From Aliarcobacter trophiarum LMG 25534 (lineage in GTDB: Bacteria; Campylobacterota; Campylobacteria; Campylobacterales; Arcobacteraceae), in NCBI RefSeq assembly GCF_003355515.1, contig NZ_CP031367.1, positions 1 to 64,000 on the forward strand: 64,000 nucleotides of DNA, written 5' to 3'. A program made the translations under genes and the position numbers. A model generated the notes under the pieces. The model was not told the DNA's origin. It saw nothing but the letters and a program-made list of their open reading frames with translations, and searched no databases. Below, in pieces: positions 1 to 64,000 of this stretch (its first letter is position 1; each line of letters opens with the position of its first letter).

Positions 1-1314
1 ATGACAAATAAAGAGTTTTTATCACTTATTCAAAAAGAGACAAACAAAAATGACTTCGAAAGATATTTAAAACAACTTGTTTTAAAAAAATTATCTATTG
101 AAGAAAATATTGCAATATTTGAAGTAGCAAATAAATATATAGCCTCTTGGATAAAAAGCAAATATACAAATCTTATACAAAACTGTTTTGAAAAAAGTAT
201 AAACATAAAACCAGATATTGAGATTAGACTATTTGGTGAAAAAAAGACAAAAAAAGAGATACAAAATAGTCTAATTCAAAATCAAAGTCCAGAAAGCACA
301 ATATTAAACCCATCTTATACATTTGATTCATTTGTAGTTGGTCCTTCAAATCAAATGGCATATAATGCAGCTTTAGCAGTTGCTTCAAAACCAGGTATTC
401 AATACAATCCACTTTTTATTTATGGTGGAACAGGTTTAGGAAAAACTCATATTTTACAAGCTATTGGAAATCATGCTTTAGAAAATGATAAAACTGTAAT
501 TTATGTAACAATAGAACAATTTATGAATGATTTCATATTTTCAATAAATAAAAAAAATATGGAACATTTTAGAGAAAAATATAGAAATTGTGATTTACTT
601 TTAATAGATGATGTACAATTTTTAAGTGGAAAAGAGAGTACTCAAGAGGAGTTTTTCCATACTTTTAATGAGTTACACAATGCAAAAAAACAAATTGTAA
701 TGACTTCAGATAGGCTTCCATCTCAAATAGCTGGACTTGTTGATAGGTTAAAATCAAGATTTGAATGGGGTTTAACAACAGATATTCAAATTCCAAAACT
801 AGAGACAAAAATTGCAATTATTGAAAAAAAATCTGAATTGAATGGTATTAATCTAAGTCGTGATATTGTCTCATTTATTGCAACAACACTTGATAGTTCA
901 ATTAGAGAAATAGAAGGTGTTTTAATAAGAATAAATGCAAGTGCCTCTTTACTTAATCTTGAAATAAACCTTCAAATGGTTCAAAATCTTTTAAAAGACC
1001 AAATAAAAGAGAATAAAGAGAATATAAAACTTCCAGATATTATAAGTTTAGTTGCAAGTGAATTAAATATAAAACCAAGTGATATAAAATCTAAAAAAAG
1101 AACTTCAAGTGTAGCAAATGCTAGAAGAATTGTAATTTATCTTGCACGTGAATTAACTCATAACTCAATGCCAGATATTGCAAAATTTTTAGAGATGAAA
1201 GATCATAGTTCAATATCTCATAATATGAAAAAAACAACTGAGCTAATTGAAAAAGATGAAAATTTTAAATTGATAATTCAAAATTTAAAAAATAAATTAA
1301 TAAATAAGGAGTAA
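1..1314 (+). CDS. dnaA: chromosomal replication initiator DnaA
   Basis: Initiator ATPase that binds DnaA boxes and opens the chromosomal origin. The 437-residue length is typical. An AAA+ Walker A motif (GGTGLGKT) lies at residues 142-149, a Walker B (LLLIDDVQF) near 199-207, and the domain IV DNA-binding signature DHSSISHN starts at residue 401. The N-terminal ~80 residues form the helicase/partner-binding domain, followed by a short low-complexity linker. It is followed by dnaN and gyrB, the classical origin order. The window starts at its ATG, so its promoter and any upstream origin half are not visible. Confidence 0.99.
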   Translation: MTNKEFLSLIQKETNKNDFERYLKQLVLKKLSIEENIAIFEVANKYIASWIKSKYTNLIQNCFEKSINIKPDIEIRLFGEKKTKKEIQNSLIQNQSPESTILNPSYTFDSFVVGPSNQMAYNAALAVASKPGIQYNPLFIYGGTGLGKTHILQAIGNHALENDKTVIYVTIEQFMNDFIFSINKKNMEHFREKYRNCDLLLIDDVQFLSGKESTQEEFFHTFNELHNAKKQIVMTSDRLPSQIAGLVDRLKSRFEWGLTTDIQIPKLETKIAIIEKKSELNGINLSRDIVSFIATTLDSSIREIEGVLIRINASASLLNLEINLQMVQNLLKDQIKENKENIKLPDIISLVASELNIKPSDIKSKKRTSSVANARRIVIYLARELTHNSMPDIAKFLEMKDHSSISHNMKKTTELIEKDENFKLIIQNLKNKLINKE

Positions 1315-1458
1315 TAGTTAGATGTGTGAAAAGATGTGAATATATATTTAATTTTAATCACTATATTAAACATTGATTTTATAGTGCCTAAAAGAGTATT
1401 TACATCTTTTCACATAGACTACTACTAATACTTAAAATAAATAAAAATAGGAGAAAAA
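1315..1458. other. probable oriC: DnaA-box-like repeats flanking an AT-rich stretch
   Basis: This dnaA-dnaN spacer holds a perfect 13-bp inverted repeat (1325-1337 and 1402-1414), each arm containing CTTTTCACA in opposite orientation (reverse strand 1325-1333, forward strand 1406-1414). A third box-like sequence, ATATTCACA on the reverse strand, lies at 1335-1343. All share the TTCAC core described for campylobacterial DnaA boxes. The ~60 bp between the arms is almost pure A/T and could be the unwinding element. Position and motif are seen; origin function is inferred. Confidence 0.7.
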
Positions 1459-4856
<3,398 letters not shown>

Positions 4857-4866
4857 AGGAAAAGAG

Positions 4867-5250
4867 ATGGAAATAAAATATGGTGAAAAAGAGATTTTAG
4901 AGTTTGATATAAATAATCCTGAAAATTTCTGGCCAAATGAACATAATAAAAATTATATAATTGATATTGAATTACCAGAATTTGTGGCAAAATGTCCAAG
5001 AAGTGGTTATCCTGATTTTGCAACAATTAAAATTCAGTATACACCAAATAAAAGTGTAATTGAATTAAAAGCTTTAAAAATCTATATTAACTCATTTATG
5101 AATAGATATATTTCTCATGAAAACTCTGCAAATGAGATATTTGATACACTTTTCTCTAAGTTAGAACCAAAATGGCTTAAAGTAATTGCAGATTTTAAAC
5201 CAAGGGGAAATGTTCATACTATTATAGAAATAGATAGTTCAAAAATCTAA
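4867..5250 (+). CDS. queF: NADPH-dependent preQ0 reductase QueF
   Basis: Reduces 7-cyano-7-deazaguanine (preQ0) to preQ1 in queuosine tRNA biosynthesis. The 127-residue protein is the short, unimodular type. The thioimide-forming Cys43 and the proton-donor Asp50 lie in CPRSGYPDFA with the family's spacing, and the substrate-binding ELKALK element follows. Earlier in-frame starts exist (TTG 4846, ATG 4849) but overlap gyrB; ATG 4867 has an AAGGA Shine-Dalgarno at 4856-4860 with good spacing and gives the usual length. It lies 10 nt after gyrB and probably shares its transcript. Confidence 0.95.
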   Translation: MEIKYGEKEILEFDINNPENFWPNEHNKNYIIDIELPEFVAKCPRSGYPDFATIKIQYTPNKSVIELKALKIYINSFMNRYISHENSANEIFDTLFSKLEPKWLKVIADFKPRGNVHTIIEIDSSKI

Positions 5251-5263
5251 AAGGAGAAAAACC

Positions 5264-5860
5264 TTGCAAAGATTGGTAACCACTACAGAAGCTTCAGAAA
5301 TCTTGGGAATCTCTTTGCAAGGTGTTCACTATCGTATTAGAAAAAATCAACTAAAATCTGAGAAAAAAGATGGAAAAATATTTGTTTATATTGATGAAGA
5401 GAGTATAAAAAATAGCAAAAAAGATGATAAAAAAAGTATTGAAGAAAATATTTTTGAAAGAGTAATAGTATCAAAAGATGAACAGATAGAAATTTTGAAA
5501 AAATCTATAAAATGGATGAAAAACCAGCATTTTATGGAGATAAAAAGGCTTGAAAAAAATCAAAAAAGAGTTATGGAAGTTTTTAATAGTGAAATAAAAC
5601 TTTTGCAAAGTGCTTTTAATGAGATGAAAACAATATATAAACCACAAATTGAAGACAAAAAAAATAGTTTTAAAGATAAAAATAGTGAATTTATAACACT
5701 TCAAGAGTTTTTTATTATTTTAAAAAGAGCATCAAAAAGTGATTTAGAGATAAAAAATACTATTTTAAACGCTGTAAAAAATGGTGATGAAAGATTTATT
5801 TATAATAAAAATAGTAAAAAACTTTTAATTTTAAATGATAGTTTTGAAGATTTAATTTAG
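5264..5860 (+). CDS. HTH DNA-binding protein with coiled coil
   Basis: The N-terminal ~45 residues read as a MerR/excisionase-like helix-turn-helix (TTTEASEILGISLQGVHYRI), followed by a charged coiled-coil stretch (about 60-130) rich in Lys, Glu, Gln and Met, and a C-terminal region that may form a second small domain. The start is TTG at 5264, supported by AAGGAG at 5251-5256 with 7-nt spacing; no suitable ATG lies near. It follows queF by 13 nt, so it is likely in the gyrB-queF transcript. It resembles DUF3972-type proteins of Campylobacterota in layout, but I cannot confirm the family. Function unknown; DNA binding is inferred from the HTH. Confidence 0.85.
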   Translation: MQRLVTTTEASEILGISLQGVHYRIRKNQLKSEKKDGKIFVYIDEESIKNSKKDDKKSIEENIFERVIVSKDEQIEILKKSIKWMKNQHFMEIKRLEKNQKRVMEVFNSEIKLLQSAFNEMKTIYKPQIEDKKNSFKDKNSEFITLQEFFIILKRASKSDLEIKNTILNAVKNGDERFIYNKNSKKLLILNDSFEDLI

Positions 5861-5867
5861 AAGTATA

Positions 5868-5980
5868 AAAAAGCACTCCTTCCCAGATATCCAATCACAA
5901 CACTAAAAAAGGTGCCTTGCTATATTCCTATCCTGGGGCGTTGTCTTTAGTAGCACTTGAAAGGGTCTAAAAAGGAGCAT
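5868..5980 (-). ncRNA. ffs: signal recognition particle RNA, small bacterial type
   Basis: On the minus strand the core CCAGG-ATA-GGAA-TAT-AGCAAGG (within 5911-5936) matches SRP helix 8: asymmetric CAGG / AGCA loops around a stem capped by a GGAA tetraloop. Outer strands pair as well: GCC/GGC and ACTAAA/TTTAGT, and CTCCTT near the 5' end with AAGGAG near the 3' end. The transcript ends in a run of T at 5872-5867. About 47 nt lie on each side of the tip, as in E. coli 4.5S RNA. Exact 5' end is uncertain. Its partner is Ffh, for co-translational membrane targeting. Confidence 0.8.
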
Positions 5981-6008
5981 TCAAAACACATTTTGTGTTC
6001 TCAATGCT
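5976..6008 (-). other. stem-loop at the 5' side of the SRP RNA gene
   Basis: AGCATT (5976-5981) pairs with AATGCT (6003-6008), and AACACA (5985-5990) pairs with TGTGTT (5994-5999) around a 3-nt loop. It overlaps the predicted 5' end of the SRP RNA, so it could be a precursor leader that is trimmed away, or a terminator/insulator for transcription from either side. The nearest TATA-rich promoter sequence lies about 40-50 nt further upstream (6035-6060). Confidence 0.5.
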
Positions 6009-6065
6009 ACTTTTAAAGAGTGTGAGTTTAGCAAATATAACTTTAATATATAATAAAAGAGAAGA

Positions 6066-6473
6066 ATGACATATTTAATACTTTTTATTTCAGCTTTTGC
6101 AAGTGCAACTTTACTTCCGCTTGGAAGTGAAGCTCTACTAATTTATAATATAAATCAAGGGTTTAATATATATTATCTTTTATTTATTGCAACTTTAGGA
6201 AATAGTTTAGGTTCAGTTCTAAACTATTATTTGGGTTTAAAAGGTGAAGAGTATTTAGTAAATAAAAAACTTGTAAATGAGAAATATATAAATCTTGGTA
6301 AAAAATATTTTGATAAATATGGTGTATTTTCTCTTCTTTTTGCATGGTTACCAATAATTGGTGACCCAATTACTTTTGTAGCTGGAATTTTAAGATACAA
6401 TTTTAAACTATTTTTAGTTCTAGTAGTAATATCAAAGCTAGGAAGATATCTCTTTATAGCTTTGATAATTTAG
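6066..6473 (+). CDS. yqaA: YqaA family membrane protein (DedA-like)
   Basis: Small integral membrane protein of 135 residues with four or so hydrophobic segments (about 2-22, 33-55, 95-112, 116-134). The conserved features of the YqaA/DedA superfamily are present: an early E (GSEALL), GNSLGSVLNYYLG, and a proline-glycine rich re-entrant segment FAWLPIIGDPITFVAGI. DedA relatives act in lipid flipping and proton-dependent envelope homeostasis; the exact role of YqaA is not established. It ends one base before the convergent methyltransferase gene, without an obvious terminator. Confidence 0.85.
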   Translation: MTYLILFISAFASATLLPLGSEALLIYNINQGFNIYYLLFIATLGNSLGSVLNYYLGLKGEEYLVNKKLVNEKYINLGKKYFDKYGVFSLLFAWLPIIGDPITFVAGILRYNFKLFLVLVVISKLGRYLFIALII

Positions 6474-6474
6474 A

Positions 6475-7275
6475 CTATTTCTCCCACGAAATAAAAGCCC
6501 AAGTTATAAACTCTTTTGTTCTCTTATTTTTATATGTTTTATTAAAGTACTCTCTTAATATTTTTTCCTCTTTTTTTGACATATCACCCAAACTCCATTT
6601 TAAACTTTGTATAAAATCATCTTCATTTTGTGTATCAAACTTTGAAGATTTTGTTTGTATAAAATCAACTTTGGCAAATATTCCCATACTATGTAAACAA
6701 TTTACTAAATAGATATAATCAGGTCGTGGAATAATATCTCTTTTAATTTGCTCTAGTATCTCTTTATCTATAAAACTTCCACCAACTTTTGTAGTTATAT
6801 AAACTCTTTTATTTGCTTTATCATTTAGTTTTTGTAAAGCTTTTTTTATATCTTTTACTTCCATAGAGCGACTTGCAACGACAATATCAGCATTTGGTAC
6901 ATCTTCCCAAGAGTCATACCAAGATTTATGAATAGTTACTAGGTTCTTTATATTTTGCTCTTTTGCATTTTCATTTGCATAGCTTAACATCTCTTTTGAG
7001 TAATCAAGTGCATAAACCTTTTCAAGTTTATTTGTAAGTGCTAAAGAGATGGTTGCAGGACCACTTCCAATATCAAGTAAAGTTTTACAATCTTTTATAT
7101 CAACTTTGCTTATAAACTCTTTTGTATATGGGCTATTTACAACACTTTCCTTAAAATATTTTGCTTTTTTATCCCAATCAGAGCTACTTTTACTTTTAAA
7201 AGTAGAGTTTTTCATCTGTATTTTATATAGTTTTGAAAAATTCAATTTGTCTAAATTTGTATTTACTAGTGCCAT
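6475..7275 (-). CDS. class I SAM-dependent methyltransferase at the end of the Mo/metal locus
   Basis: The Rossmann-type SAM-binding motif I (LLDIGSGPAT) lies at residues 66-75, motif II acidic residue in YALDYSKEM, and a motif IV-like segment near NADIVVASRS. The C-terminal half looks alpha-helical and basic. It is the last of eleven same-strand genes running from modE, 18 nt behind the molybdopterin-fold protein, so it probably belongs to that transcript. The substrate is unknown; context suggests a metal ligand or cofactor-related small molecule. The lack of an RNA- or DNA-binding add-on favours a small-molecule substrate, but this is inference. Confidence 0.8.
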   Translation of the reverse strand: MALVNTNLDKLNFSKLYKIQMKNSTFKSKSSSDWDKKAKYFKESVVNSPYTKEFISKVDIKDCKTLLDIGSGPATISLALTNKLEKVYALDYSKEMLSYANENAKEQNIKNLVTIHKSWYDSWEDVPNADIVVASRSMEVKDIKKALQKLNDKANKRVYITTKVGGSFIDKEILEQIKRDIIPRPDYIYLVNCLHSMGIFAKVDFIQTKSSKFDTQNEDDFIQSLKWSLGDMSKKEEKILREYFNKTYKNKRTKEFITWAFISWEK

Positions 7276-7293
7276 TATTTCCTCTTTTTAATT

Positions 7294-7797
7294 TTAAATT
7301 TTGCCTACAATAATTTTTTCAAGCCATCTTATATGTCTAGGACCATTTTTTATATCATCTATACTTATTAATGCAATTTTCCCTTGATAATTTTCAAGAT
7401 ATTTTCCATTTTTCTTATAGAAAACTATTATATTGTCTCCCAATTTTGTATTAAAAACTTCATTATATGAAAAAATTGCTTCATAACCATCTGTTGCTAT
7501 AACTTTAAAATATATATTGTTGTACTCTTTACGGCTATTTACTTTTAAGATAGCTTTATCAATAATATCTCTTAGTAAAACACCTTCAAAGCTATCTACA
7601 TTATCTTTTGTTTCTCCACTCATACAAACAACAGGAGTTGAACCACTTTTAAAATAACTCATTTTTTCAAGCTCTTTTATATCCAATTTTATAGTGTTTT
7701 CCACCAATCCAGAAACTTCAACTTCTGTTGATATTTTATAATTCTCATTTGCAAATAAGTTAATTGCAAGAATTAAAACAAAAACTATTTTTTTCAT
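7294..7797 (-). CDS. small periplasmic molybdopterin-oxidoreductase-fold protein
   Basis: A 167-residue protein with an N-terminal signal peptide (about 1-16, ending near LFANE). The body reads like a stand-alone sulfite-oxidase/YedY-type molybdopterin-binding fold: VSGLVENTIKLDIKELEKM, a single Cys58 in VVCMSGE, FEGVLLRDIID, and a closing IKNGPRHIRWLEKIIV. The ATG at 7797 follows AAGGAG; a longer reading from 7860 overlaps the ATPase gene and would bury the signal peptide. It sits immediately behind the FecE-like ATPase gene. Such small proteins are found beside oxyanion/metal ABC transporters; whether it binds cofactor, metal or substrate cannot be told here. Confidence 0.8.
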   Translation of the reverse strand: MKKIVFVLILAINLFANENYKISTEVEVSGLVENTIKLDIKELEKMSYFKSGSTPVVCMSGETKDNVDSFEGVLLRDIIDKAILKVNSRKEYNNIYFKVIATDGYEAIFSYNEVFNTKLGDNIIVFYKKNGKYLENYQGKIALISIDDIKNGPRHIRWLEKIIVGKI

Positions 7798-7807
7798 ATT
7801 TTTCTCC

Positions 7808-8572
7808 TTAAATTTTTGGTATACAAAATTTGTAATTTTCTTTTGAAATGATTTCAACATTTACATCATAAAGTTTGTTTATATTTTTAACTGTTAATTT
7901 ATTTCCAACTAACCCATAATCCAAAACCTTCCCATCTTTTAACATCATAACTTTATTTGAGGCATATAAAGCATGGTCTGGATAGTGAGTAGTTTTTACA
8001 AAAGTAAAGCCTTCATTTGCTAACTCTTTTAAAAACTTTAAAAGTTTTAGTTGATTTCCATAATCAAGTCCAGTAACTGGTTCATCCATAAATATAATTT
8101 TTGCATTTTGTGTTAAAGCCCTTGCAATAAAAGCTAATTGCCTTTCTCCTCCACTAATTTGTGAATAAATCTTATCTTTTAAATGTAAAATACCAACTTT
8201 TTCTAAATTCTTTATAGCTAATTGCTTATCATTTTGTGAGTAGTTTGAAAATAGATTAAGATAAGCTAGCCTTCCCATTAAAACTACATCAAAAACAGTA
8301 TAATCAAAAGGTATTTGGTGAGTTTGTGGGATATAAGAGATAAGTTTTGCCAACTCTTTGTTTTTATACTCATTTATATTTTTTGATAATATTTTTATAT
8401 CTGCTTTACTTTTATATATTCCCAAAAGCACTTTTAATAAAGTGGTTTTTCCACAACCATTTTTTCCAATCAAAGATAATATATCTCCTTGATGAAGTTC
8501 AAAATTTATATTTTTTAGAACCTCTTTTTTTTGGTAAGAAAAAGAGATATCTTTTGCATCAATTAAAAGCAT
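7808..8572 (-). CDS. FecE/BtuD-type ABC transporter ATP-binding protein (MolC-like)
   Basis: Cytoplasmic ATPase of 254 residues that would power the FecCD-type permease encoded just upstream. Walker A GKNGCGKTT lies at 36-44, the Q-loop at SYIPQ, the ABC signature ISGGERQ near 138, Walker B IIFMDEP with the switch His in TTHYPDH. The start codon overlaps the permease stop by one base (TAATG), a translational coupling arrangement. The family imports siderophore-iron, cobalamin, heme, or (Haemophilus MolBC) molybdate/tungstate. Position behind modEABC and a TonB receptor argues for an oxyanion or its chelate. Confidence 0.92.
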   Translation of the reverse strand: MLLIDAKDISFSYQKKEVLKNINFELHQGDILSLIGKNGCGKTTLLKVLLGIYKSKADIKILSKNINEYKNKELAKLISYIPQTHQIPFDYTVFDVVLMGRLAYLNLFSNYSQNDKQLAIKNLEKVGILHLKDKIYSQISGGERQLAFIARALTQNAKIIFMDEPVTGLDYGNQLKLLKFLKELANEGFTFVKTTHYPDHALYASNKVMMLKDGKVLDYGLVGNKLTVKNINKLYDVNVEIISKENYKFCIPKI

Positions 8573-9576
8573 TAAAACCCCTTTTTTGCACTTTTTAAAA
8601 CCAAAATAAATATAGGTATTCCAATAATTGATGTAACAATACCTATTGGAATTTCAAAGCTAAAAATTATTCTTGAGCTATTATCAACAATAAGTAAAAA
8701 TATTCCTCCTATAATGGCACTTATTGGAAGAACTATTTTATTATCAGCTCCAAATAAGAATTTTGTAATATGTGGAATTATAAGTCCAATCCATCCAATA
8801 ATACCTGCTAAAATAACACTTAAAGCACTGATAAAAGTAGCCACTAAAATAACAATAATTTTAATCTTTTTTGTATCAACTCCCAAAGCTTTTGCTTCTT
8901 CATCTCCTAAGCTTAAAGCATTTAGATATTTTGATAGAAAAATTAAAATAAATACTCCTAAAAGTATAGGAATAGTTAAATTCCAAACTATAGATGAAGT
9001 GCTAAAAGATAAGCTTCCCATAAGCCAATAGGTAATTGCTGGAAGAGTATCATAAGGATCAGCACTATATTTTAATATCGACAAAAGTGCAGAAAATAAA
9101 GAACTACTTATAATTCCTCCAAGAACTAAAATAATCATATTTTTTTCATTTGAATAGATATAAGAGATAAAAAGTGCAAAAATAACTGCTAAAAAACCAA
9201 AAATAAATGTGCTAATATTTATAAAAAACCAACTCCAACCTAAAACCATTCCTAAAGCTGCTCCAAATGAAGCACCACTTAAAACTCCTAAAATTCCAGG
9301 AGAAACAAGTGGATTTACAAACATAGCTTGAAATGAAGCTCCTGAAATTGCTAAAGAAGCACCAATTATTACAGCAGCTATAATTCGTGGTAATCGTATA
9401 TCAAATATTATACTTTTAAGCATTTCGTATTGTTCTTGTGATAGATTTGAAGAGAAACCAAATATTGCTTTTATAAAATTTATATAGTTATCGAATGAAA
9501 TCTCATAGTTTCCAATAAATAGTGAACTATTCATTAAAACTACTAGAATAATAATTAGGAAAATAGATTTATTCAA
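8572..9576 (-). CDS. FecCD-type ABC transporter permease (MolB-like)
   Basis: Inner-membrane permease of 334 residues with the multi-helix BtuC/FecCD fold. Recognisable elements are the DIRLPRIIAAVIIGASLAISG segment (about 62-82), QAMFVNPLVSPGILGVLSGA, the loop ALGVDTKKIK that precedes the ATPase-coupling region, and GLIIPHITKFLFGADNK (coupling helix region). It overlaps the binding-protein gene by 8 nt and the ATPase gene by 1 nt, so the three form one translationally coupled unit. Substrate specificity cannot be read from a permease; the neighbouring mod genes and TonB receptor suggest a molybdenum or tungsten compound. Confidence 0.93.
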   Translation of the reverse strand: MNKSIFLIIILVVLMNSSLFIGNYEISFDNYINFIKAIFGFSSNLSQEQYEMLKSIIFDIRLPRIIAAVIIGASLAISGASFQAMFVNPLVSPGILGVLSGASFGAALGMVLGWSWFFINISTFIFGFLAVIFALFISYIYSNEKNMIILVLGGIISSSLFSALLSILKYSADPYDTLPAITYWLMGSLSFSTSSIVWNLTIPILLGVFILIFLSKYLNALSLGDEEAKALGVDTKKIKIIVILVATFISALSVILAGIIGWIGLIIPHITKFLFGADNKIVLPISAIIGGIFLLIVDNSSRIIFSFEIPIGIVTSIIGIPIFILVLKSAKKGF

Positions 9577-10582
9577 TATCTTTGCCCATAATATGATTTA
9601 ATTCAATATTACTTAGCTCTAAACCTAAAAATAGTGAGTAAAACTCTTTTGCATCTTTGTTTATATCAATTTCATAACTATTACTATGTAAAATATTTAG
9701 TAACCACTTAAGCCCCAATATTTTCATAAAAGATGGTGGTCTATCAAACCAACTAAAAGGACCTTTAGGTAAAAAATATACTTTTTTATTTTTTACTGCA
9801 TCTATAAATTGCCATTTTGGATCACTATAAACTTTTTTATAAAACTCTTTTTCATAAACCAAAATAATTTCAGGATTGTAAGATAAAACTTTCTCAAAGT
9901 TTATAAGCTCTTTTCCATAAGTATTTGAATTTTGGCATTTATGAACATTGTCCCCACTAGCTAAAGTTATTAGTTCAGATCTTATTGATTTATCACACTC
10001 TGTTTCAAGTCCATTGTTACCTTGAGCATAATATACTCTTGGTTTTTCTTTGACTTTTTTTGATAGCTCTTTAGCTTCATCTAAAACTTTTTTTGCGTAA
10101 TTTTCTAACTCTTTTGCTCTTTTTTCGTTTGAAGTTAATTTCCCTAAATATGAAAAAGAGTTAATAATATCTTCTATAGAGTTAGCTTTTATATAGAAAA
10201 ATGGGATATTTATATTTCCTAAAGAGTCTCTTATTCTCTTTTCACTTTGATTTTTTGAAGTTTCACTTAAAAGGATTACATCTGGATTTATCTTTAAAAT
10301 CATTTCACTATTTGGTGTATTTCCTTTACCAAACCAACCACCAATTATTGGAAGACTTTTTATAGTTTCATCTATATAAATGGCTTCTACTTTATTAAAA
10401 GGGAAATTTAATCCAGCAATTTTGCTCTTATCTATAGCATATAAAGAGTATAAAATTGTAGGAGTTGAAGCATAAATTTTATCTACTTTTTTTATCTCTA
10501 TATCTTTCTCAAACATATCTTTGTAACTATTTGCATTTGCATAAGAATATAGAGATAAAATCAAAAAAATCATTTTAAACAT
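9569..10582 (-). CDS. FecB/BtuF-type periplasmic substrate-binding protein (MolA-like)
   Basis: Periplasmic receptor of 337 residues for the FecCD-type transporter. A short signal peptide (1-18, ending SYANA) has no lipobox, so it is likely soluble. The body shows the class III binding protein pattern: VDKIYASTPTILYSLYAID, the INPDVILLSE strand, a long rigid inter-lobe helix (about 145-175), and a C-terminal lobe with YNPEIILVYE. Two Cys (in LETECDKS and VHKCQNS) could form a disulfide. MolA of Haemophilus (HI1472) is the precedent for an oxyanion-binding member of this family. It starts just behind the TonB receptor. Confidence 0.9.
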   Translation of the reverse strand: MFKMIFLILSLYSYANANSYKDMFEKDIEIKKVDKIYASTPTILYSLYAIDKSKIAGLNFPFNKVEAIYIDETIKSLPIIGGWFGKGNTPNSEMILKINPDVILLSETSKNQSEKRIRDSLGNINIPFFYIKANSIEDIINSFSYLGKLTSNEKRAKELENYAKKVLDEAKELSKKVKEKPRVYYAQGNNGLETECDKSIRSELITLASGDNVHKCQNSNTYGKELINFEKVLSYNPEIILVYEKEFYKKVYSDPKWQFIDAVKNKKVYFLPKGPFSWFDRPPSFMKILGLKWLLNILHSNSYEIDINKDAKEFYSLFLGLELSNIELNHIMGKDIE

Positions 10583-10640
10583 AACAGACCTTTTTTATTT
10601 GATCTGCTACTGTTTTATTTATATAAAGTGTTATCTTCAT
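10575..10640 (-). CDS. possible 21-residue peptide between receptor and binding-protein genes
   Basis: An ATG directly abuts the TAG stop of the TonB receptor and opens a 21-codon frame (starting MKITLYINKT) that overlaps the start of the binding-protein gene by 8 nt. It has no Shine-Dalgarno of its own, so it would depend on re-initiation after the receptor. It could serve translational coupling, be a remnant, or be chance. No function is proposed. Confidence 0.25.
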   Translation of the reverse strand: MKITLYINKTVADQIKKVCYV

Positions 10641-12617
10641 CTAAAATTTATATGTTAAATTTGAGTATATAACTCTTCCACTTTCTGGGTAACCATAACT
10701 ATATTCATAGTTTTTACCAAATATGTTTGAAGCACCAACATCAAGAGTTAAACCTTTTACAAATTCATAAGCAATTTTTGCATTCCAAATAGTAGCTCCA
10801 CCTACATCTTTATTTCTATCATTTTGGTCTGTATGCCTACTTGAAGAGTATTGCATATTTATATTTGTTGTTAAACCCTTTACAGGTCTGTATGTTGTTC
10901 CTAATACTACTTTATGCTTTGGAGCATCTATAATATCTACTTTATTATCTCTATCTTCTGCTAAAAGTCTTGTGTAGCTTGCATCTATATCAAGAGTATT
11001 GCTTAATGAATAAAAATACTCTAACTCATAACCCATATGTTTAACTTTTCCAATATTATTGTTTTTAGCTACTTGGTCATTTTTAGGAGCATTTGGATTA
11101 ATAATCTCTTCTTGAATATAATCTTTTACATCTGAATAAAATAAAACTGATTTTATTCCTTGATTTTCAAATACTTTATTTACACCAATTTCATAGTTTA
11201 TAGTTTTTTCAGGTTTTAGTTCTGGATTTGGTATTTGTTTACCAAATCTATAAGAGTATCTCTCTTTTAAACTAGCGAATCTTGTTTTTTTAGCAATACC
11301 TGCATATAAATTAAAAGTTTCATCTATATCATACTCAAATTTTATCATAGGGTTAAAAGAGTTTGAACTTGCATGGTCGAATTCGCTACCGTAATTTATA
11401 TCTGGTTTTTTATTGTTTGCTTCTTTTACCTTGTCTTTATCCCAACTAGCTCCTGCAATTACTCTAAAATTATCTGTAAATCTAAAAGTATCCTCTAGTC
11501 CAATAGATAGATAATCCATCTTTTTAGTATAAGTTTTTCCACTATCATTATCTTCTTGAGTATCTCTTTTTATATGAAATGCCAGTTTTAAACTATTTCT
11601 TTGTGTATCATACTCTCCTAGCTCAAGTGATACGCCTTTTGTATTTGCATCATATGGTGTTGGAAGAGCATTTTTATTTAATTTAGAAAATGTTTTATCA
11701 GTAAAGAAGAGCATATTATCTTCATATTTATCATAAAATACTCTACTTTTTAAGTAAGCATATTTAAAATTTGTATTTGATAGAAAATAGAAACTCTCTT
11801 TGTTTGAATAGTCCCATTGTCTATAGGGTCCAGCTTGTTTTCCTTTTGGCGGTACTGCAAAAATATCAGTTGGCATCCCTTTTTCTGTTTTTTGATTTAT
11901 ATAATTAAATGCATACTCATCTGTATCATTTGGAGTGTATCCAACTTTAAGATTTATATTTTTATCAGTTTTATATGAGTTTACTCTTTTATCATTATCT
12001 TGATTTGAATTTGAGTTAAAATTACTTGACATTGGAATATAGTCTCTATCTAAATATGAACCACTTGCTTGAATATAGTATTTACCTTGGTTTGTTCCTA
12101 AGTTTATATAAGTTTTTTTACCATCTCCACTAAATACTCCTGCGCTTATAGAGCCCTCAAGCTCTTTTGTTGGTTTTCTTGTAACTAAATTTATTGCTCC
12201 AGCAAAAGTATTAATTCCTAAAAGAGGAGAACTCAAACCTTTTGTTACTTGAATTTTATCAAGATTAAAAGTTGTATAGTTTGATAAATCTACATAACCC
12301 TCACTAGGTACATTTATAGCAATTCCATCTATAAAAACAGGTGAATGTCTAGCACTAAAGCCTCTTATAGAGATTGTTTGCTCCCCTCTTGCCCCATATC
12401 CATAAGTGTTTAAACCACTAATTGTATTTAGTGCATCTACTACACTATTTTTTTCTTGTAATTTCATATCTTCAGCACTTATTTCATTGCTTTTAAATCT
12501 ACTATCTGAATTTTTATTTTCAAATATATCAATTTGACCTAAATTTGTTGTTTCACTCGCAAGTAATTTTCCTGCAAAAAGTGTTGTAGCTACAACTAAG
12601 CTTAACTTTCTATACAT
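10641..12617 (-). CDS. TonB-dependent outer-membrane receptor
   Basis: A 658-residue outer-membrane protein: signal peptide (about 1-20, LLASE), a TonB-box-like segment near LGQIDIFE, the plug domain (about 45-160; VVDALNTISGL, SIRGFSARHSPVFIDGI, GAINLVTRKP), and a beta-barrel ending in aromatic F (SNLTYKF). It would move a scarce ligand into the periplasm using TonB-ExbBD energy. It lies 45 nt behind modC and directly before the FecBCD-type transporter genes, so it is embedded in the molybdate locus. A CGTTATATAC half-site identical to one in the modE operator lies just upstream. Iron-siderophore uptake is the alternative role. Confidence 0.93.
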   Translation of the reverse strand: MYRKLSLVVATTLFAGKLLASETTNLGQIDIFENKNSDSRFKSNEISAEDMKLQEKNSVVDALNTISGLNTYGYGARGEQTISIRGFSARHSPVFIDGIAINVPSEGYVDLSNYTTFNLDKIQVTKGLSSPLLGINTFAGAINLVTRKPTKELEGSISAGVFSGDGKKTYINLGTNQGKYYIQASGSYLDRDYIPMSSNFNSNSNQDNDKRVNSYKTDKNINLKVGYTPNDTDEYAFNYINQKTEKGMPTDIFAVPPKGKQAGPYRQWDYSNKESFYFLSNTNFKYAYLKSRVFYDKYEDNMLFFTDKTFSKLNKNALPTPYDANTKGVSLELGEYDTQRNSLKLAFHIKRDTQEDNDSGKTYTKKMDYLSIGLEDTFRFTDNFRVIAGASWDKDKVKEANNKKPDINYGSEFDHASSNSFNPMIKFEYDIDETFNLYAGIAKKTRFASLKERYSYRFGKQIPNPELKPEKTINYEIGVNKVFENQGIKSVLFYSDVKDYIQEEIINPNAPKNDQVAKNNNIGKVKHMGYELEYFYSLSNTLDIDASYTRLLAEDRDNKVDIIDAPKHKVVLGTTYRPVKGLTTNINMQYSSSRHTDQNDRNKDVGGATIWNAKIAYEFVKGLTLDVGASNIFGKNYEYSYGYPESGRVIYSNLTYKF

Positions 12618-12638
12618 ATTTTTCCTTTATTTATTTTT

Positions 12639-12668
12639 GTATATAACGCTATTGAAAAAAATTTATAC
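12639..12668. promoter_or_regulatory. ModE-like half-site upstream of the TonB receptor
   Basis: GTATATAACG at 12639-12648 (CGTTATATAC toward the receptor gene) is identical in sequence and orientation to the gene-proximal half-site of the modE operator. A weaker partner, GTATAAAT on the minus strand, sits at 12668-12661, overlapping the end of modC; total span 30 bp versus 34 bp at modE. The receptor start codon is about 22 bp downstream. ModE control is inferred from the shared motif. Confidence 0.45.
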
Positions 12669-13517
12669 TCCTACTATTGATGGAGTAAAAGCCTTTGTAC
12701 TAATAGTTACTTTTTCTCCTATTTTTAAACTTTTTAACTCTTCATTTGAAACTACAACCTCTATTAGCTGTTGACCTATAGATACAATTGCTACATTTAT
12801 TACATCAACTTTTATAATCTCTAGTAAGAGTCCTTCAAAAGAGAGTTTTTGGCTACCTTTTGTTTTTAAAAGTATCTCTTTTGAACTTCCATCTTTTACT
12901 ATTTTTCCATCTTTTAAAACTAAAACTCTTGAAGCCATTTTATACATTTCGCTAGGATCATGACTTATCATAATTGTTGTTGTTTCAAACTCTTTATGTA
13001 AAGATAGTATCTCATCTTGAAGTTTTGCTCTAATGCTAAAATCTAAAGCAGATAGTGGTTCATCTAATAAAAGTAGTTTTGGCCTCTTCATTAAAGCTCT
13101 ACAAAGACTTACTCTTTGTTGTTGTCCACCACTTAAACTATTTATATCTCTATTTTTTAGCTCATAAAGATTTGTAAGATTTAAAAGATATTTTGCCAAC
13201 TCTTTATCTTTTTTCACAAATAGAAGATTATTTATTACATTTAGATTTGGGAAAAGAGCATAGTTCTGAAATACAAAACCAATATCCCTTTTTTGAATAG
13301 GTTTAATATATTTTTCACCTTGCCAAATATTACCATCTACTTCTATTTTGGAATTTGAATCTTCAAGACCTGCTAATATTCTAAGAAGTGTTGTTTTCCC
13401 AGCTCCACTTTCTCCACTTAAAGCTACAAACTCACCTTTATTTATATGTAAATTTATATTTAAATGAAGCTCTCCATGACTTCCATGAAGCATTTTACTT
13501 ATTTTTAAATCTATCAT
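12663..13517 (-). CDS. modC: molybdate ABC transporter ATP-binding protein ModC
   Basis: Cytoplasmic ATPase of the ModABC molybdate importer, 284 residues. Walker A GESGAGKTT at 35-43, Q-loop VFQNYALFPN, ABC signature LSGGQQQR, Walker B LLLLDEPLSALD and switch His in MISHD are all present. After the nucleotide-binding domain (about 1-210) a shortened TOBE/Mop domain follows (about 225-284), the molybdate-sensing part of ModC. Its ATG overlaps the modB stop by 4 nt. This order modA, mop, modB, modC matches Campylobacter jejuni Cj0303c-Cj0300c. Confidence 0.95.
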   Translation of the reverse strand: MIDLKISKMLHGSHGELHLNINLHINKGEFVALSGESGAGKTTLLRILAGLEDSNSKIEVDGNIWQGEKYIKPIQKRDIGFVFQNYALFPNLNVINNLLFVKKDKELAKYLLNLTNLYELKNRDINSLSGGQQQRVSLCRALMKRPKLLLLDEPLSALDFSIRAKLQDEILSLHKEFETTTIMISHDPSEMYKMASRVLVLKDGKIVKDGSSKEILLKTKGSQKLSFEGLLLEIIKVDVINVAIVSIGQQLIEVVVSNEELKSLKIGEKVTISTKAFTPSIVGV

Positions 13518-14206
13518 ATAAGTTTGCCTCTTTTATTTTTACCATTAAAAATATAGACTAAAAGCAAAGTTATAAAACTAATAACAATCATAATAAGGCT
13601 ATAAATATGTGCATTTTTGTAGTCTAAAATCTCTACAAATTCATATATTGCAATAGCTGCAACTCTTGTCTCATTTGGAATACTTCCACCAATCATTAAA
13701 ACAACTCCAAACTCCCCAACAGTGTGAGCAAAACTAATTACCAAAGCAGTCATTAAAGATGGTTTTATATTTGGTAGAGCTATAAAAATCATAGTTTTAA
13801 ATTTACTTTTTCCACTTATATAACTAGCTTCTAACATATTTTTATCTAAGCTCTCAAAACCACTTTGAAGTGGTTGCACCATAAATGGAAAGCTATAAAT
13901 ACAACTTGCAATAATTATTCCATAGAAATTGAACACAAGTTTTATTCCAAAATACTCTTCAAAAAATATCCCAATAGGTGAGTTATGAGATAATCCCCAA
14001 AGAAGATAAAATCCTAAAACTGTAGGAGGAACTACTAATGGCATAGTTGAAAGTGCTTCTAAAAATGGTTTTGATTTTGACTTTGTTTGAGATAAATACC
14101 AAGCAAGTGGTAAACATATCACAAACAAAATCAAAGTGGTAATAAATGCCAATTTAAAAGATAAAATAAATGGAGCATAATCTACATTTAGTAAATAATT
14201 AATCAT
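13514..14206 (-). CDS. modB: molybdate ABC transporter permease ModB
   Basis: Inner-membrane permease of 230 residues with about five or six membrane segments (roughly 10-35, 48-70, 85-110, 145-165, 200-220). The BPD-type EAA coupling motif reads EASYISGKSKFKTMIFIALPNIKP near residues 125-150. TMPLVVPPTVLGFYLLW and AHTVGEFGVVLMIGG are typical ModB elements. It overlaps the Mop gene by 8 nt and modC by 4 nt. Substrate assignment rests on strong similarity to ModB and on adjacent modA, modC and modE. Confidence 0.96.
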   Translation of the reverse strand: MINYLLNVDYAPFILSFKLAFITTLILFVICLPLAWYLSQTKSKSKPFLEALSTMPLVVPPTVLGFYLLWGLSHNSPIGIFFEEYFGIKLVFNFYGIIIASCIYSFPFMVQPLQSGFESLDKNMLEASYISGKSKFKTMIFIALPNIKPSLMTALVISFAHTVGEFGVVLMIGGSIPNETRVAAIAIYEFVEILDYKNAHIYSLIMIVISFITLLLVYIFNGKNKRGKLI

Positions 14207-14597
14207 TTAATATCCTTAAAATTGATAAATCACTAGCTTTAATTAAAATATTTACTTCATCATTTTCTTTTAAATCTAATTTTATTTTTGAATCTTTTGT
14301 AATAATACTTTCAAAAAAAGTATCAAATGCTTTTAAAGATAGTGAGCTTAAAAGCTCACCATCTTTAATATTTGAGATTTTTGTAAGAATTTGGTTTGAT
14401 AGGCTAATCTCTTCTATATGATTTTTTGAAATTATTACATTTGATGGTTTTACCAAAAGTTCAACTCTTTTATTTATAGTTATATCACTATCTAACTCTA
14501 AACTCATCATTTTTAATGTAATACCATGAAAATCAAACTCTACAATATTTAAACTATCAATAGTTTTTATCTCTTTTACTTTTACAAAAAAATTCAA
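14199..14597 (-). CDS. Mop/TOBE-domain molybdate-binding protein in the mod operon
   Basis: A 132-residue cytoplasmic protein whose second half reads as a Mop (TOBE) fold: LSSLSLKAFDTFFESIITKD followed by KENDEVNILIKASDLSILRI, the latter close to the KASDI motif of ModE Mop repeats. The first half (about 1-60) contains a related VELLVKPSNVIIS element, so it may be a di-Mop. It sits between modA and modB exactly where C. jejuni has Cj0302c. Likely a molybdate store or accessory subunit of the transporter; this is inferred. Confidence 0.85.
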   Translation of the reverse strand: MNFFVKVKEIKTIDSLNIVEFDFHGITLKMMSLELDSDITINKRVELLVKPSNVIISKNHIEEISLSNQILTKISNIKDGELLSSLSLKAFDTFFESIITKDSKIKLDLKENDEVNILIKASDLSILRILND

Positions 14598-14610
14598 ATT
14601 TTCTCCTAAA

Positions 14611-15357
14611 CTATTTTACTAAGTAACCAAATTTTAAAAATATCTCTTTTGCTTTAGGGCTTAAGATAAAGTCATAAAAAGCATGAGCCTCTTTGTTATC
14701 TTTTGCTCTATTTAAAACCACAATACCTTGATCAATTGGAGTATATAGTTTAGGATCAACACTTATCCAATTTTTACCCTCTTTATACTGAGACATTTTC
14801 TCATCATATAAAGATGATTTTGCAATAAATCCAATATCAGCAGCAGTCATAGCGTAAGTAACTGCTTGAGAAATAGACTCAGCATATACAAACTTCTCTT
14901 CAACTTTTTCTAAAATATTTGCATTCTTAAGTGCTTCAACTGCAGCTGTTCCATAAGGTGCAGTTTTTGGGTTTGCAATAGCAATTTTTTTTATATTATT
15001 TTCAGAAACAAGAGTAATACCTTTTGAAAAATCTAGCTCTTTAGAGCTAAGCATTGCTAAACTTCCTTGTGCATAAATTACTGGTTCTCTAGCAGTTAAT
15101 CCCTCTTTCTTTAAAATCTCTGGAAATTTCATATCGGCGCTCATAAAAACATCAAATGGTGCACCATTTTGAATTTGAGTTGTGAATTTTCCACTAGCTC
15201 CAAGAACTACTTCAACTTTTGTATCTTTATTTGTTTTATTAAACTCTGCTATTAAATCATTTATAGCATAAGAAACATTTGCTGCAACAGCTATATTTAT
15301 TGTTCCAGCAAAAATAGTTGAACATAAAAATAGTAATCCTAAAACAATCTTTTTCAT
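14611..15357 (-). CDS. modA: periplasmic molybdate-binding protein ModA
   Basis: Periplasmic receptor of the ModABC importer, 248 residues. Signal peptide 1-17 (ending STIFAG) precedes the mature start TINIAVAANVSYAINDL, the oxyanion-binding segment. GASGKFTTQIQNGAPFDVFMSAD and IANPKTAPYGTAA are characteristic ModA elements with backbone and Ser contacts to the anion. It starts 8 nt after modE, on the same strand, and is followed by the Mop gene after 13 nt, so modE-modA-mop-modB-modC form a single operon. Tungstate is bound by the same family. Confidence 0.96.
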   Translation of the reverse strand: MKKIVLGLLFLCSTIFAGTINIAVAANVSYAINDLIAEFNKTNKDTKVEVVLGASGKFTTQIQNGAPFDVFMSADMKFPEILKKEGLTAREPVIYAQGSLAMLSSKELDFSKGITLVSENNIKKIAIANPKTAPYGTAAVEALKNANILEKVEEKFVYAESISQAVTYAMTAADIGFIAKSSLYDEKMSQYKEGKNWISVDPKLYTPIDQGIVVLNRAKDNKEAHAFYDFILSPKAKEIFLKFGYLVK

Positions 15358-15365
15358 ATTTTTCC

Positions 15366-16148
15366 TTATTTTCCAATCATAATATCAGATGCTTTTATAA
15401 TAGCATCAACACTAGTTCCCACTTTAAGTCCCATTTTCTCTATAGAGTTCATAGTAACTATTGATACAACTTTGTCACCATTGCCAATATTTATAATAAC
15501 CTCAGCATTAACAGCTCCAACATTTATAGCTTCAATAGTTCCTTTTAAACTATTTCTAGCACTTAGTTTTAAGTTTGTATCAGTTGATAATAAAATATTA
15601 CTAGATTTAATAACAGCAACAACTTCATCACCTTTATTTAAACCTAAATTCTCCACTGCACTATTTGTAATAATAGATACAATTTTATTTTCACCTTTTA
15701 GTTTTAATGCTACTTCGCTATTAACTGCACCATCTGTTATATTTTCAATAACTCCAACAATTTGGTTTCTAGCACTTATTTGCATTGATAATCTCCTTAT
15801 AGTTTTTAAAGAACCACTGTTTAAATCAGTAATTCTATTTAGGTTTTCTATAAACTTTCTATGCTCCTCTTTTAATAGAAAATAGCTCTTTAATAGCTTT
15901 TTTCCATACTCTGTAAGAGTTGTACCACCACCATTTACTCCCCCTGTCTCTCTTAGAACAATTGGGGTAGTTGATAGATTATTCATAGCTTCAATTGCTT
16001 CCCAAGCAGCTTTATAGCTCATAGGAACCTCTTTGGCAGCTTTATTAATAGAGCCTGTTTTTTCTATGGCAAGAAGAAGTTCTATTCTTTTTTCTAGTAA
16101 AAAAGGCTGATTAAAAAGCTCTAAAGTTAAATTTGATGATATAGACAT
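15366..16148 (-). CDS. modE: molybdate-responsive regulator ModE
   Basis: Full-length ModE of 260 residues: an N-terminal winged helix-turn-helix (about 15-85; KTGSINKAAKEVPMSYKAAW, with GGVNGGGTTLTEYG wing) and two tandem Mop domains (about 126-190 and 195-258), each starting SARN and ending in K(S/A)S(N/D)I. When molybdate or tungstate is plentiful ModE represses mod genes. It heads the operon, and a large inverted repeat with ModE-like half-sites overlaps its -10 region, so autoregulation is likely. AAAGGA precedes the ATG. Confidence 0.96.
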   Translation of the reverse strand: MSISSNLTLELFNQPFLLEKRIELLLAIEKTGSINKAAKEVPMSYKAAWEAIEAMNNLSTTPIVLRETGGVNGGGTTLTEYGKKLLKSYFLLKEEHRKFIENLNRITDLNSGSLKTIRRLSMQISARNQIVGVIENITDGAVNSEVALKLKGENKIVSIITNSAVENLGLNKGDEVVAVIKSSNILLSTDTNLKLSARNSLKGTIEAINVGAVNAEVIINIGNGDKVVSIVTMNSIEKMGLKVGTSVDAIIKASDIMIGK

Positions 16149-16170
16149 CTTTTTTCCTTTGTTATAACTA

Positions 16171-16210
16171 AAAGTATATAACGTAAGAAAATCTTAGCAT
16201 TATATACTTT
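16171..16210. promoter_or_regulatory. ModE-like operator upstream of modE
   Basis: An inverted repeat with arms AAAGTATATAACG (16171-16183) and CATTATATACTTT (16198-16210), 12 of 13 positions paired, spacer 14 bp. The minus arm contains a TATACT -10 (16178-16173) placed for modE; the other arm contains TATACT (16203-16208) pointing to the divergent gene at 16301. The CG/TATATA half-site composition resembles ModE boxes, though here the CG ends face inward rather than outward as in the enterobacterial consensus. ModE binding is inferred. Confidence 0.6.
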
Positions 16211-16300
16211 AATAAATAATGATGTAGGTCAAATTTTGTTTTACAAAATATCCTAAAAAATGGTATTATTTTAATCTAATCTTGCATAAAAGGGTATAAA

Positions 16301-17545
16301 ATGCAGATAAATTCGCTTCTTAGTTACTTTATTTTAACTTTAGTTTTTAGTTTTTTAATAGGATTAGAGTTGAAGGCATATCAAATAAAATATCATTCTG
16401 ATACTAAAAAAAACTCTTTGGGTACGACAAGAACTTATACTTTTTTAGGAATGTTAGGATTTATTCTTTATAAATTAGATACTACATATTTTTCTGTATA
16501 TATAAGTGGTTTTTTTGCATTTACTCTACTTTTTGCAATTTTGTACAATAAATATATAGATGAAAAGATGAGTATTATCTTATATTTGGTTTTGCTTGTA
16601 GTCTATAGTTTTGGACCACTTATAAATTTATATCCTGTTTGGTTTAGCTCTTTAATCTTTGTAATTACAATATTTTTATTAAACTCTAAAGAAAGAAATC
16701 TAAGGTTTAAAATTGATATAAATCTTTATGAACTAGAGACTATTGGAAAAATAGTGTTACTTTTAGCAGTTATTTTACCTCTTCTTCCTCAAGATAAAAA
16801 TATACCTTACTTAGAGATATCAGCATATAAAATATGGCTTACAGTTGTTGTAATTGCACTTATTTCATATATATCTTACATTATTCAAAAATATATTTTC
16901 CCCTCAAAAGGTATGTTTTTAATGGGTTTATTGGGTGGAATATACTCTTCAACTGCAACTATTATTGTAATATCAAAAAAAGCTTTATGTTTAAAGGAAA
17001 ACAATATTATAGGAGCTTCTATATTTGCTGCTATTTTAATGATGTATTTTAGGGTTCTATTTTTAACATATCTATTTAATAAAGAAGTAGCAATGGCTAT
17101 TCTTATACCACTTATTTTTTTAATACTAATTACTCTAGCACTTACTTTAGGATTTTATTTTAAATCAGAAAAAATTAGTTATAGTGTTGAAGCAATAGAT
17201 ACAAATCCTTTGGAACTTAGAACAGCATTTATTTTTGCTATATTATTTGTATTAACTATGTTTATTACAAATCTAGTTATAGAAAATTTTGGATTAATAG
17301 GACTTCAATTCTTATCTGTAGTTGTTGGATTTTCAGATATAAATCCATTTATATTATCTTTATTAACTGCAAAGTATAGTGTTACAACTTCAACAATAGC
17401 ATCATCAATTCTGATAGCCATAGGAAGTAATAATATTTTGATCTCTTTTTATTCGCTATTTTTTGGAAAAGATAAGACAAAAATAGCATCAATACTTTTA
17501 GCACTTTTAGGTTTTATTACTATTTTAGTAGGATTTATTTTATAA
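16301..17545 (+). CDS. MgtC/DUF4010 family multi-pass membrane protein
   Basis: A 414-residue protein with about 12 hydrophobic segments. The N-terminal part (FLIGLELKAYQ, SLGTTRTYTFLGMLGFIL) resembles the MgtC/SapB-like domain (usual GxERE...RTF/L), and the C-terminal half, including GLLGGIYSSTATIIVISKKA and LTAKYSVTTSTIASSILIA, matches the DUF4010 pattern. No transport substrate is established for this family. It is divergent from modE across a shared 150-bp region that carries the ModE-like operator. A perfect 14-bp hairpin spans its stop codon. Confidence 0.85.
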   Translation: MQINSLLSYFILTLVFSFLIGLELKAYQIKYHSDTKKNSLGTTRTYTFLGMLGFILYKLDTTYFSVYISGFFAFTLLFAILYNKYIDEKMSIILYLVLLVVYSFGPLINLYPVWFSSLIFVITIFLLNSKERNLRFKIDINLYELETIGKIVLLLAVILPLLPQDKNIPYLEISAYKIWLTVVVIALISYISYIIQKYIFPSKGMFLMGLLGGIYSSTATIIVISKKALCLKENNIIGASIFAAILMMYFRVLFLTYLFNKEVAMAILIPLIFLILITLALTLGFYFKSEKISYSVEAIDTNPLELRTAFIFAILFVLTMFITNLVIENFGLIGLQFLSVVVGFSDINPFILSLLTAKYSVTTSTIASSILIAIGSNNILISFYSLFFGKDKTKIASILLALLGFITILVGFIL

Positions 17546-17558
17546 AATCCTACTAAAA
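17523..17558 (+). terminator. perfect 14-bp hairpin across the stop codon of the DUF4010 gene
   Basis: Arms 17523-17536 and 17545-17558 pair perfectly (14 bp) with an 8-nt loop (17537-17544); the TAA stop (17543-17545) straddles the loop. No long T-run follows (GTTACACTTT), so it may stabilise the 3' end as much as end transcription. Confidence 0.6.
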
Positions 17559-17623
17559 GTTACACTTTGCTTAAATTTTAACTATTAATTCATTTATCTA
17601 ATAAAAAATATATATAAAATAGA

Positions 17624-17714
17624 TATAATCCTAATCTTAAAAGATTAATAAACGATGAGTATAAAACTTACAGCAGAAGTTTAACTAAAACAATATACTC
17701 ATCGCTTATTAATC
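17624..17714. other. 21-bp inverted repeat with inner hairpin at the 3' end of the LysR gene, preceded by a plus-strand -10 box
   Basis: Arms 17643-17663 and 17694-17714 are complementary at 20 of 21 positions. Inside, AAACTT (17664-17669) pairs with AAGTTT (17677-17682) around a 7-nt loop, leaving an 11-nt unpaired strand. The right arm contains the LysR stop codon (17709-17711), and on the minus strand TTTT follows the left arm, so it can act as the LysR terminator. On the plus strand TATAAT at 17624-17629 is well placed to start a small RNA covering the hairpin. Both readings are inferences. Confidence 0.6.
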
Positions 17715-18539
17715 AATATTCATAGCTTTTAAATAGTCACTAATTTTTGGAATATTATCAACTCTACAAACCATACAAGTTGGGATATATGCCTCTTCTT
17801 TTGGTAAAATAGTCATTTTTATATCTTTATCATAACCCATTTTTCTTACAATACTATAAGGAAGTAAAGATTTCCCCATGCCAACTTTTATACAAGAGAG
17901 AATTGTCTCTAAGTTACCAAGAGGGATAGTTTTTTCTATATAGATATTTCTCTCTTTGCAATAATCTTTTAGAAAATCATCATAAACACAACCATCTTTA
18001 AAGCTCAAAGTTACGTTTGGATTGTGTGATTTAAAAGGTTCTAAAATAGCTATCTCCTCTTCAAATTTCTTTAAAACCATTAGATTATTATTTGTAGGTT
18101 CTCCGCTAATAAAAGCTATATCAACTTTATAATCCATTATCAACTGTAAAATATCTTTTGTTGTTCCTGTAAAGAGTTCTAATTGGGTATTTGGAAAATC
18201 GTTATGGAGTTTCAATAAAAATGGAGAAATTCTAACTGCTGCATTGCAGTCTGTTGAACCAATTTTTAAATTTCTAAGTTCATTTGTATTTAATAAACTT
18301 GCAATTGTATTCTCCATCTTATGAATAATTTCCAAAGCTTGAGGATAGAACTTTTCTCCACTAGGAGTTAAAATAACACCTTTTGGAACTCTGTAAAATA
18401 GCTCAACTCCTAGAGTCTTTTCAAGTTGTTTTACCCTTGAAGTTACATTTGATTGAGCAAATTTTAGCTCATTTGCAGCCATTGAGATACTTTTATTATT
18501 TGCAACACTTACAAAAACTCTTAATAAATTCAAATCCAT
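17709..18539 (-). CDS. LysR-type transcriptional regulator
   Basis: A 276-residue LTTR: winged helix-turn-helix at about 1-60 (DLNLLRVFVSVANNKSISMA, SRVKQLEKTLGVELFYR) and a periplasmic-binding-protein-like effector domain (about 85-270; LKIGSTDCNAAVRISPFL, DIAFISGE, GMGKSLLPYSIV). The start at ATG 18539 follows AAGGA at a normal distance; an upstream ATG at 18566 would overlap that Shine-Dalgarno. It is divergent from an MFS exporter gene and probably controls it; the shared 94-bp spacer holds an inverted repeat. Effector unknown. Confidence 0.93.
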   Translation of the reverse strand: MDLNLLRVFVSVANNKSISMAANELKFAQSNVTSRVKQLEKTLGVELFYRVPKGVILTPSGEKFYPQALEIIHKMENTIASLLNTNELRNLKIGSTDCNAAVRISPFLLKLHNDFPNTQLELFTGTTKDILQLIMDYKVDIAFISGEPTNNNLMVLKKFEEEIAILEPFKSHNPNVTLSFKDGCVYDDFLKDYCKERNIYIEKTIPLGNLETILSCIKVGMGKSLLPYSIVRKMGYDKDIKMTILPKEEAYIPTCMVCRVDNIPKISDYLKAMNID

Positions 18540-18558
18540 ATCATTTTTCCTTATATCA

Positions 18559-18606
18559 CATATCATTATTGATTATTTGACATAAAATAACCTTTAGTGA
18601 TATGAT
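18559..18606 (+). promoter_or_regulatory. sigma70-type promoter and inverted repeat between LysR and MFS genes
   Basis: TTGACA (18577-18582) and TATGAT (18601-18606) are separated by 18 bp and point to the MFS gene; a -35 match this good is unusual in Campylobacterota. CATATCA (18559-18565) and TGATATG (18598-18604) form an inverted repeat flanking the -35, a plausible LysR site, the right arm overlapping the -10. Confidence 0.55.
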
Positions 18607-18633
18607 AACAAAATTTTAAGAAGAGATAAAGAG

Positions 18634-19812
18634 ATGATAAAATTGTTTGATAGAAATAACAACATTGCAATTCTTATTGCTGGGATATTTTCAATAATAA
18701 TTGGGCTTGGAGTAGCAAGATTTGCTTTTACAGGTTTGATACCTGCTATGCTTGATGATTATATTACTATTAAGTTCGTAGGGATACTAGCTTCACTAAA
18801 TTTTGCTGGATATTTGGGTGGTTCTATTTTTTCTATTTTTATAAAAGATATAAATTTTAAAGTATATCTTTATAGATTGGGAGTTTTTTTAGCTATAACT
18901 ACAACTTTTATTTTAGCTTTTAGTTCAAATGATACTTTGTGGTTAATAGGAAGAGTTTTGGGTGGTTTTGCAGGAGCTATGTGTTTAATTGTTGGAACTT
19001 CAATAGTGATGCAAAAGTTAACTATAAAAAGTAAAACAAAAGCTATGGGAATACACTTTAGTGGAATAGGATTCTCTATTTTAACAACAGATTTAATAGC
19101 AAGATTTGTTTTAAGCATGGGTTATACATGGAGAGATAGTTGGACAATTCTAGCTATTTTTGCTCTTGTTTTATCAGTTTATAGTATGTATATTTTATCT
19201 TTTGATAAAGAGATAAAGCAAAATGCGGTAAAGGTAAAGTTTGATTTTACTATTTTTACACCTTTTGTTATAGTTTTGATTATCGCATATTTTACAGAAG
19301 GTGTTGGCTTTGTAGTACAAGCTACATTTTTACCAGATATTATAAATAATCTAAAAGGTTTAGATGGTTTTGGAAGTATTACTTGGACTTTAGTTGGAGT
19401 GGCTGGTATTCCATCTTGTATTATTTGGATGTTATTGGCTCATAGATTTGGAAGCTCAAATATAATAATAATTGCACTTTTACTTCAAGCAGTAGGAATT
19501 TTAATTCCAGTTCTATCTTCAAATGTTTACTTAAATCTTCTAAGTGGAGTTTTATATGGAGGAACTTTTATAGGACTTGTTGCACTTTTTATGAATTTAG
19601 GAGGGCAACTATCAAAAGGAAATCCTGTTGTTTTGATGGGTGCTATGACCTCTTCATATGGAATAGGGCAGGTTATTGCTCCACTATATAGTGTTTATTT
19701 TATAGAAAAATATGGAAGTTATGATTATGCTTTGATTTTAACAGCAGTAATAGTTGTTGCTGGAGCTATTTTACTTCTACTTGCAAAGAAGTTTGAACCA
19801 GAGATAGAGTAA
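18634..19812 (+). CDS. YbfB/YjiJ family MFS transporter
   Basis: A 392-residue major facilitator with about 12 membrane helices. The family start is recognisable: IIIGLGVARFAFTGLIPAML, then SLNFAGYLGGS and a GRVLGGFAGAMCLIVG helix; the second half has GVGFVVQATFLPDI and a closing GIGQVIAPLYSVYF. Members of the YbfB/YjiJ group are usually annotated as sugar or drug transporters without proven substrate. It is transcribed divergently from the LysR regulator and has a near-consensus promoter in between. Confidence 0.88.
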   Translation: MIKLFDRNNNIAILIAGIFSIIIGLGVARFAFTGLIPAMLDDYITIKFVGILASLNFAGYLGGSIFSIFIKDINFKVYLYRLGVFLAITTTFILAFSSNDTLWLIGRVLGGFAGAMCLIVGTSIVMQKLTIKSKTKAMGIHFSGIGFSILTTDLIARFVLSMGYTWRDSWTILAIFALVLSVYSMYILSFDKEIKQNAVKVKFDFTIFTPFVIVLIIAYFTEGVGFVVQATFLPDIINNLKGLDGFGSITWTLVGVAGIPSCIIWMLLAHRFGSSNIIIIALLLQAVGILIPVLSSNVYLNLLSGVLYGGTFIGLVALFMNLGGQLSKGNPVVLMGAMTSSYGIGQVIAPLYSVYFIEKYGSYDYALILTAVIVVAGAILLLLAKKFEPEIE

Positions 19813-19880
19813 TAATATTATTTAAAGAATTATCTAAAATATGATACTATTTTTGTATTTTATTTTAAAAGGTGCAAAAG

Positions 19881-21092
19881 ATGCAAAAAGATAGACTATA
19901 TTTAGATAGTTTTCCAGATGAGAGAGGATATTTTGGTAAATTTGGTGGTTCATTTATTCCACCTCAATTAGTAGAGCCATTTAATGAAATAAATGAAGCA
20001 TATAAAAAGTTATCAAAGGATTTTAACTTTTTAAATGAGTTAAAATCTATTAGAAAATATTATCAAGGAAGACCAACACCTGTCTATTTTGCAAAAAATC
20101 TATCAAATTTTGCTGGTGCTAATATATATTTAAAAAGAGAGGATTTAAACCATACAGGTGCTCATAAACTAAATCACTGTATGGCTGAAGCATTACTTGC
20201 AAAATATTTAGGTAAGAAAAAGTTAATAGCTGAAACAGGTGCTGGACAACATGGTGTTGCACTAGCAACGGCTGCTGCTTATTTTGGTTTAGAGTGTGAA
20301 ATTCATATGGGTGAAGTTGATATAAAAAAAGAGCATCCAAATGTGGTAAAAATGAAGATCTTAGGAGCAAAAGTAGTTCCTGTAAGTAAAGGTTTAAAAA
20401 CTTTAAAAGAGGCTGTTGATAGTGCATTTGAGAGCTATTTAAATGATACAAAAAACTCACTTTTTGCAATAGGAAGTGTAGTGGGTCCTCATCCATTTCC
20501 AAAGATGATTAGAGATTTTCAAAGTGTTGTTGGCTTTGAAGCAAAAGAGCAATTTTTTGAGATGACAGGAAAATTACCAGATGTGGTAGCTGCTTGTATT
20601 GGAGGTGGAAGTAATGCTATGGGAATATTTAGTGGATTTATTGAGGATAGTGTAGATCTATATGCAGTTGAACCAGCAGGAAAAGGTGAAAAAATAGGTG
20701 AGCATAGTGCAAGTATTACTTATGGAAAAGAGGGAGTTATGCATGGCTTTAACTCTATTATGTTAAGTGATGAAAATGGTGAACCAGCCCCTGTACATAG
20801 TATTGCAAGTGGGATAGATTATCCAAGTGTAGGACCAGAACATGCATATTTAAGTAGTATTGGAAGAACGAAAGTGGCTCTTTGTAGTGATACTGAAGCA
20901 ATTGAAGCATTTTATACACTTTCCAGATTAGAAGGAATTATTCCAGCTTTAGAGTCATCTCATGCAGTTGGATTTGCTATAAAATATGCTAAGAGTGAAG
21001 AGAATTTTGGGAAATCTATTTTAATAAACCTTAGTGGAAGAGGAGATAAAGATATAGATTTTGTGATAGAAAACTTTCCAGAAAATTTATAA
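19881..21092 (+). CDS. trpB: stand-alone tryptophan synthase beta-like protein
   Basis: PLP enzyme of the TrpB family, 403 residues, which condenses indole with serine to form tryptophan. The PLP Lys96 is in HTGAHKLNH and the catalytic Glu118 in [19 protein letters not shown] binds the cofactor phosphate. The motif reads KLNH where classical TrpB1 has K(I/T)NN, and no trpA or other trp gene is adjacent, so it may be a second copy working on free indole or a divergent member. GTG 19872 is an alternative start, but ATG 19881 fits the AAAAGG Shine-Dalgarno better. A TATGAT box (19840-19845) may be its -10. Confidence 0.88.
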
Positions 21093-21113
21093 AAGTAGGG
21101 ATAACCCTACTTT
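21092..21113. terminator. bidirectional terminator between trpB and yceI
   Basis: AAAGTAGGG (21092-21100) pairs with CCCTACTTT (21105-21113) around ATAA. It sits between convergent genes, with T-rich sequence leaving the stem in both directions. Confidence 0.75.
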
Positions 21114-21122
21114 ATAAAGAGA

Positions 21123-21686
21123 TTATTTTTTCTTAGCTTCAATATCTACTTTAATTTTTACTTCATTTGCAACAGCAACTCCACCTAGCTCTATAGCTTT
21201 ATTCCATTTTAAATCAAAGTCTTGTCGATTTATTTTTCCCTCTAGTGAGAAACCTACCTTATCACCCAAAACTGAAATATCTTCAACTTTTAAAGTTACA
21301 GGTTTTGAAATTCCTCTTATTGTAAGAGTTCCTTCCATTTTTCCATCATCACCATCTGCTTTATATGATGTCATAGTAAAAGACATTTTAGGAAATTTTT
21401 CACTAGCAAAAAAGTCATCACTTCTTAAGTGGTTATCTCTATCACTTATTCCTGTATCAATAGATTTTGTCTCAACATTCGCAACAAGCTTTTTAAATGT
21501 TTTATTTGCATTATCAAACTCTAAATCTGCATCATAAGATGTAAATTTTCCATGAACATTTGTAATCATCATATGCTTTACACTAAACCCAACATTTGAG
21601 TGAGCGTTATCAACCGTATATGGAGCAGCCATTAGTAAACCTCCCGATAAAATCATTGCACTAGCAATTTTAGATAATAAGTTCAT
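21123..21686 (-). CDS. yceI: YceI family periplasmic lipid-binding-like protein
   Basis: Periplasmic protein of 187 residues with a signal peptide (1-20, LLMAAPY) and the YceI lipocalin-like beta-barrel: YTVDNAHSNVGFSVKHMMITNVHGKF at the N-terminus, DRDNHLRSDDFFASEKFPKMSF in the middle and NRQDFDLKWNKAIE near the end. Relatives bind polyisoprenoids and are induced by high pH or stress; the exact ligand here is unknown. It is downstream of the Cus-like efflux operon but has its own -10 and an AAAGGGG Shine-Dalgarno, and ends at a bidirectional terminator. Confidence 0.93.
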   Translation of the reverse strand: MNLLSKIASAMILSGGLLMAAPYTVDNAHSNVGFSVKHMMITNVHGKFTSYDADLEFDNANKTFKKLVANVETKSIDTGISDRDNHLRSDDFFASEKFPKMSFTMTSYKADGDDGKMEGTLTIRGISKPVTLKVEDISVLGDKVGFSLEGKINRQDFDLKWNKAIELGGVAVANEVKIKVDIEAKKK

Positions 21687-21716
21687 TCCAACCCCTTTAT
21701 TTTAAATTTACTCCTA

Positions 21717-21735
21717 ATCATATAACTTTAAAGTT
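21717..21735 (-). promoter_or_regulatory. probable yceI promoter
   Basis: TATGAT on the minus strand (21722-21717), preceded by a perfect 12-nt palindrome AACTTTAAAGTT (21724-21735) in the -20 to -35 zone. The palindrome may be an operator or a weak terminator for cusA. Confidence 0.45.
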
Positions 21736-21751
21736 AATAAAAAATAAAATT

Positions 21752-24700
21752 TCATAGATGAGCTTTTTTTTCTATAAATATATAAAATATTGTAGGAATA
21801 ATAAAAAGAGTTAGAAATGCTGAACTAAGCATTCCACCAATCATAGGAGCAGCTACTCTTTGCATTATTTCACTTCCTACTGAGCTTATATACATAATTG
21901 GAATAAGTCCACCTAAAATAGCAAAAAGGGTCATTAGTTTTGGTCTTAGCCTTAAAACAGCACCTTGATAAATAGCCTCTTTTATACTCTGTTTTGTTTT
22001 GTTTGTAAGTTTCTTATATGCTTCATCTAAATATATCATCATAACTATAGATGTCTCAGCAGCAACTCCTAAAAGTGCCATAAATCCTACAATTACGGCA
22101 ATAGATAGATTAAACCCTAAAAAATCTATATAAAAGAGTCCACCACTTAAAGCAAAAGGGAGAGTAAAAAATATAATCAAAGTGTATTTTAGATTTTTTA
22201 GTGCCATATATATTAAAATAAAAATAAATACCAAGACCAAAGGTATTATTAATAATAGTTTATCCATAGCGTGTTTTAAAAATTCACTTTGCCCTGACCA
22301 CTCAAAATAGTAACCACTTGGAAGTTTAAAATCTTTTAAAAGCATATTTGCTTTTATCTTATACTCATCTATTGAGTAGCTTGTTTTTGGGCTTATATAG
22401 ATATATGCAACTTTTAAAGCCTTTTCAGATTGAATAATACTAGGGCTCTCTTCATAATTTAAAACAGCAAAAGTTTTAAGAGGTTTGAAACCTAAATTTG
22501 TCTTTATTTGAAGGTTTTCTAAAGCCTCTAAGCTCTCTCTTTGCTCTGCTTGATATCTAATACTTATTGGATATCTTTCTAAGTTATCCAAAAATAGTGT
22601 AAGTTGTTCTGCTCCAACTCCAATACTTAAATTCTCCAAAATATCGTCTTTATTTATACCATATCTACTTAAGCTCTCTTCATCTATTTTTATATTTAAA
22701 TAGTAACCTTGATTTATCTTATCAGCACTAACACTCATAGTTCCTTCATGAGTTTTTAAAATGTTCTCTATTTTGCTACTCTCTTCTTGAAGTATTTGTA
22801 AATCTTTTCCATATAGTTTTATTCCTAAAGGTGTTCTAATACCTGTAAGTAACATATCAATTCTTCCTTTAATAGGGTATGTCCATGTATTAATCAAACC
22901 TTTTATTTGAAGCTTTTTATCCATCTCATCTATTAGTTTTTTATATGTCATTCCATCTCGCCATTGTGATTGAGGTTTAAAAGTTATGATTGTTTCAAGC
23001 ATTGCTAGTGGAGCAGGGTCTGTTGCAGTAGCAGCTCGTCCAGCTTTTGCAAAGCTATTTTCTACTTCAGGGAATGATTTTATTACCATATTTGTCTTTT
23101 GTGCCAATTCACGTGCTAAATTAGTACCTATACCATAAGGAGTTACAGGCATATACATAAATGTTGCTTCATTTAGTGTTGGCATAAATTCCCACTTTTG
23201 TTTTGAGTATGTATAAATTCCCAAAAACAAAATAAAAAAGAAAATAGTAAGTATTAAATATTTTAGTTTTAAACTAAGTTTTAAAAGTGGAGAGTATATC
23301 TTTATAAAAAAGTTATTTAAGATATTTTTATCTTCACTTACTATTTTTCCTTTTATAAAATAGAGCATTAAAATAGGAACTAATGTAATAGAGATTATAG
23401 CCCCACCTAGCATTGCAAAAGTTTTTGTAAAAGCTAGTGGAGAGAATAGTTTTCCCTCTTGTCCACTAAGGGCAAAAATTGGTAAAAAAGATACAACTAT
23501 TAATAAAAGAGCAAAGAATATAGGACGACCAACCTGTTTTGCTGATTCAATAATTACTCTAAATCTCTCTTCTTCACTAATATTCTCTTTTCCTTGAAGA
23601 TGTTTATGAGCATTTTCTACCATTACAATTGTTGCATCAACCATAGCCCCAATTGCTATTGCAATTCCACCTAAACTCATAATATTTGAACCAATACCAA
23701 ATAGTTTCATAAGTAAAAAGCTAATTAGCACCGTTAGAGGAAGAGTAATGATTATAATTAAAGCACTTCTAAAATGGAGTAAAAATAATCCAACAATTAT
23801 CATAACAATTATTGATTCTTCAACTAAGGTTCTTTTTAAAGTATCAATAGCAGCATCTATTAGTGAGGTTCTATCATATACCTCAACCACCTCAACATCT
23901 TCAATATGTAGAGTTTTTAGCTTCTCTTTTACCTTTTGTATTGTGCTATAAACATTAGTTTTGTATCTAGTAACTACAATACCTCCAACAACTTCTCCTT
24001 CTCCATTTAATTCAGCTACTCCTCTTCTATCAAGACTTGTAAGGTTTATAGATGCCACATCTTTTATTTTTAATGGAGTATTATTTAAAGTTTTAATTGT
24101 AATCTCTTCGATATCTTTTTTAGATTTTAAATATGCTCTTGCACTAATAATGTTTTCGTAGCCATTTTCAAGTATTACTCTAGCTCCACTATCATTGTTA
24201 TTCATAGTTATTGCATCTTTTAGCTCTTTTATACTTATATCATACTGCACTAACTTATCTTGGTTTAAAGTTATCTCATAACTTCGTACAAAACCTCCAA
24301 TAGTTGCAACTTCACTAACTCCATCAACTCCCAAAAGTGCAAACTTATAAAAATAGTCTTGTAGGGTTCTTAGCTCATCAAGGCTTTTACTATTTGATTT
24401 TAAAGCATATTGATAAGCCCAACCAACTCCAGAAGCATCTGGACCTAGTTTTACCTTTGCTAATGAGGGAAATGTTCCTTGAAGAGTTGAAAGTTGTTCT
24501 AAAATCCTACTTCTAGCATCATATAAATCAACTCCATCTTTAAAAATAATATATATCATAGAGTTTGAAAAGCTACTCATAGCTCTAATTGTTTCAATAT
24601 TAGGTAGGCTCATAAGATTTGAAATAAGTGGGTAAGATATTTGTTCTTCAATAGTTTTTGCACTCTGGTTTGCCCACTCAACTTCAATAATTACTTGATT

Positions 24701-24832
24701 TGCAGAGAGATCAGGAATAGCATCTAAATTTGTATTTTTTATAGCAATAATAGAAGCAAAACTAAGTAGAAAAAAGATAAAAAGAACTACAAATCTGTTT
24801 TTTACACTTAAATCAATTATCTTTTCAACCAT
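21752..24832 (-). CDS. cusA: CusA/CzcA-type heavy-metal RND efflux pump
   Basis: Inner-membrane proton/metal antiporter of 1026 residues, the normal HME-RND length, with twelve expected membrane helices in two halves (first after residue ~10, clusters at about 340-480 and 870-1020). The N-terminal NTNLDAIPDLSANQVIIEVEW and the proton-relay segment GGIAIAIGAMVDATIVMVENAHK are typical of CusA/CzcA. It would work with the adaptor and TolC-like proteins encoded just upstream to expel copper, silver or another metal from periplasm and cytoplasm. Metal choice is not decidable from what I can read. Confidence 0.93.
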   Translation of the reverse strand: MVEKIIDLSVKNRFVVLFIFFLLSFASIIAIKNTNLDAIPDLSANQVIIEVEWANQSAKTIEEQISYPLISNLMSLPNIETIRAMSSFSNSMIYIIFKDGVDLYDARSRILEQLSTLQGTFPSLAKVKLGPDASGVGWAYQYALKSNSKSLDELRTLQDYFYKFALLGVDGVSEVATIGGFVRSYEITLNQDKLVQYDISIKELKDAITMNNNDSGARVILENGYENIISARAYLKSKKDIEEITIKTLNNTPLKIKDVASINLTSLDRRGVAELNGEGEVVGGIVVTRYKTNVYSTIQKVKEKLKTLHIEDVEVVEVYDRTSLIDAAIDTLKRTLVEESIIVMIIVGLFLLHFRSALIIIITLPLTVLISFLLMKLFGIGSNIMSLGGIAIAIGAMVDATIVMVENAHKHLQGKENISEEERFRVIIESAKQVGRPIFFALLLIVVSFLPIFALSGQEGKLFSPLAFTKTFAMLGGAIISITLVPILMLYFIKGKIVSEDKNILNNFFIKIYSPLLKLSLKLKYLILTIFFFILFLGIYTYSKQKWEFMPTLNEATFMYMPVTPYGIGTNLARELAQKTNMVIKSFPEVENSFAKAGRAATATDPAPLAMLETIITFKPQSQWRDGMTYKKLIDEMDKKLQIKGLINTWTYPIKGRIDMLLTGIRTPLGIKLYGKDLQILQEESSKIENILKTHEGTMSVSADKINQGYYLNIKIDEESLSRYGINKDDILENLSIGVGAEQLTLFLDNLERYPISIRYQAEQRESLEALENLQIKTNLGFKPLKTFAVLNYEESPSIIQSEKALKVAYIYISPKTSYSIDEYKIKANMLLKDFKLPSGYYFEWSGQSEFLKHAMDKLLLIIPLVLVFIFILIYMALKNLKYTLIIFFTLPFALSGGLFYIDFLGFNLSIAVIVGFMALLGVAAETSIVMMIYLDEAYKKLTNKTKQSIKEAIYQGAVLRLRPKLMTLFAILGGLIPIMYISSVGSEIMQRVAAPMIGGMLSSAFLTLFIIPTIFYIFIEKKAHL

Positions 24833-24835
24833 TTT

Positions 24836-25813
24836 CTACCACTCCTCATCACTATTTGCATCATACAATCTATTTGTCATAGCATCTGCATCATATAAAA
24901 ACAGGGAGTTATTTATCACCTCTTCATCTAAATTAAGCCCACTAATTACCTCATAAAGATTACTATCTAGTCTTTTAGCTTCTATTTTCTTAGGAGTAAA
25001 AGAGCCATCTTCTTTTGGGATAAATACAAAATAGCCACTATCTTTTTTTATAATAGCTGTTTTTGGAAGAGTTATAATCTCATCTTTGCTAATCTCTATT
25101 CTTACTTTTCCAAACATAGCTGGATAAATTTTAGAATCTTTATTTTCCAAAACAAATCTTACATCAATAGTTTTATTCTCATTAAAAATAGGGTATATGA
25201 AATCAACTTTTGCTATAAAGGTTTTATCAAAGCCATCTATATTTATCTTTGCATTAAGATTCTCTTTTATAAATTTTAAATCTTCTTGATAAATAGTAGC
25301 AATAAACCAAATATTATCCAAAGATGAGATTGTAAATATGGTTTTTCCACTCTCAACAAAGCTTTTATTATTTATATTTTTTTGTGTGATTATTCCAGAA
25401 ATAGGGGAGCTAATAACTAGATTATTATTTGAAAATTTCGCATTTTGTATATCATAGCTTAATAGCTTTTGATAACTTTTTTTATATAGAGTTTCATCTA
25501 TATCTTTAACTATCTTTAACTCATTTTGTAAATTTGCTATCTCTTTTGAATAGATACTATAAAGCTCTTCACCTTTTTTTATACTCATATAATTTTTATT
25601 TGCATTTAAATTAGTAATATATCCATCAAATCTACTTACAATATCAATAGTTTTTTCTTCATTTAATTTTGTAATTCCATAATACTCTTTTGTATCTATA
25701 TAACTTGTTTTCTTTGCTTTAATTTTTTCTATATTAAATAGTTGTTTTGCATCAATTTGTTCTGCACTAAGATTTAATATAGTAAAAATTAAAAAAAGTA
25801 GTAGTTTTTTCAT
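24836..25813 (-). CDS. cusB: CusB-type periplasmic adaptor of the metal efflux pump
   Basis: Membrane fusion protein of 325 residues. It has a signal peptide (1-17), a lipoyl/barrel-sandwich domain split by a short helical hairpin (DGYITNLNANKNYMSIKKGEELYSIYS ... LVISSPISGIITQKNINNKSFVESG), then beta-barrel and membrane-proximal domains (TLPKTAIIKKDSGYFVFIPK). The N-terminal methionine-rich metal-binding part of E. coli CusB is absent. Its ATG overlaps the stop of the TolC-like gene by 4 nt and it ends 3 nt before cusA, so the three are translated together. Confidence 0.9.
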   Translation of the reverse strand: MKKLLLFLIFTILNLSAEQIDAKQLFNIEKIKAKKTSYIDTKEYYGITKLNEEKTIDIVSRFDGYITNLNANKNYMSIKKGEELYSIYSKEIANLQNELKIVKDIDETLYKKSYQKLLSYDIQNAKFSNNNLVISSPISGIITQKNINNKSFVESGKTIFTISSLDNIWFIATIYQEDLKFIKENLNAKINIDGFDKTFIAKVDFIYPIFNENKTIDVRFVLENKDSKIYPAMFGKVRIEISKDEIITLPKTAIIKKDSGYFVFIPKEDGSFTPKKIEAKRLDSNLYEVISGLNLDEEVINNSLFLYDADAMTNRLYDANSDEEW

Positions 25814-27000
25814 TTCACACCTCTGTTTGAATAGTAGATTAGTTCGCTGTAGTTTGCAAAGTATTTCTCTAAAACTTCGCTAGCTTTTAGTTCATAATCA
25901 ATTAGCTCATTTACGCTTTTTAAAATATCCTCAACTCTTGATTTATCAAATGATAAAGAGTTCTCTAAACTCTTTTGTAACTCTCTTTTTATTGGTATTA
26001 TTTCATTTTGTAAAATATTATAGTTTGCTTTATATTGTTCAATATTATTTAAGTATATTTCAGATTGAACTCTTAGATTTTTTAATTGACTCTGCTCTTT
26101 ATTGTTTGTCTCATTTGTATTTAAATTCGCTTTTAATTTATTAATATTTTCTGTTTTGTATATTGGAAGTGGAATAGAAACTGTAACATTTGCATAATCT
26201 TGCTCTTTGTTTTGCATATACTCTAAAGCCAAGGTTACTTCACTAAATTTCTTTGCCTCTTCAAGCTTTGAAATATCTTTATATTTTTGACTTATTGTTT
26301 GAAGAGATTTTATCTTTGGATGAGAGTTTAAACTCTCTATTACTCTTTTTTTATCAATATCTTTTATAATAAGATTATCATTAATTTTTTCAATTTTCTC
26401 ATAGCTTAAAAGCTCTAAATTTAGGTATAAATTATCTTTTGTAGTTTGTAGTTCATTTAACCTCATATTTAACTCAGACTTTGATATTTTTGTATTTAAT
26501 ATCTCATTTAAAGTTGTATTTTCATACATATATGAGTTTGTATATAGCTCTTCAACCCTATTTAGATTTTTTTGGTACTCTTTTAGAAGTTTTAGTCTAT
26601 TTTCTAAAATTAAGATTGAGTATGAATAAGAGTAGATTTTTGACTCAAATTCAAGCTTTTTATCTTCTAAATCAAACTCTATTAAAGTTTTCTCTTTTTT
26701 AGCAATACCCTCTTCAAGGTTTAATCTATCACCTATAGGAATTGCTTGTGAAAACTCCACTCCATACTCTTTTTGATCATTTAGGTAATTTTTGTTTAGT
26801 GCAATATTATTTGTCTTAAAACTCAACATCGGGTTTTGCCAATTTTTTGCCTGTTTTATTTGGAAATTTGCAATTTCAATAGATTTTTCAAGACTTTTTA
26901 TATCAAAATTATTTTCCAAGCTCTTATTTACAATCTCATTTATAGAGTTTGAAAATAGTGAGTTTATAGTAATAATTAAAACAAAAACTACCTTTTGCAT
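25810..27000 (-). CDS. cusC: TolC-family outer-membrane channel of the metal efflux pump
   Basis: Outer-membrane efflux protein of 396 residues: signal peptide (1-17), then the duplicated long alpha-helical TolC pattern with short beta-strand inserts (for example EKTLIEFDLEDKKLEFESKIYSYSYS and NLRVQSEIYLNNIEQYKANY). The first repeat contains SLENNFDIKSLEKSIEIANFQIKQAKNWQNP, a common TolC start. No lipobox Cys is visible, unlike E. coli CusC. It lies one base behind the YtkA-like gene and overlaps the adaptor gene, within an efflux operon of four genes. Confidence 0.88.
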   Translation of the reverse strand: MQKVVFVLIITINSLFSNSINEIVNKSLENNFDIKSLEKSIEIANFQIKQAKNWQNPMLSFKTNNIALNKNYLNDQKEYGVEFSQAIPIGDRLNLEEGIAKKEKTLIEFDLEDKKLEFESKIYSYSYSILILENRLKLLKEYQKNLNRVEELYTNSYMYENTTLNEILNTKISKSELNMRLNELQTTKDNLYLNLELLSYEKIEKINDNLIIKDIDKKRVIESLNSHPKIKSLQTISQKYKDISKLEEAKKFSEVTLALEYMQNKEQDYANVTVSIPLPIYKTENINKLKANLNTNETNNKEQSQLKNLRVQSEIYLNNIEQYKANYNILQNEIIPIKRELQKSLENSLSFDKSRVEDILKSVNELIDYELKASEVLEKYFANYSELIYYSNRGVK

Positions 27001-27001
27001 A

Positions 27002-27385
27002 TTAGAAACTTACACTACTTTTTATAGAGTGAATCTTTTCATCTGCTGTTTTAAATCTAAGATTATATTGCCATGTTCCATCCATACAAAAGTTAATCAC
27101 AAAACTATAAACATCACCTTTATAAGTTCCAACACCTTCATGTTCCATATATGGCATACCTGGCATCTCTGGCATAAAAAACTTTGCCTTTACTTGAGCA
27201 TCTTTTACCAAAACTCCATCTTTTGTGATTTTTGCATAAAACTCATTGCTTCCTGCACTTAAATCTCTTTTACTACTTAGCTCAATACTATAACCATCAA
27301 CTTCAAACTTCTCTTTTAAAGAGTCTGCGTTTAAAAAACTACTTGCCAAGAATAGGGCAAAAAAGATTTTAAATAGATTTTTCAT
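27002..27385 (-). CDS. YtkA-like periplasmic protein of the efflux operon
   Basis: A 127-residue exported protein: signal peptide (1-20, LNADS) followed by an immunoglobulin-like YtkA/FixH-type domain with GYSIELSSKRDLSAGSNEF and a Met/His-rich loop FFMPEMPGMPYMEHEG that could bind Cu(I) or another soft metal. The ATG at 27385 is preceded by AGGA at 8 nt; an ATG 9 nt upstream sits on the Shine-Dalgarno. It is the first gene of the efflux operon, so it may hand periplasmic metal to the pump, as CusF does in E. coli. That role is inferred. Confidence 0.82.
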   Translation of the reverse strand: MKNLFKIFFALFLASSFLNADSLKEKFEVDGYSIELSSKRDLSAGSNEFYAKITKDGVLVKDAQVKAKFFMPEMPGMPYMEHEGVGTYKGDVYSFVINFCMDGTWQYNLRFKTADEKIHSIKSSVSF

Positions 27386-27424
27386 AAATACCATCCTTTT
27401 TTTTGATATTTGAAAATCTATCTA

Positions 27425-27451
27425 AGTTTGTGTGTAGTTTGTGTGTAGTTT
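27425..27451. repeat. 11-bp tandem repeat, candidate response-regulator operator
   Basis: AGTTTGTGTGT occurs at 27425-27435 and 27436-27446, and AGTTT again at 27447-27451: 2.45 head-to-tail copies with the one-turn spacing used by OmpR-family regulators. It lies just behind the histidine kinase gene and about 40 bp upstream of the first efflux gene. Confidence 0.65.
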
Positions 27452-28526
27452 AGAAAAATATTTTAAATGTAGTCTCTTTATTTTCTATAGAGCGTATCTC
27501 TAGTTTTAAATTATACTTTTTACAGATTTTGTCAACAATATTTAATCCTAAACCAAAACCACCACTTTGGTTTGTTGCTCTAAAGAATCTTTTAAAAATA
27601 TCATCTAGTTTAGATTCTTCTATTCCTATTCCGTTATCTTTGATGCTTAATGATTTGTTTTTTAACTCTACTTCTATAAAGCCACCAATATTGTTGTATT
27701 TGACTGCATTTGAAAAAAGGTTATTAAACAGTCTTATAAAATCATCATTATTTATATAAAAACTAAACTCTTCAAGCTTTATTATAATATTTAGTTTTTT
27801 TCTTGAGAATATTGGTTCAAAGCTATCTATTTGCTCTTTTATAATCTTTGAAAGTTCTAAGTTTTCTAGCTTTTTTTCTATTTTATCTTCTAAAAAAAGA
27901 AAGGTTAAATCTTTATAGATCTCACTTACTCTATTTGCACTAAACTTTATTCTTTCTAGCTGTTTCTCATTTATATTTTCACTGCTACTTGACATTACTA
28001 TGGCACTTATTGGAGTGTTTAACTCATGAGTTGTATCTTTTATAAAGTTATTTAATCTAACTCTTTCATCATTTATGGGTTTTAAAAATAGTTTTGCTAA
28101 ATATACTCCAACTATAGAAATAATTGAATAAACAAATAAAAATATAAATATGATTTGATACTTTAAGCTATTTAATTTTGAACTAAAAGAAAAATCTTCT
28201 AAAGCTATATACCAGATGCCTAAATGTCCAACTGTAGAGTTATCAATTAGTTTTAAACTATCTTTTTTATGTATAAAACCTAGAGTATTCTCTAGCTTTT
28301 CATCTATTGAACCAAAAAGAAGTTCTCTGTTTTTATCATAAAAAGAGATTTTATAGCTATCATTTAAAATATATTTATCTTTATCAAATTTAAATTGATT
28401 CATATGCGAAACAATTATTTCATTAGAAACTTTTGAAAGAGTATTTTGCATATTTGATTTTATTAGATCAAAATAGAGGTTTTTCTCATTTTGATAGTAG
28501 AAGAATAGAGATAATAAAAGTAGCAC
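27450..28526 (-). CDS. sensor histidine kinase of the metal efflux two-component system
   Basis: Membrane sensor kinase: a first membrane helix at the very N-terminus, a periplasmic domain (about 20-125), a second membrane helix (about 126-150), then HisKA with the phospho-acceptor His in DTTHELNTPISAIV and HATPase_c with the N-box NNLFSNAVKYN and G-boxes DNGIGI and GGFGLGL. The only workable start in this frame is GTG 28526, which cuts into the first helix; the frame continues upstream as a good membrane-helix start without an initiation codon (see findings). It follows the response regulator gene and precedes the efflux operon, suggesting a CusS-like role. Confidence 0.88.
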   Translation of the reverse strand: MLLLLSLFFYYQNEKNLYFDLIKSNMQNTLSKVSNEIIVSHMNQFKFDKDKYILNDSYKISFYDKNRELLFGSIDEKLENTLGFIHKKDSLKLIDNSTVGHLGIWYIALEDFSFSSKLNSLKYQIIFIFLFVYSIISIVGVYLAKLFLKPINDERVRLNNFIKDTTHELNTPISAIVMSSSSENINEKQLERIKFSANRVSEIYKDLTFLFLEDKIEKKLENLELSKIIKEQIDSFEPIFSRKKLNIIIKLEEFSFYINNDDFIRLFNNLFSNAVKYNNIGGFIEVELKNKSLSIKDNGIGIEESKLDDIFKRFFRATNQSGGFGLGLNIVDKICKKYNLKLEIRSIENKETTFKIFF

Positions 28527-28578
28527 AAAAGATGAGCCAAGATAAAGAGCTAAAAAGTTCCTAAAACTTCTTTTCTCA

Positions 28579-29238
28579 CTAGATGTTAAGTCTATAACCA
28601 GCTCCTCTTATATTTAAAATCATCTCATCTCCCAAAAGTTTTCTAAGATTTTTTATATATGTTCTTATTGTACTATCATTTATACTATCTTCATAGCTAT
28701 AAACATTGTTTATTATCTCATCTATACTAATAGTTTTTGCTCTGTTATTGTATAGATATAAAAGTATTTCAAACTCTTTCTTTGTTAAGTTCTGCCAAAT
28801 ATCATCCTTAATTATCTGTTGCTTCTCTATATCTAAAACTATCTTTTTATTAAGTTGGATTTCTTTATTTATATCTATATTAAAAAGCCTTTTTATATTG
28901 TTGATTCGTAAATCTAGCTCTTTTAACTCAAAAGGTTTTTTAATATAATCATCACATCCACTATCAAAACCTTTTTGCATATCTTCTACCATATTTAAAG
29001 ATGTTATAAATATTGCTGGAGTTTTTATACTATTTTTTCTAAGCTCTTTTAGGAGTTCAAAACCATTCTTATTTGGTACATTTACATCTAGTAAAAGTAA
29101 ATCAAAAGTTTGTGAATATAAGTGTTTTATAGCTTCATCATAAGAAAAGCTTGTAATAATTTTGTGATTTTGGTTTGAAAGATGTTCTTCTAGAATCTCA
29201 TTTAATATTAAATCATCTTCAAGAAGTAGGATTTTCAT
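28579..29238 (-). CDS. OmpR-family response regulator, CusR-like
   Basis: A 219-residue regulator with a receiver domain (1-115; EDD at 7-9, phospho-acceptor Asp51 in LLLLDVNVPNKNG, the switch Thr/Ser in IFITSL, and the conserved Lys in YIKKPF) and a winged-helix output domain (about 125-219, ending DSTIRTYIKNLRKLLG and GAGYRLNI). The start at ATG 29238 gives the usual MKILLLEDD opening. It lies directly upstream of the histidine kinase and the RND efflux operon; the 11-bp tandem repeat before that operon is its probable binding site. Confidence 0.93.
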   Translation of the reverse strand: MKILLLEDDLILNEILEEHLSNQNHKIITSFSYDEAIKHLYSQTFDLLLLDVNVPNKNGFELLKELRKNSIKTPAIFITSLNMVEDMQKGFDSGCDDYIKKPFELKELDLRINNIKRLFNIDINKEIQLNKKIVLDIEKQQIIKDDIWQNLTKKEFEILLYLYNNRAKTISIDEIINNVYSYEDSINDSTIRTYIKNLRKLLGDEMILNIRGAGYRLNI

Positions 29239-29248
29239 TTTTAAGAAA

Positions 29249-29264
29249 TGGGACAGAAGTCCCA
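29249..29264 (-). terminator. hairpin between the RRM protein and response regulator genes
   Basis: TGGGAC (29249-29254) pairs with GTCCCA (29259-29264) around AGAA; on the minus strand the stem is followed by TTTCTT. A plausible terminator for the RRM gene just upstream of the response regulator start. Confidence 0.5.
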
Positions 29265-29274
29265 AAAAACAGAA

Positions 29275-29556
29275 TTAGAAACTTCTTCTAGGTCTGCTAT
29301 CTCTTGGCTTGTCCTCTTTTGGCTTAGCTTCGTTTACTCTTAAAGTTCTACCATCAGTTTCTTTACCGTTTAGAGCTTCAATAGCAGCATTTCCAGCAGC
29401 AGCATCTTCCATTTCAACAAATGCAAAACCTTTTGATCTATTTGTCTCTCTATCCATGATAATTTTTGCACTTTTAACTGCACCAAATTTAGCAAAAACT
29501 GCTTCTAAATCTTTATCGCTCATTTTATACGATAAATTCCCAACGTAAATGTTCAT
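29275..29556 (-). CDS. RRM-domain RNA-binding protein
   Basis: A 93-residue protein with one RNA recognition motif: RNP2 IYVGNL at 3-8 and RNP1 KGFAFVEM at 42-49, both with the RNA-stacking aromatics. A short basic tail (KPRDSRPRRSF) follows. It belongs to the glycine-poor cyanobacterial Rbp-like class common in Campylobacterota, thought to bind single-stranded RNA and often abundant in the cold. AAAGGA precedes the ATG and a hairpin follows the gene, suggesting a monocistronic unit. Confidence 0.93.
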   Translation of the reverse strand: MNIYVGNLSYKMSDKDLEAVFAKFGAVKSAKIIMDRETNRSKGFAFVEMEDAAAGNAAIEALNGKETDGRTLRVNEAKPKEDKPRDSRPRRSF

Positions 29557-29608
29557 ATTTTTAATCCTTTGAAAAAGTTAGACATTATGCCTTAATATTT
29601 TTTCTAAA

Positions 29609-31018
29609 TCAAGAGTTTTTAAAATTTTTTTCTAAAGTTTTTAAAACTCTTTTATTAACTTCATCAAAACCTAAGATAAAAAGTATGTCATAAACCGATG
29701 GAGCTTGTGTTGAACCTGTTAATGCTAATCTTATTGGTTGGAAAATTTGAGGAAACTTTAAACCTTTGTCACTAATAAACGGTTTAGTTAAACTCTCTAA
29801 TGCTTCAATACTAGAGAAACTATCTTGATTTCTTTCTAAAAGAGCTAAATAATCTTTTAAAATCTCTATAGTATCCTCTTTTACAAATTTATTAACTCCA
29901 GCCTCTTCATAGCTATTTGGCTCATTTAAAATAAGTAAAATTGAGCTTTTTAGTTCTATTAGAGTATTTGCTCTTTGTTTTGAAAGATTTAAAATATCCT
30001 CTTTTTTAGAGCAATTACTCAAATCTAAATCAAAAAACTTCAACTCTTTTTCTAATCTATCATTTGAAGCATTTTTTATATACTCACTATTTAACCATAG
30101 TAATTTCTCGGCATTATAAGCTGATGCTGATCTATTTATATTTTTTGGGTCAAAGAATTCTAGCATCTCATCCATAGAAAAAATCTCTTGATCTTTGTTT
30201 GACCAACCAAGTCTTACTAAAAAGTTTAAAAGTGCTTCTGGAAGATAACCTAATCTTTTATACTCCATTACATCCATAGCACCATCTCTTTTAGATAATT
30301 TTTTACCTTCAGGGTTATTTATCATAGGAACATGGTAGAAATTTGGATGTTTTACTCCTAGGGCATTATAAATTACTATCTGTTTTGGAGTATTAGATAA
30401 GTGGTCATCTCCTCTTATTACATCGCTCATTTGCATTAACATATCATCAATTGTTACAACAAAGTTATAAGTTGGCATACCATTACTTCTAGCAATTACA
30501 AAATCATCAACAAATGATGCATCAAATTTTATATCCCCTTTTACTCCATCCATAAATCTAATTTCACCTGTTGTTGGTGCTTTTATTCTAATAACTGGCT
30601 CAATACCTTCAGGAATTTCTGGTAAAATTTTTCCCTCTTCTGGTCTCCATGTACCATCATATCTTGGAGTTTGTTTATTTGCTTCTTGAGAAGCTCTTAA
30701 TCTATCAAGTTCATCTTTACTCATATAACATCTATAAGCATTTCCACTTTGTAATAATTTATTTATGTACTCTTTATAAATCTCTGTTCTTTTTGATTGG
30801 TACTCAACCTCTTTATCATAAGACAACCCAACCCAATCAAAGGCTTCAATTATAGCTTTTAAAGCATCTTCACTATTTCTTGCTAAATCTGTATCCTCAA
30901 TTCTAAGTCTAAAAACTCCACTATTCTTTCTAGCCCATAAATAACTATATAGTGCAGTTCTAAGTCCACCTATATGTAAATACCCAGTTGGACTCGGTGC
31001 AAATCTTGTAACTACCAT
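29609..31018 (-). CDS. gltX: glutamyl-tRNA synthetase
   Basis: Class I aminoacyl-tRNA synthetase of 469 residues. The HIGH-type signature is PSPTGYLHIGGLRT near the N-terminus, and the KMSKS-equivalent is KLSKRDG; the discriminator and anticodon-binding domains follow. ATG 31018 has AAGGAG upstream and gives the family start MVVTRFAPSPTG. Campylobacterota commonly carry two GluRS, one for tRNA-Glu and one for misacylating tRNA-Gln, which is then corrected by GatCAB (gatB is at 51917). I cannot tell which type this is by reading alone. Confidence 0.96.
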   Translation of the reverse strand: MVVTRFAPSPTGYLHIGGLRTALYSYLWARKNSGVFRLRIEDTDLARNSEDALKAIIEAFDWVGLSYDKEVEYQSKRTEIYKEYINKLLQSGNAYRCYMSKDELDRLRASQEANKQTPRYDGTWRPEEGKILPEIPEGIEPVIRIKAPTTGEIRFMDGVKGDIKFDASFVDDFVIARSNGMPTYNFVVTIDDMLMQMSDVIRGDDHLSNTPKQIVIYNALGVKHPNFYHVPMINNPEGKKLSKRDGAMDVMEYKRLGYLPEALLNFLVRLGWSNKDQEIFSMDEMLEFFDPKNINRSASAYNAEKLLWLNSEYIKNASNDRLEKELKFFDLDLSNCSKKEDILNLSKQRANTLIELKSSILLILNEPNSYEEAGVNKFVKEDTIEILKDYLALLERNQDSFSSIEALESLTKPFISDKGLKFPQIFQPIRLALTGSTQAPSVYDILFILGFDEVNKRVLKTLEKNFKNS

Positions 31019-31031
31019 TTTTAACTCCTTT

Positions 31032-31130
31032 TTATTTTTCTTCTTCTTTATTGTGTAGATAAAATCCAACACCACTTCCAATCACAACCAAAACTATAAA
31101 AATCAATAAAGCTATCTCTAAAATTCCCAC
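31032..31130 (-). CDS. 32-residue single-pass membrane protein
   Basis: A short frame between rlmN and gltX starts with GTG at 31130, one base after the rlmN stop, with AAGGA at suitable distance inside the rlmN end. It encodes one hydrophobic helix (about residues 3-22, IALLIFIVLVVIGSGVG) and a charged tail NKEEEK. It is followed by the AAGGAG of gltX. Composition and spacing look like a genuine small membrane protein, probably with its N-terminus outside the cytoplasm. Function unknown. Confidence 0.6.
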   Translation of the reverse strand: MGILEIALLIFIVLVVIGSGVGFYLHNKEEEK

Positions 31131-31131
31131 C

Positions 31132-32211
31132 TTAATCCTTTTTAATCTCTTTTTCTCTTAGTTGCCCACATGCAGCACTAATATCTAAACCTTTTGACTC
31201 TCTTATTGTACAAATAACACTTTTACTATTTAGAAAATCTTTAAATTTTATCATATCTTGTTCAAGTGGTCTTTGATAAGTCGTACCTGGATATGGGTTA
31301 AAATAGATTAGATTTACTTTTGCTTGTATTCCATCAAGAAGTTTTACAAGTTTTTTAGCAGCATCTAAACTATCATTTTTATCTTTTATAACCAAATACT
31401 CAAACATAACTTTTTTTCTAGTATCAACTGGAAATGCTTTAACTGCTTCAATTATACTTGCAATGTTATATGCTTTATTCATAGGAATTAGTTCACTTCT
31501 TAATTCATCATCAACAGCATGAAGAGAAATAGCTAGTTGAATTTGTAAATCTTTTTCTCCAAGTTTCTTAATCTTACTTGCAATTCCAGATGTTGAGACA
31601 GTTTGTCTTCTTCTACTAATTGCTAATCCATCAAGTTCTGAAAATATTTCAACAGCTTTTACAAAATTATCAAAATTATCAAGTGGTTCACCCATTCCCA
31701 TATAAACAATATTTAAAGCTTTGTTTTCAGCTATTTCATTGTCTCTTTTTATATGTATAATTTGTGCTATATACTCTCCAACTGTTAAATTCCTTACAAA
31801 TCCACCTTTTGCTGTAAGACAGAAGCTACAACCAACTTTACATCCAACTTGACTTGAGATACAAACTGTATATTTTTCACTTCTTACAATTTGTCCATCT
31901 TCGTCTAATTTTTTATCTTTCATCAAGAGTAAAACAGCTTCAACTGTAAGATTATCTCTTAGTTTAAAAAGATATTTTATACTTCCATCACTACTTTGCT
32001 CTTTTTTTACAATTTGCATTACATCAAGTGGATAATTTGTTTTTAAATCTTCAATCAAATCTTTTGGAAGGTTTTTCATCTCATCATAAGATTTTGCATA
32101 TTTTTTATATAACCAATTATATACCTGTTTTGCGCGAAACGAAGGCTTTAATCTCTCTTTTAACTCTTCTAATGTGTAATCATAGATTGATATTTCATCA
32201 AATTTTGCCAC
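31132..32211 (-). CDS. rlmN: dual-specificity 23S rRNA/tRNA adenine-C2 methyltransferase RlmN
   Basis: Radical SAM enzyme that methylates A2503 of 23S rRNA and A37 of some tRNAs. The 359-residue protein has the [4Fe-4S] motif CKVGCSFC, the SAM segment GMGEPLDN, and the resolving Cys in the C-terminal SAACGQL. The N-terminal helical domain precedes. It overlaps the phosphorylase-like gene by one base and is followed by a small membrane protein and gltX, a translation-themed run. Confidence 0.97.
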
Positions 32212-32762
32212 TATTTTGCCTCTTTTGCTTTTATTATATTTTTATCTTCTAAGTATTTAAATAACTTCTCCATAGCAGCTTTATGATTTTTTACAAAATC
32301 TTTATGAGCATTTTCATCTGTGTAATTTGTAACTACAAAAATACCAAATGCAGGTATCTCAAACTCTTTTGCTACACTTAATACTGAAAAAAACTCCATA
32401 TTCTCTAAATCAATATTGTAGTTTAAAAACTCTTTTGAGATAGTTTTATCTATACTTATGTAGTTTGAACTATTTACAACTATTTCACTTTTTGTTAAAT
32501 TTGTATCAATTTTTACAGCATTATCAAGTGGAGTGTAGGCAAAATTTTGTAAAAATGAAAGCTCTAGATTAGTTGAACTTTTTGACTCTATAATATCGAA
32601 AATTTTGTATTTCCCATAACTTCCAGCACTTCCAACAAAAAGTATAAACTCAGGTCTGTTAAAAAGACAAATTTTTGTAAGATTTATTGTGCTTTCAATA
32701 AGACCAACTCCAATGCTATTTGCAAATGGAAATGTTTCATTCCTTCCAGCAGATACAATCAC
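32211..32762 (-). CDS. nucleoside phosphorylase-like protein
   Basis: A 183-residue member of the purine nucleoside phosphorylase/UDP superfamily: [12 protein letters not shown] matches the conserved strand-glycine phosphate region, and [16 protein letters not shown] matches the nucleoside-binding ME segment. The length is short compared with the usual ~230. It starts with GTG, overlapping the stop of the SIMPL gene by 4 nt. Substrate could be purine nucleosides, methylthioadenosine or aminofutalosine; no catalytic evidence is visible to choose. Confidence 0.7.
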
Positions 32763-33448
32763 TTACAATCCAAGATATAGTTAGTATTTATTTTTATACT
32801 TTGTTCATTATTAATTGGTGTAATCTCTTGCTCATAGCTTTTTTGAAGACTATCTGCACTAGATTGCATTCTTGCTCTAGGGTAGTATGTAGAACTCTCT
32901 TCATTTATATTTACACTTTTTACATTACATTTTTTTGATATTTGTGCTGATAACTCTTTTGCATAATTTTCTATCCAAATTAAAGCTTCAAGTCTAAGTT
33001 CATCTATCATTTTGTATTGTAATTTATTACTTAATTCCCAAGATAGGTTTGATACATTTAGTTTTAAATCGTTTGATTTTATACTATCTTTTAGTTCAAT
33101 TAAATCATTCAAAAATCCATTTATTTTTTTTGTATCTTCTGATTTTATAGTAAATCTAGATTCTCCTAGATAACCCTTAAATACTGATTTATTATCTATA
33201 TATTCATATTTTGGAGTCAAATTATAATAGCTGTTTTCTATTGTTATATTCTTTGTGTTCTTTACAAAGTTATTGAATTTTTCTATTTCAATATTTATAC
33301 TCTTCTCATTAGGCTTCTCTACTGAAATAGAGATATTACTCATAATAGTATCTGCATTTATACTTTTTGTGAATGTTTTATTAAATCCTAGCTCATATGA
33401 AAAAGCAAAAATAGGAAAGAATAAGGCAGTTGATAATACTCTTTTCAT
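32759..33448 (-). CDS. exported SIMPL-domain (DUF541) protein
   Basis: A 229-residue protein with a signal peptide (1-17, FAFSY) and a body that reads as the SIMPL fold: an N-terminal beta strand set with ISISVEKPN, a long central region, and an Arg/Tyr segment with the Cys-containing end [14 protein letters not shown] proteins are periplasmic or outer-membrane and of unclear function; some are linked to oxidative or envelope stress. It lies between hisF and the phosphorylase-like gene, overlapping the latter by 4 nt. Confidence 0.7.
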   Translation of the reverse strand: MKRVLSTALFFPIFAFSYELGFNKTFTKSINADTIMSNISISVEKPNEKSINIEIEKFNNFVKNTKNITIENSYYNLTPKYEYIDNKSVFKGYLGESRFTIKSEDTKKINGFLNDLIELKDSIKSNDLKLNVSNLSWELSNKLQYKMIDELRLEALIWIENYAKELSAQISKKCNVKSVNINEESSTYYPRARMQSSADSLQKSYEQEITPINNEQSIKINTNYILDCK

Positions 33449-33449
33449 T

Positions 33450-34211
33450 TTATATCCTTACATTAATACCATTTTTTTGTAAATATTTCTTAAGTTCCAT
33501 AATATCTACCTCTTTAAAGTGAAATATTGAAGCAGCTAAAGCAGCACTTGCTCCACAATCAAAAGCTTCTTTAAAATGATGCATATTTCCAGCTCCACCA
33601 CTTGCAATTACAGGAATATTTACTATTTTAGAGATTTGTTCAGTAATTTCTAAATCGAAACCTTGTTTTACTCCATCTGTATCCATAGAAGTTAAAAGTA
33701 TCTCTCCTGCTCCTCTATTTTCTACCTCTTTTGCCCAAGTTATTGCATTTATCCCAGTATCTTCTCTACCGCCTTTTACAAAAACATTATATGAACCATT
33801 TGCTACTTTTTTAACATCTATTGCTACAACAATACATTGACTTCCAAATCTTTTTGCCCCATCATCTATCAAGTTTGGAGTTTTAACAGCACTTGAGTTT
33901 ATAGAGATTTTGTCACAACCTACATTTAAAAGTGCATAAATATCATCTAAATTTCGTATTCCTCCCCCAACTGTTAAAGGAATAAATACCTCTTTTGCCA
34001 CATTTTTTACAATATCAACAATAGTTCCTCTGTTTTCTACACTTGCACTAATATCTAAAAATGTAAGCTCATCAGCACCTTCATCGTTGTATCTTTTTGC
34101 TATTTCAACTGGATCACCAGCATCTTTTAAACCCACAAAGTTTACACCTTTTACAACTCTTCCATTGTTTACATCTAGACATGGGATTATTCTTTTTGTT
34201 AGATTATTCAA
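33450..34211 (-). CDS. hisF: imidazole glycerol phosphate synthase subunit HisF
   Basis: Cyclase subunit that, with HisH, makes imidazole glycerol phosphate and AICAR in histidine synthesis. The 253-residue (beta-alpha)8 barrel has the catalytic Asp in [15 protein letters not shown] and the second in IVVAIDVKK, plus phosphate loops GGG and ASGGAG. The start is taken as TTG 34211 ([12 protein letters not shown]) behind AAAGGA; a longer ATG start at 34238 would add a non-homologous nine residues that include that Shine-Dalgarno. hisH is not adjacent. Confidence 0.95.
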
Positions 34212-34238
34212 AGTAATTCCTTTTTTAATAGTCCCCAT

Positions 34239-34387
34239 TTAAAAGGAACCATAATCTTTTTGACTACTAATAGGATTAAAAATCCTCTTGAAAGTAGCAA
34301 GACCTAAAGAGCTTTTAGAAAAAAGCCTTAATAATTAGTAAAAAATATTACCAAAATGTAAGTTAAAAAAAGATATACTCTCAACTT
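34239..34387. other. divergent hisF/ksgA spacer with nested stem-loop
   Basis: AGGATT (34272-34277) and AATCCT (34281-34286) form a tight hairpin nested in CTACT (34264-34268) / AGTAG (34293-34297); a weaker CTAAA/TTTAG pair follows at 34304-34318. The structure would lie in the hisF leader. No known riboswitch or histidine-codon leader peptide could be recognised. Confidence 0.4.
34374..34387 (+). promoter_or_regulatory. ksgA promoter close enough for a leaderless transcript
   Basis: TATACT (34374-34379) is followed by only 8 nt before the ATG of ksgA, and no Shine-Dalgarno is present, so transcription would start at or within a base or two of the start codon. Confidence 0.45.
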
Positions 34388-35188
34388 ATGGAAAAAGTAA
34401 AAGCAAAAAAAGAGTTTGGGCAAAACTTTTTAAAAGATAGTTCAATTTTAGATAAAATCATCCAATCGATGCCCCAAAACAATAATCATATTGTAGAAAT
34501 TGGGCCTGGATTAGGTGATTTGACTAAAAATTTAGTCAAATACAAAGATGTGACAGCTTATGAGGTTGATACCGATTTAATTGGTATTTTAAAGTCGAAA
34601 TTTGCAACAGAGATTGAGAACAGAAGATTTGATTTAAAGCATATCGATGTTTTAAGGGCTTGGGATGAGCTAAAATCTCTACATAGTATGAAATATGATT
34701 TAATAGCAAATTTACCATACTATATTGCAACAAATATTATATTAAGAGCATTTGAAGATGAGCTTTGCGAACATATTATTGTAATGGTTCAAAAAGAGGT
34801 TGCTGAAAAATTTTCAGCAAAAGTAAATGATAAAGAGTACTCATCTTTGGGGATAATTACAGAAACTATCTCAAAAGAATCAAAAATACTCTTTGATGTT
34901 CCTCCAACGGCATTTGACCCAATGCCAAAGGTTACATCTTCAATTCTTTATATAAAAAAAGATTTAGATAAAAAAGTAGATAAAGATTTTAATAGATTTT
35001 TAAAAGCCTGTTTCGTACAGCCACGAAAAAAACTATCAAAAAATCTTAGCTCTATTTTAGATAAATCTGAAATCCTCTCTCTTTATAATGAGTTAGGATT
35101 GAATGACAATTTACGACCTCACGAAGTTAGTTCATCTTTGTATAGCCAAATGCATACAAAGGTAAAAAATGGAAGAGATAAAAAATGA
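34388..35188 (+). CDS. ksgA: 16S rRNA dimethyladenosine transferase KsgA/RsmA
   Basis: Dimethylates the two adjacent adenosines of helix 45 of 16S rRNA during small-subunit maturation. The 266-residue protein has the family opening KKEFGQNFLKD, the SAM motif VEIGPGLGDLT (about 37-47), the catalytic NLPYY (about 109-113) and the C-terminal helical domain with QPRKKLSKNL. It overlaps the RNase J gene by 20 nt, so the two RNA enzymes are co-expressed. No Shine-Dalgarno is visible; see the promoter entry. Confidence 0.96.
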   Translation: MEKVKAKKEFGQNFLKDSSILDKIIQSMPQNNNHIVEIGPGLGDLTKNLVKYKDVTAYEVDTDLIGILKSKFATEIENRRFDLKHIDVLRAWDELKSLHSMKYDLIANLPYYIATNIILRAFEDELCEHIIVMVQKEVAEKFSAKVNDKEYSSLGIITETISKESKILFDVPPTAFDPMPKVTSSILYIKKDLDKKVDKDFNRFLKACFVQPRKKLSKNLSSILDKSEILSLYNELGLNDNLRPHEVSSSLYSQMHTKVKNGRDKK

Positions 35189-37184
35189 AGAGATTGTTAA
35201 AGTAAGTGAAACTGAAACAAAATTAAACGGGGATAGAACAAACTCAGTAAACCGTGAGAAAAGAGAGTTTAGACCAAGAACTCCTAGACCACCTAGAAAA
35301 GAAAATAGCGAAGCTTCTCAAGAAAATGGCTCAAATGGCGAACAAGCTTATGAAAAAAAGCCTTATAAGAAGAAAAAACCAAATAATAAACCTAGATTTT
35401 TCAATAAAGATTTACCAACAAGTGGTGATGGTTGGATAAATGATCTTAAAAAAGCTTATATGATAAATGAGAAAATACATAAAGATAGATTAAATCCTCA
35501 CTATAAACTAAATCTAAACTCAAATGCCAAAATTAGAATTACTCCTCTTGGAGGATTAAATGAAATTGGTGGGAATATGATGGTTGTTGAGACTGAAAAT
35601 GAAGCAATTATTGTAGATGTTGGTATGAGTTTTCCAGATGGTGATATGCATGGAGTTGATATTTTAATTCCAGACTTTACATATCTTAGAGAGATTAAAG
35701 ATAAGATAGTTGCAGTTATTATTACTCACGGACATGAAGACCATATTGGTGCAATGCCATATTTGTTTAAAGAGATGCAGTTTCCAATTTATGGTTCACC
35801 GCTGCCATTAGAGATGATTGGAAGTAAGTTTGATGAACATAAAATGAGAGAGCATAGAGCTCTGTTTAGAGCTATTTCAAAAAGAACTCCAATAAAAATA
35901 GGAAATGATTTTGAAATAGAGTGGATGCATATTACTCACTCAATTATTGATTCATCTGCAATTGCTATAAAAACAGCAGCTGGAACTATGATTCATACAG
36001 GTGACTTTAAAATAGACCATACTCCATATGATGGTTTTCCAACAGATATACATAGACTTGCTCATTATGGAGAGGAGGGTGTTTTAGTTTTAACTTCAGA
36101 TTCAACTAACTCACACACACCTGGATTTACAAAAACTGAAAAAGCAGTTGGTCCTACGTTTGAAAGAATTTTTAGCACAGCAAAAGGAAGAGTTATAATG
36201 AGTACATTCTCTTCAAATATTCATAGAGTTGCACAAGCTATTGAAAAAGCTCTTAAATATGGAAGAAAAATCTGTGTAATTGGTCGATCTATGGAAAAGA
36301 ATTTAGATATTGCTATGACTCTAGGGTATATAAAATTTCCAAAAGACCAATTTATAGAGGCTCATGAAGTAAATAAATACTCTGATAAAGAGATTATGAT
36401 TGTAACAACTGGAAGCCAAGGTGAGTCAATGAGTGCTTTATATAGAATGGCAATTCATGAGCATAGACATATTAAAATAAAACCAGAAGATCAAATAATT
36501 CTATCGTCAAAAGCAATTCCAGGAAATGAAGGAAGTGTTTCAGAGATTATAAATCATCTTTTAAAAGCTGGTGCACAGGTTGCTTATCAAGATTATGCTG
36601 ATATACATGTATCTGGACATGCTGCCCAAGAGGAGCAAAAATTAATGCTTAGACTTGTTAAACCAAAATTTTTCTTGCCAGTTCATGGAGAGTATAATCA
36701 TGCTTTAAAACATGGTGAAACTGGAGTTGATTGTGGTGTTTTAGAGAGAAACGTGTATGTTATGGCAGATGGTGAACAAATAGAAGTTAATCCAAAATAT
36801 CTTAAAAAAGTAAAATCTGTAAAAAGTGGTAAAGTTTATATAGATAATCAATTAAATAATAAAATCTCTGATGATGTGGTTATTGATAGACAGACAATGG
36901 CAAAAGAGGGAATTGTTATGATTGTAGCTCAAATAAATGAAAATGATAGAGCTCTCGCTATAAAACCAAAAGTTGCAACATTTGGTTTTATATCTGATAA
37001 GCAAGATAGATTTTTTACAAATGAGATAGAGGAGATTTTAAATACATTTTTAGTTAATGCAAAACCTGGGATATTTAAAAATAGTAGAATTTTAGAAGAT
37101 GAACTTAGAAAAGTTGTAAGAAAACATTGTGTAAGAAAATATAAAAAATACCCAATGATTGTTCCTACTATATTTGTTCAATAA
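35169..37184 (+). CDS. rnj: ribonuclease J
   Basis: Metallo-beta-lactamase/beta-CASP ribonuclease with endo- and 5'-exonuclease activity, the central RNase of Campylobacterota. The zinc motif HGHEDHIG starts at residue 187; further ligands are in HTGDFKID, and beta-CASP and C-terminal domains follow (HVSGHAAQEEQ, PVHGEYNH). Residues 1-100 are a disordered, Lys/Arg/Pro-rich extension, as in H. pylori RNase J where it binds the helicase RhpA; a DEAD-box helicase is encoded at 46875. The start overlaps ksgA by 20 nt. Confidence 0.97.
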   Translation: MEEIKNEEIVKVSETETKLNGDRTNSVNREKREFRPRTPRPPRKENSEASQENGSNGEQAYEKKPYKKKKPNNKPRFFNKDLPTSGDGWINDLKKAYMINEKIHKDRLNPHYKLNLNSNAKIRITPLGGLNEIGGNMMVVETENEAIIVDVGMSFPDGDMHGVDILIPDFTYLREIKDKIVAVIITHGHEDHIGAMPYLFKEMQFPIYGSPLPLEMIGSKFDEHKMREHRALFRAISKRTPIKIGNDFEIEWMHITHSIIDSSAIAIKTAAGTMIHTGDFKIDHTPYDGFPTDIHRLAHYGEEGVLVLTSDSTNSHTPGFTKTEKAVGPTFERIFSTAKGRVIMSTFSSNIHRVAQAIEKALKYGRKICVIGRSMEKNLDIAMTLGYIKFPKDQFIEAHEVNKYSDKEIMIVTTGSQGESMSALYRMAIHEHRHIKIKPEDQIILSSKAIPGNEGSVSEIINHLLKAGAQVAYQDYADIHVSGHAAQEEQKLMLRLVKPKFFLPVHGEYNHALKHGETGVDCGVLERNVYVMADGEQIEVNPKYLKKVKSVKSGKVYIDNQLNNKISDDVVIDRQTMAKEGIVMIVAQINENDRALAIKPKVATFGFISDKQDRFFTNEIEEILNTFLVNAKPGIFKNSRILEDELRKVVRKHCVRKYKKYPMIVPTIFVQ

Positions 37185-37193
37185 GGACTTTAA

Positions 37194-38156
37194 ATGAACT
37201 ATAAAGAGATAGTAAAAGAGGTTTTACTGATTGAAGCAAAAGAGCTTGAAATTGCTTCAAGCTCTATCTCTTTTGATATAGAGAGTATTGTAGATTTAAT
37301 TGTAAATTCAAAAGGTAAATTAATTGTTACTGGTGTTGGAAAATCTGGACTTGTAGGTGCAAAAATTGCAGCTACACTTGCAAGTACAGGAACTAGCTCA
37401 TTCTTTCTTCATCCAACAGAGGCTATGCATGGCGATTTAGGAATGATTGGAAAAGATGATATAGTTTTAGGAATATCATATAGTGGAGAGAGTGAAGAGC
37501 TTATCCAAATTCTTCCACATATAAAAAGGTTTAATATCCCACTAATTGCAATGGCAAGAGATGAAAACTCAACGTTGGCTAAATATTCAGACTATTTTAT
37601 AAATATTAGTGTTAAAAAAGAGGCTTGTCCTCTTGATACTGCTCCAACATCTTCTACAACTTTAACAATGGCTATGGGTGATGCTCTTGCAGTTTGTTTG
37701 ATGAAAAAAAGAGATTTTAAGAAAGAGGATTTTGCATCTTTTCATCCAGGTGGTAGTTTAGGTAAAAAGCTCTTTATAAAATTGGATGATCTTTTAAGAA
37801 AAGAGAATCTTCCTGTTGTTTCACGTGAAACAAAATTAAAAGATGCAATTATTGTGATGAGTGAAGGGCGATTAGGAACTGTAATTATTGAAGATGAAGA
37901 AAATAGAGTAATTGGAGTTCTAAGTGATGGAGACTTGAGAAGAGCATTAATGAAAGATGATTTCTCTCTTGATTGTGGTGTTGAAACTATTGCAACTTTA
38001 AATCCAAGAACTTTTGATGATGATAATCTTTTAGCTAGTGATGCTTTACAAATCATTGAGAACTATAAAATTCAACTTCTCATAATTACAAATAAAAACA
38101 GAGAGTTAAAAGGCTTGTTACATATTCATGATCTTATAGAAGCAGGTATAAAATGA
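37194..38156 (+). CDS. kdsD: arabinose-5-phosphate isomerase (KpsF/GutQ type)
   Basis: Interconverts ribulose-5-phosphate and arabinose-5-phosphate, the first step of KDO synthesis for lipopolysaccharide. The 320-residue protein has an SIS domain (about 30-180; VTGVGKSGLVGAKIAATLASTG, HPTEAMHGDLGM, SYSGESEEL) and two CBS domains (about 200-320). It lies between rnj and a pseudouridine synthase gene, overlapping the latter by 4 nt. An exact parS sequence (37817-37832) is embedded in its reading frame as codons for VSRET. Confidence 0.95.
   Translation: MNYKEIVKEVLLIEAKELEIASSSISFDIESIVDLIVNSKGKLIVTGVGKSGLVGAKIAATLASTGTSSFFLHPTEAMHGDLGMIGKDDIVLGISYSGESEELIQILPHIKRFNIPLIAMARDENSTLAKYSDYFINISVKKEACPLDTAPTSSTTLTMAMGDALAVCLMKKRDFKKEDFASFHPGGSLGKKLFIKLDDLLRKENLPVVSRETKLKDAIIVMSEGRLGTVIIEDEENRVIGVLSDGDLRRALMKDDFSLDCGVETIATLNPRTFDDDNLLASDALQIIENYKIQLLIITNKNRELKGLLHIHDLIEAGIK
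37817..37832. other. parS: exact parS centromere-like site inside kdsD
   Basis: TGTTTCACGTGAAACA is identical to the 16-bp palindromic parS consensus bound by chromosomal ParB/Spo0J. It lies about 38 kb from dnaA, in the expected origin-proximal zone. ParB binding itself is inferred. Confidence 0.85.
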
Positions 38157-38983
38157 GAAAAGATATAAATAAAGATGCAAAAAGAGCAGATAGCAATACA
38201 AGAGATAATGAGCAGTTAAGACTAAATAAATTCATTTCACACAACAGTCAATACTCAAGAAGAGAGGCAGATGCTCTTATTTCTGAAGGGAAAGTTAGAG
38301 TAAACAACAGAGTGATTACAGATTTAGCTACAAAGGTAAAATCTACAGATAAAGTAGAGATTGGTAAAAAAATTATAAAAGAGGACAAAAACCGTATTTA
38401 CACAGTAATTGTTTATAATAAACCAAAAGGCGAGCTTGTAACTAAAGTAGATCCTCAAGGAAGAAAGACAATTTACGATGGTTTAGAGAGCAAATATAAA
38501 CACTTTTTGAGTGTTGGAAGACTAGATTATGCTAGTGAGGGAGTTTTGCTTTTAAGTGATAGTGTAGAGGTTGTAAATGCTCTTATGCACTCAAATCTTG
38601 AAAGAGTATATAAAGTAAAAGTGAGTGGACATATTTCTCCAAAAGTTGAAATGGCAATGCAAAAAGGATTAGAGATAGAAGATGCAACAAAAGGTGCATA
38701 TAAAAAGACAAAGATAAAATCTATGAGTTTTGCGCCATTTTTAGCTTATGATATTCAAACAAATGGAGAAAAAATATCTAAGATTAAAGTAGTTATTAGT
38801 GAGGGGAAAAATAGAGAACTTAGAAGATTCTTTGCTCACTTTGGCTTAGATGTTATGGATTTAAAAAGAGTTGAATATGGTGGGGTTAGTTTAAATAATC
38901 TTCCAACAGGAAAATCAAGATTTTTATCAAAAGATGAGTACAAAAATCTTAGAATTTTTCTAGATGAAAAAGACAATGGTTGA
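38153..38983 (+). CDS. rluB: RsuA/RluB-family pseudouridine synthase
   Basis: Isomerises uridine in rRNA. The 276-residue protein has an N-terminal S4 RNA-binding domain (about 20-70; LNKFISHNSQYSRREADALI) after a short charged tail, and the catalytic domain with the active-site Asp in GRLDYASEGVLLLS, then KSTYK-like YKVKVSG and the closing NRELRRFF. The layout is that of RluB (23S rRNA U2605) rather than RluE/F, which is a reading by resemblance. It overlaps kdsD and the rarA start. Confidence 0.88.
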   Translation: MRKDINKDAKRADSNTRDNEQLRLNKFISHNSQYSRREADALISEGKVRVNNRVITDLATKVKSTDKVEIGKKIIKEDKNRIYTVIVYNKPKGELVTKVDPQGRKTIYDGLESKYKHFLSVGRLDYASEGVLLLSDSVEVVNALMHSNLERVYKVKVSGHISPKVEMAMQKGLEIEDATKGAYKKTKIKSMSFAPFLAYDIQTNGEKISKIKVVISEGKNRELRRFFAHFGLDVMDLKRVEYGGVSLNNLPTGKSRFLSKDEYKNLRIFLDEKDNG

Positions 38984-40160
38984 TTTATCAAATAAATATC
39001 GCCCTATAAGATTAGAAGATTTTATAGGGCAAACTCATATTTTAGGGCAAGATAAAGCATTATATAAGCTAATAAAACAAAAAGAGATTCCTCATCTATT
39101 TTTCTATGGAAAACCAGGAACTGGCAAAACAACACTAGCAAAAATCATAGCAAAAGAGTTAGGAAGTGACTACTACTATTTCAATGCAACAACTATAAAA
39201 GTAGAAGATTTAAGAAAGGTATTTGATAGATATAAAGATAGTTTTATTAAGCCTTTGATTTTTATAGATGAAGTTCATAGATTATCAAAAAATCAGCAAG
39301 AAGTTTTGCTTCCTATTATGGAAAGTTATAGTGCAAAAATTATTGGAGCTAGTACAGAAAATCCATTTTTCACTCTTACAAGTGCTATTAGATCTAGATC
39401 ATTTTTATATGAATTTTTACCTTTTTCATATAGTGATATGGAGAAGATTTTAAATATTGTTTTAAAAGATATTGATATAGTTTTGACTAAAGATGCTAAA
39501 GAATATTTGATATACTCAAGTAGTGGAGATGCTAGAGCTATGCTAACACTATTAAACTTTTCAATAAAGATTGATAAAGATATTAAGCTAGATACTTTAA
39601 AAGAGCTAAGAGCAAATATTATAGGAGATGGAGTTAGTTCTAGCTCTTCACACTATGATTTAGCAAGTGCTATGATAAAATCTCTAAGAGGTTCAAATGT
39701 TGACGCTTCACTTTATTATATGGCAAGATTAATAGATGGAGGAGAGAGTGTAGATTTTATTACTAGAAGACTTGTAATTTTTGCTAGTGAAGATATAGGA
39801 AACGCAAATCCAAATGCTTTAAATCTGGCAGTATCAACTATGAGTGCATGTAATAAAATTGGCTATCCAGAATCCAGAATAATTTTGGCTCAATGTGCAA
39901 TATACTTAGCATCAAGTCCAAAATCAAATAGTGCTTATAAAGCAATTAATAAAGCTCTTGAGCAGATAAAAAATGGCAAGATTCTTGATATTCCAAAACA
40001 TTTAGATAGTCAACACATAGGATATTTATATCCTCATGACTTTGGCGGATATGTAGAACAAGAGTATTTAAAAGAAGATTTAAATCTTTATCACTCACTT
40101 GATATTGGATTTGAAAAAACTTTAAGTGAGTGGTTAAAGAAAATAAAAGGAGAGAGTTGA
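38964..40160 (+). CDS. rarA: replication-associated recombination protein RarA (MgsA)
   Basis: Clamp-loader-like AAA+ ATPase acting at stalled replication forks. Walker A KPGTGKTT (about 50-57), Walker B FIDEVHR, sensor 1 GASTENP and an Arg-finger region SAIRSRS are present, followed by the C-terminal tetramerisation domain (YHSLDIGFEKTLSEWL). The length of about 395 residues is slightly short. The start is either ATG 38964 or ATG 38976; neither has a strong Shine-Dalgarno, consistent with coupling to the overlapping pseudouridine synthase gene. Confidence 0.94.
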   Translation: MKKTMVDLSNKYRPIRLEDFIGQTHILGQDKALYKLIKQKEIPHLFFYGKPGTGKTTLAKIIAKELGSDYYYFNATTIKVEDLRKVFDRYKDSFIKPLIFIDEVHRLSKNQQEVLLPIMESYSAKIIGASTENPFFTLTSAIRSRSFLYEFLPFSYSDMEKILNIVLKDIDIVLTKDAKEYLIYSSSGDARAMLTLLNFSIKIDKDIKLDTLKELRANIIGDGVSSSSSHYDLASAMIKSLRGSNVDASLYYMARLIDGGESVDFITRRLVIFASEDIGNANPNALNLAVSTMSACNKIGYPESRIILAQCAIYLASSPKSNSAYKAINKALEQIKNGKILDIPKHLDSQHIGYLYPHDFGGYVEQEYLKEDLNLYHSLDIGFEKTLSEWLKKIKGES

Positions 40161-40215
40161 AAACTTTTCTTTAAACTTTGATAAAATAGTACTCATTATA
40201 AAATAGGAGAAGAAA

Positions 40216-40725
40216 ATGGAATACTACACATGGGTTTTAAGTTTACATGTTATTGCAGTACTATCTTGGATGGCAATGTTATTTTATTTACCACGACTTT
40301 TTGTTTATCATGTAGAAAATATAGAGAAAAAAGAGTTTGTAGAGGTTGTAAAAATACAAGAGTACAAGATATATAAATATATTGGAAATCCTGCTATGTA
40401 TGTGACAATATTTAGTGGAGTTGCAATGGTAGTATTAAATCCTCTTCTCTTAAGTCAAGATTGGTTCCATGCAAAGCTTTTAATGGTACTCTTACTAAGT
40501 ATCTACTCACTATCACTTGAAGTTTATAGAAAACAGTTAGAAAGTGGAACTTGTAAGAAAAGTGGTAAATTCTTTCGTATGTACAATGAGCAACCAACAC
40601 TTTTAGCAATTTTGATAGTTACATATGTAATTACAAAATCTTTTTCAGTGCTATTTACGGTGATTATTGTGATGCTATTTGCATTTATCTCTTATATGAT
40701 TTTAAAACCAAAAAAGGGAAATTAA
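40216..40725 (+). CDS. hemJ: HemJ-like protoporphyrinogen oxidase (UPF0093)
   Basis: Membrane protein of 169 residues with four to five helices, matching the HemJ family that oxidises protoporphyrinogen IX in many bacteria lacking HemG and HemY. The conserved early segment LHVIAVLSWMAMLFYLPRLFVYH carries the heme-ligand His, and FFRMYNEQPTLLAI is the conserved third-helix motif. GGAG precedes the ATG. It ends directly before the PhoH gene (stop and start adjacent), so the two are co-transcribed. Confidence 0.88.
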   Translation: MEYYTWVLSLHVIAVLSWMAMLFYLPRLFVYHVENIEKKEFVEVVKIQEYKIYKYIGNPAMYVTIFSGVAMVVLNPLLLSQDWFHAKLLMVLLLSIYSLSLEVYRKQLESGTCKKSGKFFRMYNEQPTLLAILIVTYVITKSFSVLFTVIIVMLFAFISYMILKPKKGN

Positions 40726-42126
40726 ATGAATTTTGAAAAATACTATCTTTTGGATACAAATATACTTTTAGAAAATGCTTCGAATATTTTTAAATTAAGT
40801 GATAGTGGAAACAACCTTTTAATACTTACTGAAACGGTTTTAGATGAAATAGATAGCAAAAAAAGTGGATTTGAAGAGATAAATTTCCAAGCTAGAGAGT
40901 TTGCGAGAATATTAGAAAACTCAAAAGTTCATGATAGTTTTTGTTTTGAAGACAAAAAGATTATTAGAGTAAATATTGAAAATAGTAAAACTATAATAGA
41001 TATTATCTCAAAAGAGGAGTATAAAGCTAGTAGTAAAAATATATCACTCAATATTTTAAATGATAGAAAAATTCTTGAAATTGCAAGTGAAATTAAAGAG
41101 TTTTATACAAAAGATATAATCTTTATATCAATGGATATTATGGCAAGAACACGAGCCTTGAGTCTTGATATAAAAACTGAAGCACTTCATGGTAAAGAGC
41201 TTGATAAACTAGATTTCAAATTTATTAAGGAGATAGAGATAAATTTTGAAGATTTAGAGAGCTTAAATAATCAAGATATTATAAACTTTGATGAAGAGTA
41301 CAGTTACAATAACTTCTCTTATTGCTTTAAGGTAAAAAGTTCAGATCAAGTAATATTAGCAAGTATTGTAAATGAAAAGATAGTTTTATTAGATGAAGTT
41401 GAGATTAGAAATCAGATAATAACTCCACTAAATAAAGAGCAACTATTTTTCTCAAATGCAATTATAAATCACTTTTACAATGTATTAATAGTAGAAGCAA
41501 AAGCTGGAAGTGGAAAGACTCTCTTGGCATTAAGTGGAGCTTTAAAACTAGTACGTCAAAAAGAGTTTCAAAAAATTATCTATATAAGAAACTCTATTGA
41601 GTCCTTAGACAAAGGTGAAGATGTAGGATATCTACCAGGGCTTGAAGAGAAATTTGCAATTTATAATCATCCTTTGATGGATAGTTTAGATTATATAATA
41701 AGAAGCGAACATAAAAGAAAAAGAAACAAAAGAAGTGATGTACCATATAACCCACTTGATGATAGCGAAGTAACTGCAAGAGTAGAACAGATGATTTCCA
41801 ACTATGGTATTGAGACAATGTGGGTAGGAGAGATGAGAGGACGAACTTTATCAAATAGCTTTATAATCATAGATGAAGCACAAAATATGTCAAATAAAAC
41901 TATGCAGATGGTTTTATCAAGAATTGATAATAGTTGTAAAGTTGTTATATTAGGTTCAAACAAACAAATAGATAATTTCTATGTAAACAGATATACAAAT
42001 GCACTAACAACTCTTCTAAAATCAACTCAAGCTGAAAATCATCTTGTAAATATTTTTGCGATAAAACTTGAAAAGGTTCTAAGAGGACCAATAACTGAGT
42101 GGGCTGAGGATATTTTTAGTAAATAA
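40726..42126 (+). CDS. phoH: PIN-PhoH family ATPase
   Basis: A 466-residue protein with an N-terminal PIN nuclease domain (YYLLDTNILLENA with the metal-binding Asp, further acidic residues to about 150) and a C-terminal PhoH P-loop domain (Walker A AKAGSGKTLLA near 258, Walker B SFIIIDEAQNMS, and a GSNKQID segment). Such PhoH2-type proteins act as RNA helicase/nucleases in mycobacteria; physiological targets here are unknown. It directly follows hemJ and precedes an orphan antitoxin-like gene. Confidence 0.92.
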   Translation: MNFEKYYLLDTNILLENASNIFKLSDSGNNLLILTETVLDEIDSKKSGFEEINFQAREFARILENSKVHDSFCFEDKKIIRVNIENSKTIIDIISKEEYKASSKNISLNILNDRKILEIASEIKEFYTKDIIFISMDIMARTRALSLDIKTEALHGKELDKLDFKFIKEIEINFEDLESLNNQDIINFDEEYSYNNFSYCFKVKSSDQVILASIVNEKIVLLDEVEIRNQIITPLNKEQLFFSNAIINHFYNVLIVEAKAGSGKTLLALSGALKLVRQKEFQKIIYIRNSIESLDKGEDVGYLPGLEEKFAIYNHPLMDSLDYIIRSEHKRKRNKRSDVPYNPLDDSEVTARVEQMISNYGIETMWVGEMRGRTLSNSFIIIDEAQNMSNKTMQMVLSRIDNSCKVVILGSNKQIDNFYVNRYTNALTTLLKSTQAENHLVNIFAIKLEKVLRGPITEWAEDIFSK

Positions 42127-42153
42127 ATACTTTTCTATATATAATTTATAAAA

Positions 42154-42192
42154 TGTGTTATAATACAAGATATTTTATGTAAAGGGTTACAT
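42154..42192 (+). promoter_or_regulatory. promoter/operator and Shine-Dalgarno hairpin of the antitoxin-like gene
   Basis: TATAAT (42159-42164) lies inside a near-palindrome TGTGTTATAATACA (42154-42167; 12 of 14 symmetric), a likely autoregulatory site. Just downstream ATGTAA (42177-42182) and TTACAT (42187-42192) form a 6-bp stem whose loop AGGG is the Shine-Dalgarno, one base before the ATG. Confidence 0.5.
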
Positions 42193-42193
42193 T

Positions 42194-42595
42194 ATGTCTT
42201 TATTACAATACACATCAGATGAGATGTTTTCGGCAACAGATTTGGTAAGAAAAAATAAATCTATTTTTGATAAATTACAAAAAAAAGAGATAGAAAAAGC
42301 GATAATACTCCGAGATGGCAAACCATCTATAATAATGATAGACTTTTCACAGTATGAGAAAATAATGAAAGATTATTTGAATTTAAAAGCTGGAAATAGT
42401 ACAAATATAAACACAAAAACTATAAATGAAACTGTAACAGAAGAACAAACTATAAAAGGTGACTCAAAAATTAGTCAAGAAGATTATGAAGCTGCTATGA
42501 AAGAGATTGAGCAGATAAGTTTTAATTCAGATTTTAGTATTAAAGATGATGAGGAAAAAGCACCACAAGCACTAAAAGAGTTTTGGGAAAAATAG
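42194..42595 (+). CDS. Phd/YefM-like antitoxin-family protein without partner
   Basis: A 133-residue protein whose first ~60 residues have the Phd/YefM N-terminal DNA-binding pattern: SDEMFSATDLVRKNKSIFDKL, KAIILRDGKPSIIMIDFSQYEKIM. The C-terminal half is acidic and low-complexity (many Asn, Thr, Glu), as in antitoxin tails. No toxin gene (Doc, YoeB, RelE type) follows; the next features are a parS-like site and an opposite-strand gene. It could be a solitary regulator, an antitoxin for a distant toxin, or something repurposed near parS. Its promoter overlaps a palindrome. Confidence 0.8.
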   Translation: MSLLQYTSDEMFSATDLVRKNKSIFDKLQKKEIEKAIILRDGKPSIIMIDFSQYEKIMKDYLNLKAGNSTNINTKTINETVTEEQTIKGDSKISQEDYEAAMKEIEQISFNSDFSIKDDEEKAPQALKEFWEK

Positions 42596-42596
42596 T

Positions 42597-42616
42597 AATG
42601 TTTCACGGGAAACATT
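42597..42616. other. parS: parS-like palindrome with one mismatch
   Basis: TGTTTCACGGGAAACA (42599-42614) matches the parS consensus at 15 of 16 positions (T to G at position 10). The 8-nt arms 42597-42604 and 42609-42616 are perfectly complementary around ACGG. It lies between the antitoxin-like gene and the end of the asparagine-synthase-like gene, 4.8 kb from the exact parS. It could double as a hairpin terminator. Confidence 0.65.
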
Positions 42617-42663
42617 TAGAAAGTAAAACCATTTAGAATAAGTTTTTAGTAGTATAAATAGAT

Positions 42664-44256
42664 TTAAAGATATATCTTTTTATACCATAAAGAAAAAACA
42701 AAAAGAGAGTACAAATGCTGTTTAAATTTATTTGAACTTGCCAATGTAAAAATATGTTTCAAATAATTTTCATTAAAAAATTGTGTTTGCTTATTTACTT
42801 CTAAAATGGTTTCTAGTATAGAGTTTCCAAACTCTTCTTGAAGCCATTCATTAAAAGGACTATTAAAACCTTTCTTTACCCTATTTATAATCTCATTTGG
42901 AATATGTTTTTGAGCTATTTTCTTTAGTAGATATTTGTTAGTATCTCCCATTTTAAGTTGACTTTCTATACTAAAAATATATTTAACTATATCATTATCC
43001 AAAAAAGGTGTATGTATTTGCAAGGAGTTTATATTTGAAACTTTATATACTTTTGATAAAACAGGATTTGAAACCCAAAGTTTTAGATCAATATAGCTCA
43101 TATTATCTATAAAATCTTTTTTTGGAGTTTCATTTTTGAATGTTGGAACTTTTACAAAAAGCTTTCTTTTTTGTATATCATTAAAAATCTCTCCAAAAGA
43201 GTTATATATATTTTGCTTTTTTACAACTCTTCTCAAAAACTCACTCTCTTTTGTATTGTTTTGTAAAGCGGATATTATCTCATCTAAAAAACTATTTTGC
43301 TCTTTTGATAAAGATTTCTCAAAATTGTGATATTTCAAAAATTTTGCATAGTTATCATATCCTAAAAAAAGCTCATCAGCTCCTTCTCCAGAGAGCAAAG
43401 AGTTTACACCAAAATCTTTAACATTTTTTAATAAAAAATTTAGTGGAATAGCTGCACTGTCTCCATGAGGTTCATCAAAGAACTCTAAAGAGCTATAAAA
43501 ACTATCTAAGTACTGTTTTTTATTAATTATAACTTCATGATGATTTGAGTTTATATGATTTGAAGCGATTCTTGCATAGGAAAGCTCACAATAGTTTTTG
43601 TACTGACTATAACCTATAGAAAAGGTATCTATTTTTTTACCAGATAATTTTGTATATATTGAAGATATAAGTGAACTATCAACTCCACCACTTAAAAGTG
43701 TACTAGGAGATGATTTAAGCCGTTTTTCTATTGCAGAGAATAAAAGCTTCTCTAAATCATTTAAAGCTATACTTTCATCATTTATAGCCTTGTAAGTGTT
43801 TATTTTATAGTACCTCTTTTTTGTTAACTCTTTTTTTGGTTCAAAAATCAAATATGAAGCCTCTTCAAGTTTATAAATATCATTATAAAAGGTATCTTCA
43901 CCAAAAGTTGAGAAGTATTGGATATATTTACTAAGAGCTAATTTATTCATTTTTGGAGTAATTGATAACTCTTTTAAAATATCTTTTATAGAAGTTGAGA
44001 ATATGAATATTTCATTTTTTATATAATAATATAGTGGAATATTTCCAAATCTATCTCTTGAACAAAAGTAAAGATTTTTTATTTTATCATAGATGCAAAA
44101 GGCAAAGTTTCCATCTAATTTTGAAACAAAATCAAAGCTATATTTAAGATAAAAATCTTCTAAGAGTTCAAATTCATTTTTAAATGTGTAAATATTTGTG
44201 TTATAAATTTCACCTTCAAAATAAATTGTAAAATCTTTAAGATCAAGTTTTTTCAT
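42664..44256 (-). CDS. asparagine-synthase-like protein lacking the glutaminase Cys
   Basis: A 530-residue AsnB relative. The C-terminal synthetase domain is intact: PP-loop LSGGVDSSL (about 190-198), GEGADELFLGY, and TPFLDNDIVKYIF. The N-terminal glutaminase domain, however, starts in its middle (FEGEIYN, LDGNFAFCIYD, CSRDRFGNIPLYYY), so the Cys2 nucleophile and the first ~60 residues are missing, and no upstream coding is available because the AEC gene ends 4 nt before the ATG. It may use ammonia, or amidate another carboxylate. True length about 600 in the family. Confidence 0.85.
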   Translation of the reverse strand: MKKLDLKDFTIYFEGEIYNTNIYTFKNEFELLEDFYLKYSFDFVSKLDGNFAFCIYDKIKNLYFCSRDRFGNIPLYYYIKNEIFIFSTSIKDILKELSITPKMNKLALSKYIQYFSTFGEDTFYNDIYKLEEASYLIFEPKKELTKKRYYKINTYKAINDESIALNDLEKLLFSAIEKRLKSSPSTLLSGGVDSSLISSIYTKLSGKKIDTFSIGYSQYKNYCELSYARIASNHINSNHHEVIINKKQYLDSFYSSLEFFDEPHGDSAAIPLNFLLKNVKDFGVNSLLSGEGADELFLGYDNYAKFLKYHNFEKSLSKEQNSFLDEIISALQNNTKESEFLRRVVKKQNIYNSFGEIFNDIQKRKLFVKVPTFKNETPKKDFIDNMSYIDLKLWVSNPVLSKVYKVSNINSLQIHTPFLDNDIVKYIFSIESQLKMGDTNKYLLKKIAQKHIPNEIINRVKKGFNSPFNEWLQEEFGNSILETILEVNKQTQFFNENYLKHIFTLASSNKFKQHLYSLFVFSLWYKKIYL

Positions 44257-44260
44257 ATAT

Positions 44261-45175
44261 TTACTTTATAAAATAGTCAATAATCTCAATGTAAAAGTGC
44301 AATAAAAGTACAAAAATAGCACTAGAAACTAAAATGGTTGCAGCAACATCACTAGATTTTACATTATATATTACAGAAAAATTTACATTATTTACAGCAA
44401 GTGGAACCATTAGCTCCATAATAATAATGGAAGCAATCATAGAGTTTAAATCTGTAAAGTTTATAATTAAAATAAGACCTATAACAGGTAATAAAATATG
44501 TTTAACAAAACTAATATGTAAAGATAACTTCCAAGGAATAGCTTTTATCTTTACACTATATAAATAAGTTCCAAAAATCATAAGTTGAAGAGTTAAAGCA
44601 CTATATGCACCCATTTCTAAGGCAAAATCAAACTCTTTGGGAATAGGTATCTTATAGTAGTTTATAAAAAGAGCAAAAACGGCAAACCAAATAACAGGGA
44701 TTTTAAATATAGATTTTATTGATTGCCAAAAATTAAACTGTTCTCTTGCAAAAAAGAAGATAGAGACTGTATACATAAAAAAGATATTTGCGATATTTAT
44801 AATACTAGTATATGGTACACTCTGCTCTCCAAAAAGTGCAATTCCCAAAGGAATACCTAAATTACCAGTATTTCCTATAAGAGCAGTTGCTAAAAAGATA
44901 TTATTATCTGTTTTTGATGAGAATATAAATTTTGAGTACAAAAGCATTAAACCTAAAGTACTTAACATACAAATAATAGTAAATATTGGAGAAAAAATAA
45001 ACTCATAATTTAAAGGTTCTTTTGTTAATCCCCAAAAAATCATAATTGGTTGTAGATAGTAAAGGGAGATTAAAACTAAAGTTTTTTCATCTATTTGAGT
45101 TTGTAGCTTTTTTTTTGCAATAAAACCCAAAAAGATAAAAAAATAGATAGGAAGAACTGAAAGTATAGCTTCTAT
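44261..45175 (-). CDS. AEC-family transporter, apparent AUA start
   Basis: A membrane transporter of the auxin-efflux-carrier family with ten expected helices; TALIGNTGNLGIPLGIALFG is the conserved motif of the first half and the second half ends ILVSSAIFVLLLHFYIEII. The first helix (EAILSVLPIYFFIFLGF) is encoded upstream of any ATG/GTG/TTG: the frame opens after a stop at 45179-45181, and an AAAGGA Shine-Dalgarno (45187-45182) sits 6 nt before ATA 45175. TTG 45130 is the first standard start but lacks a Shine-Dalgarno and would delete most of helix 1. I use ATA 45175. Substrates in this family are organic acids such as malate. Confidence 0.8.
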   Translation of the reverse strand: MEAILSVLPIYFFIFLGFIAKKKLQTQIDEKTLVLISLYYLQPIMIFWGLTKEPLNYEFIFSPIFTIICMLSTLGLMLLYSKFIFSSKTDNNIFLATALIGNTGNLGIPLGIALFGEQSVPYTSIINIANIFFMYTVSIFFFAREQFNFWQSIKSIFKIPVIWFAVFALFINYYKIPIPKEFDFALEMGAYSALTLQLMIFGTYLYSVKIKAIPWKLSLHISFVKHILLPVIGLILIINFTDLNSMIASIIIMELMVPLAVNNVNFSVIYNVKSSDVAATILVSSAIFVLLLHFYIEIIDYFIK

Positions 45176-45188
45176 TTTTTATCCTTTA

Positions 45189-45209
45189 GTAGCAGTCTTA
45201 AACTGCTAC
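45189..45209 (-). other. hairpin around the pit stop codon, upstream of the AEC gene
   Basis: GTAGCAGT (45189-45196) and ACTGCTAC (45202-45209) form an 8-bp stem; the pit stop codon lies in the 5-nt loop. No T-run follows on the minus strand; instead the AAAGGA Shine-Dalgarno of the AEC gene does, so the structure could uncouple the two genes or attenuate. Confidence 0.55.
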
Positions 45210-46781
45210 AATTCCTTTTATCATATAAAAAATTCCAGCAGCTAAAAGAGCTGATGTAGGTACTGTAATAACCCAAGCAGCGATTATTTTTTTAACAGCA
45301 TCTCTTTTTACATATTTTGTACCTTTTGCTTGTTTGAAATCTTTTTTCTCCTGTTTTACTTGAGCTTCAATTTCATCTATTTTCTTAAATAATTCAACAA
45401 TTTTTATATAAGTTTGTTTATTTTTATCTTTAATGGCTTCAAGCTTAGATAAATCTGCTTGATTTTTTTCAAGCTCTTTTTTATGTTTTTTGAATTTCTC
45501 TCTAATATCTTGAACATAGTTCTTTTCCGTCATATCAAGAGCCTCTCTTAAAAATCCAACTCCAAAAACACCACCTATTGCAATATGAGTAGAAGATACA
45601 GGAAGACCTAATTGACTTGCTAAAATAACAGTAAGAGCAGTTGCTACTGCAATAGAGAATGCTCTCATTTGATCCAGTTCTGTAATTTCACTACCAACAG
45701 TTCTTATTAGTCTAGGACCATATAAAATAAGTCCAATAACTATACCAATTGCACCAACAACCATAATCCAAAATGGAACAGATGCATTTACATTTGCCCC
45801 TTCATGTAAAATTGCATCATTTATAGCAGCAAGAGGACCAATTGCATTTGAAACATCATTTGCCCCATGTGCAAATGATAGTAGAGCTGCACCAAAGATT
45901 AGAGCAGGTGTGAATAATTTATTTACACTAGCTCTATCATTTGATAGAGAGGATAAATTTTTATCTATACTTCTTTTAGTCAAAAAATATGCACATACAG
46001 AGAATAGAATACTAATTCCTGAGGCAAATAAGAAACTAACATGAATTACTTGCTTTAAACCTTTTAAAATTAGGTATGTAGAAAATGCCCAAGTCATTAT
46101 AGCGATTAAAATAGGAATAAATTTTTTAGCTTGTTCTAGCATATTTTCTTTATAAACAATCTGTTTTTTTATAAAATATAGGAAACTAGCAGCAATAATT
46201 CCACCGAGTAAAGGAGATATAACCCAAGAAGAAGCAATTTCTGCTAAGCTACCCCAATTTAAAATAGAAAAGCCAGCACTTGCTATTCCAGCTCCCATTA
46301 CACCACCAACAATTGCATGAGTAGTTGAAACAGGTGCACCAATAGATGTAGCAAAGTTTAACCACACAGCACCTGCAAGAAGACCTGCTGTCATTGCCCA
46401 AATAAATGAGTTTTTATCAGAAATTAATGTAATATCAATAATTCCACTTTTAATAGTATTAACAACATCCCCTCCAGCTACAATAGCTCCAGCACTTTCA
46501 AATATTGCTGCTATTATAATTGCCCCTGTTAAAGTTAAAGCTCTTGCTCCAACTGCTGGCCCTACATTGTTTGCAACATCATTTGCCCCAATATTTAAAG
46601 CCATATATGCTCCAAAAATGGCACCTATTATTAAAAAAGTATTATCGGGTACTTTACCGTGAGAAGAGTATGTCCAAAGAAATACTGCTAATAAAAATAG
46701 CAGTGAGAGAGATAATTTTGCGAAACTTGAAAGAGATTTCTCGGTGGCACTTTCAATAGTCTTTATAGTTTTAATATCCAT
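45198..46781 (-). CDS. pit: PiT-family inorganic phosphate transporter
   Basis: Low-affinity phosphate (or metal-phosphate) transporter of 527 residues. The duplicated PiT signatures are present: GANDVANNVGPAVGARALTL near residue 63 and GANDVSNAIGPLAAI near 304, each in a half with several membrane helices. A long cytoplasmic, Lys/Glu-rich coiled-coil stretch (about 410-490) interrupts before the last helix, which is unusual compared with E. coli PitA but seen in relatives. A TATAAT -10 lies 36 nt upstream. A PhoU-like partner gene is not adjacent. Confidence 0.95.
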   Translation of the reverse strand: MDIKTIKTIESATEKSLSSFAKLSLSLLFLLAVFLWTYSSHGKVPDNTFLIIGAIFGAYMALNIGANDVANNVGPAVGARALTLTGAIIIAAIFESAGAIVAGGDVVNTIKSGIIDITLISDKNSFIWAMTAGLLAGAVWLNFATSIGAPVSTTHAIVGGVMGAGIASAGFSILNWGSLAEIASSWVISPLLGGIIAASFLYFIKKQIVYKENMLEQAKKFIPILIAIMTWAFSTYLILKGLKQVIHVSFLFASGISILFSVCAYFLTKRSIDKNLSSLSNDRASVNKLFTPALIFGAALLSFAHGANDVSNAIGPLAAINDAILHEGANVNASVPFWIMVVGAIGIVIGLILYGPRLIRTVGSEITELDQMRAFSIAVATALTVILASQLGLPVSSTHIAIGGVFGVGFLREALDMTEKNYVQDIREKFKKHKKELEKNQADLSKLEAIKDKNKQTYIKIVELFKKIDEIEAQVKQEKKDFKQAKGTKYVKRDAVKKIIAAWVITVPTSALLAAGIFYMIKGIVAV

Positions 46782-46817
46782 ACGATTTTCCTTATGTATC
46801 TAAATTGTGATAAAGTT

Positions 46818-46823
46818 ATTATA
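46818..46823 (-). promoter_or_regulatory. -10 box of the pit promoter
   Basis: TATAAT on the minus strand (46823-46818), 36 nt upstream of the pit ATG; no clear -35, as usual for sigma70 promoters of Campylobacterota. AAGGAA is the Shine-Dalgarno. Confidence 0.6.
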
Positions 46824-46861
46824 GTTTAATTACTCTTATTTCGAGTTTAGTGATAACGGGG

Positions 46862-46887
46862 AAAAAGAAGAGATTTAATCTCTTCTT
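46862..46887 (-). terminator. intrinsic terminator overlapping the helicase stop codon
   Basis: AAGAAGAGAT (46865-46874) pairs with ATCTCTTCTT (46878-46887); the helicase stop codon TAA (46877-46875) is the 3-nt loop. On the minus strand the stem runs into TTTTT, a complete rho-independent terminator. Confidence 0.8.
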
Positions 46888-48395
46888 CTAGGTCTTGAAC
46901 TTCTTGCAGGTTTATCAGCAGAATCTCTACTTGAACTAGTTCTACTTCTTGATGTTGAGGGCTTTTTCTGACCACCTCTATCATCTCTTGGAGCAAAATC
47001 TCTTCTTTGTCCACCACTTCTTCCTCTTCCTCTTGAAGAACCTCTTCTATCATCACTTCTATCGTTATTTCTTGATACATTTTCTATTAATCTACTTATA
47101 TCAAGCTCACTTTTTCCTATGTGATTGTTCCCCTTTACATAAGTTTTTGAAGCAATTATAGAAGCTAATTTAAATGCAATTGTAGATATGTCAAACTCAT
47201 CTTTTAACTCTTCAACAATAGCTATTGCATAATCTTTTATCTCTTGATCTAAAATAGATTGTTTAAGCTCATCAATTTTCTTCTGTTTTACAGTTGAAAT
47301 ATTTGGAACAACTTTAGATTCTAATTTTGTACCAATTGTTTTTTCAATTCTTTGAAGAGTTCTAAACTCATGAGGTGTTACAATTGAAATAGCAACTCCT
47401 TCTTTTCCAGCTCTTCCTGTTCTTCCAATTCTATGAACATAAGATTCACCATCAAAAGGCAAGTGATAATTAAATACATGAGTTACATCATTTACATCAA
47501 GTCCTCTTGCAGCAACATCAGTTGCAATTAAAATCTCTAGCTTTGAAGTTTTAAATGCTTTAATAGCTTCTTCTCTTTGTTTTTGCTCCATATCACCGTG
47601 TAATGATTTAGCCATAAACCCTTGAGAGATTAAAAAAGTTGATAATCTATCAACATCTTTTTTTGTTCTACAAAAAATTATAGATTTTTTTGGATTTTTA
47701 TAATCAAAAAGTCTTATAAGTGCATCATCTCTCTCTCTTTCATCTACTACATAGAAAGTTTGAGTAATGTTTTTGTTTGTTACATCAGCTTTTGTAATTG
47801 TTACAAACTCTGGCTCTTTTAAAATTGTTTTTGCTAGATTTTTTATTGCTGTTGGCATTGTTGCTGAAAATAGTAAAGTTTGTCTAGTCTCAGGAAGATA
47901 TGTGAAAATCTCTTTAATATCATCTAAGAATCCCATGTCAAGCATCTCATCTGCTTCATCTAAAATTACAAATCTTGGTTTGATTTTTATATGTCCATTT
48001 TTTAATAAATCTAAAAATCTTCCAGGTGTTGCTACAATTACACTAGCAGTCTCCATTAGTTTTAGTTGTCTTGAGTATGATTGACCACCATAAACTGTTG
48101 CTGTATTTATTCCTAGAAACTTTCCAAATTTAAAAAGTTCATCAGATACTTGCATTGCTAGTTCTCTTGTTGGAACTATTACAACTGCCTCTGCATTTTT
48201 ACCCGTTAATTGATTTAAAACAGGTAGTCCAAAAGCTGCTGTTTTTCCTGTTCCTGTATGAGCTTGTCCTACCATATCTTTTCCTAAAAGTATATGTGGG
48301 ATAGCATCTATTTGAATTGGACTTGGCTCTTTAAATCCAGCTTCGTCTATTGCTTTTTGTAAATTTTCTTTGAAATTAAAATCTTTAAAAGTCAT
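46875..48395 (-). CDS. DEAD-box RNA helicase (RhlE/DeaD type)
   Basis: ATP-dependent RNA helicase of 506 residues. Q-motif region (FKDFNF ... EPSPIQIDAIP, 1-30), Walker A AHTGTGKTAA, DEAD (about 152-155), SAT, and the motif VI HRIGRTGRAGKEG are in order. After the RecA domains comes a dimerisation-like region and a C-terminal Arg/Gly/Ser-rich tail (about 440-506). It probably unwinds RNA in ribosome assembly or with RNase J. A long AT-rich leader (about 90 nt behind a TATACT -10 at 48496-48491) includes a GTATAT/ATATAC hairpin (48410-48428), compatible with cold control. Confidence 0.96.
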   Translation of the reverse strand: MTFKDFNFKENLQKAIDEAGFKEPSPIQIDAIPHILLGKDMVGQAHTGTGKTAAFGLPVLNQLTGKNAEAVVIVPTRELAMQVSDELFKFGKFLGINTATVYGGQSYSRQLKLMETASVIVATPGRFLDLLKNGHIKIKPRFVILDEADEMLDMGFLDDIKEIFTYLPETRQTLLFSATMPTAIKNLAKTILKEPEFVTITKADVTNKNITQTFYVVDERERDDALIRLFDYKNPKKSIIFCRTKKDVDRLSTFLISQGFMAKSLHGDMEQKQREEAIKAFKTSKLEILIATDVAARGLDVNDVTHVFNYHLPFDGESYVHRIGRTGRAGKEGVAISIVTPHEFRTLQRIEKTIGTKLESKVVPNISTVKQKKIDELKQSILDQEIKDYAIAIVEELKDEFDISTIAFKLASIIASKTYVKGNNHIGKSELDISRLIENVSRNNDRSDDRRGSSRGRGRSGGQRRDFAPRDDRGGQKKPSTSRSRTSSSRDSADKPARSSRPRRRD

Positions 48396-48573
48396 TTTTT
48401 ATCCTTAAAGTATATATTTTAAATATACACTCTTATATTAAAAAACCTTCCTAAAATGGATAATCAAATATAAAAAATATGTAAGTTATTAGTATAAAAT
48501 TACTAAATCTTAAAAAAAGATAGGCATATAAATGTGTATAAATCTGCGGAGTTTATCTAAAAATATATTAGAT

Positions 48574-48608
48574 ATAGCTTTAAGAAAGAAAACTTTCTTA
48601 AATGCTAT
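48574..48608 (-). terminator. long hairpin across the accC stop codon
   Basis: TTTAAGAAAG (48579-48588) and CTTTCTTAAA (48593-48602) pair perfectly around AAAA, and ATAGC (48574-48578) / GCTAT (48604-48608) extend the stem after a one-base bulge. The accC stop (48600-48598) lies inside the right arm. Confidence 0.65.
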
Positions 48609-49950
48609 CAAGACCTTTGTAGTTTTCAAGGTATTTTGTATCGTAGTTGTTATCAACAAAATCTTGGTTCGCCATCATTTTTTTATGGAATGGGATATTT
48701 GTTTTAATTCCTTCAACCTCAAACTCACTTAAAGCTCTCTTCATAATGTTTATAGCTTTATTTCTATCTCTACCCCAAACGATTAGTTTTCCAATCATTG
48801 AATCATAATGAGGAGGAACTATATAGTTTGTATAGATATGTGAATCTACTCTTACATTTCTTCCACCTGGAACCATCCATTGAGTTATCTTTCCAGGACA
48901 TGGTAAGAAAGTATTTGGGTCTTCAGCTGTAATTCTACACTCAATAGCATGACCTCTAAATCTAATACTATCTTGAGCTGGAAGCTCTTTACCTTCAGCT
49001 ACTTTTATCATCAACTCTACAATATCAAGACCTGAAACCATCTCAGAAACAGGATGTTCTACTTGAAGTCTAGTATTCATCTCCATAAAATAGATATTTT
49101 GTTTATCATCTGCTAAAAACTCAAAAGTTCCAGCACCCTCATATTTTAAATATTTTGTAGCTTTTACTGCAACTTCCAAAAGTTTTGCTCTTGTCTCTTC
49201 ATTTAATAAAATTGCTGGTGATTCTTCAATAACTTTTTGGTGTCTTCTTTGTAAAGAGCAATCTCTTTCCCCAACATGAATAGCATTTCCATGGCTATCT
49301 CCAATTACTTGAACTTCTATATGTCTAGGATTATTTATAAATCTCTCTAAATACATAGTCCCATCACCAAATGCTGCTAATGCTTCACTTGAAGCTGCAA
49401 GGTATTGTGAGTCAAAGTCTTTCTCTTCTTTGATTAATCTCATACCTCTTCCACCACCACCAGCAGATGCTTTTGCCATAATTGGATAACCAATCTCACG
49501 TGCAATTTTTTTACCTTCATCAAGAGTTCTTACTGCACCTTTACTTCCAGGAACTACAGGTACTCCTGCTTTTACCATCTCTTCTTTTGCTTTTGATTTA
49601 TCAGCCATCTTTTCCATAACTTCAGAAGATGGACCAATAAATTTAATATTGTGTAGTTTACAAATCTCTACAAAATCTTGGTTTTCAGATAAAAATCCAT
49701 ATCCAGGGAAAATTGCATCACAACCAGTCATTTCAGCTGCTGTTATAAGAGCAGGAATATTTAAGTATGATTCACTAGATTTTGCTCCACCAATACAAAC
49801 AGCTTCATCTGCATGTTTTAAATAAGAGGCATTTTTATCTCCAGCACTATAAACTGCAACAGATTTTTTACCCATCTCTTTTATAGTTCTAATAGCTCTT
49901 TGAACTATCTCACCTCTATTTGCTATTAAAATCTTTTTTATTTCTGCCAT
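48598..49950 (-). CDS. accC: acetyl-CoA carboxylase, biotin carboxylase subunit
   Basis: ATP-grasp enzyme that carboxylates the biotin of AccB in the first step of fatty-acid synthesis. The 450-residue protein starts IKKILIANRGEIVQRAIRT, has the glycine-rich ATP loop KASAGGGGRGMRL, the catalytic segment FMEMNTRLQVEHPV, and a C-terminal biotin-carboxylase domain. The start at ATG 49950 is taken over an in-frame ATG at 49974 that lies inside accB. It follows accB by about 10 nt and ends in a long hairpin. Confidence 0.97.
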   Translation of the reverse strand: MAEIKKILIANRGEIVQRAIRTIKEMGKKSVAVYSAGDKNASYLKHADEAVCIGGAKSSESYLNIPALITAAEMTGCDAIFPGYGFLSENQDFVEICKLHNIKFIGPSSEVMEKMADKSKAKEEMVKAGVPVVPGSKGAVRTLDEGKKIAREIGYPIMAKASAGGGGRGMRLIKEEKDFDSQYLAASSEALAAFGDGTMYLERFINNPRHIEVQVIGDSHGNAIHVGERDCSLQRRHQKVIEESPAILLNEETRAKLLEVAVKATKYLKYEGAGTFEFLADDKQNIYFMEMNTRLQVEHPVSEMVSGLDIVELMIKVAEGKELPAQDSIRFRGHAIECRITAEDPNTFLPCPGKITQWMVPGGRNVRVDSHIYTNYIVPPHYDSMIGKLIVWGRDRNKAINIMKRALSEFEVEGIKTNIPFHKKMMANQDFVDNNYDTKYLENYKGLDSI

Positions 49951-49960
49951 ATTTTGCTTC

Positions 49961-50446
49961 TTAAACTTTTTCAACTATAAATATTGGCATATCATATTCA
50001 ACTGGTTCACCGTTTTGAACTAAAATATCAATAATTTTACAATCATATTCAGCTTCAACCTCATTCATAATTTTCATAGCCTCTAAAATACATAGAGTTT
50101 GTCCTTTTCTAACAATATCACCAATTCCACAAAAAGATGGAGAATCAGGAGAAGGAGAAGAGTAGTAAGTTCCCACCATAGGTGCATTTATTGTTATTCC
50201 ATTTACTGAATTCTCTTTTGGTGTTTCATTTGAAACAGCAGGAGTAGATAAAACAGATGAAGATGTAGAAGCAGTTTGAGCAACTGGAGCAATAGCTTGA
50301 GCCATTGGAGTTGTAGAAACTGTAGTAACCCCACCTTCAAAACCTCTTTGCATAGAGATTTCAAACTCTCCTTCTTTAACTCTTAGTTTATTAAGTTCAC
50401 TTTTATCGAAAACTCTAATCAACTCTTTTATATCTTTAAAATCCAT
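49961..50446 (-). CDS. accB: acetyl-CoA carboxylase biotin carboxyl carrier protein
   Basis: Carrier subunit of 161 residues. The N-terminal ~50 residues are the helical dimerisation part, then a Pro/Ala/Thr/Ser linker (about 55-85), and the C-terminal biotinyl domain with the biotinylated Lys in EAMKIMNE and flanking APMVGTYYSSPSPDSPSF. It is the first gene of the accB-accC unit; its promoter lies in the 141-bp spacer shared with the divergent dCMP deaminase gene. Confidence 0.97.
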   Translation of the reverse strand: MDFKDIKELIRVFDKSELNKLRVKEGEFEISMQRGFEGGVTTVSTTPMAQAIAPVAQTASTSSSVLSTPAVSNETPKENSVNGITINAPMVGTYYSSPSPDSPSFCGIGDIVRKGQTLCILEAMKIMNEVEAEYDCKIIDILVQNGEPVEYDMPIFIVEKV

Positions 50447-50534
50447 ATTTAGCCTTTTTTTTAGAAAAATTTCTATGATAATATCAAAAACTTTCTAATT
50501 TTTATATTTTTATTTACAAAAATAAGCTTTTTTT

Positions 50535-50565
50535 AAGATTATAAATCAAATTTTGTTATAATCTT
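50535..50565 (+). promoter_or_regulatory. promoter of the dCMP deaminase gene with 10-bp inverted repeat
   Basis: TATAAT (50557-50562) is a strong -10 pointing to the deaminase gene. It lies in the right arm of a perfect inverted repeat, AAGATTATAA (50535-50544) and TTATAATCTT (50556-50565), spacer 11 bp. The accB promoter must lie further left in the same spacer. Confidence 0.5.
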
Positions 50566-50587
50566 TAAAAAAAATTAGGTTAGAAAT

Positions 50588-51022
50588 ATGATTAGTGATA
50601 AAAACTTTTTAAATATTGCAAAAGAGATATCTCTTGCTTCAAAATGCGTATCAAAACAAGTTGGAGCTGTAATAGTAAAAGATGGAAGAATTCTATCAAC
50701 TGGATATAATGGAACACCTTCTGGGTACCAAAATTGCAGTGATTATTGGAATGCAGAATATACAAAAGAGCACCACGAATGGTCAAAAACTTATGAGATA
50801 CATGCAGAGATGAATGCTATTATTTGGGCTGCAAGAAAAGGTATTAGTATCGAAGGTGGAACAATTTATGTGACATTAGAACCTTGTAGCGAATGCTCAA
50901 AAAATCTAATAGCAAGTGGAATAAAAAGAATAGTATATGAAAAATCTTATGAACATACAAATTCGCAAATCATCTCAAAATTCTTAGAAGATAATGGTGT
51001 TGTTATAGAGCAAATTTTATAA
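50588..51022 (+). CDS. dCMP deaminase-family protein
   Basis: Zinc-dependent deaminase of 144 residues that would convert dCMP to dUMP for dTTP supply (ComEB/Dcd-like family). The zinc and proton-shuttle motif HAEMNAI (about 79-85) and the second motif LEPCSEC are present, and the N-terminus IAKEISLASKCVSKQVGAVIVKDGRILSTGYNG is typical of dCMP deaminase rather than tRNA or cytidine deaminases. The Shine-Dalgarno is weak (TTAGGTTAG). A hairpin follows the gene. Confidence 0.9.
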   Translation: MISDKNFLNIAKEISLASKCVSKQVGAVIVKDGRILSTGYNGTPSGYQNCSDYWNAEYTKEHHEWSKTYEIHAEMNAIIWAARKGISIEGGTIYVTLEPCSECSKNLIASGIKRIVYEKSYEHTNSQIISKFLEDNGVVIEQIL

Positions 51023-51027
51023 AATTT

Positions 51028-51053
51028 AAGGGAATTTCGATAAAATATCCCTT
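51028..51053 (+). terminator. terminator after the dCMP deaminase gene
   Basis: AAGGGA (51028-51033) pairs with TCCCTT (51048-51053), followed by TTA. A TAAAAT box within the loop region could be the -10 of the next gene, so the site may be both terminator and promoter. The stop codon upstream sits in an AT palindrome (51012-51027). Confidence 0.5.
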
Positions 51054-51077
51054 TTATCAAAGAAAGGATTTCCAAAA

Positions 51078-51905
51078 ATGCACAAATTTCTATTAGCTTT
51101 ACTTTTAGGCTCAAGTTTAACATATGCTTCAACACTAAATGGTATAGCAATTACGGTTAATGATGAACCAATTACACAATATGATATTGAAAAAACAATG
51201 TCAGTAAATAAAATCTCAAAGAATGAAGCAGTTAGCTATCTTATAGATAAGATTTTATATGACCAATTAGTAAAGAAAAACAATATCTCTGCTGATATTT
51301 TTGAAACAAATGAGTATATTGAAAAACTTGCAAATTCAAATGGAATGGATGTATATGCTTTTAAATCTATTGTAAAACAAGAGTATCCAAACTATGAAGT
51401 TTTTGAGAATGAGGCAAAAAATGCTGTAATTAGACAAAAACTTATTAGTAGCTTAGTTCGTGGGCAACTTGCAATTGCAAATGATGATGATATGCAACTA
51501 TATTATGAAAAAAATATAAATAAATATTTAACTTCAAAGTATTTTGAGGTTATTCAATATAGCTCTACAAATAAAAATGCACTTATTGATACAATTCAAA
51601 ATCAAGCAAAAGCAAAATCAAGTGAAGTTACAAAAACTCCCTTAAGATTAGATAGTAGTAAAATTCATGCTCAGTTACAATATATTTTAAATGGAACAAA
51701 ACAAAATACATTTACACCAATATTTACGGCTGATAAACAGTATGTTACTCTATTTTTAAAACAAGCAGAAGGGAAAGTTGCTTTACCTTTTGAGATGGTA
51801 AAACCTAGAGTTTTTAATGATATTATGGAACAAAGAGAGCAAACATTTTTGAAAGATCATTTTGAGAAACAAAAAGTAAAAGCAGATATAAAAGTATTAA
51901 GATAA
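51078..51905 (+). CDS. SurA-like periplasmic chaperone
   Basis: A 275-residue exported protein: signal peptide 1-17 (LTYAS) and a SurA_N-type helical domain (about 20-140; [54 protein letters not shown]). The C-terminal half may be a degenerate parvulin domain (FEVIQYSS ... [18 protein letters not shown]) without clear catalytic residues. It resembles the C. jejuni Cj1289 type of chaperone for outer-membrane proteins. It begins the surA-like, gatB, gpsA, acuI run. Confidence 0.85.
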
Positions 51906-51916
51906 GGATTATAAAT

Positions 51917-53356
51917 ATGTCAAGTATGTTTGAAACAGTAATAGGGCTAGAGGTTCATGCACAATTAAATACAAAAAGTAAGCTTTTTTGTTCTTGTGCA
52001 ACAAGTTTTGGAGAAGAGGCAAATAGTAACACTTGTCCAACTTGTTTAGCTCTTCCTGGAGGACTTCCAGTTCTAAATAAAGAGGCAGTACATAAAGCAA
52101 TTATGTTAGGAACTGCTCTTAAATCAAAGATAAATAAAGTATCAGTATTCGATAGAAAGAATTATTTCTATCCTGATTTACCAACTGGTTATCAAATATC
52201 TCAATTAAGTACTCCTGTTGTTGGACTTGGTGAATTGACTATAGATTTTCCAGATGGAACTAGTAAAACTATTGGAGTTACAAGAGCACATTTAGAAAAT
52301 GATGCTGGAAAGAACATTCATAGTGGTAACCACTCACAAGTAGATTTAAACCGTGCAGGAACTCCGTTACTTGAAATTGTTAGTGAACCAGATATGAGAA
52401 GTGCAGAAGAGGCTATTTTATATCTTAAAAAACTTCACTCAATTGTTAGGTATATTGGAATTAGCGATGCAAATATGCAAGAGGGAAGTTTTAGATGTGA
52501 TGTAAATGTCTCTATTCGTCCAAAAGGTGATACAAAGTTTTATACTAGATGTGAAATTAAAAATATGAACTCATTTAGGTTTATTGAAAAAGCAATTGCC
52601 TATGAAGTTAATAGACAAATAGAAGCTTGGGAAGATGGTGTTTATGAAAGAGAGATAGTTCAAGAGACTAGACTTTTTGATACAAATACAGGGGAAACTA
52701 GAAGTATGAGAGGAAAAGAGGATGCTGCTGATTATAGATATTTTCCTGACCCTGATTTACTCTCTTTAGTAATTAGTGATGAGATGTTAGAAGAGTATTC
52801 AAAAATTCCAGAACTTCCTGATGAAAAAAAAGCTAGATTTGTAAAAGAGTATGGATTAAAAGAGTATGATGCATCTGTTATAACTTCATCTTTGGAGATG
52901 GCAAACTATTTTGATTCAATGATGAGCGAAGGAATTAGTGCCAAAAATGCGACAACGTGGTTAACAGTTGAACTTCAAGGAAGATTAAAAGAGGGTGTTA
53001 CTATTGAAGAGTCTCCAATAGATGCAAAAACACTAGCTACAATTGTAAAAAGGATTGAAGATAGTACAATTTCAGGAAAAGCCGCAAAAGAGGTTTTAGA
53101 TGATTTAATTGCAAATAGCTCTGATAATGTAGATGCAACAATTGAAAAATTGGGACTTAAACAAGTAAGTGATGATGGAGCAATATTGGCTATTATTGAT
53201 GAGATTTTAAGTGCAAATCAAGATAAAGTAGCTGAATATAAAGCTGGAAAAGAAAAGATGTTTGCATTCTTTGTTGGACAAACTATGAAAGCTAGTAAAG
53301 GTAGTGCAAATCCTCAAAAAGTAAATGAGTTAATTAAAGAGAGATTATCAAAATAA
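51917..53356 (+). CDS. gatB: Asp-tRNA(Asn)/Glu-tRNA(Gln) amidotransferase subunit B
   Basis: tRNA-binding kinase subunit of GatCAB, which turns Glu-tRNA(Gln) (and Asp-tRNA(Asn)) into the amide form. The 479-residue protein has [12 protein letters not shown], the zinc cysteines around [20 protein letters not shown], the phosphorylation cleft [17 protein letters not shown], the YRYFPDPDL segment, and the C-terminal YqeY-like tail. It starts 11 nt after the SurA-like gene and overlaps gpsA by one base. GatA and GatC are not adjacent. Confidence 0.97.
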
Positions 53357-54252
53357 TGAGAAAAGGGAAACTTGCAGTTATTGGAGCAGGAAAATGGGGA
53401 CAAGCTCTTCATTTTGCATTAAGTCAAAAAGAAGAGTGCTATATAACTTCAAGATCAAAAAGGGATATTAAAAACTTTGTTGACTTAGAGTTTGCTCTCT
53501 CTTGTGAATATTTAGTAATTGCAATTCCCGCCCAAGAAATAAGAAATTGGCTAGAGAAAAACTTTGTATATTCCAATCAAAAAATATTAGTTGCAAGCAA
53601 AGGAATAGAGGCCTCTACAGGAGCATTTTTAAATGAAATCTATAGTAACTTTATACCAAATAATAGTATTGGTTTTATCTCTGGACCATCATTTGCAGCT
53701 GAGGTTATACAAGGGCTTCCTTGTGCTTTAGTTATAAATTCTAAATCAAAAAAGATATATGAAGAGTTTAGTAAATTTTTCCCAAATTTTATAAAAACAT
53801 ACTATAGTTCAGATGTTGTAGGAGCTGAAATAGCAGGGGCTTATAAAAATGTTTTAGCAATTGCTAGTGGAATTTGTGAAGGATTAAATTTAGGGAATAA
53901 TGCAAAAGCCTCTTTAATATCAAGAGGCTTAGTGGAGATGCAACGATTTGGTAAATATTTTGGAGCAAAAAAGATGACTTTTTTAGGTCTTAGTGGAGCT
54001 GGAGATCTATTTTTGACAGCAAACTCTACAATGAGTAGGAACTATAGAGTTGGTTTGGGACTTGCTACAAATAGAAGTTTAGAAGAGATATTAAAAGAGT
54101 TAGGAGAAGTTGCTGAGGGAGTACAAACAGCAAATGCAATAGATAAGCTATCAAAAATGTACAAGATTTACACTCCAATTGCAAAAGAGGTTAAACTTAT
54201 ACTAGATGGAAAAAGTCCAAAAGATAGTTTAAATGATTTAATAAAAAACTAA
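53356..54252 (+). CDS. gpsA: NAD(P)-dependent glycerol-3-phosphate dehydrogenase
   Basis: Makes sn-glycerol-3-phosphate for phospholipids. The 298-residue protein has the Rossmann loop VIGAGKWGQAL at the N-terminus, GPSFAAEV in the middle, and the catalytic Lys in GAYKNVLAIASGICEGL; the C-terminal helical domain contains GLSGAGDLFLT. Its ATG overlaps the gatB stop (TAATG), so it is translationally coupled. It is at the short end of the family length (usually ~330). Confidence 0.95.
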   Translation: MRKGKLAVIGAGKWGQALHFALSQKEECYITSRSKRDIKNFVDLEFALSCEYLVIAIPAQEIRNWLEKNFVYSNQKILVASKGIEASTGAFLNEIYSNFIPNNSIGFISGPSFAAEVIQGLPCALVINSKSKKIYEEFSKFFPNFIKTYYSSDVVGAEIAGAYKNVLAIASGICEGLNLGNNAKASLISRGLVEMQRFGKYFGAKKMTFLGLSGAGDLFLTANSTMSRNYRVGLGLATNRSLEEILKELGEVAEGVQTANAIDKLSKMYKIYTPIAKEVKLILDGKSPKDSLNDLIKN

Positions 54253-54275
54253 AAATTCAAATCAAAAGGGAAAAA

Positions 54276-55259
54276 ATGAGAGCTTTTGTAGTAGAAAAAG
54301 ATAAAAATGGTGAAGTTAGTTCTAGTGTAAAAGAGGTAGAAAAACCAATTTGTGGTGAAGATGAAGTTCTTATAAAAGTTACATACTCTAGTTTAAACTA
54401 TAAGGATGCTTTGAGCTCTATTGGACATAGTGGAGTTACTAGAAAATTTCCACATATAACTGGTGTTGATGTTATAGGAACTATTTTTGAGACAAAATCA
54501 AATCATTTTGAAGTAGGGCAGAGAGTTATTGTAACAGGATATGATTTGGGAATGAATACAGATGGTGGTCATGCACAGTTTACAAAGGTTCCTGCTTCAT
54601 GGATTGTAAAAGCACCAGATTGTTTAAGTGATAAAGAGATAATGTCATATGGAACAGCTGGACTAACAGCTGCTTTAAGCATAAATGAGTTGATTAATAA
54701 CAATATCTCTCCTGAAAGTGGAGATATTTTAGTTACAGGAGCAACAGGTGGTGTAGGCTCTTTAGCAGTTACTATTTTAAATAGTTTGGGCTTTAATGTT
54801 GTAGCAATTTCAGGGAAAAGTGATAAGATAGATTTTCTGAAAAAGATTGGTTCAAAGGAAGTTATTTTAAGAGACAACTTTTTAAAAGATAGTGCAAAAG
54901 CTCTTTTAGCTCCAAAATTTGCAGCTGTTATTGATACTGTAGGTGGAGATATTTTATCAACTTCTTTAAAGCAAACAAAATATGATGGAGTGGTTACTTG
55001 CTGTGGTCTTACAGCTTCAAGTGATTTAAATACAAATGTGTTTCCATTTATCTTAAGAGGTGTAAGACTTATTGGAATTGATAGTGTTGAGTGCAGTTTA
55101 GTTAAGAAACAAGAGTCATGGGAACAGTTAGCTAGTAAATTTAGGGTTGATAAGTTAAATACTATTATAAAAGAGATAACTCTTGATGAGATAGGAGATG
55201 CCTATAAAGAGCTACTTAATTCAAAAAGTATTGGAAGATATATAGTAAAGCTAAACTAA
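54276..55259 (+). CDS. YhdH/AcuI-type acrylyl-CoA reductase-like oxidoreductase
   Basis: A 327-residue MDR-superfamily NADPH oxidoreductase without zinc ligands. The family is shown by YSSLNYKDALSSIGHSGV, GHVIVTGYDLGMNTDGGHAQ-like GYDLGMNTDGG, and the coenzyme motif VTGATGGVGSLAVTIL (about 152-167). AcuI/YhdH reduce acryloyl-CoA and detoxify acrylate; the substrate here is not proven. It follows gpsA by 23 nt and ends the plus-strand run against the convergent HHH gene. Confidence 0.88.
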   Translation: MRAFVVEKDKNGEVSSSVKEVEKPICGEDEVLIKVTYSSLNYKDALSSIGHSGVTRKFPHITGVDVIGTIFETKSNHFEVGQRVIVTGYDLGMNTDGGHAQFTKVPASWIVKAPDCLSDKEIMSYGTAGLTAALSINELINNNISPESGDILVTGATGGVGSLAVTILNSLGFNVVAISGKSDKIDFLKKIGSKEVILRDNFLKDSAKALLAPKFAAVIDTVGGDILSTSLKQTKYDGVVTCCGLTASSDLNTNVFPFILRGVRLIGIDSVECSLVKKQESWEQLASKFRVDKLNTIIKEITLDEIGDAYKELLNSKSIGRYIVKLN

Positions 55260-55270
55260 AATATAAGTTT

Positions 55271-55762
55271 TTAATTTTCTAAATTCTGAGAGCTATTTTC
55301 TAAATCTTCTAAAAGTTTTTGACTATAGTTTGTCTCTTTTCCAGTTTTTAAAATTTTTGCTTGTTCAAGCCACTGATTTGCTCGTGCATAGTTTGGAAGA
55401 TTTAAGAAGTTTTCTACCCATTCAGTATTTTTACTAGTCCAAGATGAGATTTGTTCAAAATGGTAAATACCTAATTTAAACAGCTCATTTTCTATATTTT
55501 CATCTATACCTTTTATCTTTTTAAGGTTATCTTTTTTATTTGATGAACTCAAAACCATTGGTTTGAAGTCTAAACTAGCACTTTTATTGAAAATAGGATT
55601 GATTTTAAACTTATTTTTCTCAACAACATTTATATCTTTACTATTTTGTGCCGAGCAAAAAGTCTGTTTACTTCTTTTCCCAAGGATATAACCAAAAACT
55701 AGACCTAAGACAAAGGCAACTGCTAAATTCAAGACAATATACTGTGCGACATCTGTAAGCAT
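55271..55762 (-). CDS. membrane-anchored helix-hairpin-helix protein
   Basis: A 163-residue protein with one N-terminal membrane helix (about 8-28, IVLNLAVAFVLGLVFGYILG), a low-complexity linker, and a C-terminal helix-hairpin-helix-like domain: LKKIKGIDENIENELFKLGIYHFEQISSW, as in the flap-endonuclease-like domain also found fused to NADH dehydrogenase subunits. It lies 2 nt behind an OmpA-like gene on the same strand. Function unknown; the HHH may bind protein or nucleic acid. Confidence 0.8.
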   Translation of the reverse strand: MLTDVAQYIVLNLAVAFVLGLVFGYILGKRSKQTFCSAQNSKDINVVEKNKFKINPIFNKSASLDFKPMVLSSSNKKDNLKKIKGIDENIENELFKLGIYHFEQISSWTSKNTEWVENFLNLPNYARANQWLEQAKILKTGKETNYSQKLLEDLENSSQNLEN

Positions 55763-55764
55763 TA

Positions 55765-56751
55765 TTAATCCCCTATAATAAACTCTACTCTTCTATTTAT
55801 ATCTGATAAACCGTTTTCATCATCTTTTGCGATTGGTCGTTCATTTCCATATCCAACTGCTCTAATTCTATCTTTATCCACTCCAAAGCTTATTAAAATC
55901 TCTTTTACCATATCGGCTCTATCTTGAGATATTTTTTTATTAAGCTCCTTATTTCCTCTTGAGTCTGTATGACCACCAACCTCTATAGAAAAACTATTAT
56001 TTTCTTTTAAAATAATACTTAAGTTTTCTATCAACATCTTTGATTTTTCTGTTGGCTCTACACTTTTTCTTTCAAAAGATATTTTATCTGTGATAAAAAG
56101 GTTATTTACAAGCAATTGTACATCATCTTTTGACAAAATACTCTTTTTTTCTTGAAGATTATTATTTAATTTATTTAATTCATCATCTTTTGTAACATTT
56201 TCTTGATTTAAGTCAACACTTTTAATTTTTTCATAGATATTTGTTTGAATCTCATAGTTTGATATTTTTGAAAGAGTTATATTTACTAATTCCCTATAGC
56301 TTTCATCTTTAAGAAAGCCTTCTAAAACTATTTTATTACCATCAAAACTTATTTTTGAGTTATCTTCAAAATTATCTTTCAAAATAGCAGTTAGCTCTAC
56401 AATTTGCTCTAATAAATCTTTATTAATTTGACTATTTTCCACAATAGTAATATTTTCTAAGTTATTTATCTTTAAAAAATCAGTAATTTTCTTTGCCATT
56501 TCATTGCTTGAAAATATACCGCTTAAAAATAGTTTATTGTTGTTTTTTGTAATAACAAAGTTTGATGAAACATAAGTGGGTTTTTTAAAGAAATCTTCAC
56601 TAAAGAACTTAAATATACTATTTTTCTCATTTAACTCTATACTCTCTTTTTTATTTGCAAAGTAATCTTTATAATCAAAAGTATAAATAGATAAAATATT
56701 TAGAGATATAAATAAAATTAGTAAAATAGAAATCTTCATAAAAATTGACAT
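55765..56751 (-). CDS. OmpA-family protein with BON-like repeats
   Basis: A 328-residue protein: an N-terminal membrane anchor or signal helix (about 5-22, no lipobox), a middle part with BON-like repeats (SSNFVITKNNNKLFLSGIFSS, KISFDGNKIVLEGFLKDE), a Lys/Glu/Asn linker, and a C-terminal OmpA peptidoglycan-binding domain (about 215-328; SIEVGGHTDSRGN, RADMVKEILISFGVDKDRI, INRRVEFII). It likely tethers to the cell wall. AAGGA supports ATG 56751. It is paired with the HHH protein downstream, suggesting a joint envelope role. Confidence 0.87.
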   Translation of the reverse strand: MSIFMKISILLILFISLNILSIYTFDYKDYFANKKESIELNEKNSIFKFFSEDFFKKPTYVSSNFVITKNNNKLFLSGIFSSNEMAKKITDFLKINNLENITIVENSQINKDLLEQIVELTAILKDNFEDNSKISFDGNKIVLEGFLKDESYRELVNITLSKISNYEIQTNIYEKIKSVDLNQENVTKDDELNKLNNNLQEKKSILSKDDVQLLVNNLFITDKISFERKSVEPTEKSKMLIENLSIILKENNSFSIEVGGHTDSRGNKELNKKISQDRADMVKEILISFGVDKDRIRAVGYGNERPIAKDDENGLSDINRRVEFIIGD

Positions 56752-56775
56752 ATGTTTTCCTTGTCTAACTAAATA

Positions 56776-57807
56776 TTAGAAATCATCAAAATCTATACTA
56801 CCTTTTGAGTAGTTTACTACATTCCCTTCAAAGAAGTTTGTTCTTTGGTCATTAAAACTTGCATATCCGTCTACCCATGGAATTGGATGTTTTACATTAT
56901 ATTCAGGTTTGTATCCTATAGCTTCAAGTCTTCTATCTGCTAGATATTCAATATATTGTCTAATAATACTATCTGTAAATCCTAAAATTTGCCCCTGAGT
57001 AATATAAGCTCCCCAAGATGCCTCTAAATCAACAGCTTTTCTAAACATTGCTCTAACTTTTTCTTCTAGTTCAGGTGTAAAAAGGTCTGCTCTCTCTTTT
57101 CTTACACTATTTATCATATTTTGAAATAGTAAAAGGTGAGTTACCTCATCTCTTTGAATAAATCTAATCATTTGTGAACTTCCAAGCATTTTCCCACTTT
57201 TCCCAAGTGCATAAATAGCTGCAAATCCAGCATAAAAATATAGTCCTTCTAAAATTTGATTGGCAAACATTGCTAAAACCATCTTCTCATCAGTTAAATC
57301 GCCATTTGATAAATCTTCATAAACTCCAGCAATATAAGTATTTTTTTCTCTTAGTTTTGTATCTGTTTTCCACATATCATAGATTAAATCTGTATTATCA
57401 GAGATACTTTCAACCATAACAGCATAAGATTTACTATGATTTGCTTCTTCATATGATTGTCTTGATAAACAAGCATTTATTTCAGGAGCAGTAATATATG
57501 GATTGATATTATCCATAAGGTTATTTGTTTGTAAACTATCCATAAAAATTAGTTGACTTAAAACCAAATCATACATTCTTTTTTCAGGTTGAGTTAAAAA
57601 CTTATAATCTTTAGCATCTTGTGTCATTTGAACTTCTCGTGGAAACCAAGTATTTGCCTCCATCATATCCCAAAGTCTCAAAGCCCACTCATATTTCATT
57701 CTTGTAAAATTTATCATTCCATCAGAGTTACCACCAAAAACTCTTCTGTCATTTAAACTCTCTTTTGAGTTTGGATTATATATTGTTTTTCTTTTATTAC
57801 TATGCAT
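56776..57807 (-). CDS. nrdB: class Ia ribonucleotide reductase small subunit
   Basis: Di-iron tyrosyl-radical subunit of 343 residues. Metal ligands are in the EXXH of the helix [11 protein letters not shown], which also provides the radical-type Tyr four residues after the His, and in [13 protein letters not shown]; an Asp ligand is in FMDSLQTNN. It makes the radical used by NrdA for deoxynucleotide synthesis. It follows nrdA by 24 nt on the same strand. No extra cofactor maturase (NrdI) is adjacent, consistent with class Ia rather than Ib. Confidence 0.97.
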
Positions 57808-57831
57808 TTTTACTCCTTCTAAAATTTACTA

Positions 57832-60216
57832 TTATTGACAACCAGCACACTCCATACTTCTATCTTCTACATCATTTTTTGCTTCTGGACTTTGACTTCT
57901 TAAATAGTATGTTGATTTAAGACCTAGTTTCCATGCTAATGTATATATTTCATGAAGATGTTTTCCACTTGCTTTGTCTAAACTCATAAAGATATTTGTG
58001 CTTTGACCTTGATCTATCCATTTTTGTCTTATTGCTGCTGCTTTTACAACTTGAAGTTGATCTATTTCAAATGCTGGTGTATAAAAAGACCAAGTTTCAG
58101 GGCTTAGTTTTGGAGCAACAACTGGAATTAGTCCACTTAAATTCTCTTCAAACCATTTTCTTTTATAAACAGGTTCTATTGCTTGAGTAGTTCCTACTAA
58201 AATAGAGATAGATGATGTAGGAGCAATAGCCATTAGATAACCATTTCTCATACCATCTTTTTTAACTTTTTCTCGTAAATATTCCCAATCACAAGAGTTA
58301 TCAAATAAATCTTTCTCTACAATAGCATTTACAGCTTGTGGAGTATGATCATGAGGCATAATACCTTTGCTCCAATTTGAACCCTCAAAAGTAGGGTAAG
58401 AGCCTTTTTCTATTGCTAAATTTGAACTTGATAAAATAGTATTATAAGAGATACACTCCATAATCTCATCTATTTTTTTAAAATGCTCACTACTTCCCCA
58501 AGATATTTTATTATTTGCTAACATCTCGGCTTCACCCATAACACCAAGTCCAATTGCTCTAGATTTTAAGTTTGTAGCTTTTACTTTTCTAAGTGGATAA
58601 AAGTTTAAATCTATAACATTATCAAGCATATTTACAGCTATTGGAGTTACTCTTTTTATATCTTCATTTGTATTTATTCTTGATAGATTTATACTTGCAA
58701 GATTACAAACAGCAGTGTTTCCATCTATTTTTTGTTTTTCAACTATAAAGATTTTTTTGCCATTTATACTATCAAGAGCGGTTACCTTATTTGCTTTTTT
58801 TGTAATTCCACCATCAACAAGAACTAAATCCTCTTCTTCAAAAGTTTTTATAACTCCATCTTCAAACTCTATTTGTATTTTGTAGTGGTTTGGATTTGTA
58901 TTTTGGAAAATCTCTGTACAAAGGTTTGAACTTCTAATATGCCCAACATGAGGGTTTGGATTTACTCTATTTGCACTATCTTTAAAGCATAAAAATGGGC
59001 TTCCACTTTCAAAATATGAAGTTAAGATTTTTTTCCATAAATCTTTTGCTTTTATTCTATTTTTAGTAATATCATCATTATTTTCATATGCAATATATTT
59101 TGTTTCAAACTCTTCTCCAAAACACTCGCTTAAATCTTTAACTTCAACAGGATCAAAAAGTGTCCAATGTCCATCTTCTAAAACTCTTTGCATAAAGATA
59201 TCACTTATCCATAGTGCTGGAAATAAATCATGTGCTCTACGTCTCTCTTCTCCACTATTTTTCTTTAAATCTATAAAATCCATAATATCCATGTGCCAAG
59301 GCTCAAGATACACAGCAATTGCCCCTTTTCTTGTACCTAATTGATCAACAGCAATAGCAATATCATTTGTGATTTTTAAAAATGGAATTGTTCCACCTGC
59401 TGCACTTTTATGTCCATCAATAGCACCACCTAAACTTCTAATTTGATTCCAATCCCAGCCAATTCCACCACCAAATTTACTCAATAGTGCCATCTCTTTA
59501 TATCCATCAAAGATACCTTCAATATTATCTGGACTTGAACCAATATAACAAGAGCTTAATTGATGTCTATTTGTTCTAGCATTACTTAGAGTTGGAGTTG
59601 CAAGCATTACTTCAAATTTAGAGATAACATCATAAAACTCTTTTGCTTTTTCTTGTTTATTTTTTTCATTTTGAGCCAAAAACATAGCAATTGCCATAAA
59701 CATCTGTTGAGGTAACTCAATTGGCTCACCTTTGCTATTTTTTAATAAATATCTGTCATATAGAGTTTTTATCCCTAGATAGTTAAATAAAAAATCTCTC
59801 TCTTGCTTTATATAAGAGTTTAAATCATTTAAATCATAACCATTTGCTAAGTTTGGAATAATTCTTCCTGCTTCAACTCCAAAGCTGATATAATCCTTTA
59901 AATGTCTATAAGCATCACCTTTTACTCCATGAGTTGCAATTCCTACTCTATGATACAAATCGTATAGAAATAGTCTTGCTGCAACAAAAGTCCAGTTTGG
60001 AACATCTATATCTATTTTTTCAACAGCTGTTTTAATTAAGGCATCTTGAATATCACTTGAGTGCATTCCATCAATAAATTTTATGCGAGAGTCAAGTTCA
60101 AGTTCACTTTGGCTAACTCCATCGAGTTTTGCCGTTGCTTCTATAGTCATTTTTTGGATTTTTGTAATATCCAAAACTTCTTTTCTTCCATTTCTTTTTT
60201 GTATCATTATTGTCAT
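57832..60216 (-). CDS. nrdA: class Ia ribonucleotide reductase large subunit
   Basis: Catalytic subunit of 794 residues that reduces ribonucleoside diphosphates. It has an N-terminal ATP-cone (about 1-95), the substrate loop with Cys in LSSCYIGSSPDNIEG, SNLCTEIFQNT, the AVCNLASINL Cys and the C-terminal redox pair ECAGCQ. Between CTEI and AVCNLAS lies an extra ~55-residue insert (roughly PNHYKIQIEFEDG to KIFIVEKQ) not present in E. coli NrdA. AGGG supports the ATG at 60216. It is followed by nrdB and preceded by purB. Confidence 0.97.
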   Translation of the reverse strand: MTIMIQKRNGRKEVLDITKIQKMTIEATAKLDGVSQSELELDSRIKFIDGMHSSDIQDALIKTAVEKIDIDVPNWTFVAARLFLYDLYHRVGIATHGVKGDAYRHLKDYISFGVEAGRIIPNLANGYDLNDLNSYIKQERDFLFNYLGIKTLYDRYLLKNSKGEPIELPQQMFMAIAMFLAQNEKNKQEKAKEFYDVISKFEVMLATPTLSNARTNRHQLSSCYIGSSPDNIEGIFDGYKEMALLSKFGGGIGWDWNQIRSLGGAIDGHKSAAGGTIPFLKITNDIAIAVDQLGTRKGAIAVYLEPWHMDIMDFIDLKKNSGEERRRAHDLFPALWISDIFMQRVLEDGHWTLFDPVEVKDLSECFGEEFETKYIAYENNDDITKNRIKAKDLWKKILTSYFESGSPFLCFKDSANRVNPNPHVGHIRSSNLCTEIFQNTNPNHYKIQIEFEDGVIKTFEEEDLVLVDGGITKKANKVTALDSINGKKIFIVEKQKIDGNTAVCNLASINLSRINTNEDIKRVTPIAVNMLDNVIDLNFYPLRKVKATNLKSRAIGLGVMGEAEMLANNKISWGSSEHFKKIDEIMECISYNTILSSSNLAIEKGSYPTFEGSNWSKGIMPHDHTPQAVNAIVEKDLFDNSCDWEYLREKVKKDGMRNGYLMAIAPTSSISILVGTTQAIEPVYKRKWFEENLSGLIPVVAPKLSPETWSFYTPAFEIDQLQVVKAAAIRQKWIDQGQSTNIFMSLDKASGKHLHEIYTLAWKLGLKSTYYLRSQSPEAKNDVEDRSMECAGCQ

Positions 60217-60236
60217 TTATTTGTCCCTATAAAAAC

Positions 60237-61565
60237 TTATTTAAAAACTCTATTAAAAATTTTCTCTACATTTTTTGTATAGTAGTCAAAATTAAAACAC
60301 TCTCTAATTTGCTCTTGACTTAAAGATTTTCCAAGTTCATCATCTGCAAGAAGATATTGTAGATATAAGCTTTCACCTTTTTCATTTGTAGTAGCTTTTC
60401 CTTTTTGTATCTCTTCCCAAACTTTCATAGCATTTCTTTGAACTATTTTATAAGCATCTTCACGGCTTACACCTTTTAAAGGAAGTTCAAGTAATACTCT
60501 TTGAGAAAATACAAGTCCACCTGTTAGGTTTAGGTTTTTCATCATATTTTCAGGCATAACCGTTAAATTTGCAATTACACTATTCATTCTATGAAGCATA
60601 AAATCTGTTGTGATAAATGCATCTGGTAACCAAAATCTCTCTGTTGAAGAGTGAGAAATATCTCTTTCATGCCAAAGTGCTACATTTTCCATAGCTGGAA
60701 TACAGTAAGCTCTTATCATTCTTGCTAATCCAGTTATATTCTCAGTTAAAATAGGGTTTCTTTTATGTGGCATTGCTGAACTCCCTTTTTGTCCAGCTGC
60801 AAAATACTCTTCTGCTTCATAAACTTCAGTTCTTTGAAGATGTCTTACTTGAACTGCAAACTTTTCAACACTTGAAGCTAATAGAGCAAGTGTAGTTGCT
60901 AGTCTTGCATATCTATCTCTATGAATTACTTGATTACTACAAGGTTCAGGCTTAAGACCTAATTCAGCCATTGCATACTCTTCAAGTTCTAAAGGTGCAT
61001 GAGCAAAATTTCCCATAGCTCCACTTATTTGACCAACAGCTATAACTTCCATTGTCTCTTCAAGATTTTTTAAATGTCTTTTAACTTCGTCATACCAAAC
61101 AGCTAAAGTTAATCCAAAAGTTATTGGTTCCCCATGAATTCCATGACTTCTACCAACCATTAAAGTAAATTTATGCTCCATAGCTCTTTTTTTAATGCTT
61201 TCAAGAAGCATTTTTACATCTTTGATTATAATTTCCAAAGAGTCTCTCATTTGAAGTGCAACACCAGTATCAACTGCATCTGAACTTGTCATTCCATAGT
61301 GAAACCATCTTGATTCAGCTCCTAGGCTTTCAGATACACTTGTGTTAAATGCTATTAAATCGTGTTTTGTAATAGCTTCAATCTCTTCAATTCTCTCTAC
61401 TGAAAACTTAGCATTCTTTACAATTTTATCACAATCATCATCTGGAATAAGACCTAATTTATTCCAAGCTTTTACTGCCGCTTTTTCAACTTCAAGCCAA
61501 GCTGCATATCTTGCTTCTTGAGTCCATTTTGAACTCATCTCTTCTCTTGCATATCTCTCTACCAT
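60237..61565 (-). CDS. purB: adenylosuccinate lyase
   Basis: Cleaves SAICAR and adenylosuccinate in purine synthesis. The 442-residue helical protein has the fumarase-superfamily signature GSSAMPHKRNP (catalytic Ser loop), the catalytic His in RSHGIHGEPITFG and TSSDAVDTGVALQ, with RFWLPDAF following. It is immediately upstream of nrdA (20 nt) and shares its strand, so a nucleotide-synthesis unit purB-nrdA-nrdB is likely. Divergent from a pseudouridine synthase gene. Confidence 0.97.
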   Translation of the reverse strand: MVERYAREEMSSKWTQEARYAAWLEVEKAAVKAWNKLGLIPDDDCDKIVKNAKFSVERIEEIEAITKHDLIAFNTSVSESLGAESRWFHYGMTSSDAVDTGVALQMRDSLEIIIKDVKMLLESIKKRAMEHKFTLMVGRSHGIHGEPITFGLTLAVWYDEVKRHLKNLEETMEVIAVGQISGAMGNFAHAPLELEEYAMAELGLKPEPCSNQVIHRDRYARLATTLALLASSVEKFAVQVRHLQRTEVYEAEEYFAAGQKGSSAMPHKRNPILTENITGLARMIRAYCIPAMENVALWHERDISHSSTERFWLPDAFITTDFMLHRMNSVIANLTVMPENMMKNLNLTGGLVFSQRVLLELPLKGVSREDAYKIVQRNAMKVWEEIQKGKATTNEKGESLYLQYLLADDELGKSLSQEQIRECFNFDYYTKNVEKIFNRVFK

Positions 61566-61598
61566 AAAATATCCTTCTAATCATATTTCTATAAAATT

Positions 61599-61604
61599 TA
61601 TACT
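61599..61604 (+). promoter_or_regulatory. -10 box of the RluA-type gene
   Basis: TATACT (61599-61604) lies about 55 nt upstream of the pseudouridine synthase start, in the divergent purB spacer. Between them an ATG at 61640 opens a seven-codon frame ending at the gene's ATGA; it lacks a good Shine-Dalgarno. Confidence 0.45.
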
Positions 61605-61659
61605 ATTATTATTAAAAATTAAGGGATATTGTATCCATTATGAACTTAAATATAGGAAG

Positions 61660-62568
61660 ATGATTTTGCCATTTATACTCAAAAAATATAGTGCTATAAA
61701 AGATAAGAAAATACAGATTTTTTTAATACATTATTTAAATTACAACCCCAAGGTAGCCCAAAGACTTATAGGAAAAGGAAGAGTATTTAGAAGTGATATG
61801 AGTGCTTTTAATCCTAGTGATATAATCGATTGTGATGAGATTTTTATAGGTGTATTTGAGGGACAAAGTAGGGGTTTGAAACCTCTTTTAGAGTTTAAAG
61901 ATTTTGCAATTTTTGATAAGCCAACAAATCTTATGGTTCATCCTATTTCAAAAAATACACCGTACTCTTTACTTGATGAGATAAGATTTCATTTTGGAGA
62001 AGATGCAAACTTAATTCATAGAATAGATGCTGAAACATCAGGGCTTGTAATTGTAGGTAAAAATAAAAGAAGTGAAGTAGAGCTAAAAGAGATGTTTCAA
62101 GATAAGAAATACCATAAATCTTATTTAGCAATTGCAAGAGGAAAAATAGAAAAAGAGTTAAGAATTGATAAAAATATCGATAAAGAAGGACTTTTAATAG
62201 GTGTTAAAATGAAAGTTTGTGAAAAAAATGAGGGTGGAAAAGAGTCAATTACAATTATAAAACCAATAAAATATAATAAAGAAAAAGATTTAACATTAGT
62301 TGAAGCTATTCCATTAACGGGAAGACAACATCAAATAAGAGTTCATCTGCACTCTATAAATCATACAATTTTAGGAGACCCAATTTATGGAATAGATGAT
62401 GTAAATGCAGAAAATTATCTAAATAAAACTCTAAGTAGTGATGATAGATTTACTTTAAGTGGCTCATTTAGGCTTTGGCTTCATGCAAACTATTTGGAGT
62501 TTAGCTATAAAAACATAAGCTATAAAATATGCTCAAAAAATCAAGAGATAATAGATGAGTTTTTTTAA
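61660..62568 (+). CDS. RluA-family pseudouridine synthase
   Basis: RNA-modifying enzyme of 302 residues. A short N-terminal S4-like region (about 15-60; KIQIFLIHYLNYNPKVAQRLIGKGRVF) precedes the catalytic domain with the active-site Asp in LIHRIDAETSGLVIVGK and the downstream LTGRQHQIRVHL motif. The target uridine (RluD, RluC or tRNA type) cannot be decided. AGGAAG precedes the ATG. A perfect hairpin spans the junction with the convergent hom gene. Confidence 0.92.
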   Translation: MILPFILKKYSAIKDKKIQIFLIHYLNYNPKVAQRLIGKGRVFRSDMSAFNPSDIIDCDEIFIGVFEGQSRGLKPLLEFKDFAIFDKPTNLMVHPISKNTPYSLLDEIRFHFGEDANLIHRIDAETSGLVIVGKNKRSEVELKEMFQDKKYHKSYLAIARGKIEKELRIDKNIDKEGLLIGVKMKVCEKNEGGKESITIIKPIKYNKEKDLTLVEAIPLTGRQHQIRVHLHSINHTILGDPIYGIDDVNAENYLNKTLSSDDRFTLSGSFRLWLHANYLEFSYKNISYKICSKNQEIIDEFF

Positions 62569-62590
62569 ATAGAAGAGTTAATCTTCTATT
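62568..62590. terminator. bidirectional terminator between the RluA-type gene and hom
   Basis: AATAGAAGA (62568-62576) pairs perfectly with TCTTCTATT (62582-62590). The hom stop codon (62580-62578) is in the 5-nt loop and the other gene's stop abuts the stem. Confidence 0.7.
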
Positions 62591-63840
62591 CTTATCATTG
62601 CAGGTTTTTTAAGTACAACTCCAGAATTTTCAAGCTCATTTATAGCTTTTACAATATCTCTTTCTACACAAGTATGAGTTGTAAGAAGTAGGTTTGCTTT
62701 TGCATCTTTTTTTGCTTTTTGCATCATATTTTCAATAGAGATTTTATTGTCTCCAAAAACCTTTGCAACTTTTGCTAAAGTACCACTTTTATCCGCAACT
62801 TCTAGTCTTAAGTAGTATTTTGTTTTTATTTCATCTTTTGGCATAAGTGTTGGTTTTATGCCAACTTGTTTTTCGAAACCTAGCATAGGTGAGCCTTTAC
62901 CTCGTCTTGCTATATCAATAATATTTGCAATAACAGCACTAGCAGTTGCATCACCACCCGCTCCAGCTCCATAGTACATAGTCTCTCCAACTTTGTCACC
63001 AATTACTGAAACTCCATTCATAACACCATCTACTTTTGCTATCATCTTATTTAGTGGAATTAAAACAGGATGAACTCTAAGCTCTATTTGATTATCCACT
63101 TTTTTTGCAATTCCTAGAAGCTTAATATTATAGTCAAACTCTTTTGCAAACTCTATATCTGTTTGTTTGATATTTTGAATACCTTCAATTAAAATCTCTT
63201 CAGGTTTTACATCTATTCCATAAGCGATTGAACCTAAAATTAGAAGTTTGTGAGCTGTATCAAATCCACCAACATCAAATGTAGGATCAGCTTCTGCATA
63301 ACCTAAATCTTGAGCCTCTTTTAGAATCTCATCATAACTTGCACCCTCATTTATCATCTTTGTAAGCATATAGTTGCAAGTTCCATTCATAATACCTTGA
63401 ATAGATTTAATATTATTTGCACTTAATCCATCTCTTAAAGCATTAATGATTGGAATTCCACCAGCAACTGCAGCTTCAAACTCAAAAGGAGTATCACTTG
63501 CTAGTTCTTGAAGCTCATATCTATGGTAAGCTAAAAGTGCTTTATTTGCAGTGACAACTGATTTACCATTTTCTAAAGCTTTTTTTACTATCTCATAAGG
63601 CTTTTCTATTCCACCCATAAGCTCAACAACAATATCAATATTTGGATCATCCAAAACCTTTGATACATCAGTTGTAAGCTCAATTTCAACATCTCTTTTT
63701 TTATTTAAATTTGAAACTACTCCAATAGTTGGAACTATCTCAACTCCAGCTCGTGAAGTGATAATACTTTTATTATCTCTTAAGATATTTGCAACACTTG
63801 TTCCAACAGTTCCAACACCAATAATTCCAACTTTAAGCAT
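62578..63840 (-). CDS. hom: homoserine dehydrogenase
   Basis: Reduces aspartate semialdehyde to homoserine for threonine and methionine. The 420-residue protein has the Rossmann loop GIIGVGTVGTSVANIL (about 5-20), the catalytic region GIMNGTCNYMLTKM and DLGYAEADPTFDVGGFDTAHKL, and a C-terminal ACT domain (about 345-415; LRLEVADKSGTLAKVAKVF) that allows threonine feedback. It lies downstream of an aminotransferase gene on the same strand, with a hairpin between. AAAAGGA is the Shine-Dalgarno. Confidence 0.97.
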   Translation of the reverse strand: MLKVGIIGVGTVGTSVANILRDNKSIITSRAGVEIVPTIGVVSNLNKKRDVEIELTTDVSKVLDDPNIDIVVELMGGIEKPYEIVKKALENGKSVVTANKALLAYHRYELQELASDTPFEFEAAVAGGIPIINALRDGLSANNIKSIQGIMNGTCNYMLTKMINEGASYDEILKEAQDLGYAEADPTFDVGGFDTAHKLLILGSIAYGIDVKPEEILIEGIQNIKQTDIEFAKEFDYNIKLLGIAKKVDNQIELRVHPVLIPLNKMIAKVDGVMNGVSVIGDKVGETMYYGAGAGGDATASAVIANIIDIARRGKGSPMLGFEKQVGIKPTLMPKDEIKTKYYLRLEVADKSGTLAKVAKVFGDNKISIENMMQKAKKDAKANLLLTTHTCVERDIVKAINELENSGVVLKKPAMIRIED

Positions 63841-63858
63841 AAAATAATCCTTTTAAAA

Positions 63859-63879
63859 GATTCCTATCTAAAAGGAATC
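63859..63879 (-). terminator. hairpin with T-run between the aminotransferase gene and hom
   Basis: GATTCCT (63859-63865) and AGGAATC (63873-63879) pair around a 7-nt loop; on the minus strand TTTT follows, just before the hom Shine-Dalgarno. It could terminate, or attenuate readthrough into hom. Confidence 0.55.
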
Positions 63880-63899
63880 GTACTCATACATTTTTATTT

Positions 63900-64000
63900 T
63901 TACAGTGACGCTAAATATCTTTTAATATTTTTCGCAGCTTGTCTTATTCTTTTCTCATTCTCAATTAAGGCAATTCTTACATACTTATCACCATAATGTC
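63900..64000 (-). CDS. C-terminal end of an aminotransferase (partial)
   Basis: The last 32-33 codons of a minus-strand gene that continues beyond the window. They read HYGDKYVRIALIENEKRI and then a helix ending KRYLASL, the typical finish of class I/II PLP aminotransferases of the AspC/AlaC/DapL-like group. A position directly upstream of hom suggests aspartate-family amino-acid metabolism. The catalytic part is outside the window. Confidence 0.75.
   Translation of the reverse strand, partial: HYGDKYVRIALIENEKRIRQAAKNIKRYLASL

Follow-up and report, generated by a model that had tools for sequence, protein, structure and literature searches.

A predicted chromosomal parS site within a kdsD-like gene of Aliarcobacter trophiarum, conserved at the DNA level in Arcobacteraceae

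The parS Sequence, Its Host Gene and the Origin Region

The window analyzed here is the first 64,000 nucleotides of contig NZ_CP031367.1 of A. trophiarum LMG 25534, and it begins at dnaA (Table 1). The earlier note had reported an exact parS sequence in it, and we found that the 16-bp palindrome TGTTTCACGTGAAACA (site A) is present as claimed at 37817-37832. It lies in frame in an ORF of 320 aa, running from the third position of codon 208 to that of codon 213, and the peptide V-S-R-E-T assigned to it is correct. The placement "inside kdsD" held in part: the ORF passed the KpsF/GutQ isomerase model, whereas the equivalog cut-offs of kdsD and gutQ were not reached, and the name kdsD is therefore used at the family level only. 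Judged from the protein sequence, site A would fall between the SIS domain and the first CBS repeat. The relatives of the host gene belong to Aliarcobacter and other Arcobacteraceae, the closest among the matches listed being that of Arcobacter cryaerophilus gv. crypticus (93% protein identity).

Table 1. Coordinates of the features discussed (window positions, or contig C1 where indicated).
Feature	Position	Strand	Description
dnaA, origin marker	1..1314	+	TIGR00362, 496 bits (cut-off 344)
KpsF/GutQ-family sugar-phosphate isomerase (kdsD-like)	37194..38156	+	Host of site A; TIGR00393, 360 bits (cut-off 204)
parS site A (predicted)	37817..37832	.	Exact TGTTTCACGTGAAACA, in frame (GT)T-GTT-TCA-CGT-GAA-ACA
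Site A 14-bp core	37818..37831	.	GTTTCACGTGAAAC; longest run of columns at least 90% conserved in the kdsD alignment
ORF, no family assigned	42194..42595	+	133 aa; adjoins site B, conserved beside the site in Aliarcobacter
parS-like site B	42599..42614	.	TGTTTCACGGGAAACA, 1 mismatch; after the stop of ORF 42194-42595 and before convergent asnB; hairpin-capable
ParA-family ATPase	C1:372877-373653		258 aa; directly upstream of parB
ParB	C1:373676-374530		TIGR00180, 181 bits (cut-off 58)

The distance from site A to dnaA is 37.8 kb, or 2.0% of the genome length, which bears out the origin-proximal setting proposed before. In Arcobacter butzleri, oriC has been assigned to ruvC-dnaA-dnaN, with unwinding in the dnaA-dnaN gap (PMC5043019); since the window begins at dnaA, site A lies about 38 kb from the expected origin. 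The GC skew was weak over the first 260 kb from dnaA (C1 1-260000) and uneven near the gene, where a sharp minimum was absent; the broad sampled minimum falls within 0 to 260 kb, which is too imprecise to fix the exact origin. It neither contradicts nor sharpens the origin-proximal placement of site A. An exact search with a few DnaA-box words found none of them beside dnaA.

The earlier note had suggested a genome-wide count of the 16-mer and judged a chance occurrence very unlikely. We scanned the whole single-contig genome (1,915,613 bp) at up to 2 mismatches and found one exact copy, one match with 1 mismatch (site B) and three with 2 mismatches. The reversed-pattern control of the scan gave 1 match, and the 2-mismatch matches thus occur at about the control frequency. 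First- to third-order Markov models built from 464 kb of the A. trophiarum genome predicted 1.3e-6 to 3.4e-6 exact copies per window and 4e-5 to 1e-4 per genome, in agreement with that judgment. The joint probability of the five site A codons, given VSRET, is 0.0016; CGT makes up 3.2% of the Arg codons in the genome vs 86% for AGA. The sequence TGTTTCATTTGAAACA at 50222-50237, in an accB-like ORF, was weighed as a further parS candidate and rejected, as relatives covering that position had no match there at up to 2 mismatches and as such near matches occur at about chance level.

Conservation of Site A in kdsD Relatives

Conservation of the VSRET codons in relatives, a check that had been proposed together with the site, was analyzed in sets of kdsD relatives chosen by protein identity alone; only these serve as a test, because a separate set of 38 sequences was picked for carrying site A. 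At 76% identity or more (n = 30, window included), the 14-bp core was exact in 29 of 30 sequences and had a single change in the other. At 70% identity (n = 44), the core was within one change in 38 sequences and lost or altered in 6. Sites with at most 1 mismatch were found in 72 of 80 relatives. Both outer wobble bases were free to vary: in the 38-sequence set, position 1 of the site, a codon third position, was T, A, C or G in 20, 9, 8 and 1 sequences, and position 16, also a third position, was A, G, T or C in 30, 5, 2 and 1. Among the well-conserved kdsD codons with at least four synonyms, 4 of 119 were fixed, and three of these four are the adjacent GTT, TCA and CGT of site A, for which the pairwise agreement of synonymous codons was 100% vs about 50% elsewhere in kdsD. 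The rare Arg codon CGT was fixed there in close relatives.

Farther kdsD proteins without site A carry other residues at this position (SED, SEN, EPK and others), while in intermediate ones the amino-acid changes stay parS-like, as in VPRET with TGTTCCACGTGAAACA and VSRGT with TGTTTCACGTGGAACA and, more weakly, in the VSHGT and VSCGT variants. The frozen codons, the free wobble ends and the different residues of site-less kdsD together indicate selection on the DNA and not on the protein. The codons are thus conserved far beyond the need of the protein, recent ancestry cannot explain their freezing at these distances, and, as read from these alignments, it is the protein sequence that follows the DNA at site A.

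These data also bear on other readings of the site. That the VSRET codons happen to spell parS could be argued from its position inside a gene and from 2-mismatch sites elsewhere at about the control frequency, but this reading is refuted by the conservation pattern, with at most one change in the core in all 30 close relatives, synonymous agreement of only about half elsewhere and the rare CGT fixed; together with about 2e-6 copies expected per window, this leaves it a negligible probability. Conservation of the protein, with VSRET required where the SIS and CBS parts of the isomerase meet, would agree with the near invariance of the peptide among site-carrying sequences, yet it is extremely improbable given the frozen codon choice with free outer wobble bases, the gap in synonymous-codon identity, the SED, SEN or EPK of farther proteins, and amino-acid changes that track parS-like bases. 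The palindrome also holds two inverted TTCAC cores, and TTCAC is the published DnaA-box core consensus for this class (PMC5043019), so that a DnaA-binding element within 38 kb of dnaA might be proposed. We consider this very unlikely: a DnaA box does not require a fixed 14-bp two-fold palindrome with outer GT/AC and a CG centre, the published oriC for this class lies beside dnaA and not at site A (PMC5043019), and an exact ParB consensus with a cognate ParB is the simpler explanation.

A Second, parS-like Site Downstream

Site B lies 4.8 kb downstream of site A; the earlier note mentions neither this site nor the family-wide conservation of site A. Site B is conserved in the Aliarcobacter genomes near the window, between the gene of unassigned family, for which no NCBIfam or Pfam match was found, and convergent asnB. 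In all 11 genomes examined from this group (window included; relative loci L036, L038, L039, L116-L120, L126 and L127), exactly one half of the site carries an A6-to-C change; the site appears as CACGGG in 7 of 11 and as CCCGTG in 4 of 11, and none of the 11 is symmetric. Comparison of the two forms suggests that they are mutual inversions of a four-base loop, as template switching at a hairpin would give. In a further relative (L133), a parS-like site was seen inside the homologue of ORF 42194-42595.

The flanks of site B add 1 to 12 bp to the inverted repeat, and their sequence changes but often stays complementary, so a hairpin or terminator role is also possible. Site B alone might then be a bidirectional hairpin terminator that merely resembles parS, as its convergent neighbours and an extension of up to 12 bp by changing flanks would suggest. 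However, all genomes of the group have a conserved, parS-like 16-mer between variable flanks, and in some species the flanks extend the repeat by no more than 1 to 2 bp; we place the terminator-only reading on the unlikely side. Functions as parS and terminator may coexist at site B.

parS Placement in Arcobacteraceae and Other Campylobacterales

In a second group of Aliarcobacter, TGTTTCACATGAAACA occurs about 6.8 kb downstream of site A; it is read in frame as VSHET within a gene that by inspection resembles a succinate/fumarate dehydrogenase iron-sulfur subunit. In many other Arcobacteraceae, the site lies about 5 kb upstream of kdsD, between an rlmN-like gene and a phosphorylase-family gene, labelled here mqnB-like. 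Sulfurospirillum and several other Campylobacterales lineages have kdsD without parS; in these lineages, the mqnB-like gene contains an in-frame parS (VSRET, VPRET, VSRGT, VSHET), as does an RluA-type pseudouridine synthase gene (HLFHVKHPI), a family named from its TGRQHQIR...HPI.GD motif. The host gene thus differs between families, and a number of other loci showed no site at up to 2 mismatches within the sequence stretch compared. Many other Campylobacterales have their parS in other genes of this region, and parS, where found, tends to stay in one neighbourhood of about 12 kb.

Additional in-frame parS-like sites (VSHET, VSCET) were observed in other Arcobacteraceae, among others in an apparent dehydrogenase iron-sulfur subunit and an apparent flavoprotein (L041 17408, L048 17369, L063 17377, L131 11742 and 16652, L133 11614; L131 and L133 read with kdsD on the + strand). 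The wider Campylobacterales loci with in-frame parS in RluA-type or mqnB-like genes were L074-L076, L087, L097, L100, L103, L105, L113 and L115.

ParA, ParB and Smc

The reading as parS had been made dependent on ParB/Soj genes in the genome, and an adjacent ParA-ParB pair was found at 373-375 kb; with the DNA-level conservation of the codons, this supports the parS reading of the 16-mer. The best solved relative of the ParB is structure entry 4umk (E 8e-66), the Helicobacter pylori ParB. HpParB has been assayed on TGTTCCACGTGAAACA (PMC11229316), a DNA that differs from site A by one base. R173 and G201 (Caulobacter numbering) mark a parS-binding ParB as opposed to Noc (PMC7383237). In our alignment, the equivalents of Caulobacter R173, T179 and G201 are R, T and G, and the R and G at 173 and 201 were kept in 30 of 30 ParBs examined. 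The CTP motif GERRLRA is present. At DNA-contacting positions, this ParB departs from that of Caulobacter (Q162 to H, G170 to F and R204 to K), which speaks against the parS reading, but these changes are mostly common to Aliarcobacter ParBs, with S at 170 in two genomes. No Noc was called, the single chromosomal ParB reaching 223 bits against a Noc cut-off of 315.

In the complete genome, no Smc was found above cut-off and no ScpA was found, and the SMC_N matches were short or weak; the Smc-ScpAB expected with an SMC-loading parS was thus not detected. The partition complex therefore probably acts through ParA and not through Smc loading, and parS is unlikely to serve in this genome in its usual role of loading Smc.

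Proposed Role of the Sites

The palindrome, the position near the origin, the specificity residues of ParB, the ParA partner and conservation beyond the needs of the host gene were all found here, as for a chromosomal parS. From this combination, site A is very probably a functional chromosomal parS, the predicted ParB loading site of ParABS origin segregation. A ParB dimer would bind the palindrome through its helix-turn-helix, load CTP, close into a clamp and slide into flanking DNA; the clamps would build a partition complex some 38 kb away from dnaA, and ParA would then separate the replicated copies of the origin region. For site A, occupancy by ParB, sliding of the clamp and segregation are what we infer. 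Site B would be a second, probably weaker, ParB loading point.

With one exact and one near site in all, the count of sites by itself is modest, although one parS often suffices (PMC7333895). We found no parS study of Arcobacteraceae in the literature searched. Site A marks the likely partition region of this family and is a clean case in which a centromere limits how a protein-coding gene can be written. One parS can be followed at the same kdsD codons across the family, and in other members of the order the sites are found in genes nearby; the reason for the clustering of parS sites, and for its persistence, is described as an unanswered question in the field (PMC7333895). What these data add is the family-wide conservation through codon freezing in kdsD, the conservation of a partner site, and a genome in which no Smc above cut-off and no ScpA was found. 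A bolder proposal would be that the centromere dictates codons and amino acids of an LPS-pathway gene, and that site B has been selected as asymmetric (a parS half plus an NBS-like half, in either orientation), doubling as a hairpin, to act as a tuned weaker loader or clamp barrier in Smc-less segregation; taken as a whole, we regard this as distinctly unlikely.

Comparison with Known Systems

One half of site B resembles NBS, the Noc binding site, in its A6-to-C change, which is one of the two parS-to-NBS changes. However, site B keeps G1 and its other half is parS. Noc and NBS are marked by Q173/R201 and by A1 and C6, whereas the ParB here has R and G, and both sites have G1.

The chromosomal parS of ParABS systems (H. 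pylori HpSoj/HpSpo0J; Caulobacter, Bacillus) are the closer match, sharing with site A the origin-proximal 16-bp palindrome, the cognate ParA-ParB and the parS-specificity residues in ParB. The present case differs in having one exact and one near site only, parAB about 336 kb from parS on the map and no Smc or ScpA found, and in a site that lies within kdsD, where it has been conserved throughout the family. Compared with these systems, the predicted parS at site A belongs to a known kind of element, of which it is a well-placed example, and is not something new.
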